Below are positions 1 through 64,000 of a stretch of 64,000 nucleotides of DNA, piece after piece. The stretch comes from Herminiimonas fonticola (lineage in GTDB: Bacteria > Pseudomonadota > Gammaproteobacteria > Burkholderiales > Burkholderiaceae_D). How positions within the stretch are numbered: the first letter of the stretch is position 1; each line of letters opens with the position of its first letter. The notes under the pieces are model-generated. The model searched no databases and was not told where the DNA came from. It saw only the letters and a list, made by a program, of their open reading frames with translations. Position numbers and translations under genes: made by a program. The DNA lies in assembly GCF_003293745.1 (NCBI RefSeq), contig NZ_PTLZ01000005.1:1-64000 (forward strand), in the 5' to 3' direction.

Positions 1-2
1 TG

Positions 3-203
3 CGTTCGGTTTGGCTATGCTCGCGCAATGATGCCATTGGCAATATCGCCGTCATGCTTGCAGCATTGGGAGTCTATGGCACAGGTTCTGGATGGCCGGA
101 TATAGCGGTCGCTACTCTGATGGGTACGTTAGGACTAACGGGAGCATGCTCAGTGGTCCGTCACGCCCGACGTGAGTTAACAGTCAACACGGCACCCACT
201 TAA
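3..203 (+). CDS. Cation diffusion facilitator family transporter, C-terminal part (partial)
   Basis: The open frame runs in from the window edge and stops at TAA 201-203, giving 66 residues. The peptide starts RSVWLCSRNDAIGN and continues with a hydrophobic stretch containing GVYGTGSGWPD. This is the typical end of CDF (CzcD/DmeF-like) metal/proton antiporters: the last transmembrane helices with the conserved HD/ND-x3-N metal-site helix, here N-D-A-I-G-N. Such proteins export Zn, Co, Cd or Ni across the inner membrane. The protein lacks a long cytoplasmic C-terminal domain, so it would be a short CDF form. Only the tail is visible, so the substrate cannot be told. It lies next to island genes and may be island cargo (inference). 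Confidence 0.75.
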   Translation, partial: RSVWLCSRNDAIGNIAVMLAALGVYGTGSGWPDIAVATLMGTLGLTGACSVVRHARRELTVNTAPT

Positions 204-214
204 GCACACATAAA

Positions 215-240
215 GAATGATGCTTTGGGCCGATAGCAGC
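215..240 (+). repeat. Dispersed intergenic repeat, copy 1
   Basis: The unit reads GAATGA-TGCTTTGGGCCGAT-AGCAGC. It matches the unit at 33336-33362 with one indel and two mismatches, and is related to units at 25483-25527 and 28001-28050. It lies between genes, just after the CDF stop codon. Confidence 0.6.
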
Positions 241-260
241 CCCCTTTTTAGAACTGGCAG

Positions 261-344
261 TGACAGATGACACATGCTTAGATCACGTCAACTCTCGACC
301 ATTCTTTAACTGTTTTCAATTTTTATACTGTGACATATGACACA
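261..344 (+). repeat. Paired TGACA-n-ATGACACA repeats, 70 bp apart
   Basis: TGACAGATGACACA at 261-274 and TGACATATGACACA at 331-344 differ by one base and start exactly 70 bp apart. Each contains a short internal direct repeat of TGACA. A related TGTCACA motif occurs at 417-423 and again at 5146-5152. Such arrays are typical of transposase-binding ends or of operators. They lie upstream of the 513 gene pair. The role is not known. Confidence 0.5.
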
Positions 345-478
345 CACTAACCAAGCCATAGGAATTTTTTAATGGTTTAGCCGCTAAACATTTCAGCTCC
401 TTGATATTGCCGTAAGTGTCACACATTTAAAAACAGGAATGCCCCAAAAAAGTGTTGCGTCAGGATGACCATTCTTTA
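297..478 (+). repeat. Direct repeat GACCATTCTTTA, two copies 170 bp apart
   Basis: Identical 12-mers lie at 297-308 and 467-478. The second copy overlaps the -35 region of the likely promoter of the 513-1769 unit, so the pair could be an operator for autoregulation. The stretch 204-512 contains no convincing gene, only these repeats, the 261/331 repeats and the promoter. Confidence 0.45.
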
Positions 479-497
479 GGTGTTTAGTTAGAAGTTC

Positions 498-503
498 TAT
501 AAT
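498..503 (+). promoter_or_regulatory. -10 box of a probable leaderless promoter
   Basis: A perfect TATAAT lies at 498-503, and a weak -35 (TTTAGG, 475-480) precedes it by 17 bp. Transcription would start about 509-511, directly at the ATG at 513. No Shine-Dalgarno sequence precedes the ATG, which fits a leaderless mRNA. Confidence 0.5.
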
Positions 504-512
504 ATAAACATC

Positions 513-1247
513 ATGGATACCAAAGAGATTCTTCAATTCCACATCGACGTTTTTCGCCCAGAAACCATTCCAATGGCGAGACTCGCTGAATACATGGCCG
601 CGTTAGCTGCTTTGTATGGAAATAATGAACGTGTGCATTTTGACAAAATGCGTACAGGCAGTGCCGTGTTGCAAACAAAAATTGAAGAGTCAGCTATTCA
701 GAAGGTTGATAAGCGATTGCACCTAGTGCATGACATCGATGCGCCTGACGATGTTCAAAAAGCTTATGCGCAAATCAATAGCCTTTTACGTACTGACAAT
801 GCAGTTGGAAAAATAAAACGGGAAAAAGGCGCTGCGATTCTGACTTTTCCTGGTCGAAATACGATCGTTCAAAAAACATACAAGGTTCGCGAAGCGGGCG
901 TATTGGATGGTGTGGTTATCCGAATAGGAGGGAGAGATAGCACCATTCCTGTTTGGCTAGAAGACCATAGCGGAAAAGTTTTTTATTGTGAAGCAAACAA
1001 GGATATGGCCCGCGAATTGATCAAGCATTATCTTGGTAATCCTATTCGAGTTACTGGCCAAGGCGACTGGTTGCGCGGCGAAGATGGTCAATGGAAGTTA
1101 GAAAAATTTAAAATTACTGATTCAGTCGTACTTGATGCAACGCCAATCGAAGAGATATTAAATACGGCTCGTGCTGCAAGTGGGAATGGTTGGAATGAAT
1201 TAGATGACCCAATAAAAGAACATTTATTCATCAGGGGCTCGAATTAA
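513..1247 (+). CDS. Unknown protein, upstream partner of a PIN-domain protein
   Basis: This is a 244-residue soluble protein that I do not recognise. The first half is mostly helical and charged. Residues about 110-215 look beta-rich, with several strand-turn patterns such as VVIRIGGRDSTIPVWLED and IRVTGQGDWLRGEDG, perhaps an OB-fold or similar small barrel. There is no signal peptide and no membrane segment. The stop TAA (1245-1247) directly abuts the ATG of the PIN gene, so the two are surely co-transcribed and probably work together. The position fits the antitoxin or regulator of a PIN toxin, but the protein is much larger than usual VapB antitoxins. Start chosen at the ATG just after the TATAAT box. 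Confidence 0.7.
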   Translation: MDTKEILQFHIDVFRPETIPMARLAEYMAALAALYGNNERVHFDKMRTGSAVLQTKIEESAIQKVDKRLHLVHDIDAPDDVQKAYAQINSLLRTDNAVGKIKREKGAAILTFPGRNTIVQKTYKVREAGVLDGVVIRIGGRDSTIPVWLEDHSGKVFYCEANKDMARELIKHYLGNPIRVTGQGDWLRGEDGQWKLEKFKITDSVVLDATPIEEILNTARAASGNGWNELDDPIKEHLFIRGSN

Positions 1248-1769
1248 ATGGTGGCTTTCGACGCAGGCATTTTAATCAAGCTTCTTGATCCTCGTACCTC
1301 TGAGGAGGATCGAGATAAAATCAGTTACCTCATATCTGTTTTGCAAAAAGATAAGGTAAAAATAATTATCCCTACGCCCGCTGTATCTGAGTTCTATGTG
1401 AAAGCAGATCCAGGAGTATTGGATGCATTCAAAGGGAAAGCTGCGTTCTTAATCGCATCCTTTGATGAAAAGTCTGCAATCGAATGTGCACTTAGTGTTA
1501 GTGCGGCAAAACGATCTGGCCACAAAAAAGCTGGACAACAAGAAGCTACTTGGGCAAAAGTGAAGTTTGATCATCAGATCGTAGCAATAGCCAAAGCTAA
1601 TCAGGCAGACACAATTTATTCGGAAGATCGCGGTTTACGATCGTTTGCCACGGCTCAAGGCCTTCAGACTTTTTCGATAGCAGATTTGCCGGAAAATCCG
1701 GCTTCAGCGCAAAAGAAACTGGAACTAGTCGTCGTTACTGGGCCACTAGCGCAAGAAGCTCGCGGCTAA
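1248..1769 (+). CDS. PIN-domain ribonuclease-like protein
   Basis: This is a 173-residue protein with the four acidic positions expected of a PIN (VapC-like) RNase: Asp5 in MVAFD, Glu48 in PAVSEF, Asp108 in KFDHQIVAIA, and Asp127 in YSEDRGL. PIN domains bind Mg2+ or Mn2+ through these residues and cut RNA; VapC toxins cleave tRNA or rRNA. It is longer than a typical VapC (about 130-140 aa), with an insertion around residues 55-105 and a short C-terminal tail. Its start codon follows the stop of the 244-aa gene with no gap. A toxin role with the upstream protein as partner is inference; a defence or RNA-processing role is equally possible. Confidence 0.8.
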   Translation: MVAFDAGILIKLLDPRTSEEDRDKISYLISVLQKDKVKIIIPTPAVSEFYVKADPGVLDAFKGKAAFLIASFDEKSAIECALSVSAAKRSGHKKAGQQEATWAKVKFDHQIVAIAKANQADTIYSEDRGLRSFATAQGLQTFSIADLPENPASAQKKLELVVVTGPLAQEARG

Positions 1770-1832
1770 TATTTAGCGCACAAAAGGCAAGTGCTCATTG
1801 ATGACGGATCAAGTAAAGAGAATCGTTTTTTA

Positions 1833-2009
1833 CTATTGATCGTGCTCAGGATATTCATCCGCCGCTGTCTTAAATTTTCCGAGCATCGCCTTGGCTTCAT
1901 GTGCTGCGTTTTTTGTAAGGTCGGGGCCGTCTTGTCCGTACATAGCCTTATATGTGTCTCTCGCCGTGTTAGAGCTGAAACCGGCATCTACTAAAGTATT
2001 AATCGCCAT
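1833..2009 (-). CDS. Small hypothetical protein, 58 aa
   Basis: The minus strand encodes 58 residues beginning MAINTLVDAGF and ending ATG-proximal to TAG at 1833-1835. The peptide is acidic-basic mixed and helical, with a possible HTH-like start (VDAGFSSNTARDTYKAM). A TGA directly precedes the ATG in frame. A strong AAGGAGG (2032-2038 on the minus strand) is instead spaced for ATG-ATG at 2018-2023, which opens another frame of only about ten codons. So either this gene is read by re-initiation, or a one- or two-base change has broken an originally longer start. Function unknown. Confidence 0.5.
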   Translation of the reverse strand: MAINTLVDAGFSSNTARDTYKAMYGQDGPDLTKNAAHEAKAMLGKFKTAADEYPEHDQ

Positions 2010-2094
2010 TCAATCTGCATCATGGTTTTGCCCTCCTTGATTAATAACTTCGCAGAGTATTTATTGATTTTCAATCCTATATTTATGGGAAAAA

Positions 2095-2133
2095 AACTGC
2101 CACGGTTGCCCATTGTTAAGAAGCGTGGCAGTT
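2095..2133. repeat. 10-bp perfect inverted repeat
   Basis: AACTGCCACG (2095-2104) and CGTGGCAGTT (2124-2133) are perfect complements across a 19-bp spacer. It sits in the otherwise gene-poor stretch 2010-2272 between the small ORF and istB. There is no T-run after either arm, so it is a poor terminator. It could be a protein-binding or recombination site. Confidence 0.5.
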
Positions 2134-2272
2134 ATGTTGGTATGGGCGATACCTTCATTGCGATAATGCCGCAATGCAATGGTCAATTATTTATGGCGTC
2201 ACATTCATTTTTTCTTACACCTTAAAATGCACCAGTACAGGTGAGATCTTTCGGGTACTTGCACACTAAGGC

Positions 2273-3034
2273 TCAAGTAATAATCGTCTTGTTAGACTTC
2301 TTTGCAGTTGCGCCTTTAATTTTTCTGAGCGACTCTCCGCTTAACTGCAAAGTATAAGAGCTGTGCGCGATACGATCCATGATTGCGTCGGCGACAGTTT
2401 TATTGTCCAACGCATCATGCCAATGACTCATTGGAAATTGACTGGTGATGATCATAGACCGTATCCCTAACCGGCTATCGACAAGCTCAAGTAAATCGTT
2501 TTGAGCTCGTTTTGAGAACGTCTCAATTCCCCAGTCATCCAATATCAGTAAATCAATTTTCTTTAATTGTTCCAGTCGCAGACTAAACGTGCCTGAAGCG
2601 CGCGCCGAAAGTAGGTTTTCCATTAGCATGGGCACGCGCACGAAATGGGCCGAAAGGCCTAGCCTGCATGCGTAATTAGCGAGAGCACATGCGAGCCATG
2701 TTTTCCCCGTCCCGGTGGGGCCAGTAATGACCAAATTGTTTTGCTGCCTAACCCAGTCAAGATTCGTGAGAGAAAGCATGGTCGATTTATCTAAACCGCG
2801 AGATGATCGATAGTCGATTTCTTCGATGGAAGCCCCTATTGGTAATTTCGCTTTTTTAAGCAACATTTGAAGCCGCTTATTTTCTCGAACAGTGGACTCG
2901 TGATCGACCATACTTCGCACGCGATGTTCAAATGGGAGATCATTCATTGTCGGATTTCCAAGTTGGCGTTCCAACTCTGCGGCCATGCCAAATAGTTTTA
3001 ATGTATTAAGCTGGTCTATCGTGTTTTGCATCAT
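2273..3034 (-). CDS. istB: IS21 helper ATPase (IstB-like)
   Basis: This is a 253-aa AAA+ ATPase, related to DnaC, that loads onto target DNA and activates the IS21 transposase. Walker A is GPTGTGKT at residues 105-112; Walker B is LLILDDW at 162-168. The N-terminal helical domain (1-95) is typical, and the length matches the family (about 250 aa). Its start codon overlaps the istA stop (ATGA), implying translational coupling. The gene looks intact. Confidence 0.93.
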   Translation of the reverse strand: MMQNTIDQLNTLKLFGMAAELERQLGNPTMNDLPFEHRVRSMVDHESTVRENKRLQMLLKKAKLPIGASIEEIDYRSSRGLDKSTMLSLTNLDWVRQQNNLVITGPTGTGKTWLACALANYACRLGLSAHFVRVPMLMENLLSARASGTFSLRLEQLKKIDLLILDDWGIETFSKRAQNDLLELVDSRLGIRSMIITSQFPMSHWHDALDNKTVADAIMDRIAHSSYTLQLSGESLRKIKGATAKKSNKTIIT

Positions 3035-4590
3035 GATTCGGTTTCCTTATCTGTTTGTAAAAGTTCGTTGTAATAATCGGCACCTCTAATATTGCTGTGG
3101 ACGATCTCTTTACTTACTTCTGTATGTTCTTGGCCTAGCAGGCGATCCAAATTTTTCGAAAGAAGATTGCGCAATTCTGGCGTGCCGGTGATGTTGTTCT
3201 TAAACGCATACGCACATCCTTCCTCTAAACGTGATTTGCCATAGTTAGCTAGAAGGACTTTCATGGCTTGCGTAATACGATATCCAAACAGATAGCCTTT
3301 TATTTTTGATAGCTGCGCTTGGAGAAGAAGCACAGTGTTTGGTCCAATCTCAGTTGCCCACTGCAATGCTTCTGGTTCTGACCATTGCAAAACCGCTTTA
3401 TGCGTCGGATGCTGATGCTGACTTAGGGTCGTGCTGCCATCTGGTTCAAAATTGCGTGTATGTGTTGCAATGCACTTTCCCTTTGAGAACAAGTCCAAAG
3501 AGTGACTGGACAAACAATATTCGAGCTCCCGTCCTTTAAGTTGATAAGGCACACTGTAAAAATGTCGTTCTACACATACGTGATAATCATTCGCCGCACG
3601 CACCTTGCCCCAGTCTGAGAAGGCGTAACGTTCTGCCGGCAATGGCGACAATGCCGGTTGTTCTAACTCTAGCCATCTGCTGAAACGTGAACCTGGGAGC
3701 TTTTGAAATGTTTTTCTATTGAGCTTTTCTAAAAGCGGGCTGATTGCTTGATTCATCTCATCGAGTGAAAAGAATTTGCGATTGCGTAGCGAAAATAAGA
3801 TCCAGCGTTGAGCAAGTAAAACGCCAGCCTCTGCTTTGGATTTATCTCGGGGCTCCCGTGGACGGGCAGGAAATGGATGAATGCCGTAGTAGCGGCACAT
3901 GACGTTGTACGACTCGTTGATAACTGGCGCCACGCGATCCGCTTTAGTAACTGCAGATTTGAGATTGTCGGGAACAACAATTCGTGGAACGCCTCCGAAG
4001 AACTCAAACATTCTTGCGTGCGAAGCAATCCAGTCCCTAGATTTTTGGGACCATGTTGCCTCGCAAAAGGTGTAATTTGAACCGCCTAATACACCAACGA
4101 AGATTTGTACTTTCTTCAACTCGCCGGTTTGAGAATCTGTAACACTAAGAGTCGCGCCAGAGTAATCCACATAAACTACTTCTCCATAGACGGCAGTTTG
4201 TCGCATCGAAATCTGTAACGACTTTCTAAATGCGTTATAGCGCCGACAATATTGTGAATAGCCAAAATGCTCTTCTGGCGGGGAAGCATCGATCCATTCT
4301 TGATGCAAGATTGCTAGCGATGCTCCTTTCTGTCCAAGCGCCAAATGAACTGCTGCAAAATCAATGTCTGATGTGATCGTGTGATTAAACGCTTTGACTG
4401 GTGGATACAATTTTTCCTCCAGTAAATCGTCATCTATTTCGTCTGGCAGAGGCCAAGGTAATTGGGCATTAACAAACCTATGCCGAAAGTCCGACACCGT
4501 TTCACGGTTGACGCCTGTATATCTGGACGTTTCGCGATTCGATAACTCTTTAGTAAATATGCATACAAGGACATCGCGAATTTTTCGCAT
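3031..4590 (-). CDS. istA: IS21-family transposase (IstA-like)
   Basis: This is a 519-aa DDE transposase. I start it at the ATG at 4590 (MRKIRDVL) because AGGAG lies about 8 bp upstream; the frame is open for 68 more codons upstream but with no ribosome site. An N-terminal HTH spans about residues 18-35. The catalytic triad is visible in an RNase H-like core: Asp142 (VYVDYSG), Asp208 (VPDNLKS) and Glu254 (KSKAEAG). A Mu-type C-terminal region follows. The protein drives cut-and-paste or circle-mediated transposition with IstB. It seems intact, so the element may be active. Confidence 0.92.
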   Translation of the reverse strand: MRKIRDVLVCIFTKELSNRETSRYTGVNRETVSDFRHRFVNAQLPWPLPDEIDDDLLEEKLYPPVKAFNHTITSDIDFAAVHLALGQKGASLAILHQEWIDASPPEEHFGYSQYCRRYNAFRKSLQISMRQTAVYGEVVYVDYSGATLSVTDSQTGELKKVQIFVGVLGGSNYTFCEATWSQKSRDWIASHARMFEFFGGVPRIVVPDNLKSAVTKADRVAPVINESYNVMCRYYGIHPFPARPREPRDKSKAEAGVLLAQRWILFSLRNRKFFSLDEMNQAISPLLEKLNRKTFQKLPGSRFSRWLELEQPALSPLPAERYAFSDWGKVRAANDYHVCVERHFYSVPYQLKGRELEYCLSSHSLDLFSKGKCIATHTRNFEPDGSTTLSQHQHPTHKAVLQWSEPEALQWATEIGPNTVLLLQAQLSKIKGYLFGYRITQAMKVLLANYGKSRLEEGCAYAFKNNITGTPELRNLLSKNLDRLLGQEHTEVSKEIVHSNIRGADYYNELLQTDKETES

Positions 4591-4771
4591 GTCAGTTCTC
4601 CTATTGACCATAGCAATATGCTTAGCACCGCCCAGGCGGGCATTTTCATTAAGCGTCGAGTGGCGAAATCGCGCACGCAACAAGGCACTTCGATGAGATC
4701 GAAGTATTGACAGGGAATATGGGAAGGGAGATACTGAGCTCGGATCGCTTCTAGTTATCCAAAGCTGTACA

Positions 4772-4801
4772 AAAGGCTGTGAGTTGATGCTCACAGCCTT
4801 T
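4772..4801 (-). terminator. Rho-independent-like terminator
   Basis: Twelve-bp perfect arms (4772-4783 and 4790-4801) enclose a 6-nt loop, with TTTT following on the minus strand. It lies 29 bp past the stop of the 4830 gene. A second small palindrome (TCTGCCT-CCC-AGGCAGA, 4809-4825) precedes it. Confidence 0.7.
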
Positions 4802-4829
4802 GTCGTTTCTGCCTCCCAGGCAGATTAAG

Positions 4830-5123
4830 TCATGACGATTCTCCCTCCGTCAGCGTAGGCAAGACACTGAGCGTTGCGCGTTCGCGTTGGGCCGCAAGCC
4901 AGACAGCAATATCTTTCACTAACGCGAATTTTCCCCTGCGATTCTCAATATCGAATATCGGTACTGGCACAGTTTTTCTTGATATCGCTTGCCGAAACGC
5001 TTCCTTAGACGCGTAACCCAAGGTGATGCGTAAATTGTCATTGGAAACCATAGGCCCAAAGCGACTCGTTAGCTCTCGCTCAAGCAGCGTTGCCAATGGC
5101 TCATCAAATTTAAATTCAGTCAT
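4830..5123 (-). CDS. Small helix-turn-helix-like DNA-binding protein
   Basis: This is a 97-aa soluble protein. The middle part (about residues 28-75) reads like an excisionase/MerR-type winged helix: a strand-helix run (NLRITLGYASKEAFRQAIS), then a basic wing-like turn (RRGKFALVKDIAVWLAAQ). Such small proteins often regulate mobile-element genes or act as directionality factors. AAGG precedes the ATG. The gene has its own terminator at 4772-4801, so it is not co-transcribed with istA. I do not recognise a precise family; function is inferred from pattern only. Confidence 0.6.
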   Translation of the reverse strand: MTEFKFDEPLATLLERELTSRFGPMVSNDNLRITLGYASKEAFRQAISRKTVPVPIFDIENRRGKFALVKDIAVWLAAQRERATLSVLPTLTEGESS

Positions 5124-5319
5124 ACCTTCGCTTTGTATCTAGCTGTCACATATTTTTCTGCGGGACTATCAATCTTAACAATCATGATTGATTGAATAAA
5201 CCTATATCTATAGTGCTTAAGTTCACTCCCGTTACATAAAGAGAAATTTATTAAGTTGTTGAATACTTTGAATAAATTATCTGTATTCTTTCAAATCTTA
5301 ATACTTTCACGACATATAA

Positions 5320-6207
5320 ATGCCAGCTAAGCGAGAAAAAAGACGGGATGAATTGGTTGATCCGATACGGACGATCAACTGGTTTAATTGTTTATGTGAG
5401 GAGCTTGGCACCTATGAGCCGCGTGAGATTCAACGAATTCTGCAACCGCACATCATTGAGAATCGCGGTAATGAAATCAAGAACAATAGGTATTTGGAAT
5501 ATTCGCGGGGCGTGCATGTGCCGTATCCCGCTTTAGTGCTATGTGCAGAAAAGTTGGTCGAAGGTTCTAGTTGGGAACTGAACCATACCTTGTGGTCTGT
5601 TCTGCGTCACAAAACCTCCGTAGAAAAATATGCCCACGAATGGCTTCACCAGCTAGTAGGAATTATTCAGTCTTTAACATTTGGTACAAGAAATGACATT
5701 CGTCTGAGAGGTGATCGCCACTTCCTTGGTGCACTTGAGCGGCGGGCCAGCCTCGATAGCTTGACAGCACTGACAATCATATTGCGTTTAAATCATGAGC
5801 GTGGTGACTATGAACAAGTGTGGGAATGCTCTAAAAGCATATTCCGAGTCTTGCTCATTATAGGAAATGAATTTAACAGCCGAGATATTAGTGCGAGAGT
5901 TTTTACGCTTTATCGTGAACGAGTTTTTAATCTCGCTCGATTCAACGGCTGCCGCATGTATCTTGAAGAGTGTAATTATCCTGTTCTAGCAAGAGCGTTT
6001 CACGAGTTATCAGAACATTTACGACAACGAAGTTCGCATGTACCCGATAAAAAAATGGCTAGCTACTATGCTATGCAAATTTTGAATGGACAAAGAATTC
6101 AATCTTCAAAAAAATTCTTTGAACCGCTGATCGGACCGGATTTGGATATTGGGCCACCGTCTCCAGAAAATCTTGATCTTTATAACAAATGTAAATGGCA
6201 AGTTTGA
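5320..6207 (+). CDS. Unknown protein, 3' end probably replaced by a repeat block
   Basis: This is a 295-aa soluble protein, basic at the N-terminus (MPAKREKRRDEL), with helical content throughout and no recognisable domain, signal or membrane segment. The region upstream (5124-5319) is AT-rich. No Shine-Dalgarno is visible; TATAAA directly precedes the ATG, so a leaderless start or a later start is possible. The last codons (CKWQV) and the stop lie inside the first unit of the 24-bp tandem repeats at 6196. The natural C-terminus has therefore probably been cut off by the event that brought in the repeats. It is island cargo of unknown role. Confidence 0.6.
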   Translation: MPAKREKRRDELVDPIRTINWFNCLCEELGTYEPREIQRILQPHIIENRGNEIKNNRYLEYSRGVHVPYPALVLCAEKLVEGSSWELNHTLWSVLRHKTSVEKYAHEWLHQLVGIIQSLTFGTRNDIRLRGDRHFLGALERRASLDSLTALTIILRLNHERGDYEQVWECSKSIFRVLLIIGNEFNSRDISARVFTLYRERVFNLARFNGCRMYLEECNYPVLARAFHELSEHLRQRSSHVPDKKMASYYAMQILNGQRIQSSKKFFEPLIGPDLDIGPPSPENLDLYNKCKWQV

Positions 6208-6287
6208 AATGCGAACAGGTGGCAGGTTTGAAATGCGTATGAGTGGCAACTTTGAGATGCGGCTTAGTGGCAACTTACATGCGAATA
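6196..6287 (+). repeat. Four tandem repeats with an exact 24-bp period
   Basis: TGGCA starts at 6196, 6220, 6244 and 6268, each 24 bp apart. The consensus is TGGCARSTTTGARATGCG followed by 6 variable bases; the fourth unit is 2 bp shorter in its core. The block begins inside the last codons of the 295-aa gene and reaches the last codons of the broken ORF at 6275. Arrays like this are typical of transposase-binding sites at the ends of IS21- or Tn7-like elements, or of iterons. Confidence 0.8.
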
Positions 6288-6487
6288 CTCACATTAGCGA
6301 AGATACTTCGCCAGTTGATTTTGGCCCCCTTTATTAACGTTCGCGATTCAACTAAATCAGTTTGATCCCAAATGAAGTCACTAAATATGGAAATTCTGCC
6401 GACTGCAGCGTCCGCGGGTACAAGTCTGCTAACGATCTTTAGCTCAAAGAACGTATTTATCTGCGAATAGTTGGCGTTATTCATCAC
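6275..6487 (-). pseudogene. Truncated third ORF of the recombinase module
   Basis: About 70 codons are open, starting with GTG-ATG (6482-6487) that overlaps the TGA of the 652-aa recombinase gene by 4 bp, so translation is coupled. The peptide is not recognisable. The frame ends in the fourth unit of the 24-bp repeat block, so the gene seems to have lost its 3' part. Tandem tyrosine-recombinase modules are often accompanied by a third small protein, and this may be its remnant (inference). Confidence 0.5.
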
Positions 6488-8442
6488 GCTTCTCTTAAAT
6501 GAGGAGAGACATAAAACGGCGTTTCTTCAGCTTGAATATTTGCCCATTCGAGAGTTCTGCTTGGAAAGCGCGGAAGAATGGATTTTGTAATTGCAGAATA
6601 AGGAAGATCAAATTTATTACTCCAATCGATTGGAGTAAGCAGTTTCCGTTGCTGCTCCATGAACAATTTGAACTTCACCAGACGCGGCAAGATTCGACTT
6701 GTCCAAAGCGCATTTTCACAACTAAAGCATTGCCAAGGATCACTGCACGGCGTCTCGGGTATGCCACCAGGCTTGTTATAGAAGTCACGGCAACTAGCTA
6801 TAAATACGTCTTGCTCTCCCGAAAGAATCGAAACAATTTTTTCCTCTGATTCGGAAAGTTGTCTAGCTAGCGCAGCGATTTCTCCTTCTGTTTCGACGTT
6901 CTTTATAACGACTATTCCTCGGGCCTCTTGTACGACCTTATCTTGCGCGATGCGTATCGTTTGGTTGTGAATATGATGCGTGGCATCATTTGTCAGATAA
7001 TGAAAAGCTGTCGTATTTAAAGCTTGCTTACCATGATGTTTTAACGTCTTCTTACTAACGTTTGCCAAATTTCCACTTTTCAAATATGCATTTGTTGCGA
7101 CTGTTTTCCGTGTCTGCCTGAAACCAAATTTCAAAAAATCGCCATTCCGATCGCGTAGATCATGTGCTTCCATGAAACCAATAAAAATCAGGGGCCCTTG
7201 GATTAATCCGTTAGAAAAATACATTGTTGCATCGTATGTCAAAGCGGCGGCTTGTCCCAAGTACGGCCAGCCGGGTCCAGCTTTTCGGTGTGCTAGCCAC
7301 AACTGATTTTTTATATCGTCGCTGGCGAATGGGACGAGTGACTCGGTCATTTTTAGTACCAACTTGATTAGGGCAATCGGTGAAGTGCTACCTCGATTAG
7401 AAAATGAGATCTTCATTTGCTCATGACTACCGCGGTGCTTTTTGAACTCGACTATCGTTTTTCCTGCTTCTTCACCATGAAGGCAATCACGCGTCAAAGT
7501 CAACAATGACTCTGCATTTAGACCACTCTTAATAGAAAGCAAAATCATAAACGGCACCAAATCTTTATAACTTGGGTATAGATGAGAGATTAGTTCCGAA
7601 GGAGTATTAAAAGTACAGTTATCAGAGTCAGCCCATCGATTTCGCAAATAGCGTGTTAACAGACAGTTTTGCGCCGAGGAGCGCGAAGGAAACTGACCCT
7701 TTAAAACATGGACCAAATACCAAAGATCGTTAGCTTTACTATTCCAGCCGGTGGTAAATATAGATTTTTTATTCCACGGCTGCTTCAAATGACCAACTAA
7801 GCGCGGATCCTGTCCCTCAGCTAGTAATGCTTTTCCTAACGCCAGCCGCCCAAGAACATCTGATATTTCTTTTTTCGCTGCATCAATAAGCCTCACTTGT
7901 TCGTCATGGGTATAGGGTTGAACTGCGCAGATAGTGGCGTCACTACGCCTAAGCGACTTCGAAGGTATCTCCAGTTCGCTTGGCACAGAGCCTGAGACTG
8001 GCGAATCCTCTCCTTGCAATATTTTCATTAATTTTGCTATGCAAAGATAACTTCTCCCGGCGGTAGTATTTCCATAATTAGAGTGCAACCATTTTCTAAA
8101 GTCGATCAATGTCTCCCGACTAAGATCTTTAACACTCGTTTCCTTTGGGTTCCAATCTGTTTTTATCTCATCTAGATATCTAACCAATCGATGTAGAGAA
8201 TCACGCTTTTGCCGTACCACTTCAAAATGTTTGCCGGGTGAATTAATAACTTCCCCACTCCAAAGGGCACTCATTAATGGGCCAAATAATTTCGGCCTCG
8301 AAGAACACTTTTGAAAAGACAGCCAGCTACCTTCTCGCACTACTCCTGTTAAATCCCATTTCCAAGGCATTATTGACGGCATTGAAAACGTCTCATTGCA
8401 CTGAACATCATCTGCCGTAAATGGATTATTTCTAGCTTTCAT
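6484..8442 (-). CDS. Large tyrosine-recombinase-like protein with degenerate active site
   Basis: This is a 652-aa protein. An N-terminal SAM-like DNA-binding part lies around residues 75-145. The C-terminal catalytic fold is recognisable: box I (SGLNAESLLTLT, 306-317) has Asn309 where tyrosine recombinases have Arg. Box II keeps FRQTRKTVAT (441-450), His470 in LKHHG, and an H-Y pair at 481-482 where the nucleophile is expected. A Cys cluster (C566, C572, C575) near the C-terminus may bind zinc. The gene overlaps the preceding recombinase by 4 bp and the following ORF by 3-4 bp. Loss of the box I Arg suggests it is an accessory, non-catalytic or altered recombinase that works with the 412-aa partner. 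Confidence 0.8.
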   Translation of the reverse strand: MKARNNPFTADDVQCNETFSMPSIMPWKWDLTGVVREGSWLSFQKCSSRPKLFGPLMSALWSGEVINSPGKHFEVVRQKRDSLHRLVRYLDEIKTDWNPKETSVKDLSRETLIDFRKWLHSNYGNTTAGRSYLCIAKLMKILQGEDSPVSGSVPSELEIPSKSLRRSDATICAVQPYTHDEQVRLIDAAKKEISDVLGRLALGKALLAEGQDPRLVGHLKQPWNKKSIFTTGWNSKANDLWYLVHVLKGQFPSRSSAQNCLLTRYLRNRWADSDNCTFNTPSELISHLYPSYKDLVPFMILLSIKSGLNAESLLTLTRDCLHGEEAGKTIVEFKKHRGSHEQMKISFSNRGSTSPIALIKLVLKMTESLVPFASDDIKNQLWLAHRKAGPGWPYLGQAAALTYDATMYFSNGLIQGPLIFIGFMEAHDLRDRNGDFLKFGFRQTRKTVATNAYLKSGNLANVSKKTLKHHGKQALNTTAFHYLTNDATHHIHNQTIRIAQDKVVQEARGIVVIKNVETEGEIAALARQLSESEEKIVSILSGEQDVFIASCRDFYNKPGGIPETPCSDPWQCFSCENALWTSRILPRLVKFKLFMEQQRKLLTPIDWSNKFDLPYSAITKSILPRFPSRTLEWANIQAEETPFYVSPHLREA

Positions 8443-9677
8443 TCCGTCTGTTCTCCGGACAATGCCCTCTCGTCAATTTCGAACCCTTCACAATCATTGG
8501 AGATGTCAATCATGTCGGTTATTTCATCAACATAATCGAGATAGATAAATGTGGTCATTACGGATGCGTGGCCCATCAACCGTGAGAGCACGCGCAATGG
8601 ATCGTAAACCATTCTTTTATACGCTTCGCTTCTTGAATGAATAGGCACAGTTTGCCTAGCCAACATGTGTCGAATCATCCCGGAAAGCGTATAGATGGCA
8701 TAACTGTGACGCAGCATATGGGGGTGCGCCTTAAAACTAAATCCGCTACCGTCGCCAGCGACCCGCATCATCTTGTAGAACGCACTGTAGGTCGCGGGCC
8801 GTCCCAATGAAGTCAGGAATAAAAAATCTTCGTCATTGATATCAGCACTTCTCTTTAAACGACTGGCCCTTCTCCGATTAATTGCATCAGCGCGATCCCA
8901 TTCGATGTAGCGCCGCACATCTCTTAACCAGCTTTTTGGCACACGCACCGTACGCTCTTTATTACCCTTCCCAAGCACAGTTAGCGGGCATGTATTGAGG
9001 TCTTTGAAAAAAATGCTATCTGGATCTGGGAGCATCGACAGTTTGATGGTCGCTGCCTCCTGAGCACGTAGTCCGGTCCGAAATAAAAGTCTAACGAAAA
9101 GAGCATTTCGAAGCCCTTCTTTTGTAGCCATAATCCTCGGAAGATATATTTCCAGGAAATCATGTTCGGTCATGTACTTAATATCTTTCCTGCGAGTCCT
9201 TTCTTTGAGATTCGTTGAGAGAATATGGGAAGTCTGGTTTGGATAAGGCCCTGGCGACAGCTTTGTGGTGTAGTCGAAAGGAACATACTTCAAATGCCCT
9301 TCTTGTTTCGCCCACTCATAAAAACGCCTCAATGCAGCAGCGAAAACATTCCATGAACTAGATGAAATTTGTAAAGAACCAGGTTGAATTCTTCGTAAGC
9401 GGTAATAAACCATCCAATCCTCTGACGAGGCATTTCGCCAGGTTTTCTCTCGTTTAATCAAAAATCGAAAAAACAAGCTCAGTTGCTCCGCATAAGCACG
9501 CCATGTATTTGGACTAGGAGAACCAGGAGCCGCAAGAGACCTTAAAAAACTGTTAAGAACTGCGTCGCATTGCCAATTTAGATCTACTGTGAAAGGCTGT
9601 TTATCTACTAATCCAAGTTGTTCAACTAGGTGCGACAAATGCGGAGTCCGGTCTTGCTTCAAATAATAAATATCCAA
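8439..9677 (-). CDS. Tyrosine recombinase / integrase
   Basis: This is a 412-aa protein with a complete active site: Arg204 (RTGLRAQEA), Lys237 (LGKGNK), His320-x2-Arg323 (HPHMLRHSY), His370 (LMGH) and Tyr379. The core-binding domain lies at about 35-125. It starts at TTG 9675-9677, with AAGGA 8 bp upstream; no ATG is available in a sensible place. It is the first gene of a coupled module and lies about 100 bp from the island's right end, as expected for the enzyme that integrated the island. It cuts and rejoins DNA at the attachment site through a 3'-phosphotyrosine intermediate. Confidence 0.92.
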   Translation of the reverse strand: MDIYYLKQDRTPHLSHLVEQLGLVDKQPFTVDLNWQCDAVLNSFLRSLAAPGSPSPNTWRAYAEQLSLFFRFLIKREKTWRNASSEDWMVYYRLRRIQPGSLQISSSSWNVFAAALRRFYEWAKQEGHLKYVPFDYTTKLSPGPYPNQTSHILSTNLKERTRRKDIKYMTEHDFLEIYLPRIMATKEGLRNALFVRLLFRTGLRAQEAATIKLSMLPDPDSIFFKDLNTCPLTVLGKGNKERTVRVPKSWLRDVRRYIEWDRADAINRRRASRLKRSADINDEDFLFLTSLGRPATYSAFYKMMRVAGDGSGFSFKAHPHMLRHSYAIYTLSGMIRHMLARQTVPIHSRSEAYKRMVYDPLRVLSRLMGHASVMTTFIYLDYVDEITDMIDISNDCEGFEIDERALSGEQTE

Positions 9678-9783
9678 CCCGCTGTTCCTTTACGCACGAA
9701 AAATCAATGTAATAAATACTACATATTGACGTGAATAAATAGGCCTTTATCGCGTGAGACATTTTTAAAAAGTAAAGATAACC

Positions 9784-10587
9784 GCATGGTTCCTGATGTT
9801 TGGTTCGTTTGCGATGCTGGGTGCCAAAGTGGTTGGCATTCCGCGTCTGTCCGATGGACCCGATATCGCCAAGCTGGCCGAGCTGGCTGCATTGCACCGG
9901 CCAAAATTATTCGTCATCAATTCTGTCCTGCACAATCCAACCTCGACTTCGCTATCGGCAGCAAAGGCATTTCAGGTATTGAAAATTGCCGAGCAATACA
10001 ATTTCATGATTGTCGAAGACGATATTTATTGCGATATGCATCCGGGCACTACGGTGCAATCAGCGACACGCATCGCCGCGCTGGATCAGTTGAATCGCGT
10101 GATTTATCTCGGTGGATTTTCCAAAACGCTGGCGGCCAATTTACGCGTCGGCTTCATCGCCACGTCGCACGATATCGCACGGGACCTGGCCGATCGCAAG
10201 ATGCTGACCGCGTTGACTACGACCGAAGTCACCGAACGCGTGGTCTACAAGGTTTTGTCCGAAGGGCATTACCGCAAACACAGCGACCGTCTGCGCAGCA
10301 AGCTGGATGCAGTGCGCGACAAAACGATACGACAAATGGAACGCATAGGTGCCAGGATCAATTTCAACACGCCAGCCGGCATGTTCATCTGGACCGACAT
10401 GGGTTGCGACACCAATCTATTGACTGAAAAAGCCATGGCCGAAGGCTATCTGCTGGCGCCCGGCAGTCTGTTCTCGCCTAACCAGCTACCATCAACGAAT
10501 ATGCGTTTCAACGTCGCGGCGATGGGCGATCCCGGCCTCTTGCGCTTTTTGGAGCGAACTATGGACCTGGTGCGCAGCAAGACTTGA
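9784..10587 (+). pseudogene. MocR/GntR-type aminotransferase, 3' fragment
   Basis: The frame is open from 9769, but similarity begins at Ala-Trp-Phe-Leu (9784). What remains is about 267 residues of a fold type I aminotransferase domain: HNPTST (substrate/PLP contact), VEDDIYCD (PLP-pyridine Asp), and GGFSKTL with the PLP-binding Lys. A MocR regulator also needs an N-terminal winged helix and the first third of the enzyme domain, about 200 residues, which are missing here. The break coincides with the right end of the recombinase-bearing island. The fragment could still be translated from ATG 9796 or 9814 but should not be a working regulator. Confidence 0.8.
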
Positions 10588-10689
10588 AATCACAGCTTTC
10601 GCCCCAATTTCCGACGAAACGTTTGAAAGTCTAAGGTTAAAAGTCTGACCAAGGTCTGGCTTACTCGCCATCAGCGCAATATCATTCAG

Positions 10690-10712
10690 GCTTGCTGAGT
10701 GAATGAGCAAGC
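10690..10712 (+). terminator. Hairpin after the MocR fragment
   Basis: Seven-bp arms GCTTGCT/AGCAAGC enclose a 9-nt loop, about 100 bp past the stop and 65 bp before htpG. There is no T-run, so the terminator function is weak; it could instead be part of the htpG leader. Confidence 0.35.
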
Positions 10713-10776
10713 TGTCAGGCTTTCGACATCGCTTACATAGTAAAACCCACATTCTTTTTAGACACTCGAGGTAAAA

Positions 10777-12705
10777 ATGGCCGCATCCGAACAAAAAAAT
10801 CCAGAAAAGCAAACCCTGGGCTTTCAAGCCGAAGTAAAGCAATTGCTGCAACTGATGATTCACTCTTTGTATTCCAACAAGGAAATTTTCCTGCGTGAAC
10901 TGGTCTCCAACGCATCCGATGCTGCTGACAAACTGCGCTTTGAAGCGATCGACAATAGTGCGTTGTTCGAGAACGACCCTGAACTGAAAATCAAGGTCAG
11001 CTTCGACAAGGAAAAACGCACGATCACCATCAGCGACAACGGCATCGGCATGTCACGCCACGACGCAATCGAGCATCTCGGCACCATCGCCAAATCCGGC
11101 ACCAAGGAATTTTTCTCACGACTCTCCGGCGACCAGCAAAAAGATGCAGCACTGATCGGTCAGTTCGGCGTCGGCTTCTATTCCGGCTTCATCATCGCGG
11201 ATCGCATCACGGTAGAAACACGTCGCGCCGGCGCACCAGCCAATGAAGGCGTGCGCTGGGAATCGGGCGGCGCTGGCGATTTCACGGTAGAAGCCATCGA
11301 TAAAGCGACACGCGGCTCGGACATCATTCTGCATCTGCGCGAAGGCGAAGACGAATTCCTGTCGTCGTGGAAATTGAAATCCATCATCCGCAAATATTCC
11401 GACCACATCTCGCTGCCTATCATGATGGCGAAAGAAGAATGGGACGAAGAGAAAAAAGAAACCGTTACCCGCGATGAACTGGAAACCATCAACCAGGCCA
11501 GCGCCTTGTGGGCACGCAATAGAAACGACATCACGCCTGAGCAATACACCGAATTCTACAAACATGTATCACATGACTTCGGCGAACCGCTAACCTACAC
11601 GCACAACCGCGTCGAAGGTCGCAGCGAATACACGCAACTGCTGTATATCCCGTCGCAAGCACCGTTTGATCTGTGGGACCGCAACAAGCGCGGCGGCATC
11701 AAGCTGTACGTCAAGCGCGTCTTCATCATGGACGATGCAGAACAATTGATGCCGGTGTATCTGCGCTTCGTCAAAGGCGTGATCGATTCGGCCGATCTGC
11801 CGCTGAACGTCTCGCGTGAAATCCTGCAAGAATCGCGGGATGTCAAAGTGATACGCGAAGGTTCGACCAAACGTGTACTGGGCATGCTGGAAGAATTGGC
11901 AAACGCCGATGAGCAAGAAAAGAAGGACAAGTACACCACCTTCTGGAATGCATTCGGCCAAGTCTTCAAAGAAGGCATAGGCGAAGACGCAACCAACAAG
12001 GAACGCATCGCCAAACTCTTGCGCTTTGCGTCGACCACTGGTGACAGCGATGCACAAACCGTATCGTTCGCCGATTACGTGTCGCGCATGAAAGAAGGCC
12101 AGACCAAAATCTTCTACGCCACCGGCGAATCGTATAACGCAGCGAAGAACAGCCCGCACCTGGAAATCTTCCGCAAGAAAGGCATCGAAGTTTTGTTGCT
12201 GACCGATCGCGTCGACGAATGGATGTTGTCCTACCTCGAAGAATTCGAAGGCAAGGAACTCGCATCGGTAGCCAAAGGCGATCTGGACCTGGGCCAACTG
12301 GAAGATGAAGCAGAGAAAAAACAGCATCAGGAAACCGAAGATCAGTACAAGGAATTGGTAGGCAAGATGCAAACCGCACTCGCCGACAAAGCGAAAGAAG
12401 TCCGCATCACCTTCCGTCTGACAGATTCACCAGCCTGCCTGGTCGCCGATGAAAACGAACTGTCCGGCAACCTGCTGCGCATGCTGAAAGCTGCTGGGCA
12501 AAATGCGCCGGATGCGAAACCTATTCTGGAAATCAATCCGGATCATCCATTGGTGCAGCGCTTGAAATATGAAGACGCGAAGTTCGACGACTGGTCGAAT
12601 ATTCTGTTTGATCAAGCCTTGCTGGCTGAAGGCGGGAACCTGAATGACCCGGCTGGATTTGTGAAGCGTTTGAATGAGATGTTGCTGGGCTTGGCGGGAA
12701 AATAA
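10777..12705 (+). CDS. htpG: Molecular chaperone HtpG (Hsp90)
   Basis: This is a 642-aa protein, the normal bacterial Hsp90 length. The N-terminal ATPase (Bergerat fold) shows [14 protein letters not shown], the DNGIGM motif and [11 protein letters not shown] lid sequences. The middle client-binding domain (with the catalytic-loop Arg region [12 protein letters not shown]) and a C-terminal dimerisation domain follow; there is no eukaryotic MEEVD tail. GAGG precedes the ATG by about 6 bp. It refolds or stabilises client proteins under heat and other stress, together with DnaK. It stands alone between the MocR fragment and a strong terminator. Confidence 0.98.
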
Positions 12706-12727
12706 TTCTTTATTTTTAGCTCCAAAA

Positions 12728-12763
12728 AAACAAGGCCGCGCTAGCAATAGCGCGGCCTTGTTT
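12728..12763 (+). terminator. Rho-independent terminator of htpG
   Basis: Fifteen-bp perfect arms (AAACAAGGCCGCGCT and its complement) enclose a 6-nt loop, GC-rich with a 3' TTT. It lies 23 bp after the htpG stop. Confidence 0.9.
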
Positions 12764-12831
12764 ATTGGATGAGGATATTCATCCGCAGCAGGAGGATGAT
12801 AGGCGGAGCTGCGTTCTTCAACTTACAGGAC

Positions 12832-13200
12832 TCATGCCTGCATCTCCGCCAAAATCACCAATGCCAAGGCGATGGCTCCAGGCAGCGCCTGAACAAACAG
12901 GATTTTTTTGCTTGATGTCGCTGCTCCGAAGACACCTGCCACAACAACACAGGCAAGGAAGAAAATTTTAACTGATGCGCCCGCCGAACCAAGCCACATG
13001 CCCCAAACCAGGCCCGCTGCCAGGAACCCGTTGTACAGACCTTGATTTGCGGCCAGAACTTTCGATGCGGCCGAAAACTCTTTGGTAAGACCAAAAGTTT
13101 TTCGCCCCTTTGGGGTATCCCACAAAAACATTTCCAGATACAAAATGTAGACATGCAGCACGGCCACAAGCCCGGTCGCAATGGTCGCTATAGTGTGCAT
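12832..13200 (-). CDS. DUF1304 family membrane protein
   Basis: This is a 122-aa inner-membrane protein with four hydrophobic segments (about 3-25, 50-72, 76-95, 98-118). The N-terminal HVYILYLEMFLWDTPKG and the central NQGLYNGFLAAGLVWG are hallmarks of the DUF1304 family. The biochemical role is unknown. A GAGGGC precedes the ATG. It faces htpG convergently and stands alone. Confidence 0.88.
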   Translation of the reverse strand: MHTIATIATGLVAVLHVYILYLEMFLWDTPKGRKTFGLTKEFSAASKVLAANQGLYNGFLAAGLVWGMWLGSAGASVKIFFLACVVVAGVFGAATSSKKILFVQALPGAIALALVILAEMQA

Positions 13201-13289
13201 ACATGCCCTCCTCTTGCGTCATCCAACGCTTTGTTAAACAGCGTAGGTGCTTTCAGTTCAGGTAGAACTTGGCTCTGAGATCGTGCAAA

Positions 13290-13423
13290 TCAAACCTTGA
13301 GGCCTTTAAGCAACGCCTAGACAAATCCAGACCACGTTCTTTTTCCAGCGCCTGCACTTGCAGTACCAGATCAATATTGAGCTTAACTGAAAAGGAGGCA
13401 ACCCAGCGCCTGATCACGCTTGC
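13290..13423 (-). pseudogene. Decayed copy of the 33722-33988 gene
   Basis: The plus strand from 13290 can be aligned with 33723 onward over about 130 bp (for example TTAAGCAAC, CCACGTTCTTTT, CCAGCGCCTGCA, CCAGCGCCTGATC). A net 13-bp deletion near 13318 and a further change near 13395 break the reading frame. The N-terminal part is not recognisable. The rest of the gap 13424-13592 shows no gene; it has an imperfect inverted repeat around 13503-13527. Confidence 0.7.
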
Positions 13424-13592
13424 CTTGTATCAATGAATGGCTGTGATCAAAAAACTGGGTGATCTGCTGAAGAGATTCACACTTTGGCCAGCGTTCCCAT
13501 GTTTACTCCCACGAATACTGTGGGTAACAGTTAGGGAGATCCAGGTGCATCTCAATGCATCCTGTCGCTATCCAAATAGTGGCACTTTACCG

Positions 13593-16500
13593 TCATGGCC
13601 TGCCTAATGACATCGCCAGTACGCGTGCCACATGCAATGCATTTTGCTGCGTGCCGTCAGCAATTTGATGTCGGCAACTGGTACCATCAGCAACAAAGAT
13701 GGTTCCAGCATCCGCTTCACGTATGGCAGGAAACAGTGACAACTCCCCCATCGCTTGCGACGCTGCATAATGCTCGGCTTCATAACCAAAACTGCCGGCC
13801 ATGCCACAGCATGACGATTCGATCAGCGATACATCAAGCTCAGGAATCCATTTCAAAACAGCTTGCACAGGACGTACTGCATCAAATGCTTTTTGATGAC
13901 AGTGACCATGCAGCGCCGCCTTGTTCGATGTTAGCGGTTGCAGGTCCAGTAGCGCGAGATCGATTCTTCCTGCAGCCTGTTCCTTGACCAAAAATTCCTC
14001 AAACAGGAAAGCCGAGGCTGCGAGTTCTTTCGCTTCATCACCATAGCCGTAGCTCAGGAATTCATCGCGCAGCGACAGCAGGCACGATGGTTCCAATCCG
14101 ACAACCGCGACGCCACGATGGACGAAAGGCATCAGCGCATCGAGCGTGCGACGTGCTTCCTTTTTCGCTTCATCAACCAGGCCGGCAGAAAGAAAGGTGC
14201 GACCGCAACACAGTGGACGTTCATTCGCCTTGATATTCAAGTGCACTGTGTAGCCCGCAGCTTGCAGCACTGCTTGTGCAGCTGCGGCGTTTTCCGGCTC
14301 CATGTAATTATTGAAGGTGTCGACGAAGAGCAGCACTTCTTTGCTGCCTGCGCTTGTACTTTCCGTTTGTTGCGACAGGAACGAGCGTTGGAATTTCGGA
14401 AAGGCGCGTTGCGGTGCGAGACCGACGAATTTTTTCAGCCAACCGGCTACCCACGGCAGGCGTTCACCTGCGGCAAGTAAGCCGCCTATACGGCTGGCAT
14501 ATGGTGCATAACGCGGCATGAAGGCAACCATGCGATCGCGCAAGGTGCTGCCGTTTCTATCAACCCATGCGGCGCGCGCTTCTATCTTGACTTTCGCCAT
14601 GTCGACGCCGGTCGGGCAATCGCGTTTGCAACCTTTGCATGAGACGCACAGGTCCAGCACTTCTTTCACTTCCGCACTGGCCAGACCATCGTCGCCTAGC
14701 TGTCCGGAAATTGCCAGCCGCAAGGTATTCGCCCGGCCGCGTGTGACGTGGCGCTCATCCTTGGTGATGCGATAACTCGGGCACATCGTACCGGCATCGA
14801 ACTTGCGGCAATGACCATTGTTGTTGCACATCTCCACCGCTTTGGCGAGACCGCCAGTGCGATCATCACCGGTGCCGGGCGCTGTTTCCAAACCGCTAGC
14901 CGGATCGCGCGTGACGTTCCACGCCGACCAATCCATTTTGCTTGCTATTGGCAGTTCGCGATAACCGGGAGCGAAACGGAAATTGCTCTTGTCGTCCATC
15001 TTCGGTGGACGCACGATCTTGTCGGGGTTGTAGCGATTATCCGGATCGAACAGATTCTTGATTTCGCTGAAGGCTTGATTCAGTTTCGGGCCGTATTGCC
15101 ATGCCACCCATTCACCACGACACAAGCCGTCGCCATGTTCCCCGGAATACGCACCCTTATATTCACGCACCAGGGCTGATGCTTCTTCTGCAATCGCGCG
15201 CATGTCGGCTGCGCCGTTACGCCGCATATCGAGGATAGGCCGCACGTGCAAGGTACCGACACTGGCATGTGCATACCAGGTGCCTTCGGTTTGGTATTTG
15301 TGGAAGACTTCAGTCAGGCGCTCGGTATATTCCGCCAGATGTACCAGCGGCACCGCGCAATCCTCAATGAAGGAAACCGGTTTGCCATCGCCCTTCATGC
15401 TCATCATGATGTTGAGGCCAGCCTTGCGGACATCCCACAATGCTTTCTGCTCGCCGGCATCGATCATGTTCGTGACAGATTCCGGCAAGCCGAGGTCACT
15501 CATCAAATCAGATAATGCCGATAATTTTTCAAGCAGTTCTGCCTTGCTGTCGCCGGCAAATTCAACCAGCAGAATTGCCTGCGGTTGTCCGACCAGCGCT
15601 TTCTCGATGACAGGCCTGAATGCCGGATTGCTCAGCGACAGATCGATCATCGTGCGATCAACCAGTTCGACCGCTGTAGGCTTGAGCTTGACGATGTGCT
15701 GCGTCATGTCCATCGCCTGATAGAAGGTCGGGAAGTTGATGACGCCGAGTACTTTAACGGCAGGTAGTGGTGCCAGTTTCAGCGTGATCTGACGGCTGTA
15801 AGCGAGCGTGCCTTCCGATCCGACCAAGATGTGTGCGAGATTGGCACTGCCGTCGTCGGTATAGGCGAGCGGATTCTGGCAATCAAATAGATCGATGTTG
15901 TAGCCGGCAACGCGACGCAAGACCTTGGGTACGCGTTCTATGATTTCGTCGCGTTCGCGCGTCGCTATCTGCTGCAAACCTTGCACGATCTGTTGCACGC
16001 GCGCGTTCTGCGTCATGTTTTCCAGGGTTTCGAAACGGGCCTGCGTACCGTCAGCCAGTACCGCGTCGATGCCGAGCACGTTGTGCACCATGTTGCCGTA
16101 TTCGATGGAACGTGAACCGCAGGAATTATTACCCGCCATGCCGCCTATCGTGCATTGCGCAGCCGTCGATACATCGACAGGGAACCACAAGCCATGCGGC
16201 TTGAGCCATGCATTCAGATGATCGAGCACCATACCTGGCTCGACCGTGATACTCAGTTTTTCTTTATCGAAATCGATAACCTTGTTCAGCCATTTGCTGT
16301 TGTCGATGACCAGCGCTTCGCCTACCGTTTGCCCGCACTGGCTGGTACCGCCGCCACGCGCGAGTATCGGCGTTTTCTCTGAGCGAGCAATGTCCAGACA
16401 GGTCAGCAAGTCATCCTGATCGCGCGGCACCACGACACCGATCGGCATGATTTGATAGATCGATGCATCCGTTGCGTAACGACCGCGATCCGCCTGGCTG

Positions 16501-16607
16501 AACAACACATCGCCGCGCAGTTCCTTGTGCAGCAATCTGGCTAATGGGCTGGATGAAGACAAGCCGAGCGGATTAACCGGAACGAAATGGAGTGGCTGGA
16601 CGAGCAT
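13593..16607 (-). CDS. ydiJ: FAD-linked dehydrogenase with Fe-S domain (YdiJ-like)
   Basis: This is a 1004-aa two-part enzyme. The N-terminal half is a GlcD/VAO-type FAD domain with the ARGGGTSQCGQTVGE and GGMAGNNSCGSRSIEYG motifs. The C-terminal half is GlpC/HdrD-like, with Fe-S cysteines at about 594, 600, 609 and 654, 657, 660, 664 (CVSCKGCKRDCPTGVD) and CCG-type motifs (LCCGRTF, SSCCGMAG). E. coli YdiJ of this architecture oxidises D-2-hydroxyglutarate; other relatives use D-lactate or glycolate. I start at ATG 16607, since AAGGA lies 10 bp upstream; twelve further upstream codons are open. It lies downstream of the class V aminotransferase on the same strand, with 123 bp between. Confidence 0.88.
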   Translation of the reverse strand: MLVQPLHFVPVNPLGLSSSSPLARLLHKELRGDVLFSQADRGRYATDASIYQIMPIGVVVPRDQDDLLTCLDIARSEKTPILARGGGTSQCGQTVGEALVIDNSKWLNKVIDFDKEKLSITVEPGMVLDHLNAWLKPHGLWFPVDVSTAAQCTIGGMAGNNSCGSRSIEYGNMVHNVLGIDAVLADGTQARFETLENMTQNARVQQIVQGLQQIATRERDEIIERVPKVLRRVAGYNIDLFDCQNPLAYTDDGSANLAHILVGSEGTLAYSRQITLKLAPLPAVKVLGVINFPTFYQAMDMTQHIVKLKPTAVELVDRTMIDLSLSNPAFRPVIEKALVGQPQAILLVEFAGDSKAELLEKLSALSDLMSDLGLPESVTNMIDAGEQKALWDVRKAGLNIMMSMKGDGKPVSFIEDCAVPLVHLAEYTERLTEVFHKYQTEGTWYAHASVGTLHVRPILDMRRNGAADMRAIAEEASALVREYKGAYSGEHGDGLCRGEWVAWQYGPKLNQAFSEIKNLFDPDNRYNPDKIVRPPKMDDKSNFRFAPGYRELPIASKMDWSAWNVTRDPASGLETAPGTGDDRTGGLAKAVEMCNNNGHCRKFDAGTMCPSYRITKDERHVTRGRANTLRLAISGQLGDDGLASAEVKEVLDLCVSCKGCKRDCPTGVDMAKVKIEARAAWVDRNGSTLRDRMVAFMPRYAPYASRIGGLLAAGERLPWVAGWLKKFVGLAPQRAFPKFQRSFLSQQTESTSAGSKEVLLFVDTFNNYMEPENAAAAQAVLQAAGYTVHLNIKANERPLCCGRTFLSAGLVDEAKKEARRTLDALMPFVHRGVAVVGLEPSCLLSLRDEFLSYGYGDEAKELAASAFLFEEFLVKEQAAGRIDLALLDLQPLTSNKAALHGHCHQKAFDAVRPVQAVLKWIPELDVSLIESSCCGMAGSFGYEAEHYAASQAMGELSLFPAIREADAGTIFVADGTSCRHQIADGTQQNALHVARVLAMSLGRP

Positions 16608-16730
16608 GTGTATATTTTCCTTGTGGAAGCGGGCGCAACGCATTGAATACGGATGCTGAATACAGATGCATCGCGTTGCCGACTGCTCGAATATTCAAGC
16701 CATGCCGGCAACGCGTTTCAGTACGTGCTA

Positions 16731-17948
16731 TCAGGCAGCGATTTTCAATGCAGGGATTTTTTGATTCGACAAATAATCCATCGCTGCAGTGACGCCACTA
16801 GCCTTGATCGTGATGCCGGAAAGCTTCAGACCCATCTCGACGCCAGCCAGAGTCGCCATCAAGGTCAAGTCGTTCGCTTCCCCCAGATGACCGATGCGGA
16901 ACATGCGACCTTTCATCTTGCCGAGGCCGGTGCCTAGCGACATATTGAATCGCTCATAGATTGTTTTGCGCACAGCATCGGCATCTATGCCTTCCGGTGT
17001 CATGACGCCTGTCAGTACCGGCGAGAAAACGTCGGGATCTGCGCATTGCACTTCCAGCCCCCATGCCTTGACTGCAATGCGGCATGCCGCAGCCAGACGT
17101 TGATGACGCGCGAAAGTATTCTCCAGACCTTCATCCAGAATCATGTCCAGCGCTTCGGACAAACCGTAGAGCAAATTGGTATTTGGCGTGTATGGCCAGT
17201 AACCGGTTTTGTTCATCTCGATGATTTCGTCCCACGCCCAGAATGCGCGCGGCAGCTTGGCTGTCTTGCTGGCGGCGATGGCTTTTTTGGAGACGGCATT
17301 GAAGCTGATACCAGGTGGCAGCATCAAGCCTTTTTGCGAACCCGATACGGTGACATCGACGCCCCATTCATCATGACGATAATCGGCAGATGCCAAACCG
17401 GAAATCGTATCCACCAGCAGCAAGGCTGGATGACCGGCCGCATCGATGGCCTTGCGCACAGCGGCGATATTGGATGTGACACCAGTCGAGGTTTCGTTAT
17501 GTACAACGCAAACCGCTTTGATGACATGAGCTGTATCCGCGCGCAGACGCGCTTCGATGGCATCGGCTTGAACGCCGCGACGCCAGCCTTCTATGCCAGG
17601 CAGCCCAATGAACTCAGGCTTGAGGCCAAGTGCTTCCGCCATTTTTTTCCACAGTGTTGCGAAGTGACCTGTCTCGTACATCAGTACGGTGTCGCCCGGG
17701 CTGAGGGTGTTGGCCAGCGCGGCTTCCCAGGCACCAGTGCCGGATGCTGGATAGATGATGACCGGTTGCGTGGTTTTGAAGATTTTCTGTATGCCTGACA
17801 AGACTTTCAAACCAAGCGCCGCGAATTCCGGGCCGCGATGGTCGATGGTCGGATAACTCATCGCACGCAGGATGCGATCCGGCACGGGGCTAGGCCCGGG
17901 GATTTGTAGAAAGTGGCGGCCTGCTGGATGAAAGTCTAGTTTGATCAT
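16731..17948 (-). CDS. Class V aminotransferase (serine/aspartate-glyoxylate type)
   Basis: This is a 405-aa PLP enzyme of the alanine/serine-glyoxylate aminotransferase group. It shows IPGPSPVPDRIL at the N-terminus, YPASGTGAWEAAL, HNETSTG, VDTISGLAS, and SGSQKGLMLPPG with the PLP lysine at 206. Family members transfer an amino group from serine, alanine or aspartate to glyoxylate to give glycine. GGAG precedes the ATG. A palindromic operator (17981-17998) lies upstream, and a GntR regulator is divergent. With the aldolase at 22534 it resembles two enzymes of hydroxyaspartate/glyoxylate metabolism (inference). Confidence 0.88.
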   Translation of the reverse strand: MIKLDFHPAGRHFLQIPGPSPVPDRILRAMSYPTIDHRGPEFAALGLKVLSGIQKIFKTTQPVIIYPASGTGAWEAALANTLSPGDTVLMYETGHFATLWKKMAEALGLKPEFIGLPGIEGWRRGVQADAIEARLRADTAHVIKAVCVVHNETSTGVTSNIAAVRKAIDAAGHPALLLVDTISGLASADYRHDEWGVDVTVSGSQKGLMLPPGISFNAVSKKAIAASKTAKLPRAFWAWDEIIEMNKTGYWPYTPNTNLLYGLSEALDMILDEGLENTFARHQRLAAACRIAVKAWGLEVQCADPDVFSPVLTGVMTPEGIDADAVRKTIYERFNMSLGTGLGKMKGRMFRIGHLGEANDLTLMATLAGVEMGLKLSGITIKASGVTAAMDYLSNQKIPALKIAA

Positions 17949-17980
17949 TTAAATCTCCGTGAGAGAATTCTAATAATTGG

Positions 17981-17998
17981 ATATTGCATACAAAATAC
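17981..17998. promoter_or_regulatory. Probable GntR (FadR-type) operator 1
   Basis: The site reads ATATTG-CATA-CAAAAT-AC and matches 16 of 18 positions of the site at 22443-22460. It lies 33 bp upstream of the aminotransferase start and in front of the divergent gntR. The remaining intergenic stretch to 18248 shows nothing else clear. Confidence 0.65.
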
Positions 17999-18248
17999 TA
18001 TACCAAGTGAAATTTGATTAGTAAAGCGAATTGGGAGTTTTCTGTGACATTTGGAGGCTGATATCCGAGTCGTCGCTGAAGTCTTGTGATGCATGCTCAT
18101 TTTCTACAGCCATCAATACAAAACCTTCGAATGAAATTCATCCCAGACTGTGGTTTTAGTTGTTGTTTTCCATATGGGCCAGGCTGCTGCTAACGCAGCC
18201 AGCAAGGCACAATTCGATTAAAATACGGCATTACCCCTCGGAATTAGT

Positions 18249-19010
18249 ATGCAAAATACACTCAACATCAACGAACAGACGAACAACGCCCCCGATCTTC
18301 CACGCATGGAACGACAGCGCTTGCACGATGTAGTTGTCGAGCATTTGCAAAACCTGATCATCGAAGGTGTATTGGCTCCCGGCACCAAACTCAATGAACG
18401 CGAAGTGTGTGAGCGGCTGGGGATTTCACGCACGCCTTTGCGCGAGGCGATGAAGGTTCTTGCATCCGAAGGCTTGATCGAAATCGCACCTAACCGCGGC
18501 GCCTTCGTCTCGAAGATGAGCGACACCGAGATCTGGGAAGCATTTGAAGTCATGAGCGGCCTGGAAGCACTGTCCGGCGAGCTGGCTGCCGAACGTATCT
18601 CACCGGCAGAAATTGCAGACATCAAGGTGCTGCATGATGCGATGATCGTGTGCCGCTCGCAAAACGATTTGCCCGGCTACTACAGCCGTAATCAAACGAT
18701 CCATAACAAGATCAATGAAGCGGCACGCAATACGATGTTGCGTCAAATTTATCTTTCATTGAATCGCCGTTTGCTGGCGCTGCGTTTCAAATCCAATTTC
18801 AAGGAAGAGAAATGGGATCGCGCGATTGGCGAGCATGACGAAATGATCAAGGCGCTGGAAACCCGTGATGGCAAACGTCTGGCAAATATCCTGCGTCAGC
18901 ATTTGCTGGATAAACGTGATTCGGTCATGTCGGATTTGCGTGAATCGGCTGCAGCAAGCGCAGTTGCAGCAGCCACTTCTGCAAAATCAAAGGTAGCGGC
19001 GCGCAAATAA
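18249..19010 (+). CDS. GntR-family transcriptional regulator (FCD domain)
   Basis: This is a 253-aa regulator. An N-terminal winged helix (about 18-85) has the typical PGTKLNERE...LGISRTPLREAMKVLASEGLIE signature. The FCD ligand-binding helical bundle lies at about 95-225, with metal/ligand residues such as the His in NQTIHNKINEAA and GEHDEMIKAL. The C-terminus is an Ala/Ser/Lys-rich tail. It is divergent from the aminotransferase-ydiJ pair and convergent with tctCBA, and two matching palindromes in the locus suggest it controls all of them. The ligand is likely a carboxylic or amino acid (inference). Confidence 0.92.
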   Translation: MQNTLNINEQTNNAPDLPRMERQRLHDVVVEHLQNLIIEGVLAPGTKLNEREVCERLGISRTPLREAMKVLASEGLIEIAPNRGAFVSKMSDTEIWEAFEVMSGLEALSGELAAERISPAEIADIKVLHDAMIVCRSQNDLPGYYSRNQTIHNKINEAARNTMLRQIYLSLNRRLLALRFKSNFKEEKWDRAIGEHDEMIKALETRDGKRLANILRQHLLDKRDSVMSDLRESAAASAVAAATSAKSKVAARK

Positions 19011-19032
19011 CACCTGGAGTAGCAGATATAAA

Positions 19033-19060
19033 AAAAGCCTGGAGTTTGCTCCAGGCTTTT
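19033..19060. terminator. Bidirectional terminator between gntR and tctA
   Basis: Perfect arms AAAAGCCTGGAG/CTCCAGGCTTTT enclose a TTTG loop, with T-runs on both strands. It serves the convergent gntR and tctA. Confidence 0.92.
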
Positions 19061-19089
19061 TCTTTTGTACTGCTGTTTGACTTGTTACG

Positions 19090-20601
19090 TCAGACCGCAA
19101 GCACCGGTTCGCGATTCCGCAAGCGCGCAATCAAACTGCTTACCAATGGCCACAGCAAGGCGATCAGCGCCAATGTCATGATGGTGCCAACCAGACCACC
19201 GCTCCAGAATACGCCGAGTGCACCTTTGGAGCCGACCATGGTTTGACGGAAGGCATCTTCAGCTCTATCGCCCAGCACCAAGGCAAGCACCAGTGGTGCC
19301 AATGGATAGCTGAGTTTTTTGAAGATATAGCCGATTACACCGAACACCACCATCTGCCAGATATCGAAGATCGCATTGTGCACGGTGTACGCACCGATCG
19401 CGCAAATCACCATGATCGCTGGTGCGATGATCGAGAACGGAATCCGCAAAATCGCAGCGAACAGCGGCACGGTTGAGAGCACCACCAACAGACCAGCGAT
19501 GTTGCCAAGGTACATGCTGGCAATCAGGCTCCAGACAAATTCCTTCTGTTCGACGAACAGCATGGGACCAGGTTGCAAGCCCCAGATCATCAAGCCGCCG
19601 AGCAAAACCGCCGCAGTAGCAGAACCCGGAATACCCAGTGCCAGCATAGGCAGTAATGCGCTGGTGCCTGCCGCATGTGCTGCAGTCTCTGGTGCAAGCA
19701 CACCTTCGATCGCGCCTTTGCCGAATTCATCCGGCGTGCGCGAAAACTTCTTCGCCATGCCATAACCCATGAACGACGCAGCGACCGCACCGCCCGGCGT
19801 AATGCCGAGCCAGCATCCGATGATGGATGAGCGCAGCAATGTCATCCAGTACTTGGGCAAAGAAGCCCAGGTTTTGAAAACGACTTTCAGATCGATCTGC
19901 GCTTTCTTGCCTTTGAACGCCAGACCTTCTTCCATCGTCATCAGGATTTCGCTGACACCGAACAAGCCGATGACTGCGACCAGGAAGTCGAAGCCGCGCA
20001 ACAGTTCAGGGAAGTCGAATGTCATCCGCAACTGGCCGGAAATCGTATCCATGCCGACCGCTGCCAACAAAAATCCGGCGCACATCGAGATAATGATCTT
20101 CGCTTTCGGTTCCTTGCCCATACCGATGAAACTGCAAAAAGTCAGGAAGTAGACAGCGAAGAATTCCGGTGGGCCGAAGCGTAATGCAAACTTTGCCACC
20201 AACGGTGCGAGGAAGGTAATGACGACCACACCAAACAGTGCACCTATGCACGAGCCGGTAAATGCGCTGGTCAGCGCCTGCCCCGCTCGCCCCTGTTGTG
20301 CCATCGGATAACCATCGAAAGTTGTCGCAACTGACCATGCCTCGCCCGGAATATTGAACAGAATGGATGTGATTGCACCACCGAACAATGCGCCCCAGTA
20401 AATACACGACAGCAAAATAATTGCCGATGTAGGATTCATTGAAAACGTTAGCGGTAACAGGATAGCGACACCATTCGGGCCGCCCAGGCCAGGTAACACA
20501 CCGACCACGATCCCCAGCAGAATCCCGAGCAGCATCAAACCGGTATTGTGCCAACTGAGTACGTGGCCAAAGCCATGCATGAGTGAATTAAGTTCTTCCA
20601 T
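19090..20601 (-). CDS. tctA: Tripartite tricarboxylate transporter, large membrane subunit
   Basis: This is a 503-aa polytopic protein with about 11-12 membrane segments. It has the TctA signature near the N-terminus (GLMLLGILLGIVVGVLPGLGGPNG) and its internal repeat further on (GTSALLPMLALGIPGSATAAVLLGGL). The two glycine/proline-rich loops form the substrate path. It works with TctB and a periplasmic TctC to take up citrate-like dicarboxylates or other organic acids with Na+ or H+. GAGGA lies before the ATG, which follows the tctB stop by 8 bp, so the genes are one operon. Confidence 0.95.
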   Translation of the reverse strand: MEELNSLMHGFGHVLSWHNTGLMLLGILLGIVVGVLPGLGGPNGVAILLPLTFSMNPTSAIILLSCIYWGALFGGAITSILFNIPGEAWSVATTFDGYPMAQQGRAGQALTSAFTGSCIGALFGVVVITFLAPLVAKFALRFGPPEFFAVYFLTFCSFIGMGKEPKAKIIISMCAGFLLAAVGMDTISGQLRMTFDFPELLRGFDFLVAVIGLFGVSEILMTMEEGLAFKGKKAQIDLKVVFKTWASLPKYWMTLLRSSIIGCWLGITPGGAVAASFMGYGMAKKFSRTPDEFGKGAIEGVLAPETAAHAAGTSALLPMLALGIPGSATAAVLLGGLMIWGLQPGPMLFVEQKEFVWSLIASMYLGNIAGLLVVLSTVPLFAAILRIPFSIIAPAIMVICAIGAYTVHNAIFDIWQMVVFGVIGYIFKKLSYPLAPLVLALVLGDRAEDAFRQTMVGSKGALGVFWSGGLVGTIMTLALIALLWPLVSSLIARLRNREPVLAV

Positions 20602-20609
20602 GATTATCC

Positions 20610-21131
20610 TCAGTAGCCAAGCCAGTTTTCCAGCGGGCCTTTTGGTAAAGGCACCATGAACTGGATTTCAAAAATGAAGAAGAAAAATCCCATCAGGCAG
20701 ATCGACACGAGAGCCGCTTTCCAGATCGGAAATTTACCGAGGAAGACCATGAAGGCCGCGATGAAAAGTGTGGAGGCAACGTAGATGCCGAGATAACTGA
20801 TTGTAAAAACAAAGAGGAGTAGCGGTAGCAGAATGACTGCGACCAGTTTGGCTTGCGCAACTTCGATGAACGGTGTTTGATCGTTGTCGCGAATCGCGTG
20901 AATGAACACGACGATGCTGGCAATGAAAACGATCGCCGCGAGACGTATCGGAAAATAACCGGCTTCAGGACCATACGGGCCCCAACCTGCACCGAGTTTG
21001 TAGTTATCCCACATCAGGATCAATGAGCCGATTGCGAGCGCCAAGGAAACGGCAATTTCTGCCGTGCGTATGGAAAAGACCGCAGGAGAAGACTCACGCA
21101 CTTCCTCGATCAGTGGTTCAGAATTATTCAT
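20610..21131 (-). CDS. tctB: Tripartite tricarboxylate transporter, small membrane subunit
   Basis: This is a 173-aa protein with four predicted membrane helices (about 25-42, 60-80, 98-120 and 130-155), the TctB layout. I start at ATG 21131 (MNNSEPLIEEV), with GGGTAAG upstream. The frame is open further upstream only through a GTG that has no ribosome site. It sits between tctC and tctA in one operon. Confidence 0.9.
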   Translation of the reverse strand: MNNSEPLIEEVRESSPAVFSIRTAEIAVSLALAIGSLILMWDNYKLGAGWGPYGPEAGYFPIRLAAIVFIASIVVFIHAIRDNDQTPFIEVAQAKLVAVILLPLLLFVFTISYLGIYVASTLFIAAFMVFLGKFPIWKAALVSICLMGFFFFIFEIQFMVPLPKGPLENWLGY

Positions 21132-21242
21132 ATTGCTTACCCGTAAAGTGATGGTTGATTCAGTGAACGTCAAACACCTATGCACGCTTGTGCAAGGGCG
21201 TTGACGTCACTGAATCCTCGGGATGTCAGAGATGACGTTCGA

Positions 21243-22247
21243 TTACTTTGTAACGACGAAACCGGCGGCCTTCATGATTTCCCGGTGAGCCTGCTCATCT
21301 TTTGCGAGGAATACATCGAGCGGTGCACCAGAAACGAATTCAGGTTGCAAGGCATTTTTCTCGAGGTAGGTTTTCCATTCCGGTGTTTCGACAACCTTTT
21401 TGAACAGGTCGACATAGAACTTTTGTTCATCCGGTTTGACGCCGCCCGGCATCATGAAAATACGCAGCATCTGGTAACTGACATTGAGGCCGCTTTCCTT
21501 GCAGGTCGGGATATCGGACCACGCCATCGTGTCTGTGACCTTGGCGGTGTAGCTGATGCGTTTTTCCTGGAATACGCAGAGTGCCTGATGCTGTCCGGCG
21601 CGCCATTGCGACACCGACTCGGATGGATTGTTGGTGTCGGAATCGATATGTTTGCCGGAGAGTTGCGTCGCTGCTTCGCCACCGCCCTTGTACGGAATGT
21701 AGAGGAACTTGGCGCCAGTGGCTTTTTCAATCATGGTGGTGATCATGTGATCTTCACGCTTGGAGCTGGTACCACCCATCTTGAAGGTTTCCGGCTTGGC
21801 CTTTACCGCAGCGATGTAATCCATCGGTTTTTTGTAGCCGGCTTCTGTATTGGTCCACAGCACAAAAGCATCTTGCGCAATCATCGCGATCGGCGTCAGG
21901 TCGCGCCAGTTAAACGGCAAGCCGGTTGCCAGTGGCGTGGTGTAAATCGAAGAAGACGCAACAATGATTTTGTTTGGATCGCCGCGTGATGCCTTCACGT
22001 CAAGCAGGCCTTCCGCGCCGCTGGCACCGGACTTGTTGCTGACGATGAAGGGCTGCTTCATCAGATTATGTTTGGTGATGATGCCCTGAATGGAGCGCGC
22101 CATCTGATCGGAGGCGCCACCTGCGCTGAACGGCACAACCATTTCAACCGGTTTGGTAGGCTCCCAAGCGTGTGCACTGAAAGCGCTGCACAAGGTGGCA
22201 AGGACGAATCCGATCTTGATCGGTTGGACAATCAGTTTTTTTTGCAT
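21243..22247 (-). CDS. tctC: Tripartite tricarboxylate transporter substrate-binding protein (Bug family)
   Basis: This is a 334-aa periplasmic protein. The signal peptide is residues 1-27 (basic MQKKLIVQPIK, hydrophobic core, AHA-W cleavage). Bug motifs are present: KPVEMVVPFSAGGASDQMAR near the N-terminus and FLYIPYKGGGEAATQLSGKHID in the middle. It captures the substrate and delivers it to TctAB. GGAGA precedes the ATG. The operator at 22443-22460 lies about 200 bp upstream in the divergent promoter region shared with the aldolase gene. Confidence 0.93.
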   Translation of the reverse strand: MQKKLIVQPIKIGFVLATLCSAFSAHAWEPTKPVEMVVPFSAGGASDQMARSIQGIITKHNLMKQPFIVSNKSGASGAEGLLDVKASRGDPNKIIVASSSIYTTPLATGLPFNWRDLTPIAMIAQDAFVLWTNTEAGYKKPMDYIAAVKAKPETFKMGGTSSKREDHMITTMIEKATGAKFLYIPYKGGGEAATQLSGKHIDSDTNNPSESVSQWRAGQHQALCVFQEKRISYTAKVTDTMAWSDIPTCKESGLNVSYQMLRIFMMPGGVKPDEQKFYVDLFKKVVETPEWKTYLEKNALQPEFVSGAPLDVFLAKDEQAHREIMKAAGFVVTK

Positions 22248-22442
22248 GATGCTGTCTCCGTTATAGTGGGTTAAACCCGTTTTTAATCATTTGCTACCTC
22301 GGGGGCGGCTCTGTGGCGCCTCCCGAACTGTTTTCCTCCAAACACCGTGCCATGCATGGATAGCGTTCTCACTATCGTCACGCTACCGCCGCAATCAACC
22401 TTCCTTCAGATTTTCATGCATGTTCCAAACTATACATTTGGA

Positions 22443-22460
22443 ATATTGAATACAATATAC
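22443..22460. promoter_or_regulatory. Probable GntR (FadR-type) operator 2
   Basis: ATATTG-AATA-CAATAT is a perfect palindrome followed by AC. It is nearly identical to the site at 17981-17998. It lies in the 286-bp gap between the divergent tctC and aldolase genes, 74 bp before the aldolase ATG. The rest of the gap shows no gene. Confidence 0.7.
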
Positions 22461-22533
22461 ATTTTAAAATAAATGTCAATTGTTGATCTTGGTAACTTTT
22501 TTGCCTAACCATACATATACCGTGGGGACCCTG

Positions 22534-23676
22534 ATGACTACTGACTTTTCGATAAAATTGCCCCCGATTGCCAAGCGCGGAGATACGCTGGCACAGGTCA
22601 GCACGCCTGCCTTATTGATAGAGTTGGACGCTTTTGAACACAATATTGCGTGTATGGCAGACATGGCGAGACAGCACGGGGTTGCGCTCAGACCGCATGC
22701 CAAGGCCCACAAATCCAGTGTCATTGCCCAAAAGCAGATCGCGGCTGGCGCAATTGGCATCTGCTGCCAAAAACTGAGCGAGGCCTATCCGTTTGTAGCA
22801 GCTGGAATTTCTGACATATATATAAGCAATGAATTTGTCGGCCCCGCCAAAGTCGCGATGGCGATTGAGCTGGCGCGGCACGTCAAGTTAAGTTTGTGCG
22901 TCGACCATATTGCGCAAATCGAAGCGCTTGGATTGGCCGCCGACGCAGCCGGCGTCGTGATCACGGTATTGGTGGAAGTCGATATCGGGCAGGCGCGCTG
23001 CGGCGTCGCGCGAATGGAAGGGCTGGCAACCTTGGTGGACGGCATAGTGCGTCACCCTGCCTTGCGTTTCGGTGGCCTGCAGGCATTCCACGGTGGCATT
23101 CAGCATCTGACAACGTGGGATTTGCGCCGCACATCGGCGGCGGCATCTGCAGACAAAGTGGCCACGTATGCGCAGTTCCTCGCTGCACGCGGCATTGCTT
23201 GCCCGCTTATCACCGGTGGCGGCACAGGTACTGCAGAGTTTGACGTTGCCAGTGGTGTGTTCACTGAAATCCAGCCCGGCTCTTACATTTTCATGGATGC
23301 GCATTATGGTGCCAACGAATGGGCCGGTAATAAGATGCCGCGCCACAGTCTGTTCATTGCAGCAACCATCATGAGTACGGCGAAGAACGACATTGCCGTA
23401 TGTGATGTCGGTTTGAAAGGGGTTGCAATCGATTCCGGCATGCCGCTGGTAAAGCAAGACGACGAATTGAAATTTATCCGCGCCAACGACGAACACGGTG
23501 TACTGAAAATTATCGATAATCCAGACGCAATTGCCCGCGATCGGCTGGGTGAACAAGTGTTACTGATACCCGGTCATTGCGATCCGACCGCCAACCTTTA
23601 TGACCAATACGTCTGCATCAGAAACGACAGAGTAGAAGATATCTGGGACATAGATGCACGCGGCTTAAGTCAGTAA
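22534..23676 (+). CDS. D-threonine aldolase / 3-hydroxyaspartate aldolase-like PLP enzyme
   Basis: This is a 380-aa fold type III PLP enzyme (alanine racemase-like barrel). The start is ATG 22534 (MTTDFSIK), with a weak GGGG upstream. The PLP lysine is about residue 57 in RPHAKAHKS. The C-terminal PGHCDPTANLYD has the His348-x-Asp350 pair that binds Mn2+ in D-threonine aldolase; D-threo-3-hydroxyaspartate dehydratase has a related site. Likely reaction: cleavage of a D- or erythro-beta-hydroxy amino acid to glycine plus an aldehyde such as glyoxylate. It shares an operator with tctC and probably a regulator with the aminotransferase at 16731. Confidence 0.88.
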   Translation: MTTDFSIKLPPIAKRGDTLAQVSTPALLIELDAFEHNIACMADMARQHGVALRPHAKAHKSSVIAQKQIAAGAIGICCQKLSEAYPFVAAGISDIYISNEFVGPAKVAMAIELARHVKLSLCVDHIAQIEALGLAADAAGVVITVLVEVDIGQARCGVARMEGLATLVDGIVRHPALRFGGLQAFHGGIQHLTTWDLRRTSAAASADKVATYAQFLAARGIACPLITGGGTGTAEFDVASGVFTEIQPGSYIFMDAHYGANEWAGNKMPRHSLFIAATIMSTAKNDIAVCDVGLKGVAIDSGMPLVKQDDELKFIRANDEHGVLKIIDNPDAIARDRLGEQVLLIPGHCDPTANLYDQYVCIRNDRVEDIWDIDARGLSQ

Positions 23677-23694
23677 CAAAAACTCATTGGTAAC

Positions 23695-23749
23695 AAATGT
23701 CTGCTTGGGGGCGATACAGGAAGGACGCTATCGCCCCAAGCAGACATTT
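23695..23749 (+). terminator. Terminator after the aldolase gene
   Basis: Long arms (23695-23716 and 23729-23749) pair over about 21 bp with one bulged G, followed by T-rich sequence. The rest of 23677-23989 has no gene; a 9-bp hairpin CAATACCTT/AAGGTATTG lies at 23946-23967, just before the next gene. Confidence 0.9.
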
Positions 23750-23989
23750 TTAACGTAATGAATTATTAAATACTTCCTCGTTTTCCCAATCCACGGTATT
23801 CAATAATGAAGCTGGCAATTGCTTGTCAGCCGCCTCAATACAATAGCTACTCGCAACGCATTTTTACAATCACTACTTAGCATTCGCTTAAACCAAGTCA
23901 TCATATTGAAAGGCGATGCAGGTAAACTCCATACTCATCATTTTTCAATACCTTCAACAAGGTATTGAATTCATACAGGGGCAATCGTA

Positions 23990-24727
23990 GTGCGTTGGCA
24001 AAACTCTCGTCTTCACTTTATGCATCCATTCTCTCGCCTGATTTCAAAAAGACTCTACGTGCTCTTAGTCGCACTGGGCATCCATGCTCCTGTGGTGCAT
24101 GCTGGCCGTCCAATGGCGGTAGACGATGCTGCCATCATAAATCCCCAAGGCTGTGAGTTAGAGACATGGGTGCAAAAAAACCAATCTGAAACCCAGTATT
24201 GGGCTCTTCCGTCCTGCAATATAAGTGGCAATTTCGAACTGACATTAGGTAGCGTCCGTACCGTTAGCGATCAAGACAAGCAAACCGCCATAGTCATGCA
24301 GGGAAAAACGGTAATGAAGAGATTGGACACAAATGGGTGGGGTGCGGGACTGGTGATCGGTAATCAATTCGATAAGGACAAGAGCCCTGCCGGGGACATA
24401 TATGTCAATGTACCGGTCAGTTTTTCATATATGGACGATTACTTTTTGGTGCACGTCAATTCAGGTTGGCTCCATAAACGCGACAGCGGTCGTGACCTTA
24501 TGACATGGGGAGTTGGTTCCGAGTTACAAGTGACCGAACGTACTGGTTTCACATCTGAAGTGTATCGGCAAGATGTCGGCAAACCGTATTATCAGCTCGG
24601 TATCCGTCATCAACTTATACCGAATCGATTACAAATAGATGCAAGTTATGGCAATCGTTTTAACGGCGGCGATAATCGATTTTTTTCAATTGGAATCGTA
24701 TTATCGGTTGACGCTCTCATTCCATAA
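23990..24727 (+). CDS. Putative outer-membrane beta-barrel protein
   Basis: This is a 245-aa secreted protein. A signal peptide spans about residues 11-38 (MHPFSRLISKRL, hydrophobic core, HAG cleavage). The mature part is rich in alternating aromatic strands (VNVPVSFSYMDDYFLVHVNSGW, YYQLGIRHQLI) and ends in a strand (FFSIGIVLSVDALIP), typical of small outer-membrane barrels. I keep the GTG at 23990, since AGGGG lies 9 bp upstream; ATG 24020 fits the signal peptide equally well but has no ribosome site. No specific function can be given. It stands alone. Confidence 0.7.
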   Translation: MRWQNSRLHFMHPFSRLISKRLYVLLVALGIHAPVVHAGRPMAVDDAAIINPQGCELETWVQKNQSETQYWALPSCNISGNFELTLGSVRTVSDQDKQTAIVMQGKTVMKRLDTNGWGAGLVIGNQFDKDKSPAGDIYVNVPVSFSYMDDYFLVHVNSGWLHKRDSGRDLMTWGVGSELQVTERTGFTSEVYRQDVGKPYYQLGIRHQLIPNRLQIDASYGNRFNGGDNRFFSIGIVLSVDALIP

Positions 24728-24945
24728 AAACGAGTTAGGTGTCGGGTTCATCGCCTTTAGTATTTCCAGCTTCACTTTCACTGCCCGCTTATGGCCGATT
24801 GCGAAAAAAATCAGGAAGTACTGCGAATTTTATTGGCACTTGTTTCAAAAAATTAGATCGAAGGCCTATGCGATAGGGCAACTCAGTCCAAAGGTGGATT
24901 GGAGAATGTCACCTTTATTATCTGCCCCCATTCAGGAGAACCAAG

Positions 24946-25425
24946 ATGATCAGCAAAAACACGATTTGTCTCTGGTACGACGGCACCGCGTTAGACGCCG
25001 CAAAGTTCTACGCCGAAACGTTCCCTGACAGCACGGTAGGGGCTGTCCATCGCGCACCCGGTGCCTATCCTTCAGGCAAGGAGGGTGATGTTTTGACGGT
25101 CGAGTTCACGGTAATGGGCATTCCTTGTCTAGGCTTGAACGGAGGAGCAACATTCAAACACAACGAGGCTTTCTCGTTTCAGGTTGCAACTGACGACCAG
25201 GCTGAAACAGATCGCTTGTGGAATGCAATTATCAAAAACGGTGGACAGGAAAGCGCATGCGGCTGGTGCAAGGACAGATGGGGATTATCGTGGCAGATCA
25301 CACCACGCGTCCTGACGGCCGCGGTCACTAATCCTGATCGCGTTGCGGCCAAGCGCGCGTTCGAAGCCATGATGGAGATGAAAAAGATCGATATCGCTGC
25401 AATCGAAGCAGCGCAGCGTGGCTGA
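24946..25425 (+). CDS. VOC superfamily protein (PhnB-like)
   Basis: This is a 159-aa cytosolic protein of the '3-demethylubiquinone-9 3-methyltransferase domain'/PhnB-like group of the glyoxalase-bleomycin fold. It begins NTICLWYDGTALDAAKFYAETFPDS and has the family's FKHNEAFSFQV and CGWCKDRWGLSWQITP motifs. Despite the name these are usually not methyltransferases; the reaction is unknown. CAGGAG lies about 13 bp upstream and AAG closer. The preceding gap 24728-24945 shows nothing. Confidence 0.9.
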   Translation: MISKNTICLWYDGTALDAAKFYAETFPDSTVGAVHRAPGAYPSGKEGDVLTVEFTVMGIPCLGLNGGATFKHNEAFSFQVATDDQAETDRLWNAIIKNGGQESACGWCKDRWGLSWQITPRVLTAAVTNPDRVAAKRAFEAMMEMKKIDIAAIEAAQRG

Positions 25426-25482
25426 CACTCTTGACGTCGGCCCGCCCCCTCAATTTGTTTTAAACAACGCTCTCTCGCATAT

Positions 25483-25527
25483 GTCCGCTTCTGACCGTTA
25501 GCGGACTGACTGCTTACGACCCGAAAC
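25483..25527 (+). repeat. Dispersed intergenic repeat, copy 2
   Basis: It contains GTCCGCTTCTGACCGTTAGC and then GACTGACTGCTTACG (25504-25518). The latter 15 bp are identical to 28023-28037 on the other side of chrBA, in the same orientation. Confidence 0.7.
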
Positions 25528-25575
25528 AAACGTTCGAGGCATTCAATCGGAAGCGGATCGGTATCAGCACATTAC

Positions 25576-26946
25576 TTATGTCACCAATAGTTTCAAAATC
25601 AATCCGGTAACCGCGCTGACTGCAATGACATGAATCACGTTGCGTTTGTAGCGAACCAACGCGACCGCAGCAACCACTGCCATGAGTGCTGCTACCCAAT
25701 CGAATACGCCGGTAAATCCTTGCGGCCACAGAACGTGATACGCGAAGAAAACAGCCAGGTTGAGGATTACACCAACTACCGCAGCCGTAATGCCTGTCAA
25801 GGGCGCAGTGAATTTCAAATTTCCGTGCGTCGATTCGACTAGTGGCCCACCTGCCAAAATGAAGATAAACGATGGCAAGAAAGTAAACCATGTCACCAGT
25901 ATTGCTGCCGTGGTACCGGCAACAAATTGCATGTCAGGACCAAATACTGACTGCACGTATGCGCCAACAAATCCGACAAAGGCCACCACCATGATGAGCG
26001 GACCGGGATTCGCTTCACCCAAGGCCAGACCATCGATCATTTGAGTTGGCGTCAGCCAGTTGTAGTGTCCAATCGCGCCTTGATAAATGTAAGGCAATAC
26101 GGCATACGCACCACCAAAAGTCAGCAAGGCAGCCTTCGTAAAAAACCATCCCATTTGCGTCAGGGTGTGGTCCCAACCGAAGCGCAAGGTCAGGAACGCC
26201 ATCGGTACGCACCACAGCATGCCACCCACCATGAGTATCTTCATCAATCCCGACCAGCGAAATTGCGCGTGTACAGGTGTCGGTGTGTCATCGTCAATCA
26301 ACGCAGGACCATACGATTTATTTGATTCGCCATGACCGCCGCCCACTGTAAATTTGTGCGGGATATAGCGACCACCGAGATAACCAAGTAAGGCAGCTGT
26401 TGCAACGATGATAGGGAATGGCACATTCATCGCAAAGATCGCAACAAATGATGCGGCAGCGATTGCCCACATCAGATTGTTCTTTAATGCGCGTGAGCCG
26501 ATGCGATGAACTGCATGGACCACAACAGCCGTGATTGCAGGCTTGATGCCGTAAAACAAACCGGCGATCAAAGGCACATGACCGTAAGCAATATAAAGCC
26601 AGGACAAGGCGATCAGAAAGAACAAAGACGGCAGTACGAACAGAGCGCCAGCAGCAATGCCGCCTTTGGTTCTATGCATCAACCATCCCATATAAGTCGC
26701 GAGTTGCTGGGCCTCGGGACCTGGCAGCAACATGCAATAGTTCAGCGCATGCAGAAACCGTCTCTCGCTGATCCAGCGTCGTTGCTCGACTAGCTCCCTG
26801 TGCATCAATGATATTTGCGCTGCCGGTCCGCCGAATCCAATGAATCCGAGTTTGAACCACAGCTTCAGCGCTTGCAGGAACGTTACTTGATCAGGTCGGA
26901 CATTGTCATCGACGTCTGCCGCCACACTTGTAGAGAGCTTGCTCAC
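25576..26946 (-). CDS. chrA: Chromate efflux transporter ChrA
   Basis: This is a 456-aa inner-membrane protein with two homologous CHR domains (the long-chain form). Signatures are FLQALKLWFKLGFIGFGGPAAQISLMHRELVEQRRW in domain 1 and FFTKAALLTFGGAYAVLPYIYQGA in domain 2, each followed by about five helices. It expels chromate using the proton-motive force. The start overlaps the chrB stop by 4 bp (ATGA), so the two are co-translated. Intact. Confidence 0.96.
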   Translation of the reverse strand: MSKLSTSVAADVDDNVRPDQVTFLQALKLWFKLGFIGFGGPAAQISLMHRELVEQRRWISERRFLHALNYCMLLPGPEAQQLATYMGWLMHRTKGGIAAGALFVLPSLFFLIALSWLYIAYGHVPLIAGLFYGIKPAITAVVVHAVHRIGSRALKNNLMWAIAAASFVAIFAMNVPFPIIVATAALLGYLGGRYIPHKFTVGGGHGESNKSYGPALIDDDTPTPVHAQFRWSGLMKILMVGGMLWCVPMAFLTLRFGWDHTLTQMGWFFTKAALLTFGGAYAVLPYIYQGAIGHYNWLTPTQMIDGLALGEANPGPLIMVVAFVGFVGAYVQSVFGPDMQFVAGTTAAILVTWFTFLPSFIFILAGGPLVESTHGNLKFTAPLTGITAAVVGVILNLAVFFAYHVLWPQGFTGVFDWVAALMAVVAAVALVRYKRNVIHVIAVSAVTGLILKLLVT

Positions 26947-27875
26947 GCGGAAATGTCCTGTTCAAAATTGACTATCAAGGCATCAAAAATGCCTGACGCT
27001 ATGGCTAAAAGTTGATCGTCGTCGCTGACGGATGCGCGTATTCCTGCCAATACCCGCTCGATACCACTGGCTTCCGGCGGTTGTATGCCACCAGCATCAA
27101 TAAAATGGACGATGCCACCGAGCCTTGCGAGTGCAGGTGATTCCAGCCCAAAGCTGCTTAACATGGTCTCGAACGTGACCTTGCCACCCACATGAGAAAA
27201 CCTTGCGCCGTCAAAGTCGAATCCCAGGGCTTCGGTCGGACAATCGGCAGGAGAAGCCAGCCATAAAATCTGCGCATCAGGATCGATAAAGCGATGAATC
27301 AACCAAGCGCTCGCCAGCCTATCCATCCAGGGCCGTGCACGCGTAGCCCAGGTACGGCCACGATAATCGGCAAGCAACAGACGTGGAATTTCTCCTGCAA
27401 TGGAATGAGGTTCGTCCGGGGACAGGGTTCGAATGGCAGCGTTTTCCAGTTCCAGCAGCGCAGCGTCAGTCTGCTTTTGTGCTTCACTGGAAAAGAAATC
27501 AATGGCGGCCAATTGATCGAATGACTTGCGTAATTTACGTGCCTGCTTAAGCGTGTCGGTGGCAGTATCGTCGCTCAGCTTTGCGCGACTCTGGGCAATC
27601 GCCTCCGACAATTCTGCAAACTCCATAGAACGATCAAACAGGCTTGCAAAGACTTCTTGGTCACCACTGGTTTCCAGCAGATATGTCGTGCCGCCGTTCT
27701 TGTCGATGTCTTCGGCAATCTCGGACAATGTTGCTTTGCGCTCAGCGTGCTCAGGCAACAGATAAACGCCATCGCGCAAAACAGCAGCGCCGGAGTTTTT
27801 TAATGCTCGCCATGCCCTCATGCGCGCAGTGGCGTTCTCGGTGGGCAAAGTCAGGATGAGTAGAATCCATTTCAT
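26943..27875 (-). CDS. chrB: Chromate resistance regulator/sensor ChrB
   Basis: This is a 310-aa protein with the ChrB N-terminal domain (MKWILLILTLPTENATARMRAWRALK, DGVYLLPE) and the C-terminal ChrB domain (RTWATRARPWMDRLASAWLIHRFIDPDAQ, GGKVTFETMLSSFGL). ChrB is needed for chromate-induced expression of chrA in Ochrobactrum and Cupriavidus. It is the first gene of the chrBA operon and has a 7-bp inverted repeat right upstream (27887-27906). Confidence 0.95.
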   Translation of the reverse strand: MKWILLILTLPTENATARMRAWRALKNSGAAVLRDGVYLLPEHAERKATLSEIAEDIDKNGGTTYLLETSGDQEVFASLFDRSMEFAELSEAIAQSRAKLSDDTATDTLKQARKLRKSFDQLAAIDFFSSEAQKQTDAALLELENAAIRTLSPDEPHSIAGEIPRLLLADYRGRTWATRARPWMDRLASAWLIHRFIDPDAQILWLASPADCPTEALGFDFDGARFSHVGGKVTFETMLSSFGLESPALARLGGIVHFIDAGGIQPPEASGIERVLAGIRASVSDDDQLLAIASGIFDALIVNFEQDISA

Positions 27876-27886
27876 ATGAGTATTTA

Positions 27887-27906
27887 TCGCTACAATTATG
27901 TAGCGA
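27887..27906. promoter_or_regulatory. Inverted repeat upstream of chrB, candidate operator
   Basis: TCGCTAC-AATTAT-GTAGCGA is a perfect 7-bp dyad, 12 bp before the chrB ATG. The position suits autoregulation by ChrB; no binding evidence is visible from sequence alone. Confidence 0.6.
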
Positions 27907-28000
27907 ACTCTACCATACGTTTTAGAATCTACAGAAAGCCATGCGCAAGGATTGCTCGTGCATGGCGACTTCTACAAAGCGATGAAAGTTGGATTGTCAG

Positions 28001-28050
28001 CGTCCACTTTTGGCCTTCAGCAGACTGACTGCTTACGCCCCAAAGCGGAC
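28001..28050 (+). repeat. Dispersed intergenic repeat, copy 3
   Basis: It reads CGTCCACTTTTGGCCTTCAG and then CAGACTGACTGCTTACG, ending CCCCAAAGCGGAC. It is a direct repeat of the unit at 25483, so the pair brackets chrBA. It lies in the 209-bp gap between leuD and chrB. Confidence 0.7.
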
Positions 28051-28084
28051 GTTGCTGATGATAGAAAACAGATAAGGAAAGCTT

Positions 28085-28723
28085 TCAACTCAGCTTTTCT
28101 CGGACGCTACGAGCAACGTCTTTAAGCCACGGACGTTGCTCATGCCATTTTTCGGCAAAGCTGATAATTTCAGTCTTGTACAGCAGAGACGCGCCGAGCA
28201 TGTCGAGTCCGTTCAGAATCATTTTGTGATGGCGGTCGCTCAGATGGAATGGAGTGGATACGCGACCGTTGCTGACTTCCAGTTTTTCGATATCTATCGT
28301 CAGGTGCACCGGGTCTGTGCCTGCACCATTCATCAGCTGCTCAATTGCTTCATCCGGAATCATGACCAGCAGAAGTCCGTTGTTCATCGCGTTGGAGTAA
28401 AAGATTTCACCAAAGCTCGACGCAATGACCGCTTTGATACCGAACTGCTGCATCCCCCATACCGCGTGTTCGCGGCTGGAGCCACAACCAAAGTTGGCAC
28501 CGCCGACCAGAATCGTAGCGTTCTCGTAGGCGGGAAGATTCAAAATGAAATCCGGACGCGCCTTGCCATCCGGATAAAAACGCAGGTCGTACAGCAAGCC
28601 TGCAGCCAAGCCTTGCTTGTCTATCCCGCGCAGAAACTGCTTGGGCATAATCTGATCAGTATCGAGATTGGCCTGCGCCAAAGGTGCTGCGATGCCCTCT
28701 ATCAAAGTGGTTTTGGTTTTCAT
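28085..28723 (-). CDS. leuD: 3-isopropylmalate dehydratase small subunit (LeuD-like)
   Basis: This is a 212-aa swivel domain of the aconitase superfamily: NLDTDQIMPKQFL, GGANFGCGSSREHAVWG and ASSFGEIFYSNAMNNGLL. With LeuC it isomerises 2- to 3-isopropylmalate or hydrates a related diacid. The start is ATG 28723, overlapping the leuC stop (ATGA). The upstream open frame inside leuC is a shadow. The gene sits in a cluster with a dehalogenase-like hydrolase, a Bug protein and a LysR regulator rather than with leuA or leuB, so a catabolic substrate is possible. Confidence 0.92.
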   Translation of the reverse strand: MKTKTTLIEGIAAPLAQANLDTDQIMPKQFLRGIDKQGLAAGLLYDLRFYPDGKARPDFILNLPAYENATILVGGANFGCGSSREHAVWGMQQFGIKAVIASSFGEIFYSNAMNNGLLLVMIPDEAIEQLMNGAGTDPVHLTIDIEKLEVSNGRVSTPFHLSDRHHKMILNGLDMLGASLLYKTEIISFAEKWHEQRPWLKDVARSVREKLS

Positions 28724-30132
28724 AGCATTTCCAGTTTGCGTACATCTGTAATCGTGCCGGTGACGGCGGCGGCGGCGGCCATGGCAGGGCTCATCAGGTG
28801 CGTAATTGAGCCGCGACCTTGACGCCCTTCGAAGTTGCGATTGGTGGTTGATGCGCAACGTGTGCCGGGTGCAAGTACATCGTCATTCATGGCCAGGCAC
28901 ATTGAGCAACCGGGCTTGCGCCATTCAAATCCGGCGGCAATCAGCTTGGCGGCTATGCCTTCTTGTTCCGCCTGAATGCGCACTGCCCCCGAACCCGGGA
29001 CGACCATCGCACGCACGCCGGCCGCAACTTTGCGATCGCCTATCGTTGCAATCACGGCGCGCAGATCTTCAATCCGGCCATTCGTGCATGAACCGATAAA
29101 CACATGCTTGACCGACAAGCCTTCCAAGGACATGCCGACTTGCAAACCGGTATAACGCAACGCGCGCTCAGTGCTTTCTTTTTCAACGTCATTCTCTTGA
29201 TCGCACTCGGGGATATGCCCGCTAATCGGGATCGCCTGATCAGGACTCGTTCCCCACGTCACGAATGGCGCGACATCTTCGGCGGCAAAGACATGTTCGA
29301 CATCAAACGCGGCATTGTCATCGCTGCGCAGAGTTTGCCAATCGGCCAGTGCCGCTTCGCGCCAGGCAGGATTTGTCGCAATGTCAGGACATCGTTGCAT
29401 GACGTAATCCACTGCGGTCTGGTCAGGTGCAATCAAGCCGCCACGCGCACCCGCCTCCACCGCCATATTGCATAAGGTAAAGCGCGCTTCGATACTCAGA
29501 GCATCAATCGCGGCACCACTGAACTCGACTACAAAACCGCGTGCACCTTGTGCACCGATACGACTGATGATCAGCAGCACCAGATCCTTGGCGGTTGTTC
29601 CGTTCGGCAGCTTGCCATCGACACGAATGCGCATGTTCTTTGCGAGCCGATAAACCAGAGTCTGAGTTGCCAGCACGTGTTCTACTTCCGTCGTTCCGAT
29701 ACCAAAACCCAGCGCGCCCAATGCGCCGTACGTGGTTGTATGGCTATCACCGCAAATGACAACCATGCCGGGACGAATCATGCCGTGCTCAGGCGCGATC
29801 ACGTGTTCGATGCCCTGCAGCGCATCGTTCGTATCGAACAGAGGAATCTGGTGCAGGTCGCAATTGCGTTTCAGGTTGCTGGCCTGCAGCGCAGAATCTG
29901 TATCGGCGATGATGCGCAGCGGATCCGGAGTGGTCGGAATAATATGGCTCACCGTGGCCACGTTCTGTCCGGGAATCAGAGCGCGCAAGCCGCGCTCGTC
30001 GAGCCCTGCAAATGCCTGCGGGCTGGTGTACTCGTTGAGCAAATGCAGATCGGCAAACAGCAGGACGTTGTCGCTGTCGAGTTGCGCTACCGTATGAGTG
30101 TCCACCAGTTTTTGGTAAAGCGTGCGTGTCAT
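28720..30132 (-). CDS. leuC: 3-isopropylmalate dehydratase large subunit (LeuC-like)
   Basis: This is a 470-aa protein with aconitase-type 4Fe-4S ligands: Cys in GSCTNG and the pair in KPGCSMC. It also has the HTTTYGALGALGFGIGTTEVEHVLATQTL substrate region. The start is ATG 30132 (MTRTLYQKL), with AAAGG about 10 bp upstream; ten extra open codons upstream lack a ribosome site. It forms a heterodimer with the coupled leuD. The neighbours point to a paralogous or catabolic hydro-lyase (for example a dimethylmalate or methylmalate type), but the sequence alone does not settle this. Confidence 0.92.
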   Translation of the reverse strand: MTRTLYQKLVDTHTVAQLDSDNVLLFADLHLLNEYTSPQAFAGLDERGLRALIPGQNVATVSHIIPTTPDPLRIIADTDSALQASNLKRNCDLHQIPLFDTNDALQGIEHVIAPEHGMIRPGMVVICGDSHTTTYGALGALGFGIGTTEVEHVLATQTLVYRLAKNMRIRVDGKLPNGTTAKDLVLLIISRIGAQGARGFVVEFSGAAIDALSIEARFTLCNMAVEAGARGGLIAPDQTAVDYVMQRCPDIATNPAWREAALADWQTLRSDDNAAFDVEHVFAAEDVAPFVTWGTSPDQAIPISGHIPECDQENDVEKESTERALRYTGLQVGMSLEGLSVKHVFIGSCTNGRIEDLRAVIATIGDRKVAAGVRAMVVPGSGAVRIQAEQEGIAAKLIAAGFEWRKPGCSMCLAMNDDVLAPGTRCASTTNRNFEGRQGRGSITHLMSPAMAAAAAVTGTITDVRKLEML

Positions 30133-30236
30133 ATTGAATCGACCTTTTAGATTATTCCGCATTGATTATCAGCAATGATTATTCGACAGTGATGCAGCCT
30201 TGCTTGACGCGCCTGCACAGATTTTGAGACGTGGCT

Positions 30237-31163
30237 TCAGGATGTGGCCTTCAGAAATGGCAGCGCCTGCGCCAGCAATGCGTCAGGCGCCTCTTCGGGA
30301 ATGTAATGACCGCAAGCTAGTGCCTGCCCGCGTACGTCGCTTGCCACGCGATGCCACTCAGCCAAGGTGTCAAAGCAGCGCTGCGCAACGCCTTCGGCAC
30401 CCCACAGCGCCAACAGTGGCTGGCTCATCTTGTGTCCCGTGTCGCGGTCGGCTTGTTCGTGCACTAAATCGATGGCCGCGGCTGCGCGGTAGTCTTCACA
30501 CAAACCATGCGCGGCACCAGGCAATGCCATCGCACGCATGTATTCAGCCAACGCGCGCGGATCGAACGGTGCCAGGCCGGCATGACGGCGGCCCATCACA
30601 TCGCGAATGTAGGCGGCCGGATCAGCTTCAATCAAACGCTCGGGCAAAGGCGCTGCCTGAATCAGGAAGAACCAGTGCCAGTAAGCGCGCGCAAAGGCTT
30701 GACTAGTTTGCTCGTACATCGCCAATGTGGGCGCAATGTCCAGCGTTACCAGTCGCGATACAGAAGCTGGGTGATCAACCGCCAATCGATGCGCCACGCG
30801 TGCGCCGCGGTCATGCGCCAACACCGCGAATCTTTCGTGCCCCAACGCTTGCATCACGCGCAGCATGTCCAGCGCCATCGTGCGTTTGCTGTAGTTGCCA
30901 TGGTCGGCGTCGCCTTGCGGCTTGGATGAATCCCCGTAGCCGCGCAAATCAGCCAATACCAATGTGAAGTTGGCAGCCAGAGTCGGCGCGACGCGATGCC
31001 AGATTGCGTGCGTTTGCGGATGACCGTGCAGTAATAGCAAAGGCGGACCCTCACCGAATACCCGGGCATGAATCTGCACGCCGACGTCAGTGTCGATTAG
31101 CAGGCTGTCGCTGTCGGGAAACAAGGCCTTGGCCGGATTGTGAGGATGCGCAGTGATCGTCAT
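30237..31163 (-). CDS. Alpha/beta hydrolase, haloacetate dehalogenase-like
   Basis: This is a 308-aa alpha/beta hydrolase of the fluoroacetate/haloacetate dehalogenase group. It has the LLLHGHPQTHAIWHRVAP oxyanion region, nucleophile Asp118 in HDRGAR with carboxylate-binding Arg119 and Arg122, Asp142, the halide-pocket His163-Trp164, and His286 (GHYIPEEAPD). These match the residues described for haloacetate dehalogenases, which release halide and glycolate. Epoxide hydrolases share much of the fold, but the HDRGAR and HW pair favour a dehalogenase. AAAGAG precedes the ATG. It lies between leuC and a Bug gene on the same strand. Confidence 0.8.
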   Translation of the reverse strand: MTITAHPHNPAKALFPDSDSLLIDTDVGVQIHARVFGEGPPLLLLHGHPQTHAIWHRVAPTLAANFTLVLADLRGYGDSSKPQGDADHGNYSKRTMALDMLRVMQALGHERFAVLAHDRGARVAHRLAVDHPASVSRLVTLDIAPTLAMYEQTSQAFARAYWHWFFLIQAAPLPERLIEADPAAYIRDVMGRRHAGLAPFDPRALAEYMRAMALPGAAHGLCEDYRAAAAIDLVHEQADRDTGHKMSQPLLALWGAEGVAQRCFDTLAEWHRVASDVRGQALACGHYIPEEAPDALLAQALPFLKATS

Positions 31164-31290
31164 GAATGCTTCTCTTTGCTCGGGGAATGGAGCATATGCA
31201 AGGCACCTATTTGAGCGTGGTCATCGTTGATTACAGCAACGGTGAAAATGAGATCTCTCAAATTGGCGCCTTTGATTTATTCGCTGCAGA

Positions 31291-32262
31291 TTATTCCGCA
31301 GTGATACCGCGTTCCTTGACGAGCTTGGCCCAGAGTGCCAGTTCTTTTGTCAGCTTCGCCCGCGCTTCAATTGGTGTAGACGTCTCAGGATCGAAACCTT
31401 CCTTGATCATTTTTTCTTTCAAGACCGGTCCATTAAGCGCTTTGACCAAACTCGCATTCAATTTATCGATAAGCGGCTTCGGTGTGGCAGCTGGTGCAAA
31501 GACGATGAACCACGTTTCAAAGCTGTAACCCGGCACACCTGACTCAGCCAGTGTAGGCACATCCGGCATCAAGGGCGAGCGCTTGGAACCGGTGACGCCG
31601 ATCGCATTCAGCTTGCCCACTTTGACATGTGGTGCCGCCGCAGACAGAACCGGGAAACACATATCGACCTGGCCGGAAATAGTATCGATCATTGCCGGCC
31701 CGCCACCTTTGTATGGGACGTGGGTGACATCAACACCGGCGACAGATTTGAATAATTCTGCCGACATGTGGAAGGTGCTGCCGCTACCTGCCGAGCCGTA
31801 GTTGTATTTGCCTGGATTGGCTTTTGCCAGTGCGACGAGATCCTTGGTGGTCTTCGCCGGGAAGTTCGTATTGACGACCAGCACGTGCTGCGAAGTGGCA
31901 ACTGTGCTGATTTGTGCCAGATCTTTCAAGGTGTCGTAAGGCATCTTCGGAAAGATGGATGGATTGATAGCCAACGATACGGTCTGCAAACCGATCGTGT
32001 AGCCGTCCGCGTCGGCCTTTGCCACGGTATCCACGCCGATATTGCCGCCGGCACCCGCCTTGTTCTCAATATAAATGCTGCCGCCGAGAGCCTTGGACCA
32101 TTCGTCAGAAATACGGCGAGCCACGATATCGGCGCTACCCCCTGGCGCATAAGGCACCACCAGCCTGATCGGACGGTTGGGATAGTTATCTGCATTTGCA
32201 AATGAGGCGGTCAGGCCCAATGGAAGTAAGAAAGCCGCAGCTATAAATGTCGAACGTTTCAT
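31291..32262 (-). CDS. Bug/TctC family periplasmic binding protein
   Basis: This is a 323-aa secreted protein: signal peptide 1-24 (MKRSTFIAAAFLLPLGL, FANA-D), then NYPNRPIRLVVPYAPGGSADIVARRI and the central VTHVPYKGGGPAMIDTISGQVD. It likely binds a carboxylic acid. No TctA or TctB lies next to it, so it would use membrane partners encoded elsewhere, as most Bug proteins do. It is the first gene of the minus-strand cluster and is divergent from the LysR regulator, which probably controls it. Confidence 0.93.
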   Translation of the reverse strand: MKRSTFIAAAFLLPLGLTASFANADNYPNRPIRLVVPYAPGGSADIVARRISDEWSKALGGSIYIENKAGAGGNIGVDTVAKADADGYTIGLQTVSLAINPSIFPKMPYDTLKDLAQISTVATSQHVLVVNTNFPAKTTKDLVALAKANPGKYNYGSAGSGSTFHMSAELFKSVAGVDVTHVPYKGGGPAMIDTISGQVDMCFPVLSAAAPHVKVGKLNAIGVTGSKRSPLMPDVPTLAESGVPGYSFETWFIVFAPAATPKPLIDKLNASLVKALNGPVLKEKMIKEGFDPETSTPIEARAKLTKELALWAKLVKERGITAE

Positions 32263-32361
32263 TTTGTCTCCGATGTATTTTTGTACCAGACCTGATGTTA
32301 TTCGTAATCACAATCTATATAATTTACTTAAATTTAATTCATTCAGTCGTTTTAGGAACCA

Positions 32362-33288
32362 ATGGACGGCATCTCGGATTTGGCATTTTTTTCCTTGCTG
32401 GTCAAACGTGGCAGCCTCGCTGCGGCAGCGCAGGAACTGGGTGTAACGCCCCCGTCTGTGAGCAAACGACTCGCCGGGATAGAAAGTCGTCTGCGTGTAC
32501 GCTTGCTCAATCGCACCACAAGGCGCATCAGCCTGACACCGGAAGGAGAAATTTATCTGGCGGACGGAGCGCGGCTGGTGGCGGAACTGGAAGCACTCGA
32601 ACAGCGCATATCCGGCGGCCACATCACAGCCAAAGGCCTGTTGAAAGTCAGCGCCACCTTCGGCTTCGGTCGACGACACATTACTCCTCAGCTTTCTGCC
32701 TTTGCACGACTTTATCCTGAAGTGGATGTGCAATTGCACTTGACTGATCGCCCAGTCAATCTTGTTGAACAAGGCATCGATGCCGACATTCGTTTCGGTC
32801 AAATACCTGATGCGCGACTGACTGCCCGCAAGATTGCCGACAATCGGCGCTTGGTATGCGCTTCGCCCTCTTATCTAAAAAATCATGGTGTGCCGCTCGT
32901 GCCGCGTGACCTGCAAAAACATAATTGCATACTGCTACGTGAGAGCGATGAGATATACGGCAGTTGGCACTTCAGCTCGGGCACCAAACAAGAAACGGTC
33001 AAGGTGCGCGGCTCCTTAAGTGCCAATGACGGCGAATGTGCAACTGCCTGGGCACTAGACGGGCAAGGAATTGTGGTGCGCTCGGAATGGGACGTTGCCC
33101 CCTATCTCAGATCGGGTCGGCTTAGGGCCGTACTTGAAGACTGGCAGCTGCCGCAGGCTGACATTTATATTGTGTTCCCGACTAAAAATCACTTGTCTGC
33201 AAAAACACGTGCCTTAGTCGATTTCATGCTGAAATCATTTGAGAATCAACGAAGAGACCGGACGGATAGGGAAAAGATAATCTGGTAA
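32362..33288 (+). CDS. LysR-family transcriptional regulator
   Basis: This is a 308-aa LTTR. The N-terminal winged HTH (about 1-60) reads FFSLLVKRGSLAAAAQELGVTPPSVSKRLAGIESRLRVRLLNRTTRRISLT. The effector-binding domain follows from residue 90 (TFGFGRRHITPQL...). It is divergent from the Bug-hydrolase-leuCD cluster with about 100 bp between, the usual arrangement for a LysR activator of its neighbours. Confidence 0.94.
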   Translation: MDGISDLAFFSLLVKRGSLAAAAQELGVTPPSVSKRLAGIESRLRVRLLNRTTRRISLTPEGEIYLADGARLVAELEALEQRISGGHITAKGLLKVSATFGFGRRHITPQLSAFARLYPEVDVQLHLTDRPVNLVEQGIDADIRFGQIPDARLTARKIADNRRLVCASPSYLKNHGVPLVPRDLQKHNCILLRESDEIYGSWHFSSGTKQETVKVRGSLSANDGECATAWALDGQGIVVRSEWDVAPYLRSGRLRAVLEDWQLPQADIYIVFPTKNHLSAKTRALVDFMLKSFENQRRDRTDREKIIW

Positions 33289-33335
33289 TCGGAGGAGCTT
33301 TCCAGATGGCTAACTGATCGCGCGCCCTGTGCATT

Positions 33336-33362
33336 GAATGACTGCTATGGGCCGATAGCGGC
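33336..33362 (+). repeat. Dispersed intergenic repeat, copy 4
   Basis: It reads GAATGACTGCTATGGGCCGA then TAGCGGC and closely matches the copy at 215-240. It lies in the gap after the LysR gene. Confidence 0.65.
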
Positions 33363-33383
33363 TACCGAGTGATTGGCGAAACC

Positions 33384-33405
33384 AAGCAAAACAATTGTTT
33401 TGCTT
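33384..33405. promoter_or_regulatory. Perfect 22-bp palindrome
   Basis: AAGCAAAACAA at 33384-33394 is followed directly by its full complement at 33395-33405, with no spacer. It lies 26 bp before the DUF3297 start. It may be an operator, or the LysR gene's terminator; as RNA it would need to open a few central bases. Confidence 0.6.
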
Positions 33406-33430
33406 AATCTTATGGTTGATAATTGTCGGC

Positions 33431-33679
33431 ATGAACGATACCGCACACCTCCCCCCATTTCCTGATCGACTCTCAGTCGATCCTCGCAGCCCTTACTACA
33501 ACGCTGCCATATTTGAATACGATGTCGGCATTAAGCTTAACGATAGAGTGCGCACCGAAGTTGAAGAATATTGCATCAGCGAGGGATGGATTAAAGTCCC
33601 GGCCGGAAAGGCACTGGATCGCAAGGGCAATCCTTTAATGACTAAAGTAAAAGGCAAGGTCGAACCTTTTTATCGGTAG
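33431..33679 (+). CDS. DUF3297 family protein
   Basis: This is an 82-aa soluble protein that matches the DUF3297 family in outline: PPFPDRLSVDPRSPYYNAA, the YDVGIKLNDRVRTEVEEYC segment and the C-terminal GNPLMTKVKGKVEPFYR. The function is unknown. I start at ATG 33431 (MNDTAHLP), where family members begin; an ATG at 33395 would add 12 hydrophobic residues. Confidence 0.85.
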   Translation: MNDTAHLPPFPDRLSVDPRSPYYNAAIFEYDVGIKLNDRVRTEVEEYCISEGWIKVPAGKALDRKGNPLMTKVKGKVEPFYR

Positions 33680-33688
33680 CGATTACAA

Positions 33689-33712
33689 GTCCGCTGTTGC
33701 CCGACAGCGGAC
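33689..33712 (+). terminator. Hairpin after the DUF3297 gene
   Basis: Perfect 9-bp arms GTCCGCTGT/ACAGCGGAC enclose a TGCCCG loop. It lies between two convergent genes and may serve both; the T-run is poor. The arm sequence resembles half of the dispersed repeat family. Confidence 0.6.
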
Positions 33713-33721
33713 GTAGGAAAA

Positions 33722-33988
33722 TCAAGCCTTGAGACCCTTAAGCAACACCTCGGCAGTTACCTCATTCAAATCCAGGCCACGTTCTTTTGCCAGCGCCTGC
33801 AGTTGCTGCACCAGATCACTATTGAGTTTGACCGCAAACGGTATCAAGCCCAGCGCCTGATCGCGCTTGCGCTGTTCGCGCCGGTCTACTACTACCGCAC
33901 TGTCACCACCAAAACCTGCTCCGCCGGGTGCGGCCATCTTGCCCATCAGCTTCTTGGCGTCGCTCTTTGCCATTCCTGTTTTTTTCAT
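33722..33988 (-). CDS. Conserved hypothetical protein, ribbon-helix-helix-like C-terminus
   Basis: This is an 88-aa basic protein. A low-complexity Lys/Gly/Ala N-terminus (1-35) is followed by FAVKLNSDLVQQLQALAKERGLDLNEVTAEVLLKGL, which looks like the strand-helix-helix of a RHH/CopG-type DNA-binding domain. A decayed copy lies at 13290-13423. No operon partner is visible. Function unknown. Confidence 0.72.
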   Translation of the reverse strand: MKKTGMAKSDAKKLMGKMAAPGGAGFGGDSAVVVDRREQRKRDQALGLIPFAVKLNSDLVQQLQALAKERGLDLNEVTAEVLLKGLKA

Positions 33989-34095
33989 TGTTCATGGCCT
34001 TGTTGGTTTAAAGCGGTCATTGTACGCAGTGCGAGCACGCTTACGGATAGATATAAGCGCAAGACCGTTATAAGTTCAGACAGACCTGCTGGCAA

Positions 34096-34317
34096 TTAAC
34101 CTTTTTTACCGCCAAACACCAACAACAAGCCACCAATCACAATCGCGCCCACGCCAGCCCAAACCGGAATGTTCACTGTTTCTTTTTCCTGTACGGAGAA
34201 CTGGAGTGGTCCCAGCTTGGCTTCATGTGTTTCCTTGGTATAGCTAAAGCTGCCGTATACCAGGCCAAGTGTTCCTGCCACGATCAGAACGATACCCACG
34301 AGTTTGACTGCATTCAT
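34096..34317 (-). CDS. Small two-helix membrane protein
   Basis: This is a 73-aa protein with hydrophobic helices at about 5-22 (LVGIVLIVAGTLGLVYG) and 51-69 (VWAGVGAIVIGGLLLVFG). They are separated by a polar loop (SYTKETHEAKLGPLQFSVQEKETVN). It resembles small conserved proteobacterial membrane proteins of unknown role. Confidence 0.75.
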   Translation of the reverse strand: MNAVKLVGIVLIVAGTLGLVYGSFSYTKETHEAKLGPLQFSVQEKETVNIPVWAGVGAIVIGGLLLVFGGKKG

Positions 34318-34413
34318 TTTTTTTCCTTTTTAGAAATGTCTCCGATGATCCAACATCTGACTCTAAATCTATTTCCCCAACTCCAGTTGAGTAATTGTCC
34401 CGCTTGAAGATGC

Positions 34414-35163
34414 CTACCGACCGCCGGTCACATCAAGCAAACTCCCCGTCGTATAAGACGCCTTGTCCGACAACAGCCATAACACTGCTTGCGCTACTTC
34501 ATTGGCTTCACCACCGCGCTGCATGGGCACATTGCTCTTGACCCTGTCGACGCGTCCAGGTTCACCACCGCTCGCATGTATTTCTGTATAAATCACGCCA
34601 GGTCGTACCGCATTGACGCGTATGCCTTCGGTCGCGACCTCCTTTGCGAGGCCTATCGTCAGCGTATCGATTGCACCTTTGGAGGCAGCGTAATCGACAT
34701 ATTCGCCAGGACCACCAGCACGCGCAGCGACTGACGAGATATTGACGATGGCACCGCCACTGCCACCGTGCAAGGTCGACATACGTTTGACGGCCTCGCG
34801 TGCACATAGAAAACTGCCGATGACATTGGTACTGAAAATACGTTGCATGCGCGCCGCATCCATTTGATCGACGCGCATTTGTTTTTCAAGAATACCGGCG
34901 TTGTTGACCAATGCAGTCACGGTGCCAAATTTTTGATCGACTGTCTGAAAAAGATTCAGGATGTCGGCTTCTATCGCCATGTCTGCCGCGATGGCGATGG
35001 CCTCGCCACCTGCTTGCACGATGCCATCAACTATTGCGTCGGCTGCGGCCTTGTTGTGCAAATAGCTGATGCAAACGGCATAACCATCGATTGCGCCCAG
35101 TTTGGCAATCTCTGCACCGATGCCGCGACTGCCGCCGGTGACGATCATCACTTGTTTGCTCAT
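34414..35163 (-). CDS. Short-chain dehydrogenase/reductase
   Basis: This is a 249-aa classical SDR: TGGSRGIG NAD(P) motif at about 9-16, NNAG at about 87-90, catalytic Ser in NISSVAARAG and YxxxK in YVDYAASKGAIDT, ending with the usual GSLLDVTGGR. It resembles the YgfF/FabG-like group (glucose 1-dehydrogenase-like oxidoreductases). The substrate is unknown. It stands alone, divergent from the glycosylase gene. Confidence 0.93.
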   Translation of the reverse strand: MSKQVMIVTGGSRGIGAEIAKLGAIDGYAVCISYLHNKAAADAIVDGIVQAGGEAIAIAADMAIEADILNLFQTVDQKFGTVTALVNNAGILEKQMRVDQMDAARMQRIFSTNVIGSFLCAREAVKRMSTLHGGSGGAIVNISSVAARAGGPGEYVDYAASKGAIDTLTIGLAKEVATEGIRVNAVRPGVIYTEIHASGGEPGRVDRVKSNVPMQRGGEANEVAQAVLWLLSDKASYTTGSLLDVTGGR

Positions 35164-35241
35164 GTGGCCTCCTGATTATTTTTATTCAGTATCGCTGAAG
35201 TCACTGCCGACTATGTGCAGCTCCTACATTAAAATACCAGC

Positions 35242-35751
35242 ATGCCCGCTTCCAGCCAACCTCCCCGTCCATCATCGTTGCTGGCCGGCTTCCCGCCTGT
35301 CATCGACAGCCAGACAGAAATCCTGTTTCTAGGCAGTTTTCCCGGTGAAGCATCACTGCAGGCACAGCAGTATTACGCACATCCACGCAATCAATTCTGG
35401 CGTCTCCTTTCTGCACTAACAGGCGACGATCTGGCCGCCTTGCCGTATGCAGAAAGATTAGTCCGATTGCAGGCGCACCGTATCGGCGTCTGGGATGTGA
35501 TCGCTGCCTGTGCACGCGAAGGCAGCCTGGATAGCGCGATCCGTGATGCAGAACACAATGATTTCAAAGTATTAAAGGAACAATGTCCGGCATTGCGCCG
35601 CATAGGTTTCAACGGCAAGACTTCCGGCAAGCAGGCGACATTATTCGCTGAAGCCGGTTTTGAAACGTTTATCCTGCCCTCGTCGTCGCCCGCCTACGCC
35701 GTCATGACATTTGAACAGAAACTGGCCGTCTGGCGCGGTATCATGCTGTAA
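35242..35751 (+). CDS. DNA-deoxyinosine (hypoxanthine) glycosylase, UDG superfamily
   Basis: This is a 169-aa protein of the uracil-DNA-glycosylase fold, in the deoxyinosine-specific branch. Motif 1 is FLGSFPGEASL, then YYAHPRNQFWRLL, and motif 2 is LPSSSPA near the C-terminus. It removes hypoxanthine (deaminated adenine) from DNA for base-excision repair. GC-typical for the genome, short family length, intact. Confidence 0.88.
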   Translation: MPASSQPPRPSSLLAGFPPVIDSQTEILFLGSFPGEASLQAQQYYAHPRNQFWRLLSALTGDDLAALPYAERLVRLQAHRIGVWDVIAACAREGSLDSAIRDAEHNDFKVLKEQCPALRRIGFNGKTSGKQATLFAEAGFETFILPSSSPAYAVMTFEQKLAVWRGIML

Positions 35752-35776
35752 GTTTAAAAATCTCCCGCCTGAATTC

Positions 35777-36616
35777 ATGCTGATCAAACGTAAATCCATA
35801 GAAGCCGACGCCAATCTGAAGAGCGGCCCGGGCAAGAAGTCTTCTGCTTCCGAAAAGTCGAAACCCGCAGCCAAACCACGCAAGGTCAAGTTCGCACCTG
35901 TCACTTTGTCCGAACAGTTCGGTATCCGTTACTTGCACTTCGGTACTGAATGGGTGCAAGGTGCGATGCGCATCAGCAAACCCGACTGGATAGAGCTGGA
36001 ATATGCGCAGCAAATGATGGCGTGGATGCTGTTCAATGAAAAACCTCAACACATCGTGCAACTCGGTCTGGGCACTGGCGCACTGACCAAGTTCAGCTAC
36101 AAGTGGTTTCGCGAAGCACAAGTCACGGCGGTAGACCTGAATCCTTCCGTGATCACGATCTGCGAAACAATGTTCAAGCTACCGGCAAATGATGAACGCC
36201 TCAGCGTAATCGAAATGGATGCGCTGGAATACGTCAACGATCCTGCCAACCTCGGTCGCATCGATGCCTTGCAAGTCGATTTGTACGACGCCACCGCACG
36301 CGGTCCCGTGCTGGATACACCAGAGTTTTATCAATCATGTGCGGCTTGCCTGACGCCGGACGGCATCATGACGGTGAATCTGTTTGGCGATCATCCGAGT
36401 TACGCGAAGAACCTGAGTGCAATGCACTTTGCATTCGATACCGTGATCTCCTTGCCGGAAGTACATGACGGTAACGTGGTCGCGATTGCCTTCAACTCAA
36501 GCCCGACGCTGGATATCGCCGCGCTGTATGAACGCGCCGCGCAGATCACCGCGACAACCAAGCTGCCGGCCAAATCATGGGTAAATGGCATCAAGGCCTG
36601 GCAAGCGCAGCAATAA
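35777..36616 (+). CDS. Spermidine synthase-like methyltransferase-fold protein
   Basis: This is a 279-aa protein starting at ATG 35777 (MLIKRKSIEAD), 25 bp after the glycosylase stop. The Rossmann core has QLGLGTGALTKF, a VTAVDLNPSVITIC acidic loop and a DALQVDLYDATARGP motif, matching polyamine aminopropyltransferase (SpeE) relatives. A basic Lys/Ser-rich N-terminal extension (1-40) is unusual. Whether it makes spermidine or another product is not clear. It is probably co-transcribed with the glycosylase gene. Confidence 0.82.
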   Translation: MLIKRKSIEADANLKSGPGKKSSASEKSKPAAKPRKVKFAPVTLSEQFGIRYLHFGTEWVQGAMRISKPDWIELEYAQQMMAWMLFNEKPQHIVQLGLGTGALTKFSYKWFREAQVTAVDLNPSVITICETMFKLPANDERLSVIEMDALEYVNDPANLGRIDALQVDLYDATARGPVLDTPEFYQSCAACLTPDGIMTVNLFGDHPSYAKNLSAMHFAFDTVISLPEVHDGNVVAIAFNSSPTLDIAALYERAAQITATTKLPAKSWVNGIKAWQAQQ

Positions 36617-36706
36617 AGCAACGCCTGGTCCATTTCATCATTGTCCGAGGCCTCACTCCACTAATCAGCCGTGTTAACATCGCTTCACTGTTGCATCTAA
36701 TGGGTC

Positions 36707-38524
36707 ATGGTCATGCCAACTGCCAGCGCTACACCGATAGTCACAAATAAAGCAGCATCCAAGAAACTGGATCTGCAGCAGATTTTTACCTGGTTGCTGG
36801 CGGATGGCGTGGTCGCCAAAGACGACGTCAAAACCTTCTACAACCAATCGCAGGCGATCTTTAAAAATGCATCGATCGCGATGCATCCGCTGGTCGCCGT
36901 TGCGCAATGCAAGCTGCTGTCCGCCCTCGCACCGCATCGACCGGTCACACTAGACTGGCTTACCGAATGGGTAGCCGGCAAGGTCAAGCTACCCTTCTAT
37001 CGCATCGATCCCTTGAAGATAGACTTCACCCGCGTCGCCGATGTGATGTCAGCGTCGTATGCGACCCGTTTCCACATTTTGCCGGTAGAGATGACGCCCA
37101 GCGAACTGGTGGTGGCAACATCCGAACCATTCTCCACTGAATGGGAAGCGGAAATCGCCAAGATCACGCGTCGCAACGTCAAGCTGGTAATCGCCAATCC
37201 GCTGGAAATCGGTCAATACACGACGCAATTTTTTGCACTGGCAAAATCGATCAAGGGCGCGAAGAAACTTAACGGCCAGGACATTGCGCTCCGTAATAAC
37301 TTCGAACAACTGGTAGAACTCGGCAACAGCAGCAAGCAAGTCGATGCCAACGATCAGCACATCATCAACATCGTCGACTGGTTGTGGCAATACGCATTTG
37401 AACAACGCGCATCGGATATCCATCTGGAACCCAAGCGCGACCTGTGCGCGATACGCTTCCGCATTGATGGCGTGCTGCATCAGGTGTATCAAGTGCCGCC
37501 CATCGTCATGATCGCGATGACTGCGCGCATCAAGTTGCTGGGCCGGATGGACGTGATTGAAAAACGCCGTCCGCAAGATGGCCGCATCAAGACTCGCACC
37601 AACGATGGCCAAGAAATCGAATTGCGTCTGGCCACCATGCCGACTGCCTTTGGCGAAAAACTGGTGATGCGAATTTTTGATCCTGATGTTGTCGTCAAAT
37701 CTTTGCCCGAGCTTGGCTTTCCGCCTGACGATGCAGAACGTTGGGATAGCCTGACCAGACGGCCGCACGGCATCATTCTAGTAACCGGCCCGACCGGCTC
37801 CGGCAAAACCACCACGCTGTACACCACACTGAAAGCACTTGCGACCAGCGAAGTGAATGTCTGTACGGTGGAAGATCCGATTGAAATGGTGGAAGGATCG
37901 TTCAATCAAATGCAGGTGCAGCACGGCATCGATCTATCTTTCGCCGACGGCGTGCGCTCGCTGATGCGACAGGATCCAGACATCATCATGATCGGCGAGA
38001 TCCGCGATCTGGAAACCGCCGAGATGGCCATCCAGGCTGCGCTGACCGGGCATCTGGTGTTATCCACTTTACACACCAACGACGCACCATCTGCCGTGAT
38101 GCGTCTGCTGGAACTCGGCGTGCCTTACTACCTGCTCGAATCGACACTGATCGGCATCATGGCGCAGCGTTTGACGCGTACGCTGTGCACGCATTGCAAA
38201 TCGCCGGACGGCGAAATGCTGGACGATGTCTGGCTTAGTCTTAGCGAAGGTTGGGATATTCCGAAACCGCAAGTCATCTATCGACCTGTCGGCTGCCCTG
38301 AATGTCGCCAGACCGGTTATCGCGGTCGTACCGGTTTGTATGAATTGCTGACGATCACGCAAACATTCTCAAAAATGATCAAGGCAGAAACCGATATCCA
38401 TCATTTGAAACAGCAAAGTATTTCTGATGGCATGAAGCCTTTGCGTTTGGCTGGTGCGTTGAAGATCATCGAAGGTGTGACGACGGCGGAAGAAGTCTTG
38501 AAGGTCACCGCTGCATTGACATAA
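36707..38524 (+). CDS. GspE/PilB-type secretion ATPase
   Basis: This is a 605-aa ATPase of the type II secretion/type IV pilus family. An N-terminal MshEN-like domain lies at about 60-175. The catalytic domain has Walker A GPTGSGKT at 361-368, an Asp box, the RQDPDIIMIGEIRD Walker B and the HLVLSTLHTNDAPSA His box. A CTHC...CPEC zinc-binding tetracysteine follows. No pilin, GspF/PilC or peptidase gene lies nearby, so it is an orphan motor that must serve an apparatus encoded elsewhere. No clear ribosome site; ATG 36713 is an alternative start. Confidence 0.92.
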   Translation: MVMPTASATPIVTNKAASKKLDLQQIFTWLLADGVVAKDDVKTFYNQSQAIFKNASIAMHPLVAVAQCKLLSALAPHRPVTLDWLTEWVAGKVKLPFYRIDPLKIDFTRVADVMSASYATRFHILPVEMTPSELVVATSEPFSTEWEAEIAKITRRNVKLVIANPLEIGQYTTQFFALAKSIKGAKKLNGQDIALRNNFEQLVELGNSSKQVDANDQHIINIVDWLWQYAFEQRASDIHLEPKRDLCAIRFRIDGVLHQVYQVPPIVMIAMTARIKLLGRMDVIEKRRPQDGRIKTRTNDGQEIELRLATMPTAFGEKLVMRIFDPDVVVKSLPELGFPPDDAERWDSLTRRPHGIILVTGPTGSGKTTTLYTTLKALATSEVNVCTVEDPIEMVEGSFNQMQVQHGIDLSFADGVRSLMRQDPDIIMIGEIRDLETAEMAIQAALTGHLVLSTLHTNDAPSAVMRLLELGVPYYLLESTLIGIMAQRLTRTLCTHCKSPDGEMLDDVWLSLSEGWDIPKPQVIYRPVGCPECRQTGYRGRTGLYELLTITQTFSKMIKAETDIHHLKQQSISDGMKPLRLAGALKIIEGVTTAEEVLKVTAALT

Positions 38525-38587
38525 CTTCAGAGCGATTCGAATAAGCTTAGTGTCTAAACATCTGCCCTTAACAACAAAACGAAAAAT

Positions 38588-39547
38588 ATGGCGCAAAGAC
38601 CTCCTAACCTAACTGAAATTCAGAAAACTAGATTAGCCATACTTGAACCCGCCCTCAAGGCAGCTGTACGCAATGCAGACTATCCTCTCGCTAAAGTTTG
38701 TCTAGCCGATATTCAAGCACTACTGCGCACAACCGGACATGAGACACGTCTCATGCAGTCTAAGAATTGGCTATTTGAAGCGGCTTTAAATGCGGGGGAA
38801 ATATATACAGCTGAACGCGGCTTTAGAGGTGTTATTGAAAAAACATCTCCCAATACAAAGGTTCATCTTGAAGCAACTGCATTTTTAGTAGTTTGTTTAC
38901 TTCGCCAAAAGAAAATTTCTGAGGCAGAACCTTTAATTAAATCTGTATTAGAAGGAAAAAGTATTCGGACTCAAGTTACTCGTCGAGAATTTATCCGATG
39001 CGTCACAGAACGTTATCAACTAGAAGGATATATTTCTGCAATTCAGAATTTAGGCGATGACGTTTTAAATTCGAATGAAATCGACGAAAAAGCAATAGAA
39101 GCAATTACGAATAAAACTGAAGAAGAGTTGTATCAAGAAATTGGTAATGCCTTACCGAAGGAAGTTATTGATTTCGTTTTTCGCGTCGACAGCGCATCGA
39201 GAAAACAATTAACTATGGTTGAAGTACTTTATCTTCCTTCTCCTATGCAACAAGCAAAAAAAACAGAACAAGGAAAAAGCTTTTTTATATCCTTAAAATT
39301 GGTCCTTTGGAAATCACTATGCGATCCCCAAAGTGAGATATATAAGGCTTGGTATACGCAGGGTGTATCGCAAGTTTTTAGCAAAAAGTATTATGCCGTC
39401 GTAGTTACAGGAGCTTTGCTTGATATGGGATTCGCGATTAAAGCTATTGCGATTCCTGCAACGGCTCTACTCATGAAGCTAGGTCTTGAAGTCTATTGTG
39501 ACCGTTATAAACCAAGTGAAATACTTGGGAGCAAAAACAATGGCTAA
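38588..39547 (+). CDS. Unknown protein, TPR-like N-terminus and hydrophobic C-terminal segment
   Basis: This is a 319-aa protein coded by much more AT-rich DNA than its neighbours. Residues about 15-180 are helical with TPR-like spacing (LEATAFLVVCLLRQKKISEAEPLIKSVLEG). Residues about 270-300 are hydrophobic (AVVVTGALLDMGFAIKAIAIPATALLMKLGLE) and could insert in the membrane. I do not recognise a family. It overlaps the next gene by 8 bp. The composition suggests recent transfer. Confidence 0.7.
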   Translation: MAQRPPNLTEIQKTRLAILEPALKAAVRNADYPLAKVCLADIQALLRTTGHETRLMQSKNWLFEAALNAGEIYTAERGFRGVIEKTSPNTKVHLEATAFLVVCLLRQKKISEAEPLIKSVLEGKSIRTQVTRREFIRCVTERYQLEGYISAIQNLGDDVLNSNEIDEKAIEAITNKTEEELYQEIGNALPKEVIDFVFRVDSASRKQLTMVEVLYLPSPMQQAKKTEQGKSFFISLKLVLWKSLCDPQSEIYKAWYTQGVSQVFSKKYYAVVVTGALLDMGFAIKAIAIPATALLMKLGLEVYCDRYKPSEILGSKNNG

Positions 39548-40391
39548 TCATTGGACATTAATACCGTCAGCAAAAATATCCATATCTACTGAGCGAAATC
39601 GGAAAAAAATCGTCCATAGTTGGCTCGCACTTTTTTTCATCATGCAGTTTGCATTAGCAAATGCTCAAACTCCAGAGAAAGTCGTCGATATCCCGACCAG
39701 AGCCAGCACGACGCAACGCATGCTCGTACTGACTCCAGCTGCACCCAAGGCAACCGTCATTTTGCTGGCAGGTGGGCATGGCGGTTTGCAAATATCATCG
39801 GATGGAGCCATCCATTGGGGCAGAGATAATTTTCTGGTTCGCGCCAGACAACTATTTGCCGATCAAGGTTTGCGGGTTGTACTCGTCGATGCGCCCTCAG
39901 ATCGCCTGTCCCCTCCCTTCTTGAGGGGTTTCCGCCAAACACCGGAACACCTGGCCGATATCAAGGCCGTCATTGCCTGGGTACGAGGACAGAGCAAGAC
40001 ACCTGTCTGGCTGGTCGGTACCAGCCGCGGCACACAATCGGCCGCCTTTGTCGCGACACAGCTGCAAGCACCAGAAGGGCCGGATGGATTGGCGCTCAGC
40101 TCCAGCATTCTGGTCGATAGCGAAGGTCCGTCCCTACTCTCCATGCCCATGGACACACTGCGGATTCCCGTACTTGTCGTTCATCATGAGCAAGATGGTT
40201 GCAGGCTTTGCGCCTTCAGTCTTACTTCCAATCTGATGGATAAACTGCGCGACGCACCGAAGAAGCAATTGATTTCTTTTACAGGCGGTGAAGATGTGGG
40301 CGATGCATGTAATGCACGTGCGCATCACGGATTCAATGGTCTCGACAAGGATGTAGTCGGAAAGATGTCGGACTGGATGCTCGCCAACTGA
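39540..40391 (+). CDS. Secreted alpha/beta hydrolase-like protein
   Basis: This is a 283-aa protein starting at ATG 39540, overlapping the previous gene by 8 bp. A hydrophobic signal segment lies at about 26-43 (SWLALFFIMQFALANAQ). The mature part has an alpha/beta hydrolase fold: VILLAGGHGG near the start, the nucleophile Ser in VGTSRGTQSAA (G-T-S-R-G), an Asp around VHHEQDGCR, and a His in NARAHHGFNG. It is likely periplasmic. The substrate is unknown. Its GC content is normal, unlike the gene it overlaps. Confidence 0.8.
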   Translation: MANHWTLIPSAKISISTERNRKKIVHSWLALFFIMQFALANAQTPEKVVDIPTRASTTQRMLVLTPAAPKATVILLAGGHGGLQISSDGAIHWGRDNFLVRARQLFADQGLRVVLVDAPSDRLSPPFLRGFRQTPEHLADIKAVIAWVRGQSKTPVWLVGTSRGTQSAAFVATQLQAPEGPDGLALSSSILVDSEGPSLLSMPMDTLRIPVLVVHHEQDGCRLCAFSLTSNLMDKLRDAPKKQLISFTGGEDVGDACNARAHHGFNGLDKDVVGKMSDWMLAN

Positions 40392-40505
40392 TATACCGTT
40401 TAAAAACGATATGTATACTCAGCAAAATCCAAATACATTGTTATAGTTAAAGCCCGCATGCAGAACGCGACCGTTTAACGCAGTACATTTCCCCCGGAGA
40501 ACATC

Positions 40506-40616
40506 ATGAGCAAAGCACAAGACAGTAAAAAAGCAGTGAAAAAAGAACCTTTGAAGAGCCCGAAGGAAAAGAAAGAAGCGAAGAAATTGAAGAAAGAAGA
40601 ATCGAAGCGTCAATAA
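40506..40616 (+). CDS. Lysine-rich small peptide, 36 aa
   Basis: ATG at 40506 has GGAG 8 bp upstream and the frame runs to TAA 40614-40616. The peptide (MSKAQDSKKAVKKEPLKSPK, then EKKEAKKLKKEESKRQ) has 15 lysines and no hydrophobic core, so it is probably disordered and may bind nucleic acid. A hairpin follows 24 bp downstream, making a neat small transcription unit. Function unknown. Confidence 0.65.
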   Translation: MSKAQDSKKAVKKEPLKSPKEKKEAKKLKKEESKRQ

Positions 40617-40640
40617 CTCTTCAGGTTTGATCTCAGCCAT

Positions 40641-40661
40641 CAGCACGCTTATAGCGTGCTG
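40641..40661 (+). terminator. Hairpin after the lysine-rich peptide gene
   Basis: Perfect 9-bp arms CAGCACGCT/AGCGTGCTG enclose a TAT loop; the following sequence GATTTCAATT is only mildly T-rich. Confidence 0.65.
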
Positions 40662-40710
40662 ATTTCAATTCAAGGTTTGAATTCCTGCTTTTGCAAAACA
40701 CGCTGTGAAC

Positions 40711-42180
40711 TTATAGCAACGGAAAACCAACCGTGATTTTCAGTCCGGGAGAAGCAGCATTTCCGTCATCGGCATCCGACAGTGCAATATCCCCACCATG
40801 TGACAAGGAGATATCGCGCACGATAGACAAACCCAAACCGGCACCGCCAAGATTTTGTTGCTGCGCCAGCGGCGAACGATAAAAAGCCGAAAAAACCCGC
40901 TCTCTATCTTCTTTTGGAATACCTATACCGCTGTCTTCCACTTCCAATATCGCGCGTTGTAAAACCGCATCCCGGCGCACGCGCAAAATGACTCTGCCAT
41001 TCATCGTCGTGTAATGAATGGCGTTATCCACCAGATTACTAATCAACTCGTGCAGTAACAGTGCATGTCCCTTGATCATGACTTCTTCGGATGCATCGAA
41101 TGACAAATCGATTTGTTTTCTGACTGCTGCAGGCGCATGTTCCATGCCAACTTGACGCGTTATATTCGTGAGCGAAACCGGCTCGATATCACTCTCTTTC
41201 GCACCATGCTCGGCGCGCGCCAGTGTCAGCAAGCGATTGGCCAGATGTGCGGTGGATTCGGTAGTACCGGCAATACTTTCAACAATTTCGCGCATATCCT
41301 GACAGCCACGCACATCGTTCGGATTGCGTTCAAGTTGACGCAGTGCCAATTCCGCCTGTGTTTTGAGCACCGTCAATGGCGTACGCAATTGATGCGAAGC
41401 ATCTGCGATAAAACGACGCTGCCATGTAATCAGCGCCTGCAAATGTCCCATGTAACCGTTCATTGCAGCCACCAGAGGACGCACTTCCTTGTGCACGCGA
41501 TCAGCGTCAAAATCTGCCAGATCTGCAGGTGAACGCGCTTCCACTTCCGCTTTCAACTGCATCAACGGGCGCAATACCAAACGCACCGCAAACCATACCA
41601 GCAAGGCTGCCACCATCACCAGCAAACCTTGACGCCATAAAGTGCTGAAGAGAATTTGTCGCGTCAGATTGCTGCGCGCATCCATGGTTTCACCAACCTG
41701 AATCAAGGCAATACCGCGCATGGAATCATCGTAGACAGGTTGATACAAGGCAGCGATACGTACTGCCTGATTCTGATAAGTAGCGTGATAAAAGTGCACC
41801 AGCGCCGGATAGATTTCCGAACGTGGGACGTCTGTCGGCAGTTCCGGCAAATCTTCATAACCGGAGACAAATTCGCCATGCGTGCCGGTTACCTTGTAGT
41901 AAATTCGCCCCAGCGTATCGGTTTCAAAACTATCCAAAGCCACATACGGCACATCGGCCACCACCTTGCCGTCGACCACTGAAACCCGTTCAGCCAAGGC
42001 CCGCGTCGAAGCCAGCAAAGCGCGGTCATACGCCAGATCGGCCACGTCCAGCGCATTGCGATAAACCGAAAAAGCATCCAGCGCCACCACCAGCAATAGA
42101 GGGGCCAAAATCCAGCGCAATAACTGGCCACGCAAACTGCCCAGGGATTTGATAGGCTTGATGGCTGCGCTTGAAGTCAT
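40711..42180 (-). CDS. Sensor histidine kinase (TctE/QseC-like)
   Basis: This is a 489-aa membrane kinase: TM1 at about 20-38, a periplasmic 2CSK_N-like domain about 40-178, TM2 about 179-200, then HAMP-like sequence. His263 is in ASHQLRTPL. The ATPase boxes are LISNLVDNAIHYT (N), VEDSGIGIP (G1) and GGAGLGLSIV (G2). It overlaps the response regulator by 4 bp (ATGA). Members of this group sense extracellular carboxylates or metals. It is divergent from a Bug protein, recalling the tctDE arrangement. Confidence 0.94.
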   Translation of the reverse strand: MTSSAAIKPIKSLGSLRGQLLRWILAPLLLVVALDAFSVYRNALDVADLAYDRALLASTRALAERVSVVDGKVVADVPYVALDSFETDTLGRIYYKVTGTHGEFVSGYEDLPELPTDVPRSEIYPALVHFYHATYQNQAVRIAALYQPVYDDSMRGIALIQVGETMDARSNLTRQILFSTLWRQGLLVMVAALLVWFAVRLVLRPLMQLKAEVEARSPADLADFDADRVHKEVRPLVAAMNGYMGHLQALITWQRRFIADASHQLRTPLTVLKTQAELALRQLERNPNDVRGCQDMREIVESIAGTTESTAHLANRLLTLARAEHGAKESDIEPVSLTNITRQVGMEHAPAAVRKQIDLSFDASEEVMIKGHALLLHELISNLVDNAIHYTTMNGRVILRVRRDAVLQRAILEVEDSGIGIPKEDRERVFSAFYRSPLAQQQNLGGAGLGLSIVRDISLSHGGDIALSDADDGNAASPGLKITVGFPLL

Positions 42181-42860
42181 TTCTTGCCAGCGACCTCTAG
42201 CAAATAACCCAAACCGCGCAAGGTTGTGATGGCGACTGCGCCATCACTCTGGTGTTGTAATTTTTTCCGCAATCGGTGGATATAGATCTCGATCGCATCA
42301 GGATTGGCGTCGTCAACCAGTGCAAATACCTCGTCGAACAATTTTTCCTTGGATACTGCACGCCCGGCACGACTGATCAAAACCTCCAGCACAGCATGTT
42401 CACGCGGCGTCAATGCCAATGCCGCATCGCAATAACTGAACATGCGCGATACCGTATCGAAGCTGAGTGCACCACAACTATAAATAGGTGCTTCGCCACC
42501 TTGGGCGCGACGTAACAATGCCTTGACGCGTGCCTCCAACTCAACCAGCTCGAATGGTTTCGCCAGATAATCATCCGCACCAAGATTCAAACCCTGCACT
42601 CTGTCCTGCAAACCACCGCGTGCCGTCAGGATCAATACCGGCGTTTTGCTGCCGCGTGCGCGCAGACGCTTCAATACCTCCAAACCATCCATCTTGGGCA
42701 AGGTCAAATCGAGTATCACCAGGGCATATTGCTGGGTATGCAGCAAACTGTCGGCGTCAGCACCGTTCATCGCGCACTCGACCGACCAATGTGCATCTTG
42801 CAGCGCCTTGGTCAACCAGCGCGATAACTCAACATGATCTTCAATCAGTAAAATTCGCAT
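42177..42860 (-). CDS. OmpR-family response regulator (TctD/QseB-like)
   Basis: This is a 227-aa regulator starting at ATG 42860 (MRILLIED), with AAGG upstream. The receiver domain has Glu7-Asp8, phospho-acceptor Asp51 (LVILDLTLP) and the TARGG and K-P-F residues. The C-terminal winged helix (about 130-225) carries LTPREHAVLEVL and the Y-x-x-R-L-R-x-K recognition helix region. It is coupled to the kinase gene and is divergent from the Bug gene, its likely target. Confidence 0.94.
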   Translation of the reverse strand: MRILLIEDHVELSRWLTKALQDAHWSVECAMNGADADSLLHTQQYALVILDLTLPKMDGLEVLKRLRARGSKTPVLILTARGGLQDRVQGLNLGADDYLAKPFELVELEARVKALLRRAQGGEAPIYSCGALSFDTVSRMFSYCDAALALTPREHAVLEVLISRAGRAVSKEKLFDEVFALVDDANPDAIEIYIHRLRKKLQHQSDGAVAITTLRGLGYLLEVAGKK

Positions 42861-43137
42861 GGCCTTGTACGCAAAGGAGAAGAAAATATAAGCTGCCAAT
42901 ACTCACATAGAAAATCGCTGTTGGCAAAATTCACATGAAAGGAAATTGAAAGATTCGAGCCGTTATGATGAAAAAAACCAGCAATACATTTGCATTAACT
43001 GGCCAGCTCGCTCTTGCCGGATGCATAATCAGCCCGCTTGAATTTTCTGTAAAGAAATTTATACAGGCTGAACATATAAATAAAACAAAATCGCTCGAAA
43101 GAAATAGAGTGATTACATAGAGGATGGGCAGGAGACA

Positions 43138-44109
43138 ATGACTTCCCCAATCACATTGATTTGTGCACTCAGTGCATGCATCACATTCAGCGCTTACGCG
43201 GCACCGGTGCAATGTATCGCGCCGGCCAAGCCAGGCGGCGGCATGTCTGTGACTTGCAAGCTGATTCAGCAAGGCTTGCAGGCACAACACTCCCCTGCCG
43301 ACAAAAATATTGAGGTCAAGATCAGCTATTTGCCAGGTGGCATAGGCGCGGTCGCCTGGAACTCGATCGTCACTCAACGTCGTGCCGAAGCCGATACGCT
43401 GGTCGCATTCTCCGGCGGCTCCCTGGTGAACCTGGCACAAGGTAAATACGGCCGTGCCGATGTCAATGATGTGCGCTGGGTTGCAGCGATAGGCGTCGAC
43501 TACGGCATGATCGCAGTGCGCAACGACTCTCCATACAAAACTCTGCGCGACTTGATAGAAGTGCTCAAGCAGCAACCATCGAAACTCACCATAGGCACGG
43601 CTGGTACAGTCGGCAGTCAGGACTGGCTCAAGGTCACGTTACTGGCCAAGCAAAGCAAGATCGATCCTAAAAGCTTGCGCTTCGTTGCACTGGAAGGCGG
43701 CGGTGATGCATTCACCGCCTTGCGTGCCGGTCACGTACAAGTGATTTCCGGCGATGCTTCCGAAGCCACGCTGCACACCATGGATGGCGAGATTCGCGTC
43801 CTTGCCGTGTTATCCGACAAACGCCTGCCCGGTGCCTTGTCCAATGTGCCAACTGCGATCGAACAAGGTGTAGACCTTACCTGGCCGATCATACGCGGCT
43901 TCTACATGGGACCGCAGGTCAGCGACGCAGCTTATCGACGCTGGGTTCATACCTTCGATCAAATGATGGCCACTCCTGAATTCGACCGATTACGCACTGC
44001 CAATGGCTTGTATCCATTGGCAATCACCGGCGACCAATTGACCAAGTACATTCATAAAACCGTCGAAGACTACCGTAAGCAATCCGATCAACTTGGCTTG
44101 ATCAGATAA
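43138..44109 (+). CDS. Bug/TctC family periplasmic binding protein
   Basis: This is a 323-aa secreted protein with a signal peptide (1-21, ending AYA-A). The N-terminal motif is divergent (CIAPAKPGGGMSVTCKLIQQGL instead of the usual PGG-x3-D). The central RFVALEGGGDAFTALRAGHVQ fits the family. It is divergent from the two-component system and precedes an Fbp-type ABC importer. GGAG lies before the ATG. It could act as a co-sensor for the kinase or as an uptake protein (inference). Confidence 0.85.
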   Translation: MTSPITLICALSACITFSAYAAPVQCIAPAKPGGGMSVTCKLIQQGLQAQHSPADKNIEVKISYLPGGIGAVAWNSIVTQRRAEADTLVAFSGGSLVNLAQGKYGRADVNDVRWVAAIGVDYGMIAVRNDSPYKTLRDLIEVLKQQPSKLTIGTAGTVGSQDWLKVTLLAKQSKIDPKSLRFVALEGGGDAFTALRAGHVQVISGDASEATLHTMDGEIRVLAVLSDKRLPGALSNVPTAIEQGVDLTWPIIRGFYMGPQVSDAAYRRWVHTFDQMMATPEFDRLRTANGLYPLAITGDQLTKYIHKTVEDYRKQSDQLGLIR

Positions 44110-44234
44110 GCCTGGCCCGCCGAATTATTCGGCAAAAAAATTCCGTGAAGCGCACAAGGCGACAAATCCATTTGGACTTGTCCTGGGTTCCCTGCGCCTT
44201 ATTGAATAACTTAATCCACTAGGAGACGAAGCAA

Positions 44235-45335
44235 ATGTTGATCAAAAAACCTATAGCAATCGCACTGACAGCACTCTCATTGAGCTTCACATTCAATGCA
44301 TGGTCGCAAGTTCCGACAGGCTACTCCGCCGACTACGCCAAGATCGTTGACGGTGCCAAGAAGGAAGGCAAGCTGGTGATCTACAGCGCCACCGACTCCA
44401 AGGCTGTGGAACCGCTACTCAAGGATTTCGGCACGATCTATCCAGCCATCAAAATTGAATTCAACGACATGAATTCGACCGAAGTTTATAACCGCTTTAT
44501 TTCGGAAGCGGCTGCCGGCGGTGCCACTGCCGACGTGTTGTGGTCATCCGCGATGGACTTGCAATTCAAACTGGTCAGCGAAGGCTACGGCGCGACTTAC
44601 AAATCACAGGAAGCTGCTGCCATCCCTGCCTGGGCCAACTACAAGGACAGCGCTTACGGCACAACTTTCGAACCGCTGGCTATCGTCTACAACAAGCGAC
44701 TGGTCAGCGCAGATGAAGTGCCGTCTACCCATGCCGATCTGCTCAAATTACTGCACACCAAGGCAGACAAATTCCGCAACAAGGTCACCAGCTACGATAT
44801 TGAAAAATCAGGCGTCGGCTTCTTGTTCATTACCGAAGATACACAAATCAATCCGCAATTCTGGGATCTGGCCAAGGCTTTTGGTGATGTCGGCCTGCGC
44901 GTCCAATCCTCGACCGGCACCATGCTGGAACGGATTTCATCCGGCGAAAATCTGATCGGCTACAACGTGATCGGCTCCTACGCGCAAGCACGCGCAGCCA
45001 AAGATCCATCAATCGGCGTTGCCTTCACCAAGGATTACAACCTGGTGTTGTCGCGTGTGGTGTTCATCAACAAGTCGGCGAAGAACATGAATGCGTCCAA
45101 GTTGTGGATCGACTATCTGTTGTCCAAACGTGGCCAAACCATCATCGCAAATGAATCGCAACTGTATTCATTGCGCTCCGATGTCACCGGCACTTCAACA
45201 CTGGCAAGTCTGACGACACAACTCGGCAGCGCACTCAAACCGATTGCGATTACACCGGCCTTGTTGCAATACCTGGATCAAACAAAACGCCTGGCATTTC
45301 TGAAGCAATGGAAAGAAGCCGCAGGCAAGAAGTAA
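44235..45335 (+). CDS. ABC transporter periplasmic binding protein (Fbp/ferric-type)
   Basis: This is a 366-aa secreted protein with a signal peptide (1-25, NAWS-Q). The mature part has KIVDGAKKEGKLVIYSATDSKAVEPLLKDF and YNRFISEAAAGGATADVLWSSAMD. These are typical of the extracellular solute-binding family 1/FbpA-like proteins that bind ferric iron or other small ligands such as phosphonates. AGGAG lies about 8 bp before the ATG. It heads a three-gene ABC operon. The Fe3+ ligand tyrosines cannot be assigned with certainty, so the substrate is open. Confidence 0.87.
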   Translation: MLIKKPIAIALTALSLSFTFNAWSQVPTGYSADYAKIVDGAKKEGKLVIYSATDSKAVEPLLKDFGTIYPAIKIEFNDMNSTEVYNRFISEAAAGGATADVLWSSAMDLQFKLVSEGYGATYKSQEAAAIPAWANYKDSAYGTTFEPLAIVYNKRLVSADEVPSTHADLLKLLHTKADKFRNKVTSYDIEKSGVGFLFITEDTQINPQFWDLAKAFGDVGLRVQSSTGTMLERISSGENLIGYNVIGSYAQARAAKDPSIGVAFTKDYNLVLSRVVFINKSAKNMNASKLWIDYLLSKRGQTIIANESQLYSLRSDVTGTSTLASLTTQLGSALKPIAITPALLQYLDQTKRLAFLKQWKEAAGKK

Positions 45336-45349
45336 TTCATCTGTAACTA

Positions 45350-45382
45350 GCAAGGTGGAAAGCATCCTGCATTCCACCTTGC
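45350..45382 (+). terminator. Hairpin between binding-protein and permease genes
   Basis: Perfect 11-bp arms GCAAGGTGGAA/TTCCACCTTGC enclose an 11-nt loop, with TTTC after. It lies inside the operon and probably lowers permease/ATPase expression relative to the binding protein, or stabilises its mRNA. Confidence 0.75.
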
Positions 45383-45457
45383 TTTCGAGATGACTGCAGA
45401 GCTTAAGGCTATATCCGCCCTGCGATTCAACACAGCTTATGCAAGGTATTTCTATCT

Positions 45458-47263
45458 ATGACTTCTATTACTTCTCCCCAGCCGCTACCCAGCCGCTCCT
45501 GGCTGTCGCGCCTTAACTGGCCGCGTGGACTGGTCGTTACGCTGGCAGCGATTGCCATCTTTCTGCCGCTGACACTGATTTTTTATCAGAGTTTTTTATC
45601 CGCGCCATTTTTTGCGCCTGTCAAAACACTGAGCCTGGAACCGTATCGCTTCATCTTCGATGATCCCGATTTTCGTCAGGCTTTCATTAACGGTCTGTTG
45701 CTGGCCAGTGGACTCGCATTGATTGCCGTACCACTGGGCAGCATGCTGGCTTTTCTGATGGTGCGTACCGATCTGCCTGGTCGCAACTGGATTGCTCCTC
45801 TCTTGCTGGTGCCGATTTTTGTATCGCCTATGGTGATCGCCTTCGGCTATGTGGTGTCGATGGGACCTGTCGGTTTCTACACCGTGTGGATGCAAGACAT
45901 GTTGCGTCTGATCGGCATAGAAGCAACGCCATGGAATGTGTACGCCTTCCCCAGCATCGTCATCATCGCCGGCCTGACCCACGTACCGCACGTTTATCTG
46001 TACGCCTCAGCCGCGCTCAAGAGTTTAGGCGCTGATGTCGAAGAAGCTGCACGCGTGGCTGGCGCTTCGCCTTTGCAGGTTGCGTTGCATGTCTCGCTGC
46101 CGATGATCATGCCGGCGCTGGCGTATGCCGGCGTGCTGGTGTTCTTCCTCGGCTTTGAAGTATTCGGTCTGGTACTGGTGCTGGGTGATCCGGAAGGCCA
46201 TCTGGTCTTGCCGACTTATCTGTACAAGCTGACCAATAAACTCGGCACACCCTCCTATCATTTAATGGCGGCAGTTGCAGTGTGTCTGGTTGCGGTGACG
46301 CTGCCGCTGGTCATGCTGCAACGCTGGTTGCTGCGCTCAGCCAACAAGTATGTGTCGATCAAAGGCAAAGGCTCGCGTCAGAAAGCACTGCCTCTCGGAA
46401 AATGGAAATGGCTGGCCTTCAGCCTGATCGCCGCCTGGTTGATTTTCACGATTGTGATTCCATTGTCCGGCATCACCTTGCGTGCCTTTGTTTCGCACTG
46501 GGGTTATGGCGTATCACTGATCGATGCCTTCACCTTCCAGCATTTCCGCGATATCTGGGAACAACCGTCGCTGGTACGCGGCATCCTCAACACCATCATG
46601 ATCGGCGTTATCGGCGGCGCGCTTGCAGTAGCTTGCTACTGCTGTATCGCACTGGCGATGCATCGCAAATCGGACGGCATCACTCGCTTCCTCGATTACA
46701 GCGTGCTGATTCCACGCGCCATACCAGGCTTGCTGGCTGGCTTGTCCTTCCTATGGGTGTTCCTGTTCGTACCCTCCTTCCTCGATAGCTTGCTGAAGGG
46801 GCATGACAACTTCATCGCACTGTGGATGGTGGAACACGTCATTCCGCAGTTGCGTGAATTGCGTTCCACTATTTTTTCAGTGTGGCTGGCGTACTCGGTG
46901 GTGTGGCTGGCTTACGGCTTGCGCCTGATCACCACAGCCTTGTTGCAGGTTGGTCCGGAACTGGAAGAAGCCGCACGTGCGGTAGGCGCACGTCGTTCGC
47001 AAGTAACGCGCGACGTCACCTTGCCACTGGTGCGCTACGGCGTACTCGGCGCCTGGCTGATGGTGTTCCTGATTTTCGAACGTGAATATTCGACCGGCGT
47101 TTATCTGCTATCGCCCGGCACCGAAGTCATAGGCGCACTGATCGTCTCGCTGTGGGCTTCCGGCTCCGTCGATCTGGTCGCCACTCTCTCCTTCATCAAC
47201 ATCACGCTGGTGGCCATCGGCCTCGGCATCGCACTGCGCTTCGGCGTCAAGTTGCACGACTAA
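45458..47263 (+). CDS. ABC transporter permease (FbpB-like, fused two-domain)
   Basis: This is a 601-aa inner-membrane protein with about 12 helices in two homologous permease halves. The EAA loops are visible as EEAARVAGASPLQVALHVSLPMIMPAL (first half) and EEAARAVGARRSQVTRDVTLPLVRYG (second half). This two-in-one layout is typical of Fbp-type importers. It is followed after 13 bp by the ATPase gene. Confidence 0.94.
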   Translation: MTSITSPQPLPSRSWLSRLNWPRGLVVTLAAIAIFLPLTLIFYQSFLSAPFFAPVKTLSLEPYRFIFDDPDFRQAFINGLLLASGLALIAVPLGSMLAFLMVRTDLPGRNWIAPLLLVPIFVSPMVIAFGYVVSMGPVGFYTVWMQDMLRLIGIEATPWNVYAFPSIVIIAGLTHVPHVYLYASAALKSLGADVEEAARVAGASPLQVALHVSLPMIMPALAYAGVLVFFLGFEVFGLVLVLGDPEGHLVLPTYLYKLTNKLGTPSYHLMAAVAVCLVAVTLPLVMLQRWLLRSANKYVSIKGKGSRQKALPLGKWKWLAFSLIAAWLIFTIVIPLSGITLRAFVSHWGYGVSLIDAFTFQHFRDIWEQPSLVRGILNTIMIGVIGGALAVACYCCIALAMHRKSDGITRFLDYSVLIPRAIPGLLAGLSFLWVFLFVPSFLDSLLKGHDNFIALWMVEHVIPQLRELRSTIFSVWLAYSVVWLAYGLRLITTALLQVGPELEEAARAVGARRSQVTRDVTLPLVRYGVLGAWLMVFLIFEREYSTGVYLLSPGTEVIGALIVSLWASGSVDLVATLSFINITLVAIGLGIALRFGVKLHD

Positions 47264-47276
47264 TCAGGAAATCATC

Positions 47277-48371
47277 ATGAGCGAATTAAGTGTCAATGAA
47301 TTGCATCTCGACTACGGCACCGGTGCCAGCGCCAACCAGATTCTCAAAGGTGTGTCGATGGAACTGCAACGCGGCGAAGTAGTCGCCTTGCTGGGACCGT
47401 CCGGCAGCGGCAAGACAACCTTGCTGCGCGCAGTAGCAGGTCTGGAATCACCGAAATCCGGCGGCATACAAATCGGCGAACGCAGCGTGTTCGACGGCAG
47501 CCGCAAACTGGAAATCCCGGCAGAAGAACGCAATCTGGGTCTGGTCTTCCAATCCTATGCGCTGTGGCCACACAAGACTGTTTCCGACAACGTTGGTTAC
47601 GGTTTGAAGTTACGCAAGATGAGCAGTAGCGACATTGCCGAACGCGTCAAGACTGTATTGAACCAGCTCGGCCTCGGCCATCTGGGCGAGCGCTTTCCGC
47701 ATCAACTGTCTGGCGGTCAGCAACAACGTGTCGCCATCGCCCGTGCGCTAGTTTATAACCCGCCAGTCATTCTGCTGGACGAACCGCTATCGAATCTGGA
47801 TGCCAAGTTGCGCGAAGAAGCGCGTGCCTTCTTGCGTGAACTGATTGTGCGACTCGGTTTGTCGGCACTGATGGTGACACATGATCAAGCCGAAGCAATG
47901 GCAATCTCGGATCGCATTCTCTTGCTCAACAACGGCAAGATCGAACAGCAAGGCACGCCGCAAAGCATGTATGAAACGCCGAACACCTTGTTCACGGCGG
48001 AATTCATGGGTAGCAATAACCGCTTGCCGGCCAAGATACTGCAACGCGACGGCGAGCATGCAGTGTTGCAAATCGCAGGCGGCAATGTCAAGGCAACGCT
48101 GCGCGGACAAGGCAGCAACACCAACGATGCCACCGCCATTATCCGCGTCGAGCAAATCAACATTTCCGATACGGCTATCGACAACGCGATCAAGTTACCG
48201 CTTTCAACCTGCATGTATCTGGGTGATCGCTGGGAATGCGTCTTCCGTAATGCAAACGAGAACGGCAGCGACGGCACCGTTCTACGCGCCTATGCAAAAC
48301 AACGGCTGGCACCTGGGGAATATTGGCTGCAACTGCCGCAACACGCGCTATGGGCCTTCCAGGCTGCCTAG
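47277..48371 (+). CDS. ABC transporter ATP-binding protein (FbpC/PotA-like)
   Basis: This is a 364-aa ATPase: Walker A GPSGSGKTT, Q-loop FQSYALWPH, signature LSGGQQQR, Walker B VILLDEPLSNLD and switch His in MVTHDQAEA. A C-terminal TOBE-type regulatory domain follows from about residue 250. It powers the preceding permease. AGGAAA lies before the ATG. Confidence 0.95.
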   Translation: MSELSVNELHLDYGTGASANQILKGVSMELQRGEVVALLGPSGSGKTTLLRAVAGLESPKSGGIQIGERSVFDGSRKLEIPAEERNLGLVFQSYALWPHKTVSDNVGYGLKLRKMSSSDIAERVKTVLNQLGLGHLGERFPHQLSGGQQQRVAIARALVYNPPVILLDEPLSNLDAKLREEARAFLRELIVRLGLSALMVTHDQAEAMAISDRILLLNNGKIEQQGTPQSMYETPNTLFTAEFMGSNNRLPAKILQRDGEHAVLQIAGGNVKATLRGQGSNTNDATAIIRVEQINISDTAIDNAIKLPLSTCMYLGDRWECVFRNANENGSDGTVLRAYAKQRLAPGEYWLQLPQHALWAFQAA

Positions 48372-48478
48372 TCACAGATTTCTGCGTCATGAAAAGGAGG
48401 CTTGCATCAGTAACACATAGCAGCGTAGTCGTACCGCACAACCAACACGAAACATCACATAGATTGGGGACACTAAAA

Positions 48479-49537
48479 ATGAAAAATAAATACCTGGCGA
48501 CAGCAATGCTTGCCGCATTCGGAGTTCTGGCATCCAGCGCTTACGCGCAATCCAACGTTACCGTCTACGGCCGGGTCGATACCGGCGTCGAATATCTCAC
48601 CAATGCCAGTGCCAGCAAGAATAATTTGGTTCGCTTGAATTCCGGCACCATGAATACCTCGCGCATAGGCTTCCAGGGCACAGAAGATCTGGGTAATGGG
48701 CTGAAGGCTGTCTTCCAATTGGAAAGCGGTTTCAAGGCAGACACCGGCGAGCAAGATGACACCGAACTTTTTAAACGACAAGCCAATGTCGGTCTGGAAG
48801 GTAGCTGGGGCCGCCTCGTTGCCGGGCGCTCGTATACCACTACCTATGACTTCATCCTGCCGTTCGATTCCATGGCCTATTCAGCCAGTTATTCATGGAT
48901 TACCTCGGCCGGCGCAACCGGCGGTCGCAAAGACGGCATGGTGACCAATCTGGCTAACATGCTCAAGTATCAAGGCAAGTTCGGCGACTTCAAACTGGGT
49001 GCCACCTATAGTTTTGGTGAAGTGGCAGGCAGCACTAGCGATAGCGCAAAATTTGACCTTGGCGCGGGTTACAACAAAGGTCCGTTACGCCTTGCCGCGA
49101 CAGTGCAGCACGTCAATGGCCTGGCAAGCATAGACAAAACCACCATCATTCATGCGGCCGGTGGCTATCAAATCGGCAGCGACTGGGATGTAACCCTTGG
49201 TTATCGCAATTACAAAAAGACGTTCGCGAACAATGCCGCCGATGTACGCAGTGATTTCTACTGGACCGGACTCTCCTATAAAGCGACACCTGCTCTGACC
49301 TTGATCGGCTTGTTCTCCTATCAAGACATCAAGAACGTCGCTGCAAACACCGATGCAGATCCATACATGCTCTCATTGCGCGCAAAGTATGCATTGTCGA
49401 AACGTACCGATCTGTATCTGAGCGCGGCTTACGCCAAGGCAAAAAATCAAAAACTGGTTGGCCTGTCGCGTGATGACGCAAACGGCTTCGCCAACAATCA
49501 AGCCGGTATGGTTGCTGGTATCCAGCATCGCTTTTAA
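48479..49537 (+). CDS. Gram-negative general porin
   Basis: This is a 352-aa outer-membrane porin (porin_4 type) of betaproteobacteria. The signal peptide (1-23, SAYA-Q) is followed by SNVTVYGRVDTGVEYL, and RIGFQGTEDLGNGLKAVFQLESGF and GRLVAGRSYTT are family hallmarks. The C-terminal strand ends in AGIQHRF with the terminal Phe needed for BAM recognition. I start at ATG 48479; upstream open codons overlap the ATPase gene in another frame. It probably lets the solute for the preceding importer into the periplasm. Confidence 0.96.
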   Translation: MKNKYLATAMLAAFGVLASSAYAQSNVTVYGRVDTGVEYLTNASASKNNLVRLNSGTMNTSRIGFQGTEDLGNGLKAVFQLESGFKADTGEQDDTELFKRQANVGLEGSWGRLVAGRSYTTTYDFILPFDSMAYSASYSWITSAGATGGRKDGMVTNLANMLKYQGKFGDFKLGATYSFGEVAGSTSDSAKFDLGAGYNKGPLRLAATVQHVNGLASIDKTTIIHAAGGYQIGSDWDVTLGYRNYKKTFANNAADVRSDFYWTGLSYKATPALTLIGLFSYQDIKNVAANTDADPYMLSLRAKYALSKRTDLYLSAAYAKAKNQKLVGLSRDDANGFANNQAGMVAGIQHRF

Positions 49538-49622
49538 AAATCGCGTGCTTTAAACCGGATGGAATATGCATTGATCCGGCTTATTCAAAATGGTTAGTAA
49601 TTCATTTTGAATAAGCGCGTGG

Positions 49623-49658
49623 GCCAGCAAATTATCCGCATACTGATAATTTGCTGGC
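49623..49658 (+). terminator. Terminator of the porin gene
   Basis: Perfect 14-bp arms GCCAGCAAATTATC/GATAATTTGCTGGC enclose an 8-nt loop, followed by TTCAATT. Confidence 0.8.
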
Positions 49659-49707
49659 TTCAATTCAAGAGCTCTTGTTCATTACCATGCAGTTTTCTCG
49701 CGACAAT

Positions 49708-49742
49708 AAAAAAAGGAACCCGATTAGAGGTTCCTTTTTTAT
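49708..49742. terminator. Bidirectional terminator between porin and terC
   Basis: Thirteen-bp arms of AAAAAAAGGAACC and its complement enclose an 8-nt loop; A- and T-runs lie on both flanks. It is about 70 bp past the TerC stop on the minus strand. Confidence 0.85.
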
Positions 49743-49810
49743 TTCAAGCTTCTAGCTAATTAGATATCTGCATAATGCGGCACATAAGCACCGCATTGTT
49801 GGTTTAACGC

Positions 49811-50587
49811 TTATGCCGTTACGTTTTGATGGCGACCACCAACTTCAGGCAAATCGCACACTGCCATGTGATGGTTTTTACGCATACGGATGTTGAACAG
49901 TTCAACGATCAGCGAGAATGCCATCGCACCGTAGATGTAGCCTTTTGGAATATGAATTTCCAGGCTTTCTGCGATCAGTACCGCACCGACGATTACCAGG
50001 AAGCACAGCGCCAACATCTTGATGCTTGGATACTCAGTAACAAAGTCACCAATTGCCTTCGCTGCAAACATCATCACGCCAACTGCGATCACGATAGCGA
50101 CGATCATGATCTCAACTTCTTTGACCATACCAACCGCGGTAATCACTGAATCCAGCGAGAACACGATATCGATCACTGCAATTTGCGCCATGATCATGGC
50201 GAAGCTTGCTTTCTTGATCGGTGCGTCTTCTTTTTCTTCATGCGATGTACCCATCAGCTCCTTGATTTCGGACGATGCCTTGTACAACAGGAACGCACCA
50301 CCGAAGAACAGGATCAGATCACGACCGGAGAAGCCCATACCGGCGATGGTGAACATCGGTTCGACCAGGCCCATCATCCACGACAAGCTCAGCAGCAATA
50401 GGATACGTGTACCCATCGCCAGACCCAGACCGATCATGCGGCCTTTTTGACGTTGATGAGGTGGCAGGCGATCTACCAGCACGGAAATGAAAATGATGTT
50501 GTCGACGCCCAGTACGATTTCCAGCATTGCGAGTGTTGCCAATGCTATCCATGCTTCCGGCGTGGTAAATACTTGTAGAAATTCCAT
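49811..50587 (-). CDS. TerC family integral membrane protein
   Basis: This is a 258-aa protein with seven or eight membrane helices. TerC hallmarks are MLEIVLGVDNIIFISVL near the start and IAVIDIVFSLDSVITAVGM in the second half, both with membrane-embedded Asp residues. TerC-family proteins take part in metal (notably manganese) export, sometimes loading secreted metalloenzymes, and in tellurite resistance. It stands alone between terminators and a long upstream gap. Confidence 0.93.
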   Translation of the reverse strand: MEFLQVFTTPEAWIALATLAMLEIVLGVDNIIFISVLVDRLPPHQRQKGRMIGLGLAMGTRILLLLSLSWMMGLVEPMFTIAGMGFSGRDLILFFGGAFLLYKASSEIKELMGTSHEEKEDAPIKKASFAMIMAQIAVIDIVFSLDSVITAVGMVKEVEIMIVAIVIAVGVMMFAAKAIGDFVTEYPSIKMLALCFLVIVGAVLIAESLEIHIPKGYIYGAMAFSLIVELFNIRMRKNHHMAVCDLPEVGGRHQNVTA

Positions 50588-51174
50588 GATGTTCTCGAAT
50601 AGTTGGTTAATGACCGGTGATCAACACCGCGCCAAATTGCATGGGATTTGATCGTCGTCTCTTTACGTTCAAATCAGATGCGCTGCTTATTTCTTTCTGA
50701 CTATTCCGGCTATTCCACCTTCAGGTTTGGAATACACCGGCAATCGCCATTTGTTTTATTGCCTGAAAATGCTTTTTTATATAAACAACCAGCCCAACAG
50801 TCCTACATGTCCGTCCCCTTTAGATTCCGTAAAACAACCATTTCTGGCATGGAGGGAACTTTAACGAAATTCTAACAGACTGAAAAATCGAATTTAGCGT
50901 TACTTATATAAGTAAAAACCGAACAATATGTTTTTTATTGGAAGAAAAACTGATGAAAAGAAAAATTGACTGAGTGAAATAGTCGCTGATATACGTATAT
51001 ATATCAAGGAAAATGGCTGGTTTCCGTGAAGAATGGGATTAGATGGCGCGACAAAAAGAAGAAAAATCAGAAAATCCAAGGTAAAACCAATACTGCGGCT
51101 TTATCGCAAAAATAATGACAAATTACCCCGATTTTTCTTAACAAATTCTTTATATTAAATTGGCGCAATGGCAA
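50588..51174. other. Gene-free 587-bp stretch upstream of terC
   Basis: There is no convincing ORF. The half near terC is ordinary; 50880-51175 is very AT-rich. On the minus strand an AAAGGGGACGG run lies at about 50812-50826, which faintly recalls the start of the yybP-ykoY manganese riboswitch often placed before terC genes. The rest of that motif is not evident. Confidence 0.4.
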
Positions 51175-52104
51175 TTAGCGGATTTTCTGAAGAGCATCGG
51201 CGACCGTCGGATGCTGCAATCGGACGCCTAATTCGGCTTTGATCCTCTGATTATCCAGGCGACGCGACTCGGACATGAAGGACAACATCACGGGGGAAAC
51301 CTCATGCTGCAATTGTTCTCGCGGCAGCCGTGGCGGGCGTGGCAAGTTGAAAGCATCCGCCACCGCATCGAAGTAAGCGCCCATTTTCATGTCCGAATCA
51401 TCGACTGCGTGATAGATACGCCCAGACTGCGCATGGAACAAGGCCGCCGCGATAATGCGCGCCAGATCATCGGCATGGATGTGATTGGTATACACATCTT
51501 CCACTACAGCCAAGGCAGGCAAACCCTTGTTCAAACGCTCCAGCGGCAACCTGTCTGCGGCGTAAATCCCGGGCACGCGCAAGATACTCAGGCGCGATTG
51601 CGAACGCTTGGCCCATTTGCGCAACACCTGCTCGGCATCGACGCGACGCGTGGCACGCGGATTACGTGGACGCACGGTACGCGTCTCATTGATCAGTTCT
51701 CCACCACAATCGCCATATACGCCCGAGGTGCTGACATAAACCAGTGTCGCGTGGTCGGGTAAAATGGCGGTCAGATTGCGGGTGCGTCTATCGATGCTGC
51801 CGTCAGATTGTGGCGGCGCAAGGTGAATGATGTTGGTTGCCAGGCGAGCAAGGCGCGCCAGCGTGGCCGGCTCATCCAGATTGGCAATGATGGGAATCGC
51901 ACCGGCAGCACGCAAGGCATCTTGTTTGGCGGTTTGGGTTGTCACCGCGAAAATGCGGAAGCGTTCACGCAATAGCGGCAACAAGCGCATGCCTACATCG
52001 CCACATCCCAGAATCAGCAAACGCGGTCGACCGAGGCGCGGCCGGCTGAAGCGTGATGTACCGAATTGGTCAGAGAAGTTTTTGTTTTGAGTTTTAATTT
52101 TCAT
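51175..52104 (-). CDS. NAD(P)-dependent epimerase/dehydratase family protein (YeeZ-like)
   Basis: This is a 309-aa extended-SDR-like protein. The nucleotide-binding LLILGCGDVGMRLLPLL is at about residues 29-45, with VYVSTSGVYGDCGGE in the middle. The usual YxxxK is not obvious, as in the atypical SDR_a5/YeeZ group. I start at ATG 52104 (MKIKTQNKNF). Only 12 bp separate this ATG from that of the divergent gene. The substrate is unknown. Confidence 0.85.
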   Translation of the reverse strand: MKIKTQNKNFSDQFGTSRFSRPRLGRPRLLILGCGDVGMRLLPLLRERFRIFAVTTQTAKQDALRAAGAIPIIANLDEPATLARLARLATNIIHLAPPQSDGSIDRRTRNLTAILPDHATLVYVSTSGVYGDCGGELINETRTVRPRNPRATRRVDAEQVLRKWAKRSQSRLSILRVPGIYAADRLPLERLNKGLPALAVVEDVYTNHIHADDLARIIAAALFHAQSGRIYHAVDDSDMKMGAYFDAVADAFNLPRPPRLPREQLQHEVSPVMLSFMSESRRLDNQRIKAELGVRLQHPTVADALQKIR

Positions 52105-52116
52105 TATCAGGATTGT

Positions 52117-53145
52117 ATGACGTTCCAAGTAACTGTTCAGCCGAGTGGTCGGCAATTTAGCTGCGCTGCGGATGAAACCATATTGGCTGCAGCCATACGC
52201 GCCAACGTCGGTCTGCCGTATGGCTGCAAGAACGGCGCCTGCAGCAGCTGCAAAGGCATGGTCTTATCAGGCAGCGTCACACATGGCCCGCATCAGGAGC
52301 GTGCACTTACCGCAGCCGATGAAGCAAAAGGGTTTTCCCTGTTCTGCTGTGCAAAACCACATAGCGATGTCGTGATCGAAGCGCGCGAAGTTTTAGGCCT
52401 AGGCGAATTCCCGATCAAGAAATTACCTTCACGCGTCGCCAAGCTGGAAAAAGTCGCGCACGATGTGATGACCATCACCTTGCAACTACCTGCCAGTGAA
52501 AAGTTGCAATATCGTGCCGGTCAATATATCGAATTCATCTTGAAAGACGGCAAGCGCCGCAGCTACAGTCTGGCCAACGCGCCGCATATCAGCGAGCAAG
52601 TTACCTTGCATGTGCGTCATATGCCGGGCGGTCTGTTTACCGATCACGTTTTCAACACGATGAAAGAAAAAGACATCCTGCGCTTCGAAGGGCCGCAGGG
52701 AACCTTCTTCCTGCGTGAAGACTCGGACAAGCCTATGGTGTTGCTGGCGTCCGGCACCGGCTTCGCACCGATCAAGGCGATCGTCGAACAAGCGATGCAT
52801 ATCAAGAGCAAGCGTCCGATGATCTTGTATTGGGGTGGTCGCCGTCCACGCGATTTGTATATGCATGCGCTGTGTGAAGAATGGGCACGCACAATTCCGA
52901 ACTTCAGCTATGTGCCTGTCGTGTCAGATCCAACACCGGAAGACAACTGGGATGGCCGCGTCGGCTTTGTTCATCATGCCGTCATGCAGGACGTGCAGGA
53001 TCTATCGAACTATCAGGTATATGCCTGCGGTGCACCGGCGATGGTGGAAGCAGCGACTACAGATTTCAGCGCAGTATGCGGTTTGCCGACCGACGAGTTT
53101 TACGCCGATGCATTTACATCGGAGCTGGATCTGGCTGCAGGTTAA
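52117..53145 (+). CDS. 2Fe-2S ferredoxin-NAD(P)H oxidoreductase (CDP-6-deoxy-glucoseen reductase-like)
   Basis: This is a 342-aa flavoprotein. An N-terminal plant-type ferredoxin domain has the cluster CKNGACSSC and a fourth Cys near FCCAKPH. The FAD domain carries RSYSLANAP, and the NAD domain has LLASGTGFAPIKAI and YACGAPAMVEA. The layout matches AscD/RfbI-type reductases and the reductases of aromatic ring oxygenases. AGGA precedes the ATG at 52117. It transfers electrons from NAD(P)H to an unknown partner. Monocistronic. Confidence 0.9.
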   Translation: MTFQVTVQPSGRQFSCAADETILAAAIRANVGLPYGCKNGACSSCKGMVLSGSVTHGPHQERALTAADEAKGFSLFCCAKPHSDVVIEAREVLGLGEFPIKKLPSRVAKLEKVAHDVMTITLQLPASEKLQYRAGQYIEFILKDGKRRSYSLANAPHISEQVTLHVRHMPGGLFTDHVFNTMKEKDILRFEGPQGTFFLREDSDKPMVLLASGTGFAPIKAIVEQAMHIKSKRPMILYWGGRRPRDLYMHALCEEWARTIPNFSYVPVVSDPTPEDNWDGRVGFVHHAVMQDVQDLSNYQVYACGAPAMVEAATTDFSAVCGLPTDEFYADAFTSELDLAAG

Positions 53146-53219
53146 TAACGAAATTCATCGCAAGCGAGGTGGCGAAAAACGTTTTGACGCACTGCGCAAA
53201 ACGTCTTAATATTCTTCAC

Positions 53220-53288
53220 ATGAATATGAGCACCACACTCTTGCGACGCCGTAGCCCGCTGCTCCAGCAGGGATTGCCGTGCGTGTAA
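53220..53288 (+). CDS. Candidate leader peptide, 22 aa
   Basis: ATG 53220 opens 22 codons (MNMSTTLLRRRSPLLQQGLP, then CV) ending at TAA 53286-53288. Three adjacent Arg codons and several Leu codons lie in the middle. A Rho-independent terminator starts 22 bp after the stop, before the argD-like gene. The layout resembles a transcription attenuator in which ribosome stalling on Arg (or Leu) codons decides terminator formation. No clear Shine-Dalgarno is visible, which weakens the case. Confidence 0.5.
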   Translation: MNMSTTLLRRRSPLLQQGLPCV

Positions 53289-53309
53289 GCGTCGTTTAAA
53301 CGCTCACCA

Positions 53310-53340
53310 AGCCACAGGCAAATCCTGTGGCTTTTTTTTT
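53310..53340 (+). terminator. Strong terminator upstream of the argD-like gene
   Basis: Perfect 9-bp arms AGCCACAGG/CCTGTGGCT enclose a CAAAT loop and end in nine or ten T. It is 53 bp upstream of the argD-like ATG, downstream of the 22-aa ORF. It may end the reductase transcript or act as an attenuator. Confidence 0.92.
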
Positions 53341-53393
53341 AGTATTTTTGTTTTTCATATCTTTTAAATTATTTGTATTCAGGAGTAGTCGAA

Positions 53394-54608
53394 ATGGAAT
53401 TCAGCCAGTACCCAGTCAACGCCCTGCTCTATATCACCAACCGTCCGGAACTGGTTTTCACTGAAGGCGACGGCATGTGGCTGACCGACCATAATGGCAA
53501 ACGCTATCTCGATTATCTGCAAGGCTGGGCCGTCAACTGCCTCGGCCATTCGCCGCAATGCATACAAGATGCACTGGCAACCCAGTCGAAAAAACTGATC
53601 AATCCATCGCCGGCCTTTTACAACGAACCGGCTATCGCACTCGCTGCATTGTTGACAGAGAACTCCTGCTTCGATCGTGTTTTCTTCGCCAATAGCGGCG
53701 CAGAAGCAAATGAAAGTGCATTCAAGCTCGCGCGCAAATGGGGCAAGCTCAACAAGAATGCAGCAGGCGAAAATCGCTACGAAATCATCACCTTCGATCA
53801 CAGCTTCCACGGCCGCACTATCGCCGCAATGTCGGCCAGCGGCAAAGCCGGTTGGGACACGATTTATGCACCGCAAGTATCAGGCTTCCACAAAGCCAAC
53901 TTGAACGATCTAGCCAGCGTCAAAAAACTGATCACAGACAAAACCGTCGCCGTCATGCTGGAGCCGGTACAAGGCGAAGGCGGCGTGATCCCTGCCTCGC
54001 GTGAATTCATGCAAGGCTTGCGTGCGCTGACCAAAGAACACGGCATCTTGCTGATCGTCGACGAAGTACAAACCGGTATGGGGCGTTGTGGCGAATTATT
54101 CGGCTACCAATTGTCAGGCATCACACCAGACATCATGACGCTGGGTAAAGGTATAGGCGGTGGCGTACCGCTGGCGGCGATGCTGTGTCGCGAAGAAATC
54201 GCCTGCTTTGAACCAGGTGATCAAGGCGGCACGTATAACGGCAACCCATTGATGACCGCCGTCGGCCTCGCGGTTGCCAAGGCTTTGCTGGCACCAGGAT
54301 TTTTGCAATCGGTCAAAGACAAAGGCGAGTATCTGAGCAAAGCCTTGTTGAAACTGACAGAACAACACGGACTCGCAGGCGAACGCGGCGACGGCTTGTT
54401 GCGCGCGTTGAAACTCGGTTCGGATATCGGCCCGCAGATCGTCGATAAGGCACGCGACATGGGCCCGGTTGGTTTGCTGCTGAACTCGCCACGTCCTGAC
54501 TTGCTGCGCTTTATGCCTGCATTGAATGTGACGATAGAAGAGATCGATCAAATGATTTCTATGTTGTCCGATGTGCTGAGTCAGTTACGCACTGAGTTGA
54601 AGCGCTGA
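53394..54608 (+). CDS. argD: Class III aminotransferase (acetylornithine transaminase ArgD-like)
   Basis: This is a 404-aa PLP enzyme: [55 protein letters not shown] and [12 protein letters not shown], with the PLP lysine in [16 protein letters not shown]. The length and motifs fit acetylornithine/succinyldiaminopimelate transaminase, which makes N-acetylornithine for arginine synthesis. Related 4-aminobutyrate or ornithine transaminases are possible. I start at ATG 53394, 8 bp after AGGAG. A strong terminator and a short Arg-codon ORF lie just upstream. Confidence 0.88.
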
Positions 54609-54612
54609 GCTG

Positions 54613-55098
54613 ATGATGTTGAAATCAATGTTCGGCAAAGCATGGATGGCGATCACAATCGCCATCCTTCTGACGGCATGTGGCGGATCGACATTACTGA
54701 AACAATCGGAAGCAGTCAGTCCGCAAGGCAATGAAGTCACATTCTATGCATTGGGCTTGATTGATACAGGATATCGCTTTGGCGGCAAGAATCCGGAAGC
54801 CGGACTCGACTGCAGCGGCATGGTGTCGTATGTCTACCGCGAAGCAGTCGGAATGAAGATCAGCGGTAGCGCCGCCGACATGGCGCGACGCGGCAAGGAA
54901 ATAGACAAAGACTCACTACGCGCCGGCGATCTGGTTTTCTTCAACACCTTAAATCGGCCGTTCTCGCACGTCGGTGTCTACATAGGCGATGGTCGCTTCA
55001 TACATGCACCATCGAGTAAAGGCAAAGTACGCATAGAGCGCATGGACAATGTGTACTTCGCGCCGAGGTTTGAAATGGCAAGAACCTATTTCGACTGA
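54613..55098 (+). CDS. NlpC/P60 family lipoprotein, cell-wall peptidase
   Basis: This is a 161-aa lipoprotein with a lipobox LLTAC at about 19-23. The NlpC/P60 cysteine peptidase domain has Cys67 in LDCSGMVSYVY, His119 in FSHVGVYIG and a third residue His131 in FIHAPS, the normal triad. It cuts peptide bonds in peptidoglycan, probably anchored to the outer membrane. It starts only 4 bp after the aminotransferase stop, so it may be co-transcribed. ATG 54616 is an equally good start. Confidence 0.9.
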   Translation: MMLKSMFGKAWMAITIAILLTACGGSTLLKQSEAVSPQGNEVTFYALGLIDTGYRFGGKNPEAGLDCSGMVSYVYREAVGMKISGSAADMARRGKEIDKDSLRAGDLVFFNTLNRPFSHVGVYIGDGRFIHAPSSKGKVRIERMDNVYFAPRFEMARTYFD

Positions 55099-55144
55099 TC
55101 TTAATCAGTCGTGGGGCAGAAAGTGCGACGCTTTTCGCCGAGCG

Positions 55145-55438
55145 TTAGCGAGCGATTTTGCGTTCTATGTTGACAACTACCCCTGCCCTCAGAGTCAAGA
55201 TCGTCAGCGTCTGAGGATCTTGCGTGTGTGGAAAGTAAGTCCACGACTTCTCTTCAGGTTGACCTCTAACGCTCTTGATGAACGCTTCATGGTCGGGCTT
55301 GCCGATTCGAAACAACACTTCACCCTCTGGCATTCCCTTGCTAATGAAGCCTCGCTCTCTGGCATCAGCAGCCATTGCTGAAACACAGGCGAAAGCGAGT
55401 AAATGAATGATGATGACATTACGAAGGTTCATAAATCG
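55145..55438 (-). CDS. Small secreted protein, SmpA/OmlA-like motif
   Basis: This is a 97-aa protein with a signal peptide (hydrophobic NVIIIHLLAFACVSAMAADA). The mature part contains GFISKGMPEGEVLFRIGKPDH, the 'x-G-M-x3-V-x5-G-x-P' pattern seen in SmpA/BamE-like and DUF2845 proteins, then a WTYFPHT strand. The start is taken at ATG 55438 with AAGGA just upstream; ATG 55432 is possible. The periplasmic role is unknown. Confidence 0.7.
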   Translation of the reverse strand, partial: RFMNLRNVIIIHLLAFACVSAMAADARERGFISKGMPEGEVLFRIGKPDHEAFIKSVRGQPEEKSWTYFPHTQDPQTLTILTLRAGVVVNIERKIAR

Positions 55439-55502
55439 CATCCTTTTCCTTCTTCGCATTCAATCATGCTAATCAAGCGCGGTAGGTTGGGCTAGCAGCT
55501 TA

Positions 55503-55706
55503 TCAAGACTGAGGAACTGCCACATTCAGCTGTTTCAGTTTCTGGAATTCGGAATGCTTGATCTCATACATATTTTTCCCTTTGAGCTTCACGGCGCTGA
55601 GCTCAGGCTCATCCCCGATCACTTCATATATGCCCTCTTCGATACCAACTTCAAATCCAAGGGAAGTTTTGGCTTTGCATTTTTTGACAAAGAAGTTATT
55701 TGACAT
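55503..55706 (-). CDS. Small hypothetical protein, 67 aa
   Basis: This is a soluble 67-aa protein starting MSNNFFVKKCKAKTSLGFEVG, with beta-strand and charged turns (GIYEVIGDEPELSAVKLKGKNMYEI) like a small SH3-type barrel. No family recognised. It is separated from the SmpA-like gene by 64 bp on the same strand. The gap 55707-55863 holds only AT-rich sequence. Confidence 0.6.
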   Translation of the reverse strand: MSNNFFVKKCKAKTSLGFEVGIEEGIYEVIGDEPELSAVKLKGKNMYEIKHSEFQKLKQLNVAVPQS

Positions 55707-55863
55707 TTAATTGAGTGAATACGGTAGTTGAGCTACTTTGATTAGATCACAATCAGTCAGTAAAAGAACAACTTCCAATTGTGTATTATCAATATTTCAC
55801 ATTTCATATCCAGGTGTGAGATAAACAAAACCTACTCCCACTGATCTTTAATCAAGCGCGCCC

Positions 55864-56481
55864 GTGAGCACTCTCAAATCAAAAGCAGCAATCGACCATC
55901 GCATCTGCTTCGTCGGCGATTCATTCGTACAAGGTACCGGCGATCCGCTGTGTTTAGGCTGGGTTGGTCGTGTCGCACAAGATGCCGTAGCTCGCGGCAT
56001 CAATCTCACCCACTACAACCTCGGCATCCGCCGCGACACCAGCCGCGATATCGCAGCGCGCTGGCAGCAGGAGTGTGCGGCGAGATTGCCGGCCGATTGC
56101 GAAGCACTCGTAGTCTTCTCGTTTGGCGTCAATGACACATCGATTTTTGAAGGTGTGCAGCGCGTGTCGGAAGAAGAAAGCCTCGCCAACTTCCAGAGCA
56201 TCTTACGCACCGCTTCATCAAGCTACAAAGTCTTGATGATAGGACCGCCGCCTATGCCGGACAGCGCGCACAACCGCCGCGTCGCGCAGTTGAATAAGCA
56301 GTTTGCCGAACTGGCCACGACGCTGAATGTTCCTTACTTATCTGTGTTTGAAGTTTTGCGTAAAGATGAGCACTGGCTGAAGGAAGCGATTGCCAATGAT
56401 TTTGCGCATCCTGGTCAGCATGGATATGAACGCTTGGCCGGATTGGTGCAAGGATGGTCTGCTTGGTGGTTCGGAACATAA
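55864..56481 (+). CDS. GDSL/SGNH-family hydrolase
   Basis: This is a 205-aa cytosolic esterase/lipase. Block I is CFVGDSFVQG with Ser20; block III is FSFGVND with the Asn; block V is FAHPGQHGYERLA with the Asp/His region (D-x-x-H as NDFAHP). It hydrolyses an ester or acyl-thioester of unknown identity. The start codon is GTG at 55864; no signal peptide follows. Confidence 0.88.
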   Translation: MSTLKSKAAIDHRICFVGDSFVQGTGDPLCLGWVGRVAQDAVARGINLTHYNLGIRRDTSRDIAARWQQECAARLPADCEALVVFSFGVNDTSIFEGVQRVSEEESLANFQSILRTASSSYKVLMIGPPPMPDSAHNRRVAQLNKQFAELATTLNVPYLSVFEVLRKDEHWLKEAIANDFAHPGQHGYERLAGLVQGWSAWWFGT

Positions 56482-56627
56482 GCAGTTAGCAAGCATATTT
56501 ATATTGAAAACAGGTTGCGCAGCGCTTCGCACCATTGATTCATTTACTTCCTTCCTAGAAATCAAGGCTCGTTATAATCATTAAATGATCTTCAGCAAAT
56601 TTTTCTAAAAATAAATAGGGAGCGAAT

Positions 56628-58055
56628 ATGACCGCAATTGTTTCTAAAGCACCAATGCAGCTCGTGGATCCACAAGCGCAAATTATTATCGACTTCCTCA
56701 AAAATATTGGGCTACCTCATGACAACATCATCGCAACTCAAGATCAACGTGCGATCATTTCCCAAAATCTTCCAGCCTACATTGAATCATTACCACCACA
56801 AGTTAAAAAAGACGCACGCTATCTTTCAAAATTCGTCGTCGGAGCGGGTATTGGACTCTTCGATTATTCCTTAAATGCCATCTGGAACGAAGTAGTACTG
56901 GATTTACATAAAAAAGCCATCGCTTACGGTCTTGATATTTTCTACGATGCAGCCATTGGAGGAAAAGCAAGGGAGTTTTATCAAAGTGAAGAGGACTTAC
57001 GTTCGGTCAAAGACTCAGTCCTATTAGACACTTGTCGAAAATTAGAACTGATCAGCGATACGACACATAAAAAACTCCGACATATTCTTGATATGAGAAA
57101 CGATATTGGTATCTCACATCCAACGAATTACACAATTAATGCGTTTGAACTTCTAGGTTGGTTACAGACGTGCATTCAAGACGTTCTCAATGATCGCCCT
57201 ACAGAAGCCGCACTTCAAGTTCAAGCATTCATTCAAAATATTAGAACTTATAAGCACCCCCTAGACCCGGTCAACTTAGCATCCATTTCTTCAAAGATTG
57301 CGGCTCTTGCAACTCATCATTGCGGTAACGTTTTACGAACAATGTTCGGCATATTTGTCTCTGCAGACACCGACCCTCAAGTTCGAAAAAATATTTCCTT
57401 ACTGGCAGTTGCAGTTTGGAGTTCGAGTAATGAAGATACCAAATATCGATTGGGCCTAACGCTTGAGGGTTACAACACCAACTTGTATCGAGATAAGTAC
57501 GAGCTTGGTGTCGAATTCTTTAAGGCTGTTAACGGAAATGCTTTTCGATCCAATTCGGAAAAAGCAATTATTATTGACGGCTTGCTAGATCAATTACTAG
57601 AGAAACATAATAGTTGGGATAATTTTCATCACGAAGCTCCTGTGGTCGATGTAATTTCTTCGTTCATCAATAACCAACAAGATATTTTGGCAAATTTCGC
57701 GCCCAAATTAATTAAGGTAATTTTGATGTGCAGAATAGGTCGTGGTCTGACTTATTGCAATGGCGTATCGCCTCGTGGCAAGTCATATTACGATCGGATT
57801 ATTGGACTTCTAGGTGATCAATTTACCCCCTTTGTTTTTATCGCTTTAACTCAATACGAACTTCAAGCCAAACTTGATAACGAGATATGTCGGCAACAAG
57901 CGTGTCTTGCGCTTGAATCTCTTAAAGCTGCTGTAGTAAATCAAAGACTTGTTGAATGTATCGATTTCTTGCTTGCAAATCTTCCTACCACTGGAAAAAT
58001 ATTATTTGATAGCCGCTTTAAAACGCTTACCGCTGGCTATGTTAATTGGAACTAA
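56628..58055 (+). CDS. Unknown protein with a HEPN-like RN-x5-H motif
   Basis: This is a 475-aa soluble protein in AT-rich DNA, unlike its neighbours. The segment KKLRHILDMRNDIGISHP contains Arg157-Asn158...His164 in a helical context (followed by AFELLGWLQTCIQDVL). This is the R-x4-6-H layout of HEPN ribonucleases and of Abi-like proteins. The rest is helical without recognisable domains. GGGAG lies before the ATG. It stands alone between the SGNH hydrolase and the PDH cluster and has a terminator. A phage-defence or stress RNase role is a guess from the motif. Confidence 0.65.
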   Translation: MTAIVSKAPMQLVDPQAQIIIDFLKNIGLPHDNIIATQDQRAIISQNLPAYIESLPPQVKKDARYLSKFVVGAGIGLFDYSLNAIWNEVVLDLHKKAIAYGLDIFYDAAIGGKAREFYQSEEDLRSVKDSVLLDTCRKLELISDTTHKKLRHILDMRNDIGISHPTNYTINAFELLGWLQTCIQDVLNDRPTEAALQVQAFIQNIRTYKHPLDPVNLASISSKIAALATHHCGNVLRTMFGIFVSADTDPQVRKNISLLAVAVWSSSNEDTKYRLGLTLEGYNTNLYRDKYELGVEFFKAVNGNAFRSNSEKAIIIDGLLDQLLEKHNSWDNFHHEAPVVDVISSFINNQQDILANFAPKLIKVILMCRIGRGLTYCNGVSPRGKSYYDRIIGLLGDQFTPFVFIALTQYELQAKLDNEICRQQACLALESLKAAVVNQRLVECIDFLLANLPTTGKILFDSRFKTLTAGYVNWN

Positions 58056-58087
58056 AGTAGCAAATTCTATTTAAGATAAATACTCAA

Positions 58088-58117
58088 TAAAAAAGCGACG
58101 CAATGCGTCGCTTTTTT
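58088..58117. terminator. Terminator between the HEPN-like gene and lpdA
   Basis: Arms GCGACGC/GCGTCGC (58095-58101, 58105-58111) enclose AAT, with an A-run before and a T-run after. It suits both convergent genes. Confidence 0.92.
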
Positions 58118-58135
58118 ATTAACTCAAATGAAGAC

Positions 58136-59965
58136 TTATTTTTTCTTCATCGGTGGCAAATCAGTACAAACACCTTTGTACACTTCCGCCGCCATACCTA
58201 TCGATTCGCCCAAGGTTGGATGCGGATGTATGGTCTTGCCGATATCAACCGCATCTGCACCCATCTCGATCGCCAACGCGATTTCACCAATCATGTCGCC
58301 TGCGTGCGTGCCGACGATACCACCACCGACGATGCGATGTGTTTCTGCATCGAACAGCAGTTTGGTGAAGCCTTCATCGCGACCGTTGGCTACTGCGCGG
58401 CCTGATGCTGCCCATGGGAAGTGACCTTTTTCGAGTTTGATGCCTTTGGCTCTGGCTTCGTCTTCGGTGATGCCGACCCATGCGACTTCAGGATCGGTGT
58501 AGGCAACGGATGGAATCACGCGTGCGTCGAAGTAGGCCTTCTCACCAGCTGCGGCTTCTGCTGCAACGTGTGCTTCATGCACGGCCTTGTGTGCAAGCAT
58601 AGGTTGGCCGACCAGATCGCCGATGGCGAAGATGTACGGGACGTTGGTACGCATTTGCGCATCGACTGCGATGAAGCCGCGATCGGTGACAGCAACGCCG
58701 GCCTTGTCGGCAGCAATCTTCTTGCCGTTCGGGCTGCGACCGACTGCGACCAATACCATGTCGTAGACTTGCGGTTCTGGCGCAGTGACGCCTGCCTCTG
58801 CCGCTTCAAAAAAAACCTTGATGCCTTCTTTCAACGCTTCGACCGCAACGGTTTTTGTCTTCAACATGATTTTGTCGAAGCGCTTCTCGTTGAATTTTTG
58901 CCAGACCTTGACCATGTCGCGATCTGCGCCTTGCATCAAGCCATCCAGCATTTCCACCACGTCGATGCGCGCACCGAGGGTTGAATAGACGGTTGCCATT
59001 TCCAGGCCGATGATGCCGCCGCCGATGACGAGCATGCGTTTAGGCACGCTGCGCAATTCGAGCGCACCTGTCGAATCGACGATGCGTGGATCTTCAGGAA
59101 CGAAAGGCAAGTTCACAACCGATGAACCGGCAGCGATGATCGCTTGCTTGAACTGGATAGTCTTTTTGCTGCCGTCGGCCGCGGTGACTTCTATGTGATT
59201 GGTGCCGACAAACTGACCGACGCCCTGCACGACATTGACCTTGCGTGCCTTGGCCATGCCGGACAAACCGGTGGTCATCTTGCCTATGACTTTTTCCTTG
59301 TAGCCGCGCAACGCATCGATATCGATTTGCGGTTTGCCGAAGGTAACACCATGTGCTGCCATCGCTGCGGTTTCATCGATGACTGCCGCAACGTGCAGCA
59401 GTGCCTTGGATGGAATGCAACCGACGTTCAAGCAAACGCCACCTAGTGTTGAGTAACGCTCGATCAACACTGTGGACAAACCGAGATCAGCGGAGCGGAA
59501 CGCAGCAGAGTAACCGCCAGGACCTGCGCCGAGAACCATCATGTCGCATTCGATATCCGCTTTGCCGGCGAAGCTGGCTGCGGCCGGGGCAGCTGTAGCA
59601 ACCGCGGCAGGCGCTGACACAGGCGCAGCGGCTTTTGCAGGAGCGGCGGCTGGTGTTGGGGCTGCAACAGGTGCGGGAGTAGCTGCTGCAGCTGGTGCCG
59701 GTGCGGCGGCAGGAGCTGCAGCACTTTCGGAGGCTTCCAGAATCAACAGCAGCGAACCTTCCGCAACCTTGTCACCGAGTTTGACTTTCAACTCTTTGAT
59801 GACACCAGCGTGGCTGGCTGGAATTTCCATGCTGGCTTTGTCGGATTCGACTGTGATCAGAGATTGATCAACCTTGATCGTATCGCCCACATTGACCAGC
59901 AGTTCGATGATTTCCACTTCCTTGAAATCGCCGATATCGGGGACTTTGACTTCTATCGTGCTCAT
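58136..59965 (-). CDS. lpdA: Dihydrolipoyl dehydrogenase (PDH E3) with N-terminal lipoyl domain
   Basis: This is a 609-aa flavoprotein. An N-terminal lipoyl domain (1-80) has the lipoylated Lys in [12 protein letters not shown] long Ala/Pro linker (about 80-135) follows, then the E3 core with [17 protein letters not shown], redox cysteines in [15 protein letters not shown], the NAD motif [17 protein letters not shown] and the C-terminal His-Glu dyad HPHPTLGE. It reoxidises the dihydrolipoamide of the pyruvate dehydrogenase complex. The fused lipoyl domain is common in betaproteobacterial and neisserial E3. It lies 109 bp after aceF. Confidence 0.97.
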
Positions 59966-60074
59966 CGCTTTAGCTCCGTATTTTTCATCTCGTTCTGCCT
60001 GCGCTGTTCACACTTAGCAGCAGGCAGAAACATGGACTGATCGTTTTACTGATGACGCAATTGCGACCTGACGG

Positions 60075-61424
60075 TTACAGCAGCGACTTGCGCAAGTCAG
60101 CCAGCATTTCGCTCAGGTAAGTCACGAAACGTGCGCCTTGCGCGCCATCGATCACGCGGTGATCGTAGGACAGCGACAAAGGCATGATCAGGCGCGGCAC
60201 GAATTGCTTGCCATCCCAGACTGGTTTCATCGAAGTTTTTGACAAGCCGATGATGGCGACTTCAGGTGCATTGATCAGCGGTGTGAAATACGTACCGCCA
60301 ATGCCGCCCAGCGACGAAATCGTGAAGGTCGCGCCTTGCATGTCGGCAGGTTTCAATTTGCCTTCGCGTGCCTGCGCCGACAACTCGCCCATCTCTTGCG
60401 CGATTTGCGTGACGGTCTTTTGATCGACGCCCTTGACGACGGGCACCACCAGACCTTGCGGCGTGTCGGCGGCAAAACCGATGTTGTAGTACTGCTTGAG
60501 AATCAGGTTTTCGCCGGCTGCGTCGAGCGAGGAATTGAACTCTGGATATTTTTTCAGGGCGGCGACACAAGCCTTGATGACGAATGCGAGCATCGTCAAC
60601 TTGACGCCGGATTTAGCCAGCGCGGTGTTGCTCGATTTACGCAGTTCTTCCAGCTCGGTCACATCGGCTTCGTCGTATTGCGTGACGTGCGGAATCATGA
60701 CCCAGTTGCGATGCAGATTCGGGCCGCTGATTTTCTTGATGCGCGACAAAGGCAGCAAAGTCGTGGTGCCGAACTTGCTGAAATCCAGCGATGGCCATGG
60801 CAACAGATCGAGACCTGCACCGCCGCGCGATGTGCTTGGCGCTGCAGCGACTGAAGCTGAAACAGGACCGGCAGCCAACACGCCTTTTACATAGTTCTGT
60901 ACGTCTTCTTGCGTGATGCGGCCTTTAGGGCCGGAGCCGGCCACGATGCCAAGATCAACACCGAGTTCGCGCGCGAACTTGCGTATCGATGGCGATGCGT
61001 GCGCTTTTGCATTTGCTACTGTGGCTGGTGCCGCAGCTGCTGGTGCAGCAACTGGCGCAGGTGGCGCGACAGGAGCAGGTGCGGCTGCTTGTACAACTGG
61101 TGCAGGCTCGGCAGCTTTCACTGATTCTGCTTTAGGAGCTTCTACAGGCGCAGGCGCTGCGGCAGGAGCAGATGCTGCATCAGCGGCTGCCGCTTCTACC
61201 ATCAACAACAAGGAGCCTTCGGCAACCTTGTCACCGAGTTTGACTTTGATTTCTTTCACGACACCGGCGTGGCTGGATGGAATTTCCATACTTGCCTTGT
61301 CGGACTCAACCGTGATCAGCGATTGATCGACTTTGATCGTATCGCCTACCTTGACTAACAATTCAATGATTTCAACTTCCTTGAAATCGCCGATATCCGG
61401 GACTTTGACTTCAACCGTGCTCAT
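60075..61424 (-). CDS. aceF: Pyruvate dehydrogenase E2, dihydrolipoamide acetyltransferase
   Basis: This is a 449-aa protein with one lipoyl domain (1-80, Lys in [11 protein letters not shown]), an Ala/Pro linker and an E1/E3-binding domain (HASPSIRKFARELGVDLGIVAGSGPKGRITQEDV). The catalytic domain ends with the YDHRVIDGAQGARF active-site motif (His, Asp). It forms the core of the complex and moves the acetyl group to CoA. Its lipoyl domain is almost identical to that of lpdA. It lies 127 bp downstream of aceE. Confidence 0.97.
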   Translation of the reverse strand: MSTVEVKVPDIGDFKEVEIIELLVKVGDTIKVDQSLITVESDKASMEIPSSHAGVVKEIKVKLGDKVAEGSLLLMVEAAAADAASAPAAAPAPVEAPKAESVKAAEPAPVVQAAAPAPVAPPAPVAAPAAAAPATVANAKAHASPSIRKFARELGVDLGIVAGSGPKGRITQEDVQNYVKGVLAAGPVSASVAAAPSTSRGGAGLDLLPWPSLDFSKFGTTTLLPLSRIKKISGPNLHRNWVMIPHVTQYDEADVTELEELRKSSNTALAKSGVKLTMLAFVIKACVAALKKYPEFNSSLDAAGENLILKQYYNIGFAADTPQGLVVPVVKGVDQKTVTQIAQEMGELSAQAREGKLKPADMQGATFTISSLGGIGGTYFTPLINAPEVAIIGLSKTSMKPVWDGKQFVPRLIMPLSLSYDHRVIDGAQGARFVTYLSEMLADLRKSLL

Positions 61425-61551
61425 CGTTCACTCTCCGCTTGTTTGCGTGTTCATCATCATGACAGCGGGGAAGCAAATGGTTGGCAGTTATTTTTGCGCG
61501 CCATCTGCATCCCCGTCACCTCATTGATGAGGAAGGATTTTTGTATGTGGA

Positions 61552-64000
61552 TTACAGCGTTACCGGATTGACTTTTTCTGGATTGATACCGTATTTGGCG
61601 ATAGCTTGTGCCACCACTGAAACGGAAATCGCACCTTCATCGGCCAATGCCTTGAGTGCTGCAATCGTCACGAAGTAACGATTGACCTCAAAGAATTCGC
61701 GCAGTTTTGCACGGCTGTCCGAACGACCGAAACCGTCTGTGCCCAACACTTTGTAAGTGCGTTCTTTCGGAATGAAAGCACGTACTTGTTCAGCGAAGGT
61801 ACGCATGTAATCGGTAGCGACAACGATAGGACCGGTTGTGCCTTGCAGCGATTGGGTGACGTGTGCGACGCGCGGTGCATCGGCCGGGTGCAACATGTTC
61901 CAGCGTTCTACATCCTGACCATCGCGCGCCAGCAGTGTGAACGATGGTGCGGACCAGACGTCTGCCACGATGCCCCAGTCGTCTTTCAACAAATCGGCAG
62001 CGGCGATCACTTCGCGCAGGATGGTGCCTGAGCCCATCAGTTGCACGCGGTTTTTCGATTTCTTCGCACCTTCCTGCAGCAGGTACAAGCCTTTGATGAT
62101 GTCGGCTTCGGTACCTGGTTTCAAACCAGGTTGTGCGTAGTTCTCGTTCATCAGGGTGATGTAATAGAACACGTCTTCCTGATTTTCGATCATGCGCTTC
62201 AAGCCATCTTGCATGATGACTGCGACTTCATGTGCGAAGGTTGGATCGTAAGGTACGCAGTTCGGGATCGTCGACGCCAGGATGTGGCTGTGACCATCTT
62301 CGTGCTGCAAGCCTTCGCCGTTCAATGTGGTGCGACCAGCCGTGCCGCCGAGCAGGAAGCCGCGTGCACGCATGTCGCCCGCTGCCCATGCCAGATCGCC
62401 GATGCGTTGCAGACCAAACATCGAGTAGAAGGTGTAGAACGGCACCATGATGCGGTTGTTGGTCGAGTACGACGTTGCCGCCGCAATCCACGATGCCATC
62501 GCACCTGCTTCGTTAATACCCTCTTGCAGAATCTGACCGGCTTTATCTTCGCGGTAGTAGCTGACCTGGTCTTTATCAACCGGCTCGTACAACTGGCCTT
62601 CGCGATTGTAAATACCGATTTGACGGAACAAGCCTTCCATACCAAAGGTACGGGATTCATCGACCAGGATCGGTACCAGACGTTGACCCAGGTTCGCATC
62701 GCGCAACAGGATGGACATGATGCGCACATACGCTTGCGTGGTCGAGATTTCACGACCTTCTGCAGTTGGATCCAAGACCGCTTTGAATGCTGCGAGTTCC
62801 GGCACCGGCAATTTTTCATCTGCTTGTTGACGACGCTGTGGCAGGTAACCGCCGAGTGCCGCACGACGTTCGTGCAGATACTTCATCTCAGGCGAGTCAT
62901 CAGCCGGTTTGAAGAATGGGATGTCGGCCAGATGTTCGTCAGCGATAGGCAGATTGAAGCGGTCGCGCATTTCACGCACTGCTTCGTCGTCGAGTTTTTT
63001 GGTTTGATGCGCAGTGTTACGCGCTTCACCCGATTTGCCCATGCCATAACCTTTGACGGTTTTGACCAGCAGCACTGTCGGTTGACCTTTGTGTTCTTGC
63101 GCTTGCTTGAAGCCGGCATAAACCTTGTGTGGATCGTGACCACCGCGCAGCAGATGCCAGATGTCGTCGTCCGACATGCGTGAAACCATTTCCAGCAATT
63201 TTGGATGCTTGCCGAAAAAATGTTTGCGCACGTAAGCGCCATCCTTGGCTTTGTAATTCTGGTATTCGCCGTCCAGCGTTTCCATCATCACGCGCTGCAA
63301 AATGCCTTCTTTGTCTTTGACCAGCAATGGGTCCCAGTTCGAACCCCAGATGATCTTGATGACGTTCCAGCCGGCACCGCGGAATTCGCCTTCGAGTTCC
63401 TGGATGATCTTGCCGTTGCCGCGTACCGGGCCGTCCAGACGCTGCAGATTACAGTTGACAACCATCACCAGATTGTCGAGTTGTTCGCGACCGGCAACGC
63501 CGATAGCGCCCATCGATTCGACTTCATCCATCTCGCCATCGCCGCAGAATACCCAGACCTTGCGGTTATCGGTTTTAGCCAGATCGCGTGCATGCAGATA
63601 CTTCAGGAAGCGCGCCTGATAAATCGCCATCAACGGACCGAGGCCCATGGACACAGTCGGGAACTGCCAGAAATCCGGCATCAGTTTTGGATGCGGATAG
63701 GAAGATAAGCCTTTGCCATCAACTTCACGACGGAAGTTGATCAATTGTTCTTCGCTCAAGCGGCCTTCGAGGAAAGCGCGAGCATAAACGCCAGGCGATG
63801 AATGGCCCTGGATGTACAACAGATCGCCACCGTGATCTTCGGTAGGCGCATGCCAGAAATGATTGAAGCCGGTGCCCAGCATGTTGGCGAGCGAAGCGAA
63901 GCTGGAGATATGACCGCCCAGATCGCCATCAACGCGGTTGGCTTTGACGACCATCGCCATCGCGTTCCAGCGCATCCACGAGCGCAGGCGCTCTTCGTAT
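61552..64000 (-). CDS. aceE: Pyruvate dehydrogenase E1 component (5' end outside window)
   Basis: 816 codons are visible; the frame continues past the window edge (YEERLRSW before MRWNAMAM), so about 80 N-terminal residues are missing compared with the usual 880-900 aa homodimeric E1. The ThDP motif is GDGEMDEVES...NLVMVVNCNLQRLDGPV. The transketolase-like middle (MVPFYTFYSMFGLQRIGDLAWAAGDMRARGF) and C-terminal domains are intact. It decarboxylates pyruvate and acetylates E2. It is first in the aceE-aceF-lpdA order. Confidence 0.97.
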   Translation of the reverse strand, partial: YEERLRSWMRWNAMAMVVKANRVDGDLGGHISSFASLANMLGTGFNHFWHAPTEDHGGDLLYIQGHSSPGVYARAFLEGRLSEEQLINFRREVDGKGLSSYPHPKLMPDFWQFPTVSMGLGPLMAIYQARFLKYLHARDLAKTDNRKVWVFCGDGEMDEVESMGAIGVAGREQLDNLVMVVNCNLQRLDGPVRGNGKIIQELEGEFRGAGWNVIKIIWGSNWDPLLVKDKEGILQRVMMETLDGEYQNYKAKDGAYVRKHFFGKHPKLLEMVSRMSDDDIWHLLRGGHDPHKVYAGFKQAQEHKGQPTVLLVKTVKGYGMGKSGEARNTAHQTKKLDDEAVREMRDRFNLPIADEHLADIPFFKPADDSPEMKYLHERRAALGGYLPQRRQQADEKLPVPELAAFKAVLDPTAEGREISTTQAYVRIMSILLRDANLGQRLVPILVDESRTFGMEGLFRQIGIYNREGQLYEPVDKDQVSYYREDKAGQILQEGINEAGAMASWIAAATSYSTNNRIMVPFYTFYSMFGLQRIGDLAWAAGDMRARGFLLGGTAGRTTLNGEGLQHEDGHSHILASTIPNCVPYDPTFAHEVAVIMQDGLKRMIENQEDVFYYITLMNENYAQPGLKPGTEADIIKGLYLLQEGAKKSKNRVQLMGSGTILREVIAAADLLKDDWGIVADVWSAPSFTLLARDGQDVERWNMLHPADAPRVAHVTQSLQGTTGPIVVATDYMRTFAEQVRAFIPKERTYKVLGTDGFGRSDSRAKLREFFEVNRYFVTIAALKALADEGAISVSVVAQAIAKYGINPEKVNPVTL

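Follow-up and report, generated by a model that had tools for sequence, protein, structure and literature searches.

What do two abutting genes near the start of a Herminiimonas fonticola contig do, one encoding a predicted PIN-domain nuclease and the other a larger upstream partner? We analyzed a stretch of 64,000 nucleotides, hereafter the window, in which an earlier note had proposed a new toxin-antitoxin or defense pair with a probably leaderless mRNA. Both open reading frames were recovered as that note had described them: the stop codon TAA of the first gene (1245-1247) is followed, with no spare base, by the ATG of the second (from 1248), and the PIN protein carries four acidic residues. 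Altogether, the proposal of a toxin-antitoxin or defense pair is partly supported; comparative evidence backs it well without proving it. With slightly more confidence than doubt, we read the two genes as a lysogen-expressed, toxin-antitoxin-like immunity module directed against superinfecting phages. The features of the locus are as follows.

513-1247, plus strand: gene A, encoding the 244-aa partner protein; match to phrog_19868 (PHROGs, E 4.3e-57)
1248-1769, plus strand: gene P, encoding a predicted 173-aa PIN-domain nuclease with a VapC-like fold; match to phrog_21691 (PHROGs, E 4.5e-31)
498-503, plus strand: exact TATAAT, a putative -10 element ending 9 nt before the ATG of gene A
467-485, plus strand: direct repeat, 89% identical to 297-315, which spans the putative -35 region
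260-274 and 330-344, plus strand: two 15-nt direct repeats upstream of gene A, possible operators

The pair had been placed in an island among orphan genes, a description that was partly right. It is surrounded by the remnant of a metal transporter, an IS21-like element, and two tyrosine-recombinase-type genes; the IS21 and transporter names were given by eye, and a strong Pfam match was obtained for the 412-aa recombinase only. The contig begins within a gene remnant (1-201), by eye the C-terminal part of a cation-efflux transporter, and contig C2 holds two further stretches with 84% identity to it. Directly after the A-P pair, the minus strand carries what are by eye istB and istA of the IS21-like element (2273-4794), and a 97-aa protein with a sub-threshold match to the pyocin activator PrtN (E 0.00034) is encoded at 4830-5123, also on the minus strand. 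At 6484-9677 (minus strand), the gene for the 412-aa tyrosine recombinase (Pfam Phage_integrase, 5.8e-17) overlaps by 4 nt that for a 652-aa protein with merely a weak integrase N-domain match, a layout that we take to resemble Tn554-type TnpA/TnpB. Directly beyond the recombinase genes, 9796-10587 holds by eye the C-terminal part of an aminotransferase-type regulator, and the recombinase element looks as if it had been inserted into that gene.

Of the argument for a leaderless mRNA, the observations on the window copy stand. An exact TATAAT at 4 to 11 nt before the start occurred in 0.74% of base shuffles of 202-512, and no Shine-Dalgarno-like motif was found upstream of gene A of the window. 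As a -35 region, TTTAGG at 475-480 (17-nt spacer, 3/6 positions by eye) is weak, and a promoter scan reported nothing at the TATAAT at 498-503. Among relatives, a 5-of-6 match to TATAAT 4 to 11 nt before the start was present at 6/60 loci versus 2.1 expected, a value reached in 1.9% of shuffles, and a Shine-Dalgarno-like motif was present in 34/61 rows by raw count; the starts behind the leaderless count were set by script and are unreliable in rows L048, L053, and L058, in which a codon other than a start codon was picked, and in L151 and L152, which are alike. Judged from these upstream regions, a leaderless mRNA is plausible for the window copy and some members, but it is not a trait of the family. 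The repeats at 260-344, and those at 297-315 and 467-485, may be operators.

Predicted folds of the two proteins

Four acidic codons and one domain define the parts of the pair discussed below.

1260-1262, 1389-1391, 1569-1571, and 1626-1628, plus strand: codons of the acidic residues D5, E48, D108, and D127 of P, from the sequence and the alignment
885-1145, plus strand: OB-fold domain of A (residues 125-211), best Z 9.7 (6cqm_F, rmsd 3.5, 84 aligned)

Neither window protein matched a Pfam or NCBIfam family above the cut-off, and PADLOC gave weak matches only for P of the window (E 0.015 or more). In particular, this P lies under every Pfam PIN cut-off (PIN_4, 15.8 versus 21.9 bits needed); the E. 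coli P lies over it (40.8 versus 23.6 bits), and 50/59 aligned P members matched the Pfam PIN family PF01850 at E up to 0.05. In the same 59-member alignment, window included, the active-site acidic residues of the PIN superfamily are present almost without exception (D5, D108, and D127 in 59/59, E48 in 58/59). The AlphaFold2 model of P (mean pLDDT 92.8, pTM 0.84) has a VapC-like PIN fold: several VapC structures were among its best Foldseek matches in the PDB (best E 2.7e-5, TMt about 0.7), and it also resembles other PIN proteins, including RNA-free RNase P. From fold and residues, P is most likely an RNase.

The AlphaFold2 model of A (mean pLDDT 92.6, pTM 0.66) predicts an alpha/beta N-terminal domain (about residues 1 to 115) followed by an OB fold (about residues 125 to 211), whose nearest structures are SSB and PriB. 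The partner had been called beta-rich from its sequence, and the structure prediction agrees, with an OB barrel in the second half of the protein. Moreover, many phage SSBs were included among the structural matches of A in BFVD. The match lists for A are almost confined to the OB part, and nothing can be concluded from other folds being missing there. No Pfam family was common to at least 2 of 70 A members at E up to 0.05, and a sequence-profile search of solved structures returned nothing useful for A or P. Going by the predicted fold, nucleic-acid binding by the OB domain of A is probable.

Linkage, loss, and spread of the pair

Relatives were collected with each gene as bait. Scans with the A profile gave 72 loci, 64 on genome contigs and 8 viral. 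The P-bait set comprised 61 loci, of which 16 were from genomes (same-genome repeats removed by hand) and 45 were from viral contigs scanned with two P profiles (10 and 35 loci); the genome searches for P gave 5/369 at the class level and 10/398 at the phylum level, with the window's own genome and weak matches counted in. The two sets overlap in some viral contigs. Among the A-bait loci, A and P were both intact in 56, A was intact with P broken or missing in 9, A was partial in 4, and 3 lay at a contig edge. The P-bait loci held 41 distinct intact P genes, 15 duplicates, 4 weak PIN matches, and 1 split P. All 41 distinct intact P genes, the window's among them, had an intact A directly upstream, and the co-conservation of the two genes that the earlier note had made a test of its proposal is thereby borne out. 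Furthermore, an order-level search of 399 genomes found A in 4, all of which also had P, together with one weak partial P match without A. Across 97 intact pairs (56 A-bait and 41 P-bait, on partly identical contigs), the first model codon of P lay between -14 and +21 nt relative to where A ends.

Loss was one-sided: P was broken or missing in 9/65 loci with intact A, versus 0/41 for the reverse (Fisher P = 0.012). Left out of the 41 were the weak PIN matches L088, L092, L093, and L103, none of which has A beside it and which scored 14 to 22 bits versus 60 or more in family members; if these four were counted as P without A, the asymmetry would vanish. The L088 match is limited to the first third of phrog_21691 (E 2.2e-7), and L088 could be the remnant of a P without A. 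As read, the nine broken or missing P genes comprise an internal deletion (L012), frameshift-type breaks (L024, L050, and L082), truncation or loss (L029, L030, L045, and L046), and an insertion (L078), with L024 and L030 being near relatives. At L078, an HNH-endonuclease-like sequence (about 8742-9371) follows the cut-short start of the PIN gene, and gene A is intact. Outside these nine, P is split on the Sinorhizobium K101 and C101 plasmids and in Kingella, and the M103 P matched in one piece. Some of the nine breaks may be errors of draft-genome assembly, which could account for part of the asymmetry, itself a modest one. Nonetheless, an intact P that always comes with A, and an A that sometimes comes without P, form the pattern expected if P is harmful without A. 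As far as these sequences indicate, the loss pattern of the pair is toxin-antitoxin-like.

Both proteins are also under purifying selection in the branch of E. coli and related viral contigs, where dN/dS was 0.05 to 0.09 for A (9 comparisons) and 0.03 to 0.19 for P (12 comparisons); the pairs compared span pS values of 0.05 to 0.72, several of them near-duplicate or near saturation, and the window's own branch is too diverged for such estimates. In addition, A and P distances were correlated (r = 0.75, 57 loci), as joint inheritance would give.

The main rival reading explains one-sided loss without toxin-antitoxin logic, through a defense complex in which P would be an effector, harmless and useless alone, that requires A as its sensor or targeting subunit. 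When P is lost, A would persist as a relic; when A is lost, the useless P would soon be deleted. Strict A-P linkage suits such a complex, an OB fold could target nucleic acid, and another PIN pair, DS-5, behaves in this way according to the available text of its report (PMC13092281). However, a useless P should appear alone for a while, as A does, and it did so in 0/41 cases. The strong constraint on P where it was compared also speaks against the complex, though a working complex would fit that too. We consider this reading unlikely, while ranking it first among the alternatives to a toxin-antitoxin-like immunity module.

By record title, the carriers belong to Pseudomonadota and Acidobacteriota, with one Planctomycetota bin. 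On the A tree, the Acidobacteriota rows require five changes, versus 8.5 with shuffled labels, indicating that the A family shows some clustering by host and some mixing; this pattern suggests transfer without proving it. The A-P pair is a widespread, patchy, phage-borne family that is not confined to the window.

Genomic settings and proposed role

Two Pseudomonas phages, Ostro and Pacha_bin_1, carry the pair immediately behind cI and on its strand; gene A of Pacha_bin_1 carries another annotation, yet it gave the same match. The place after cI is occupied in phage lambda by the exclusion genes rexAB. In E. coli, a copy with 99% identity or more to the query was present in 32/5,426 complete genomes, and a second query likewise gave 32 genomes, the two lists being compared by number only; A is annotated there as "hypothetical protein" and P as "PIN domain-containing protein." In the three P22-like E. 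coli prophages examined, the pair directly follows, in the same direction, an Arc-family mnt homologue with 80 to 82% identity to P22 Mnt. The opposite flank carries arc and ant homologues, and beyond the pair a homologue of the gene 16 C-terminal part was found in one of these prophages. In P22 itself, the corresponding slot after mnt holds sieA, whose product excludes superinfecting phages (PMC10883804, available text).

Other settings are more varied. On a Kingella potus plasmid record, the pair, whose P is split, sits in a phage-like region and follows a LexA-family regulator downstream; further carriers are plasmids of Methylobacterium, Cupriavidus, and Pleomorphomonas and large Sinorhizobium plasmids. 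For some relatives, the plasmid or island stretch seen shows no signs of a phage; the island that holds the window copy is of this kind.

Genes were called by a simple script, and the scans covered 83/104 of the upstream neighbors called, 76/98 of the downstream neighbors, and 74/76 of the far controls. Direct upstream neighbors (n = 83) included HTH_3 (8) and Peptidase_S24 (7) proteins and restriction enzymes of the MmeI type (3) and Mrr type (2). An IS1595-type transposase was found in 8/83, equal to the HTH_3 count. Downstream, no family occurred in more than 3/76. At E up to 1e-10, the upstream PADLOC matches were type IIG (3), mad2 (3), type IV (2), DrmMI (2), PDC-S02 (2), HmaC (1), and DUF499 (1), these counts being of models, not proteins, and some of these matches surely falling on the same proteins. 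Among the families shown downstream were type IIG (2) and DruA, DruE, type IV, DrmMI, IetA, and three candidate models (1 each). The 74 far-control genes, at least 5 kb away, gave one BrxL. There is, then, a trend of the pair's direct neighbors towards defense genes. The clustering with defense genes that the earlier note had proposed to check is seen in part: restriction, Druantia, and other PADLOC models adjoin the pair at times, but the majority of direct neighbors are neither repressors nor defense genes.

These settings bear on two further readings. Presence on plasmids and in islands would suit an ordinary addiction pair that maintains the plasmid or island and has no anti-phage role, and the loss pattern is compatible with it. 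However, two phage types that are unrelated to each other carry the pair in a slot beside a lysogeny repressor, in one case the sieA exclusion slot, and an integrated prophage would presumably profit little from addiction; we regard such a role as quite improbable. Least probable of all is a pair for the phage's own nucleic-acid processing (RNA maturation or lysogeny regulation), neither toxin nor defense: the SSB/PriB-like OB fold, the many phage SSBs among the BFVD matches, and the repressors among the neighbors are in its favor, but a core function should not be optional, and the pair is patchy (32/5,426 E. coli genomes) and also occurs outside phages.

A toxin-antitoxin-like immunity module against superinfecting phages would work as follows. 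Temperate phages, plasmids, and islands would spread it. A, translated first, would bind P and hold it inactive, as the linkage, the gene order, and the one-sided loss of P suggest, and its OB fold, to go by the fold, may sense foreign nucleic acid or position P on its substrate. The lysogen would express the pair with or beside the immunity repressor, cI or Mnt. When another phage infects, the pair would be freed or switched on, and P would then halt the growth of the infected cell or cut the invader's transcripts. If this is true, it gives a function to two phage families of unknown role (phrog_19868 and phrog_21691), explains the content of some prophage exclusion slots beside cI and mnt, and adds a PIN system in which an OB-fold protein takes the place of a small DNA-binding antitoxin. 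Since intact copies exist in E. coli prophages, such as those of record NZ_CP117013.1, the idea is directly testable in laboratory E. coli with standard phage panels.

A more specific version, which we put forward tentatively, is that A might be a guard antitoxin that uses its OB fold to recognize single-stranded nucleic acid of a phage or an SSB-coated intermediate, upon which the PIN nuclease would be released and the infection aborted. If true, it would constitute a previously undescribed class of lysogen-expressed immunity that unites sensing and neutralization in one protein and is common to unrelated temperate phages, in Pseudomonadota, Acidobacteriota, and beyond.

Comparison with known systems

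No description of the pair was found in titles and abstracts among the literature matches listed, a search that did not cover Brenes and Laub 2025. The PHROG identifiers and two E. coli protein accessions gave no paper mentions, no relevant literature was found for phages Ostro and Pacha, and the available text of the SieA paper (PMC10883804) mentions neither PIN nor toxin.

In its place in the genome, the pair resembles known exclusion genes. It shares with lambda RexAB the slot directly after cI, and with P22 SieA the slot downstream of mnt, as shown against P22; in contrast to P22, no SieA homologue or match was found in the three E. coli prophage stretches examined.

DS-5, a system from DefensePredictor, is likewise a two-protein PIN defense system of E. 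coli; it consists of a PIN protein and a protein with a DUF5830/AcrIF4 domain, and removal of the partner freed no toxic nuclease (PMC13092281, available text). None of 70 A proteins matched DUF5830 at E up to 0.05, the E. coli, L134, and L137 copies of A gave no match even at E up to 10, and the family was found in 0/200 genomes searched. An hhalign comparison of the A profile with one AcrIF4 sequence, whose identity was confirmed, showed no similarity (probability 0.2%). Identity of the pair with DS-5, which was compared by domain description and not by sequence, therefore has no support.

Another candidate came from structure. The best viral model for A was a DUF6575 protein (E 9.2e-10, 257 columns, TM 0.40, 11% identity), and DUF6575 has been reported in an experimentally selected E. 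coli defense system (PMC9519451, available text). However, the DUF6575 Pfam family PF20215 was matched by 0/70 A members at E up to 0.05, and its model gave two weak or partial genomic matches, the first of which sits in a 617-aa frame that is by eye an ImmA/IrrE-type peptidase protein. Given the weak structural match and these Pfam results, kinship of A with DUF6575 was dropped.

The closest likeness in layout is to VapBC, which also has the partner gene first and a small PIN nuclease with four acidic residues second. On the antitoxin side, the two differ: the known PIN-associated antitoxins are mostly small DNA-binding proteins (PMC2701414, available text), whereas A has 244 aa and an OB fold. 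A fits no small DNA-binding VapB family, and membership in VapBC was rejected on this ground; the view of the earlier note that the partner is unlike a usual antitoxin is upheld. Its suggestion that the pair is new holds for the partner side, while both genes are already annotated in E. coli and catalogued in PHROGs as phage families with function listed as unknown. The novelty of the pair is its partner, a large OB-fold protein that replaces the small DNA-binding antitoxin.
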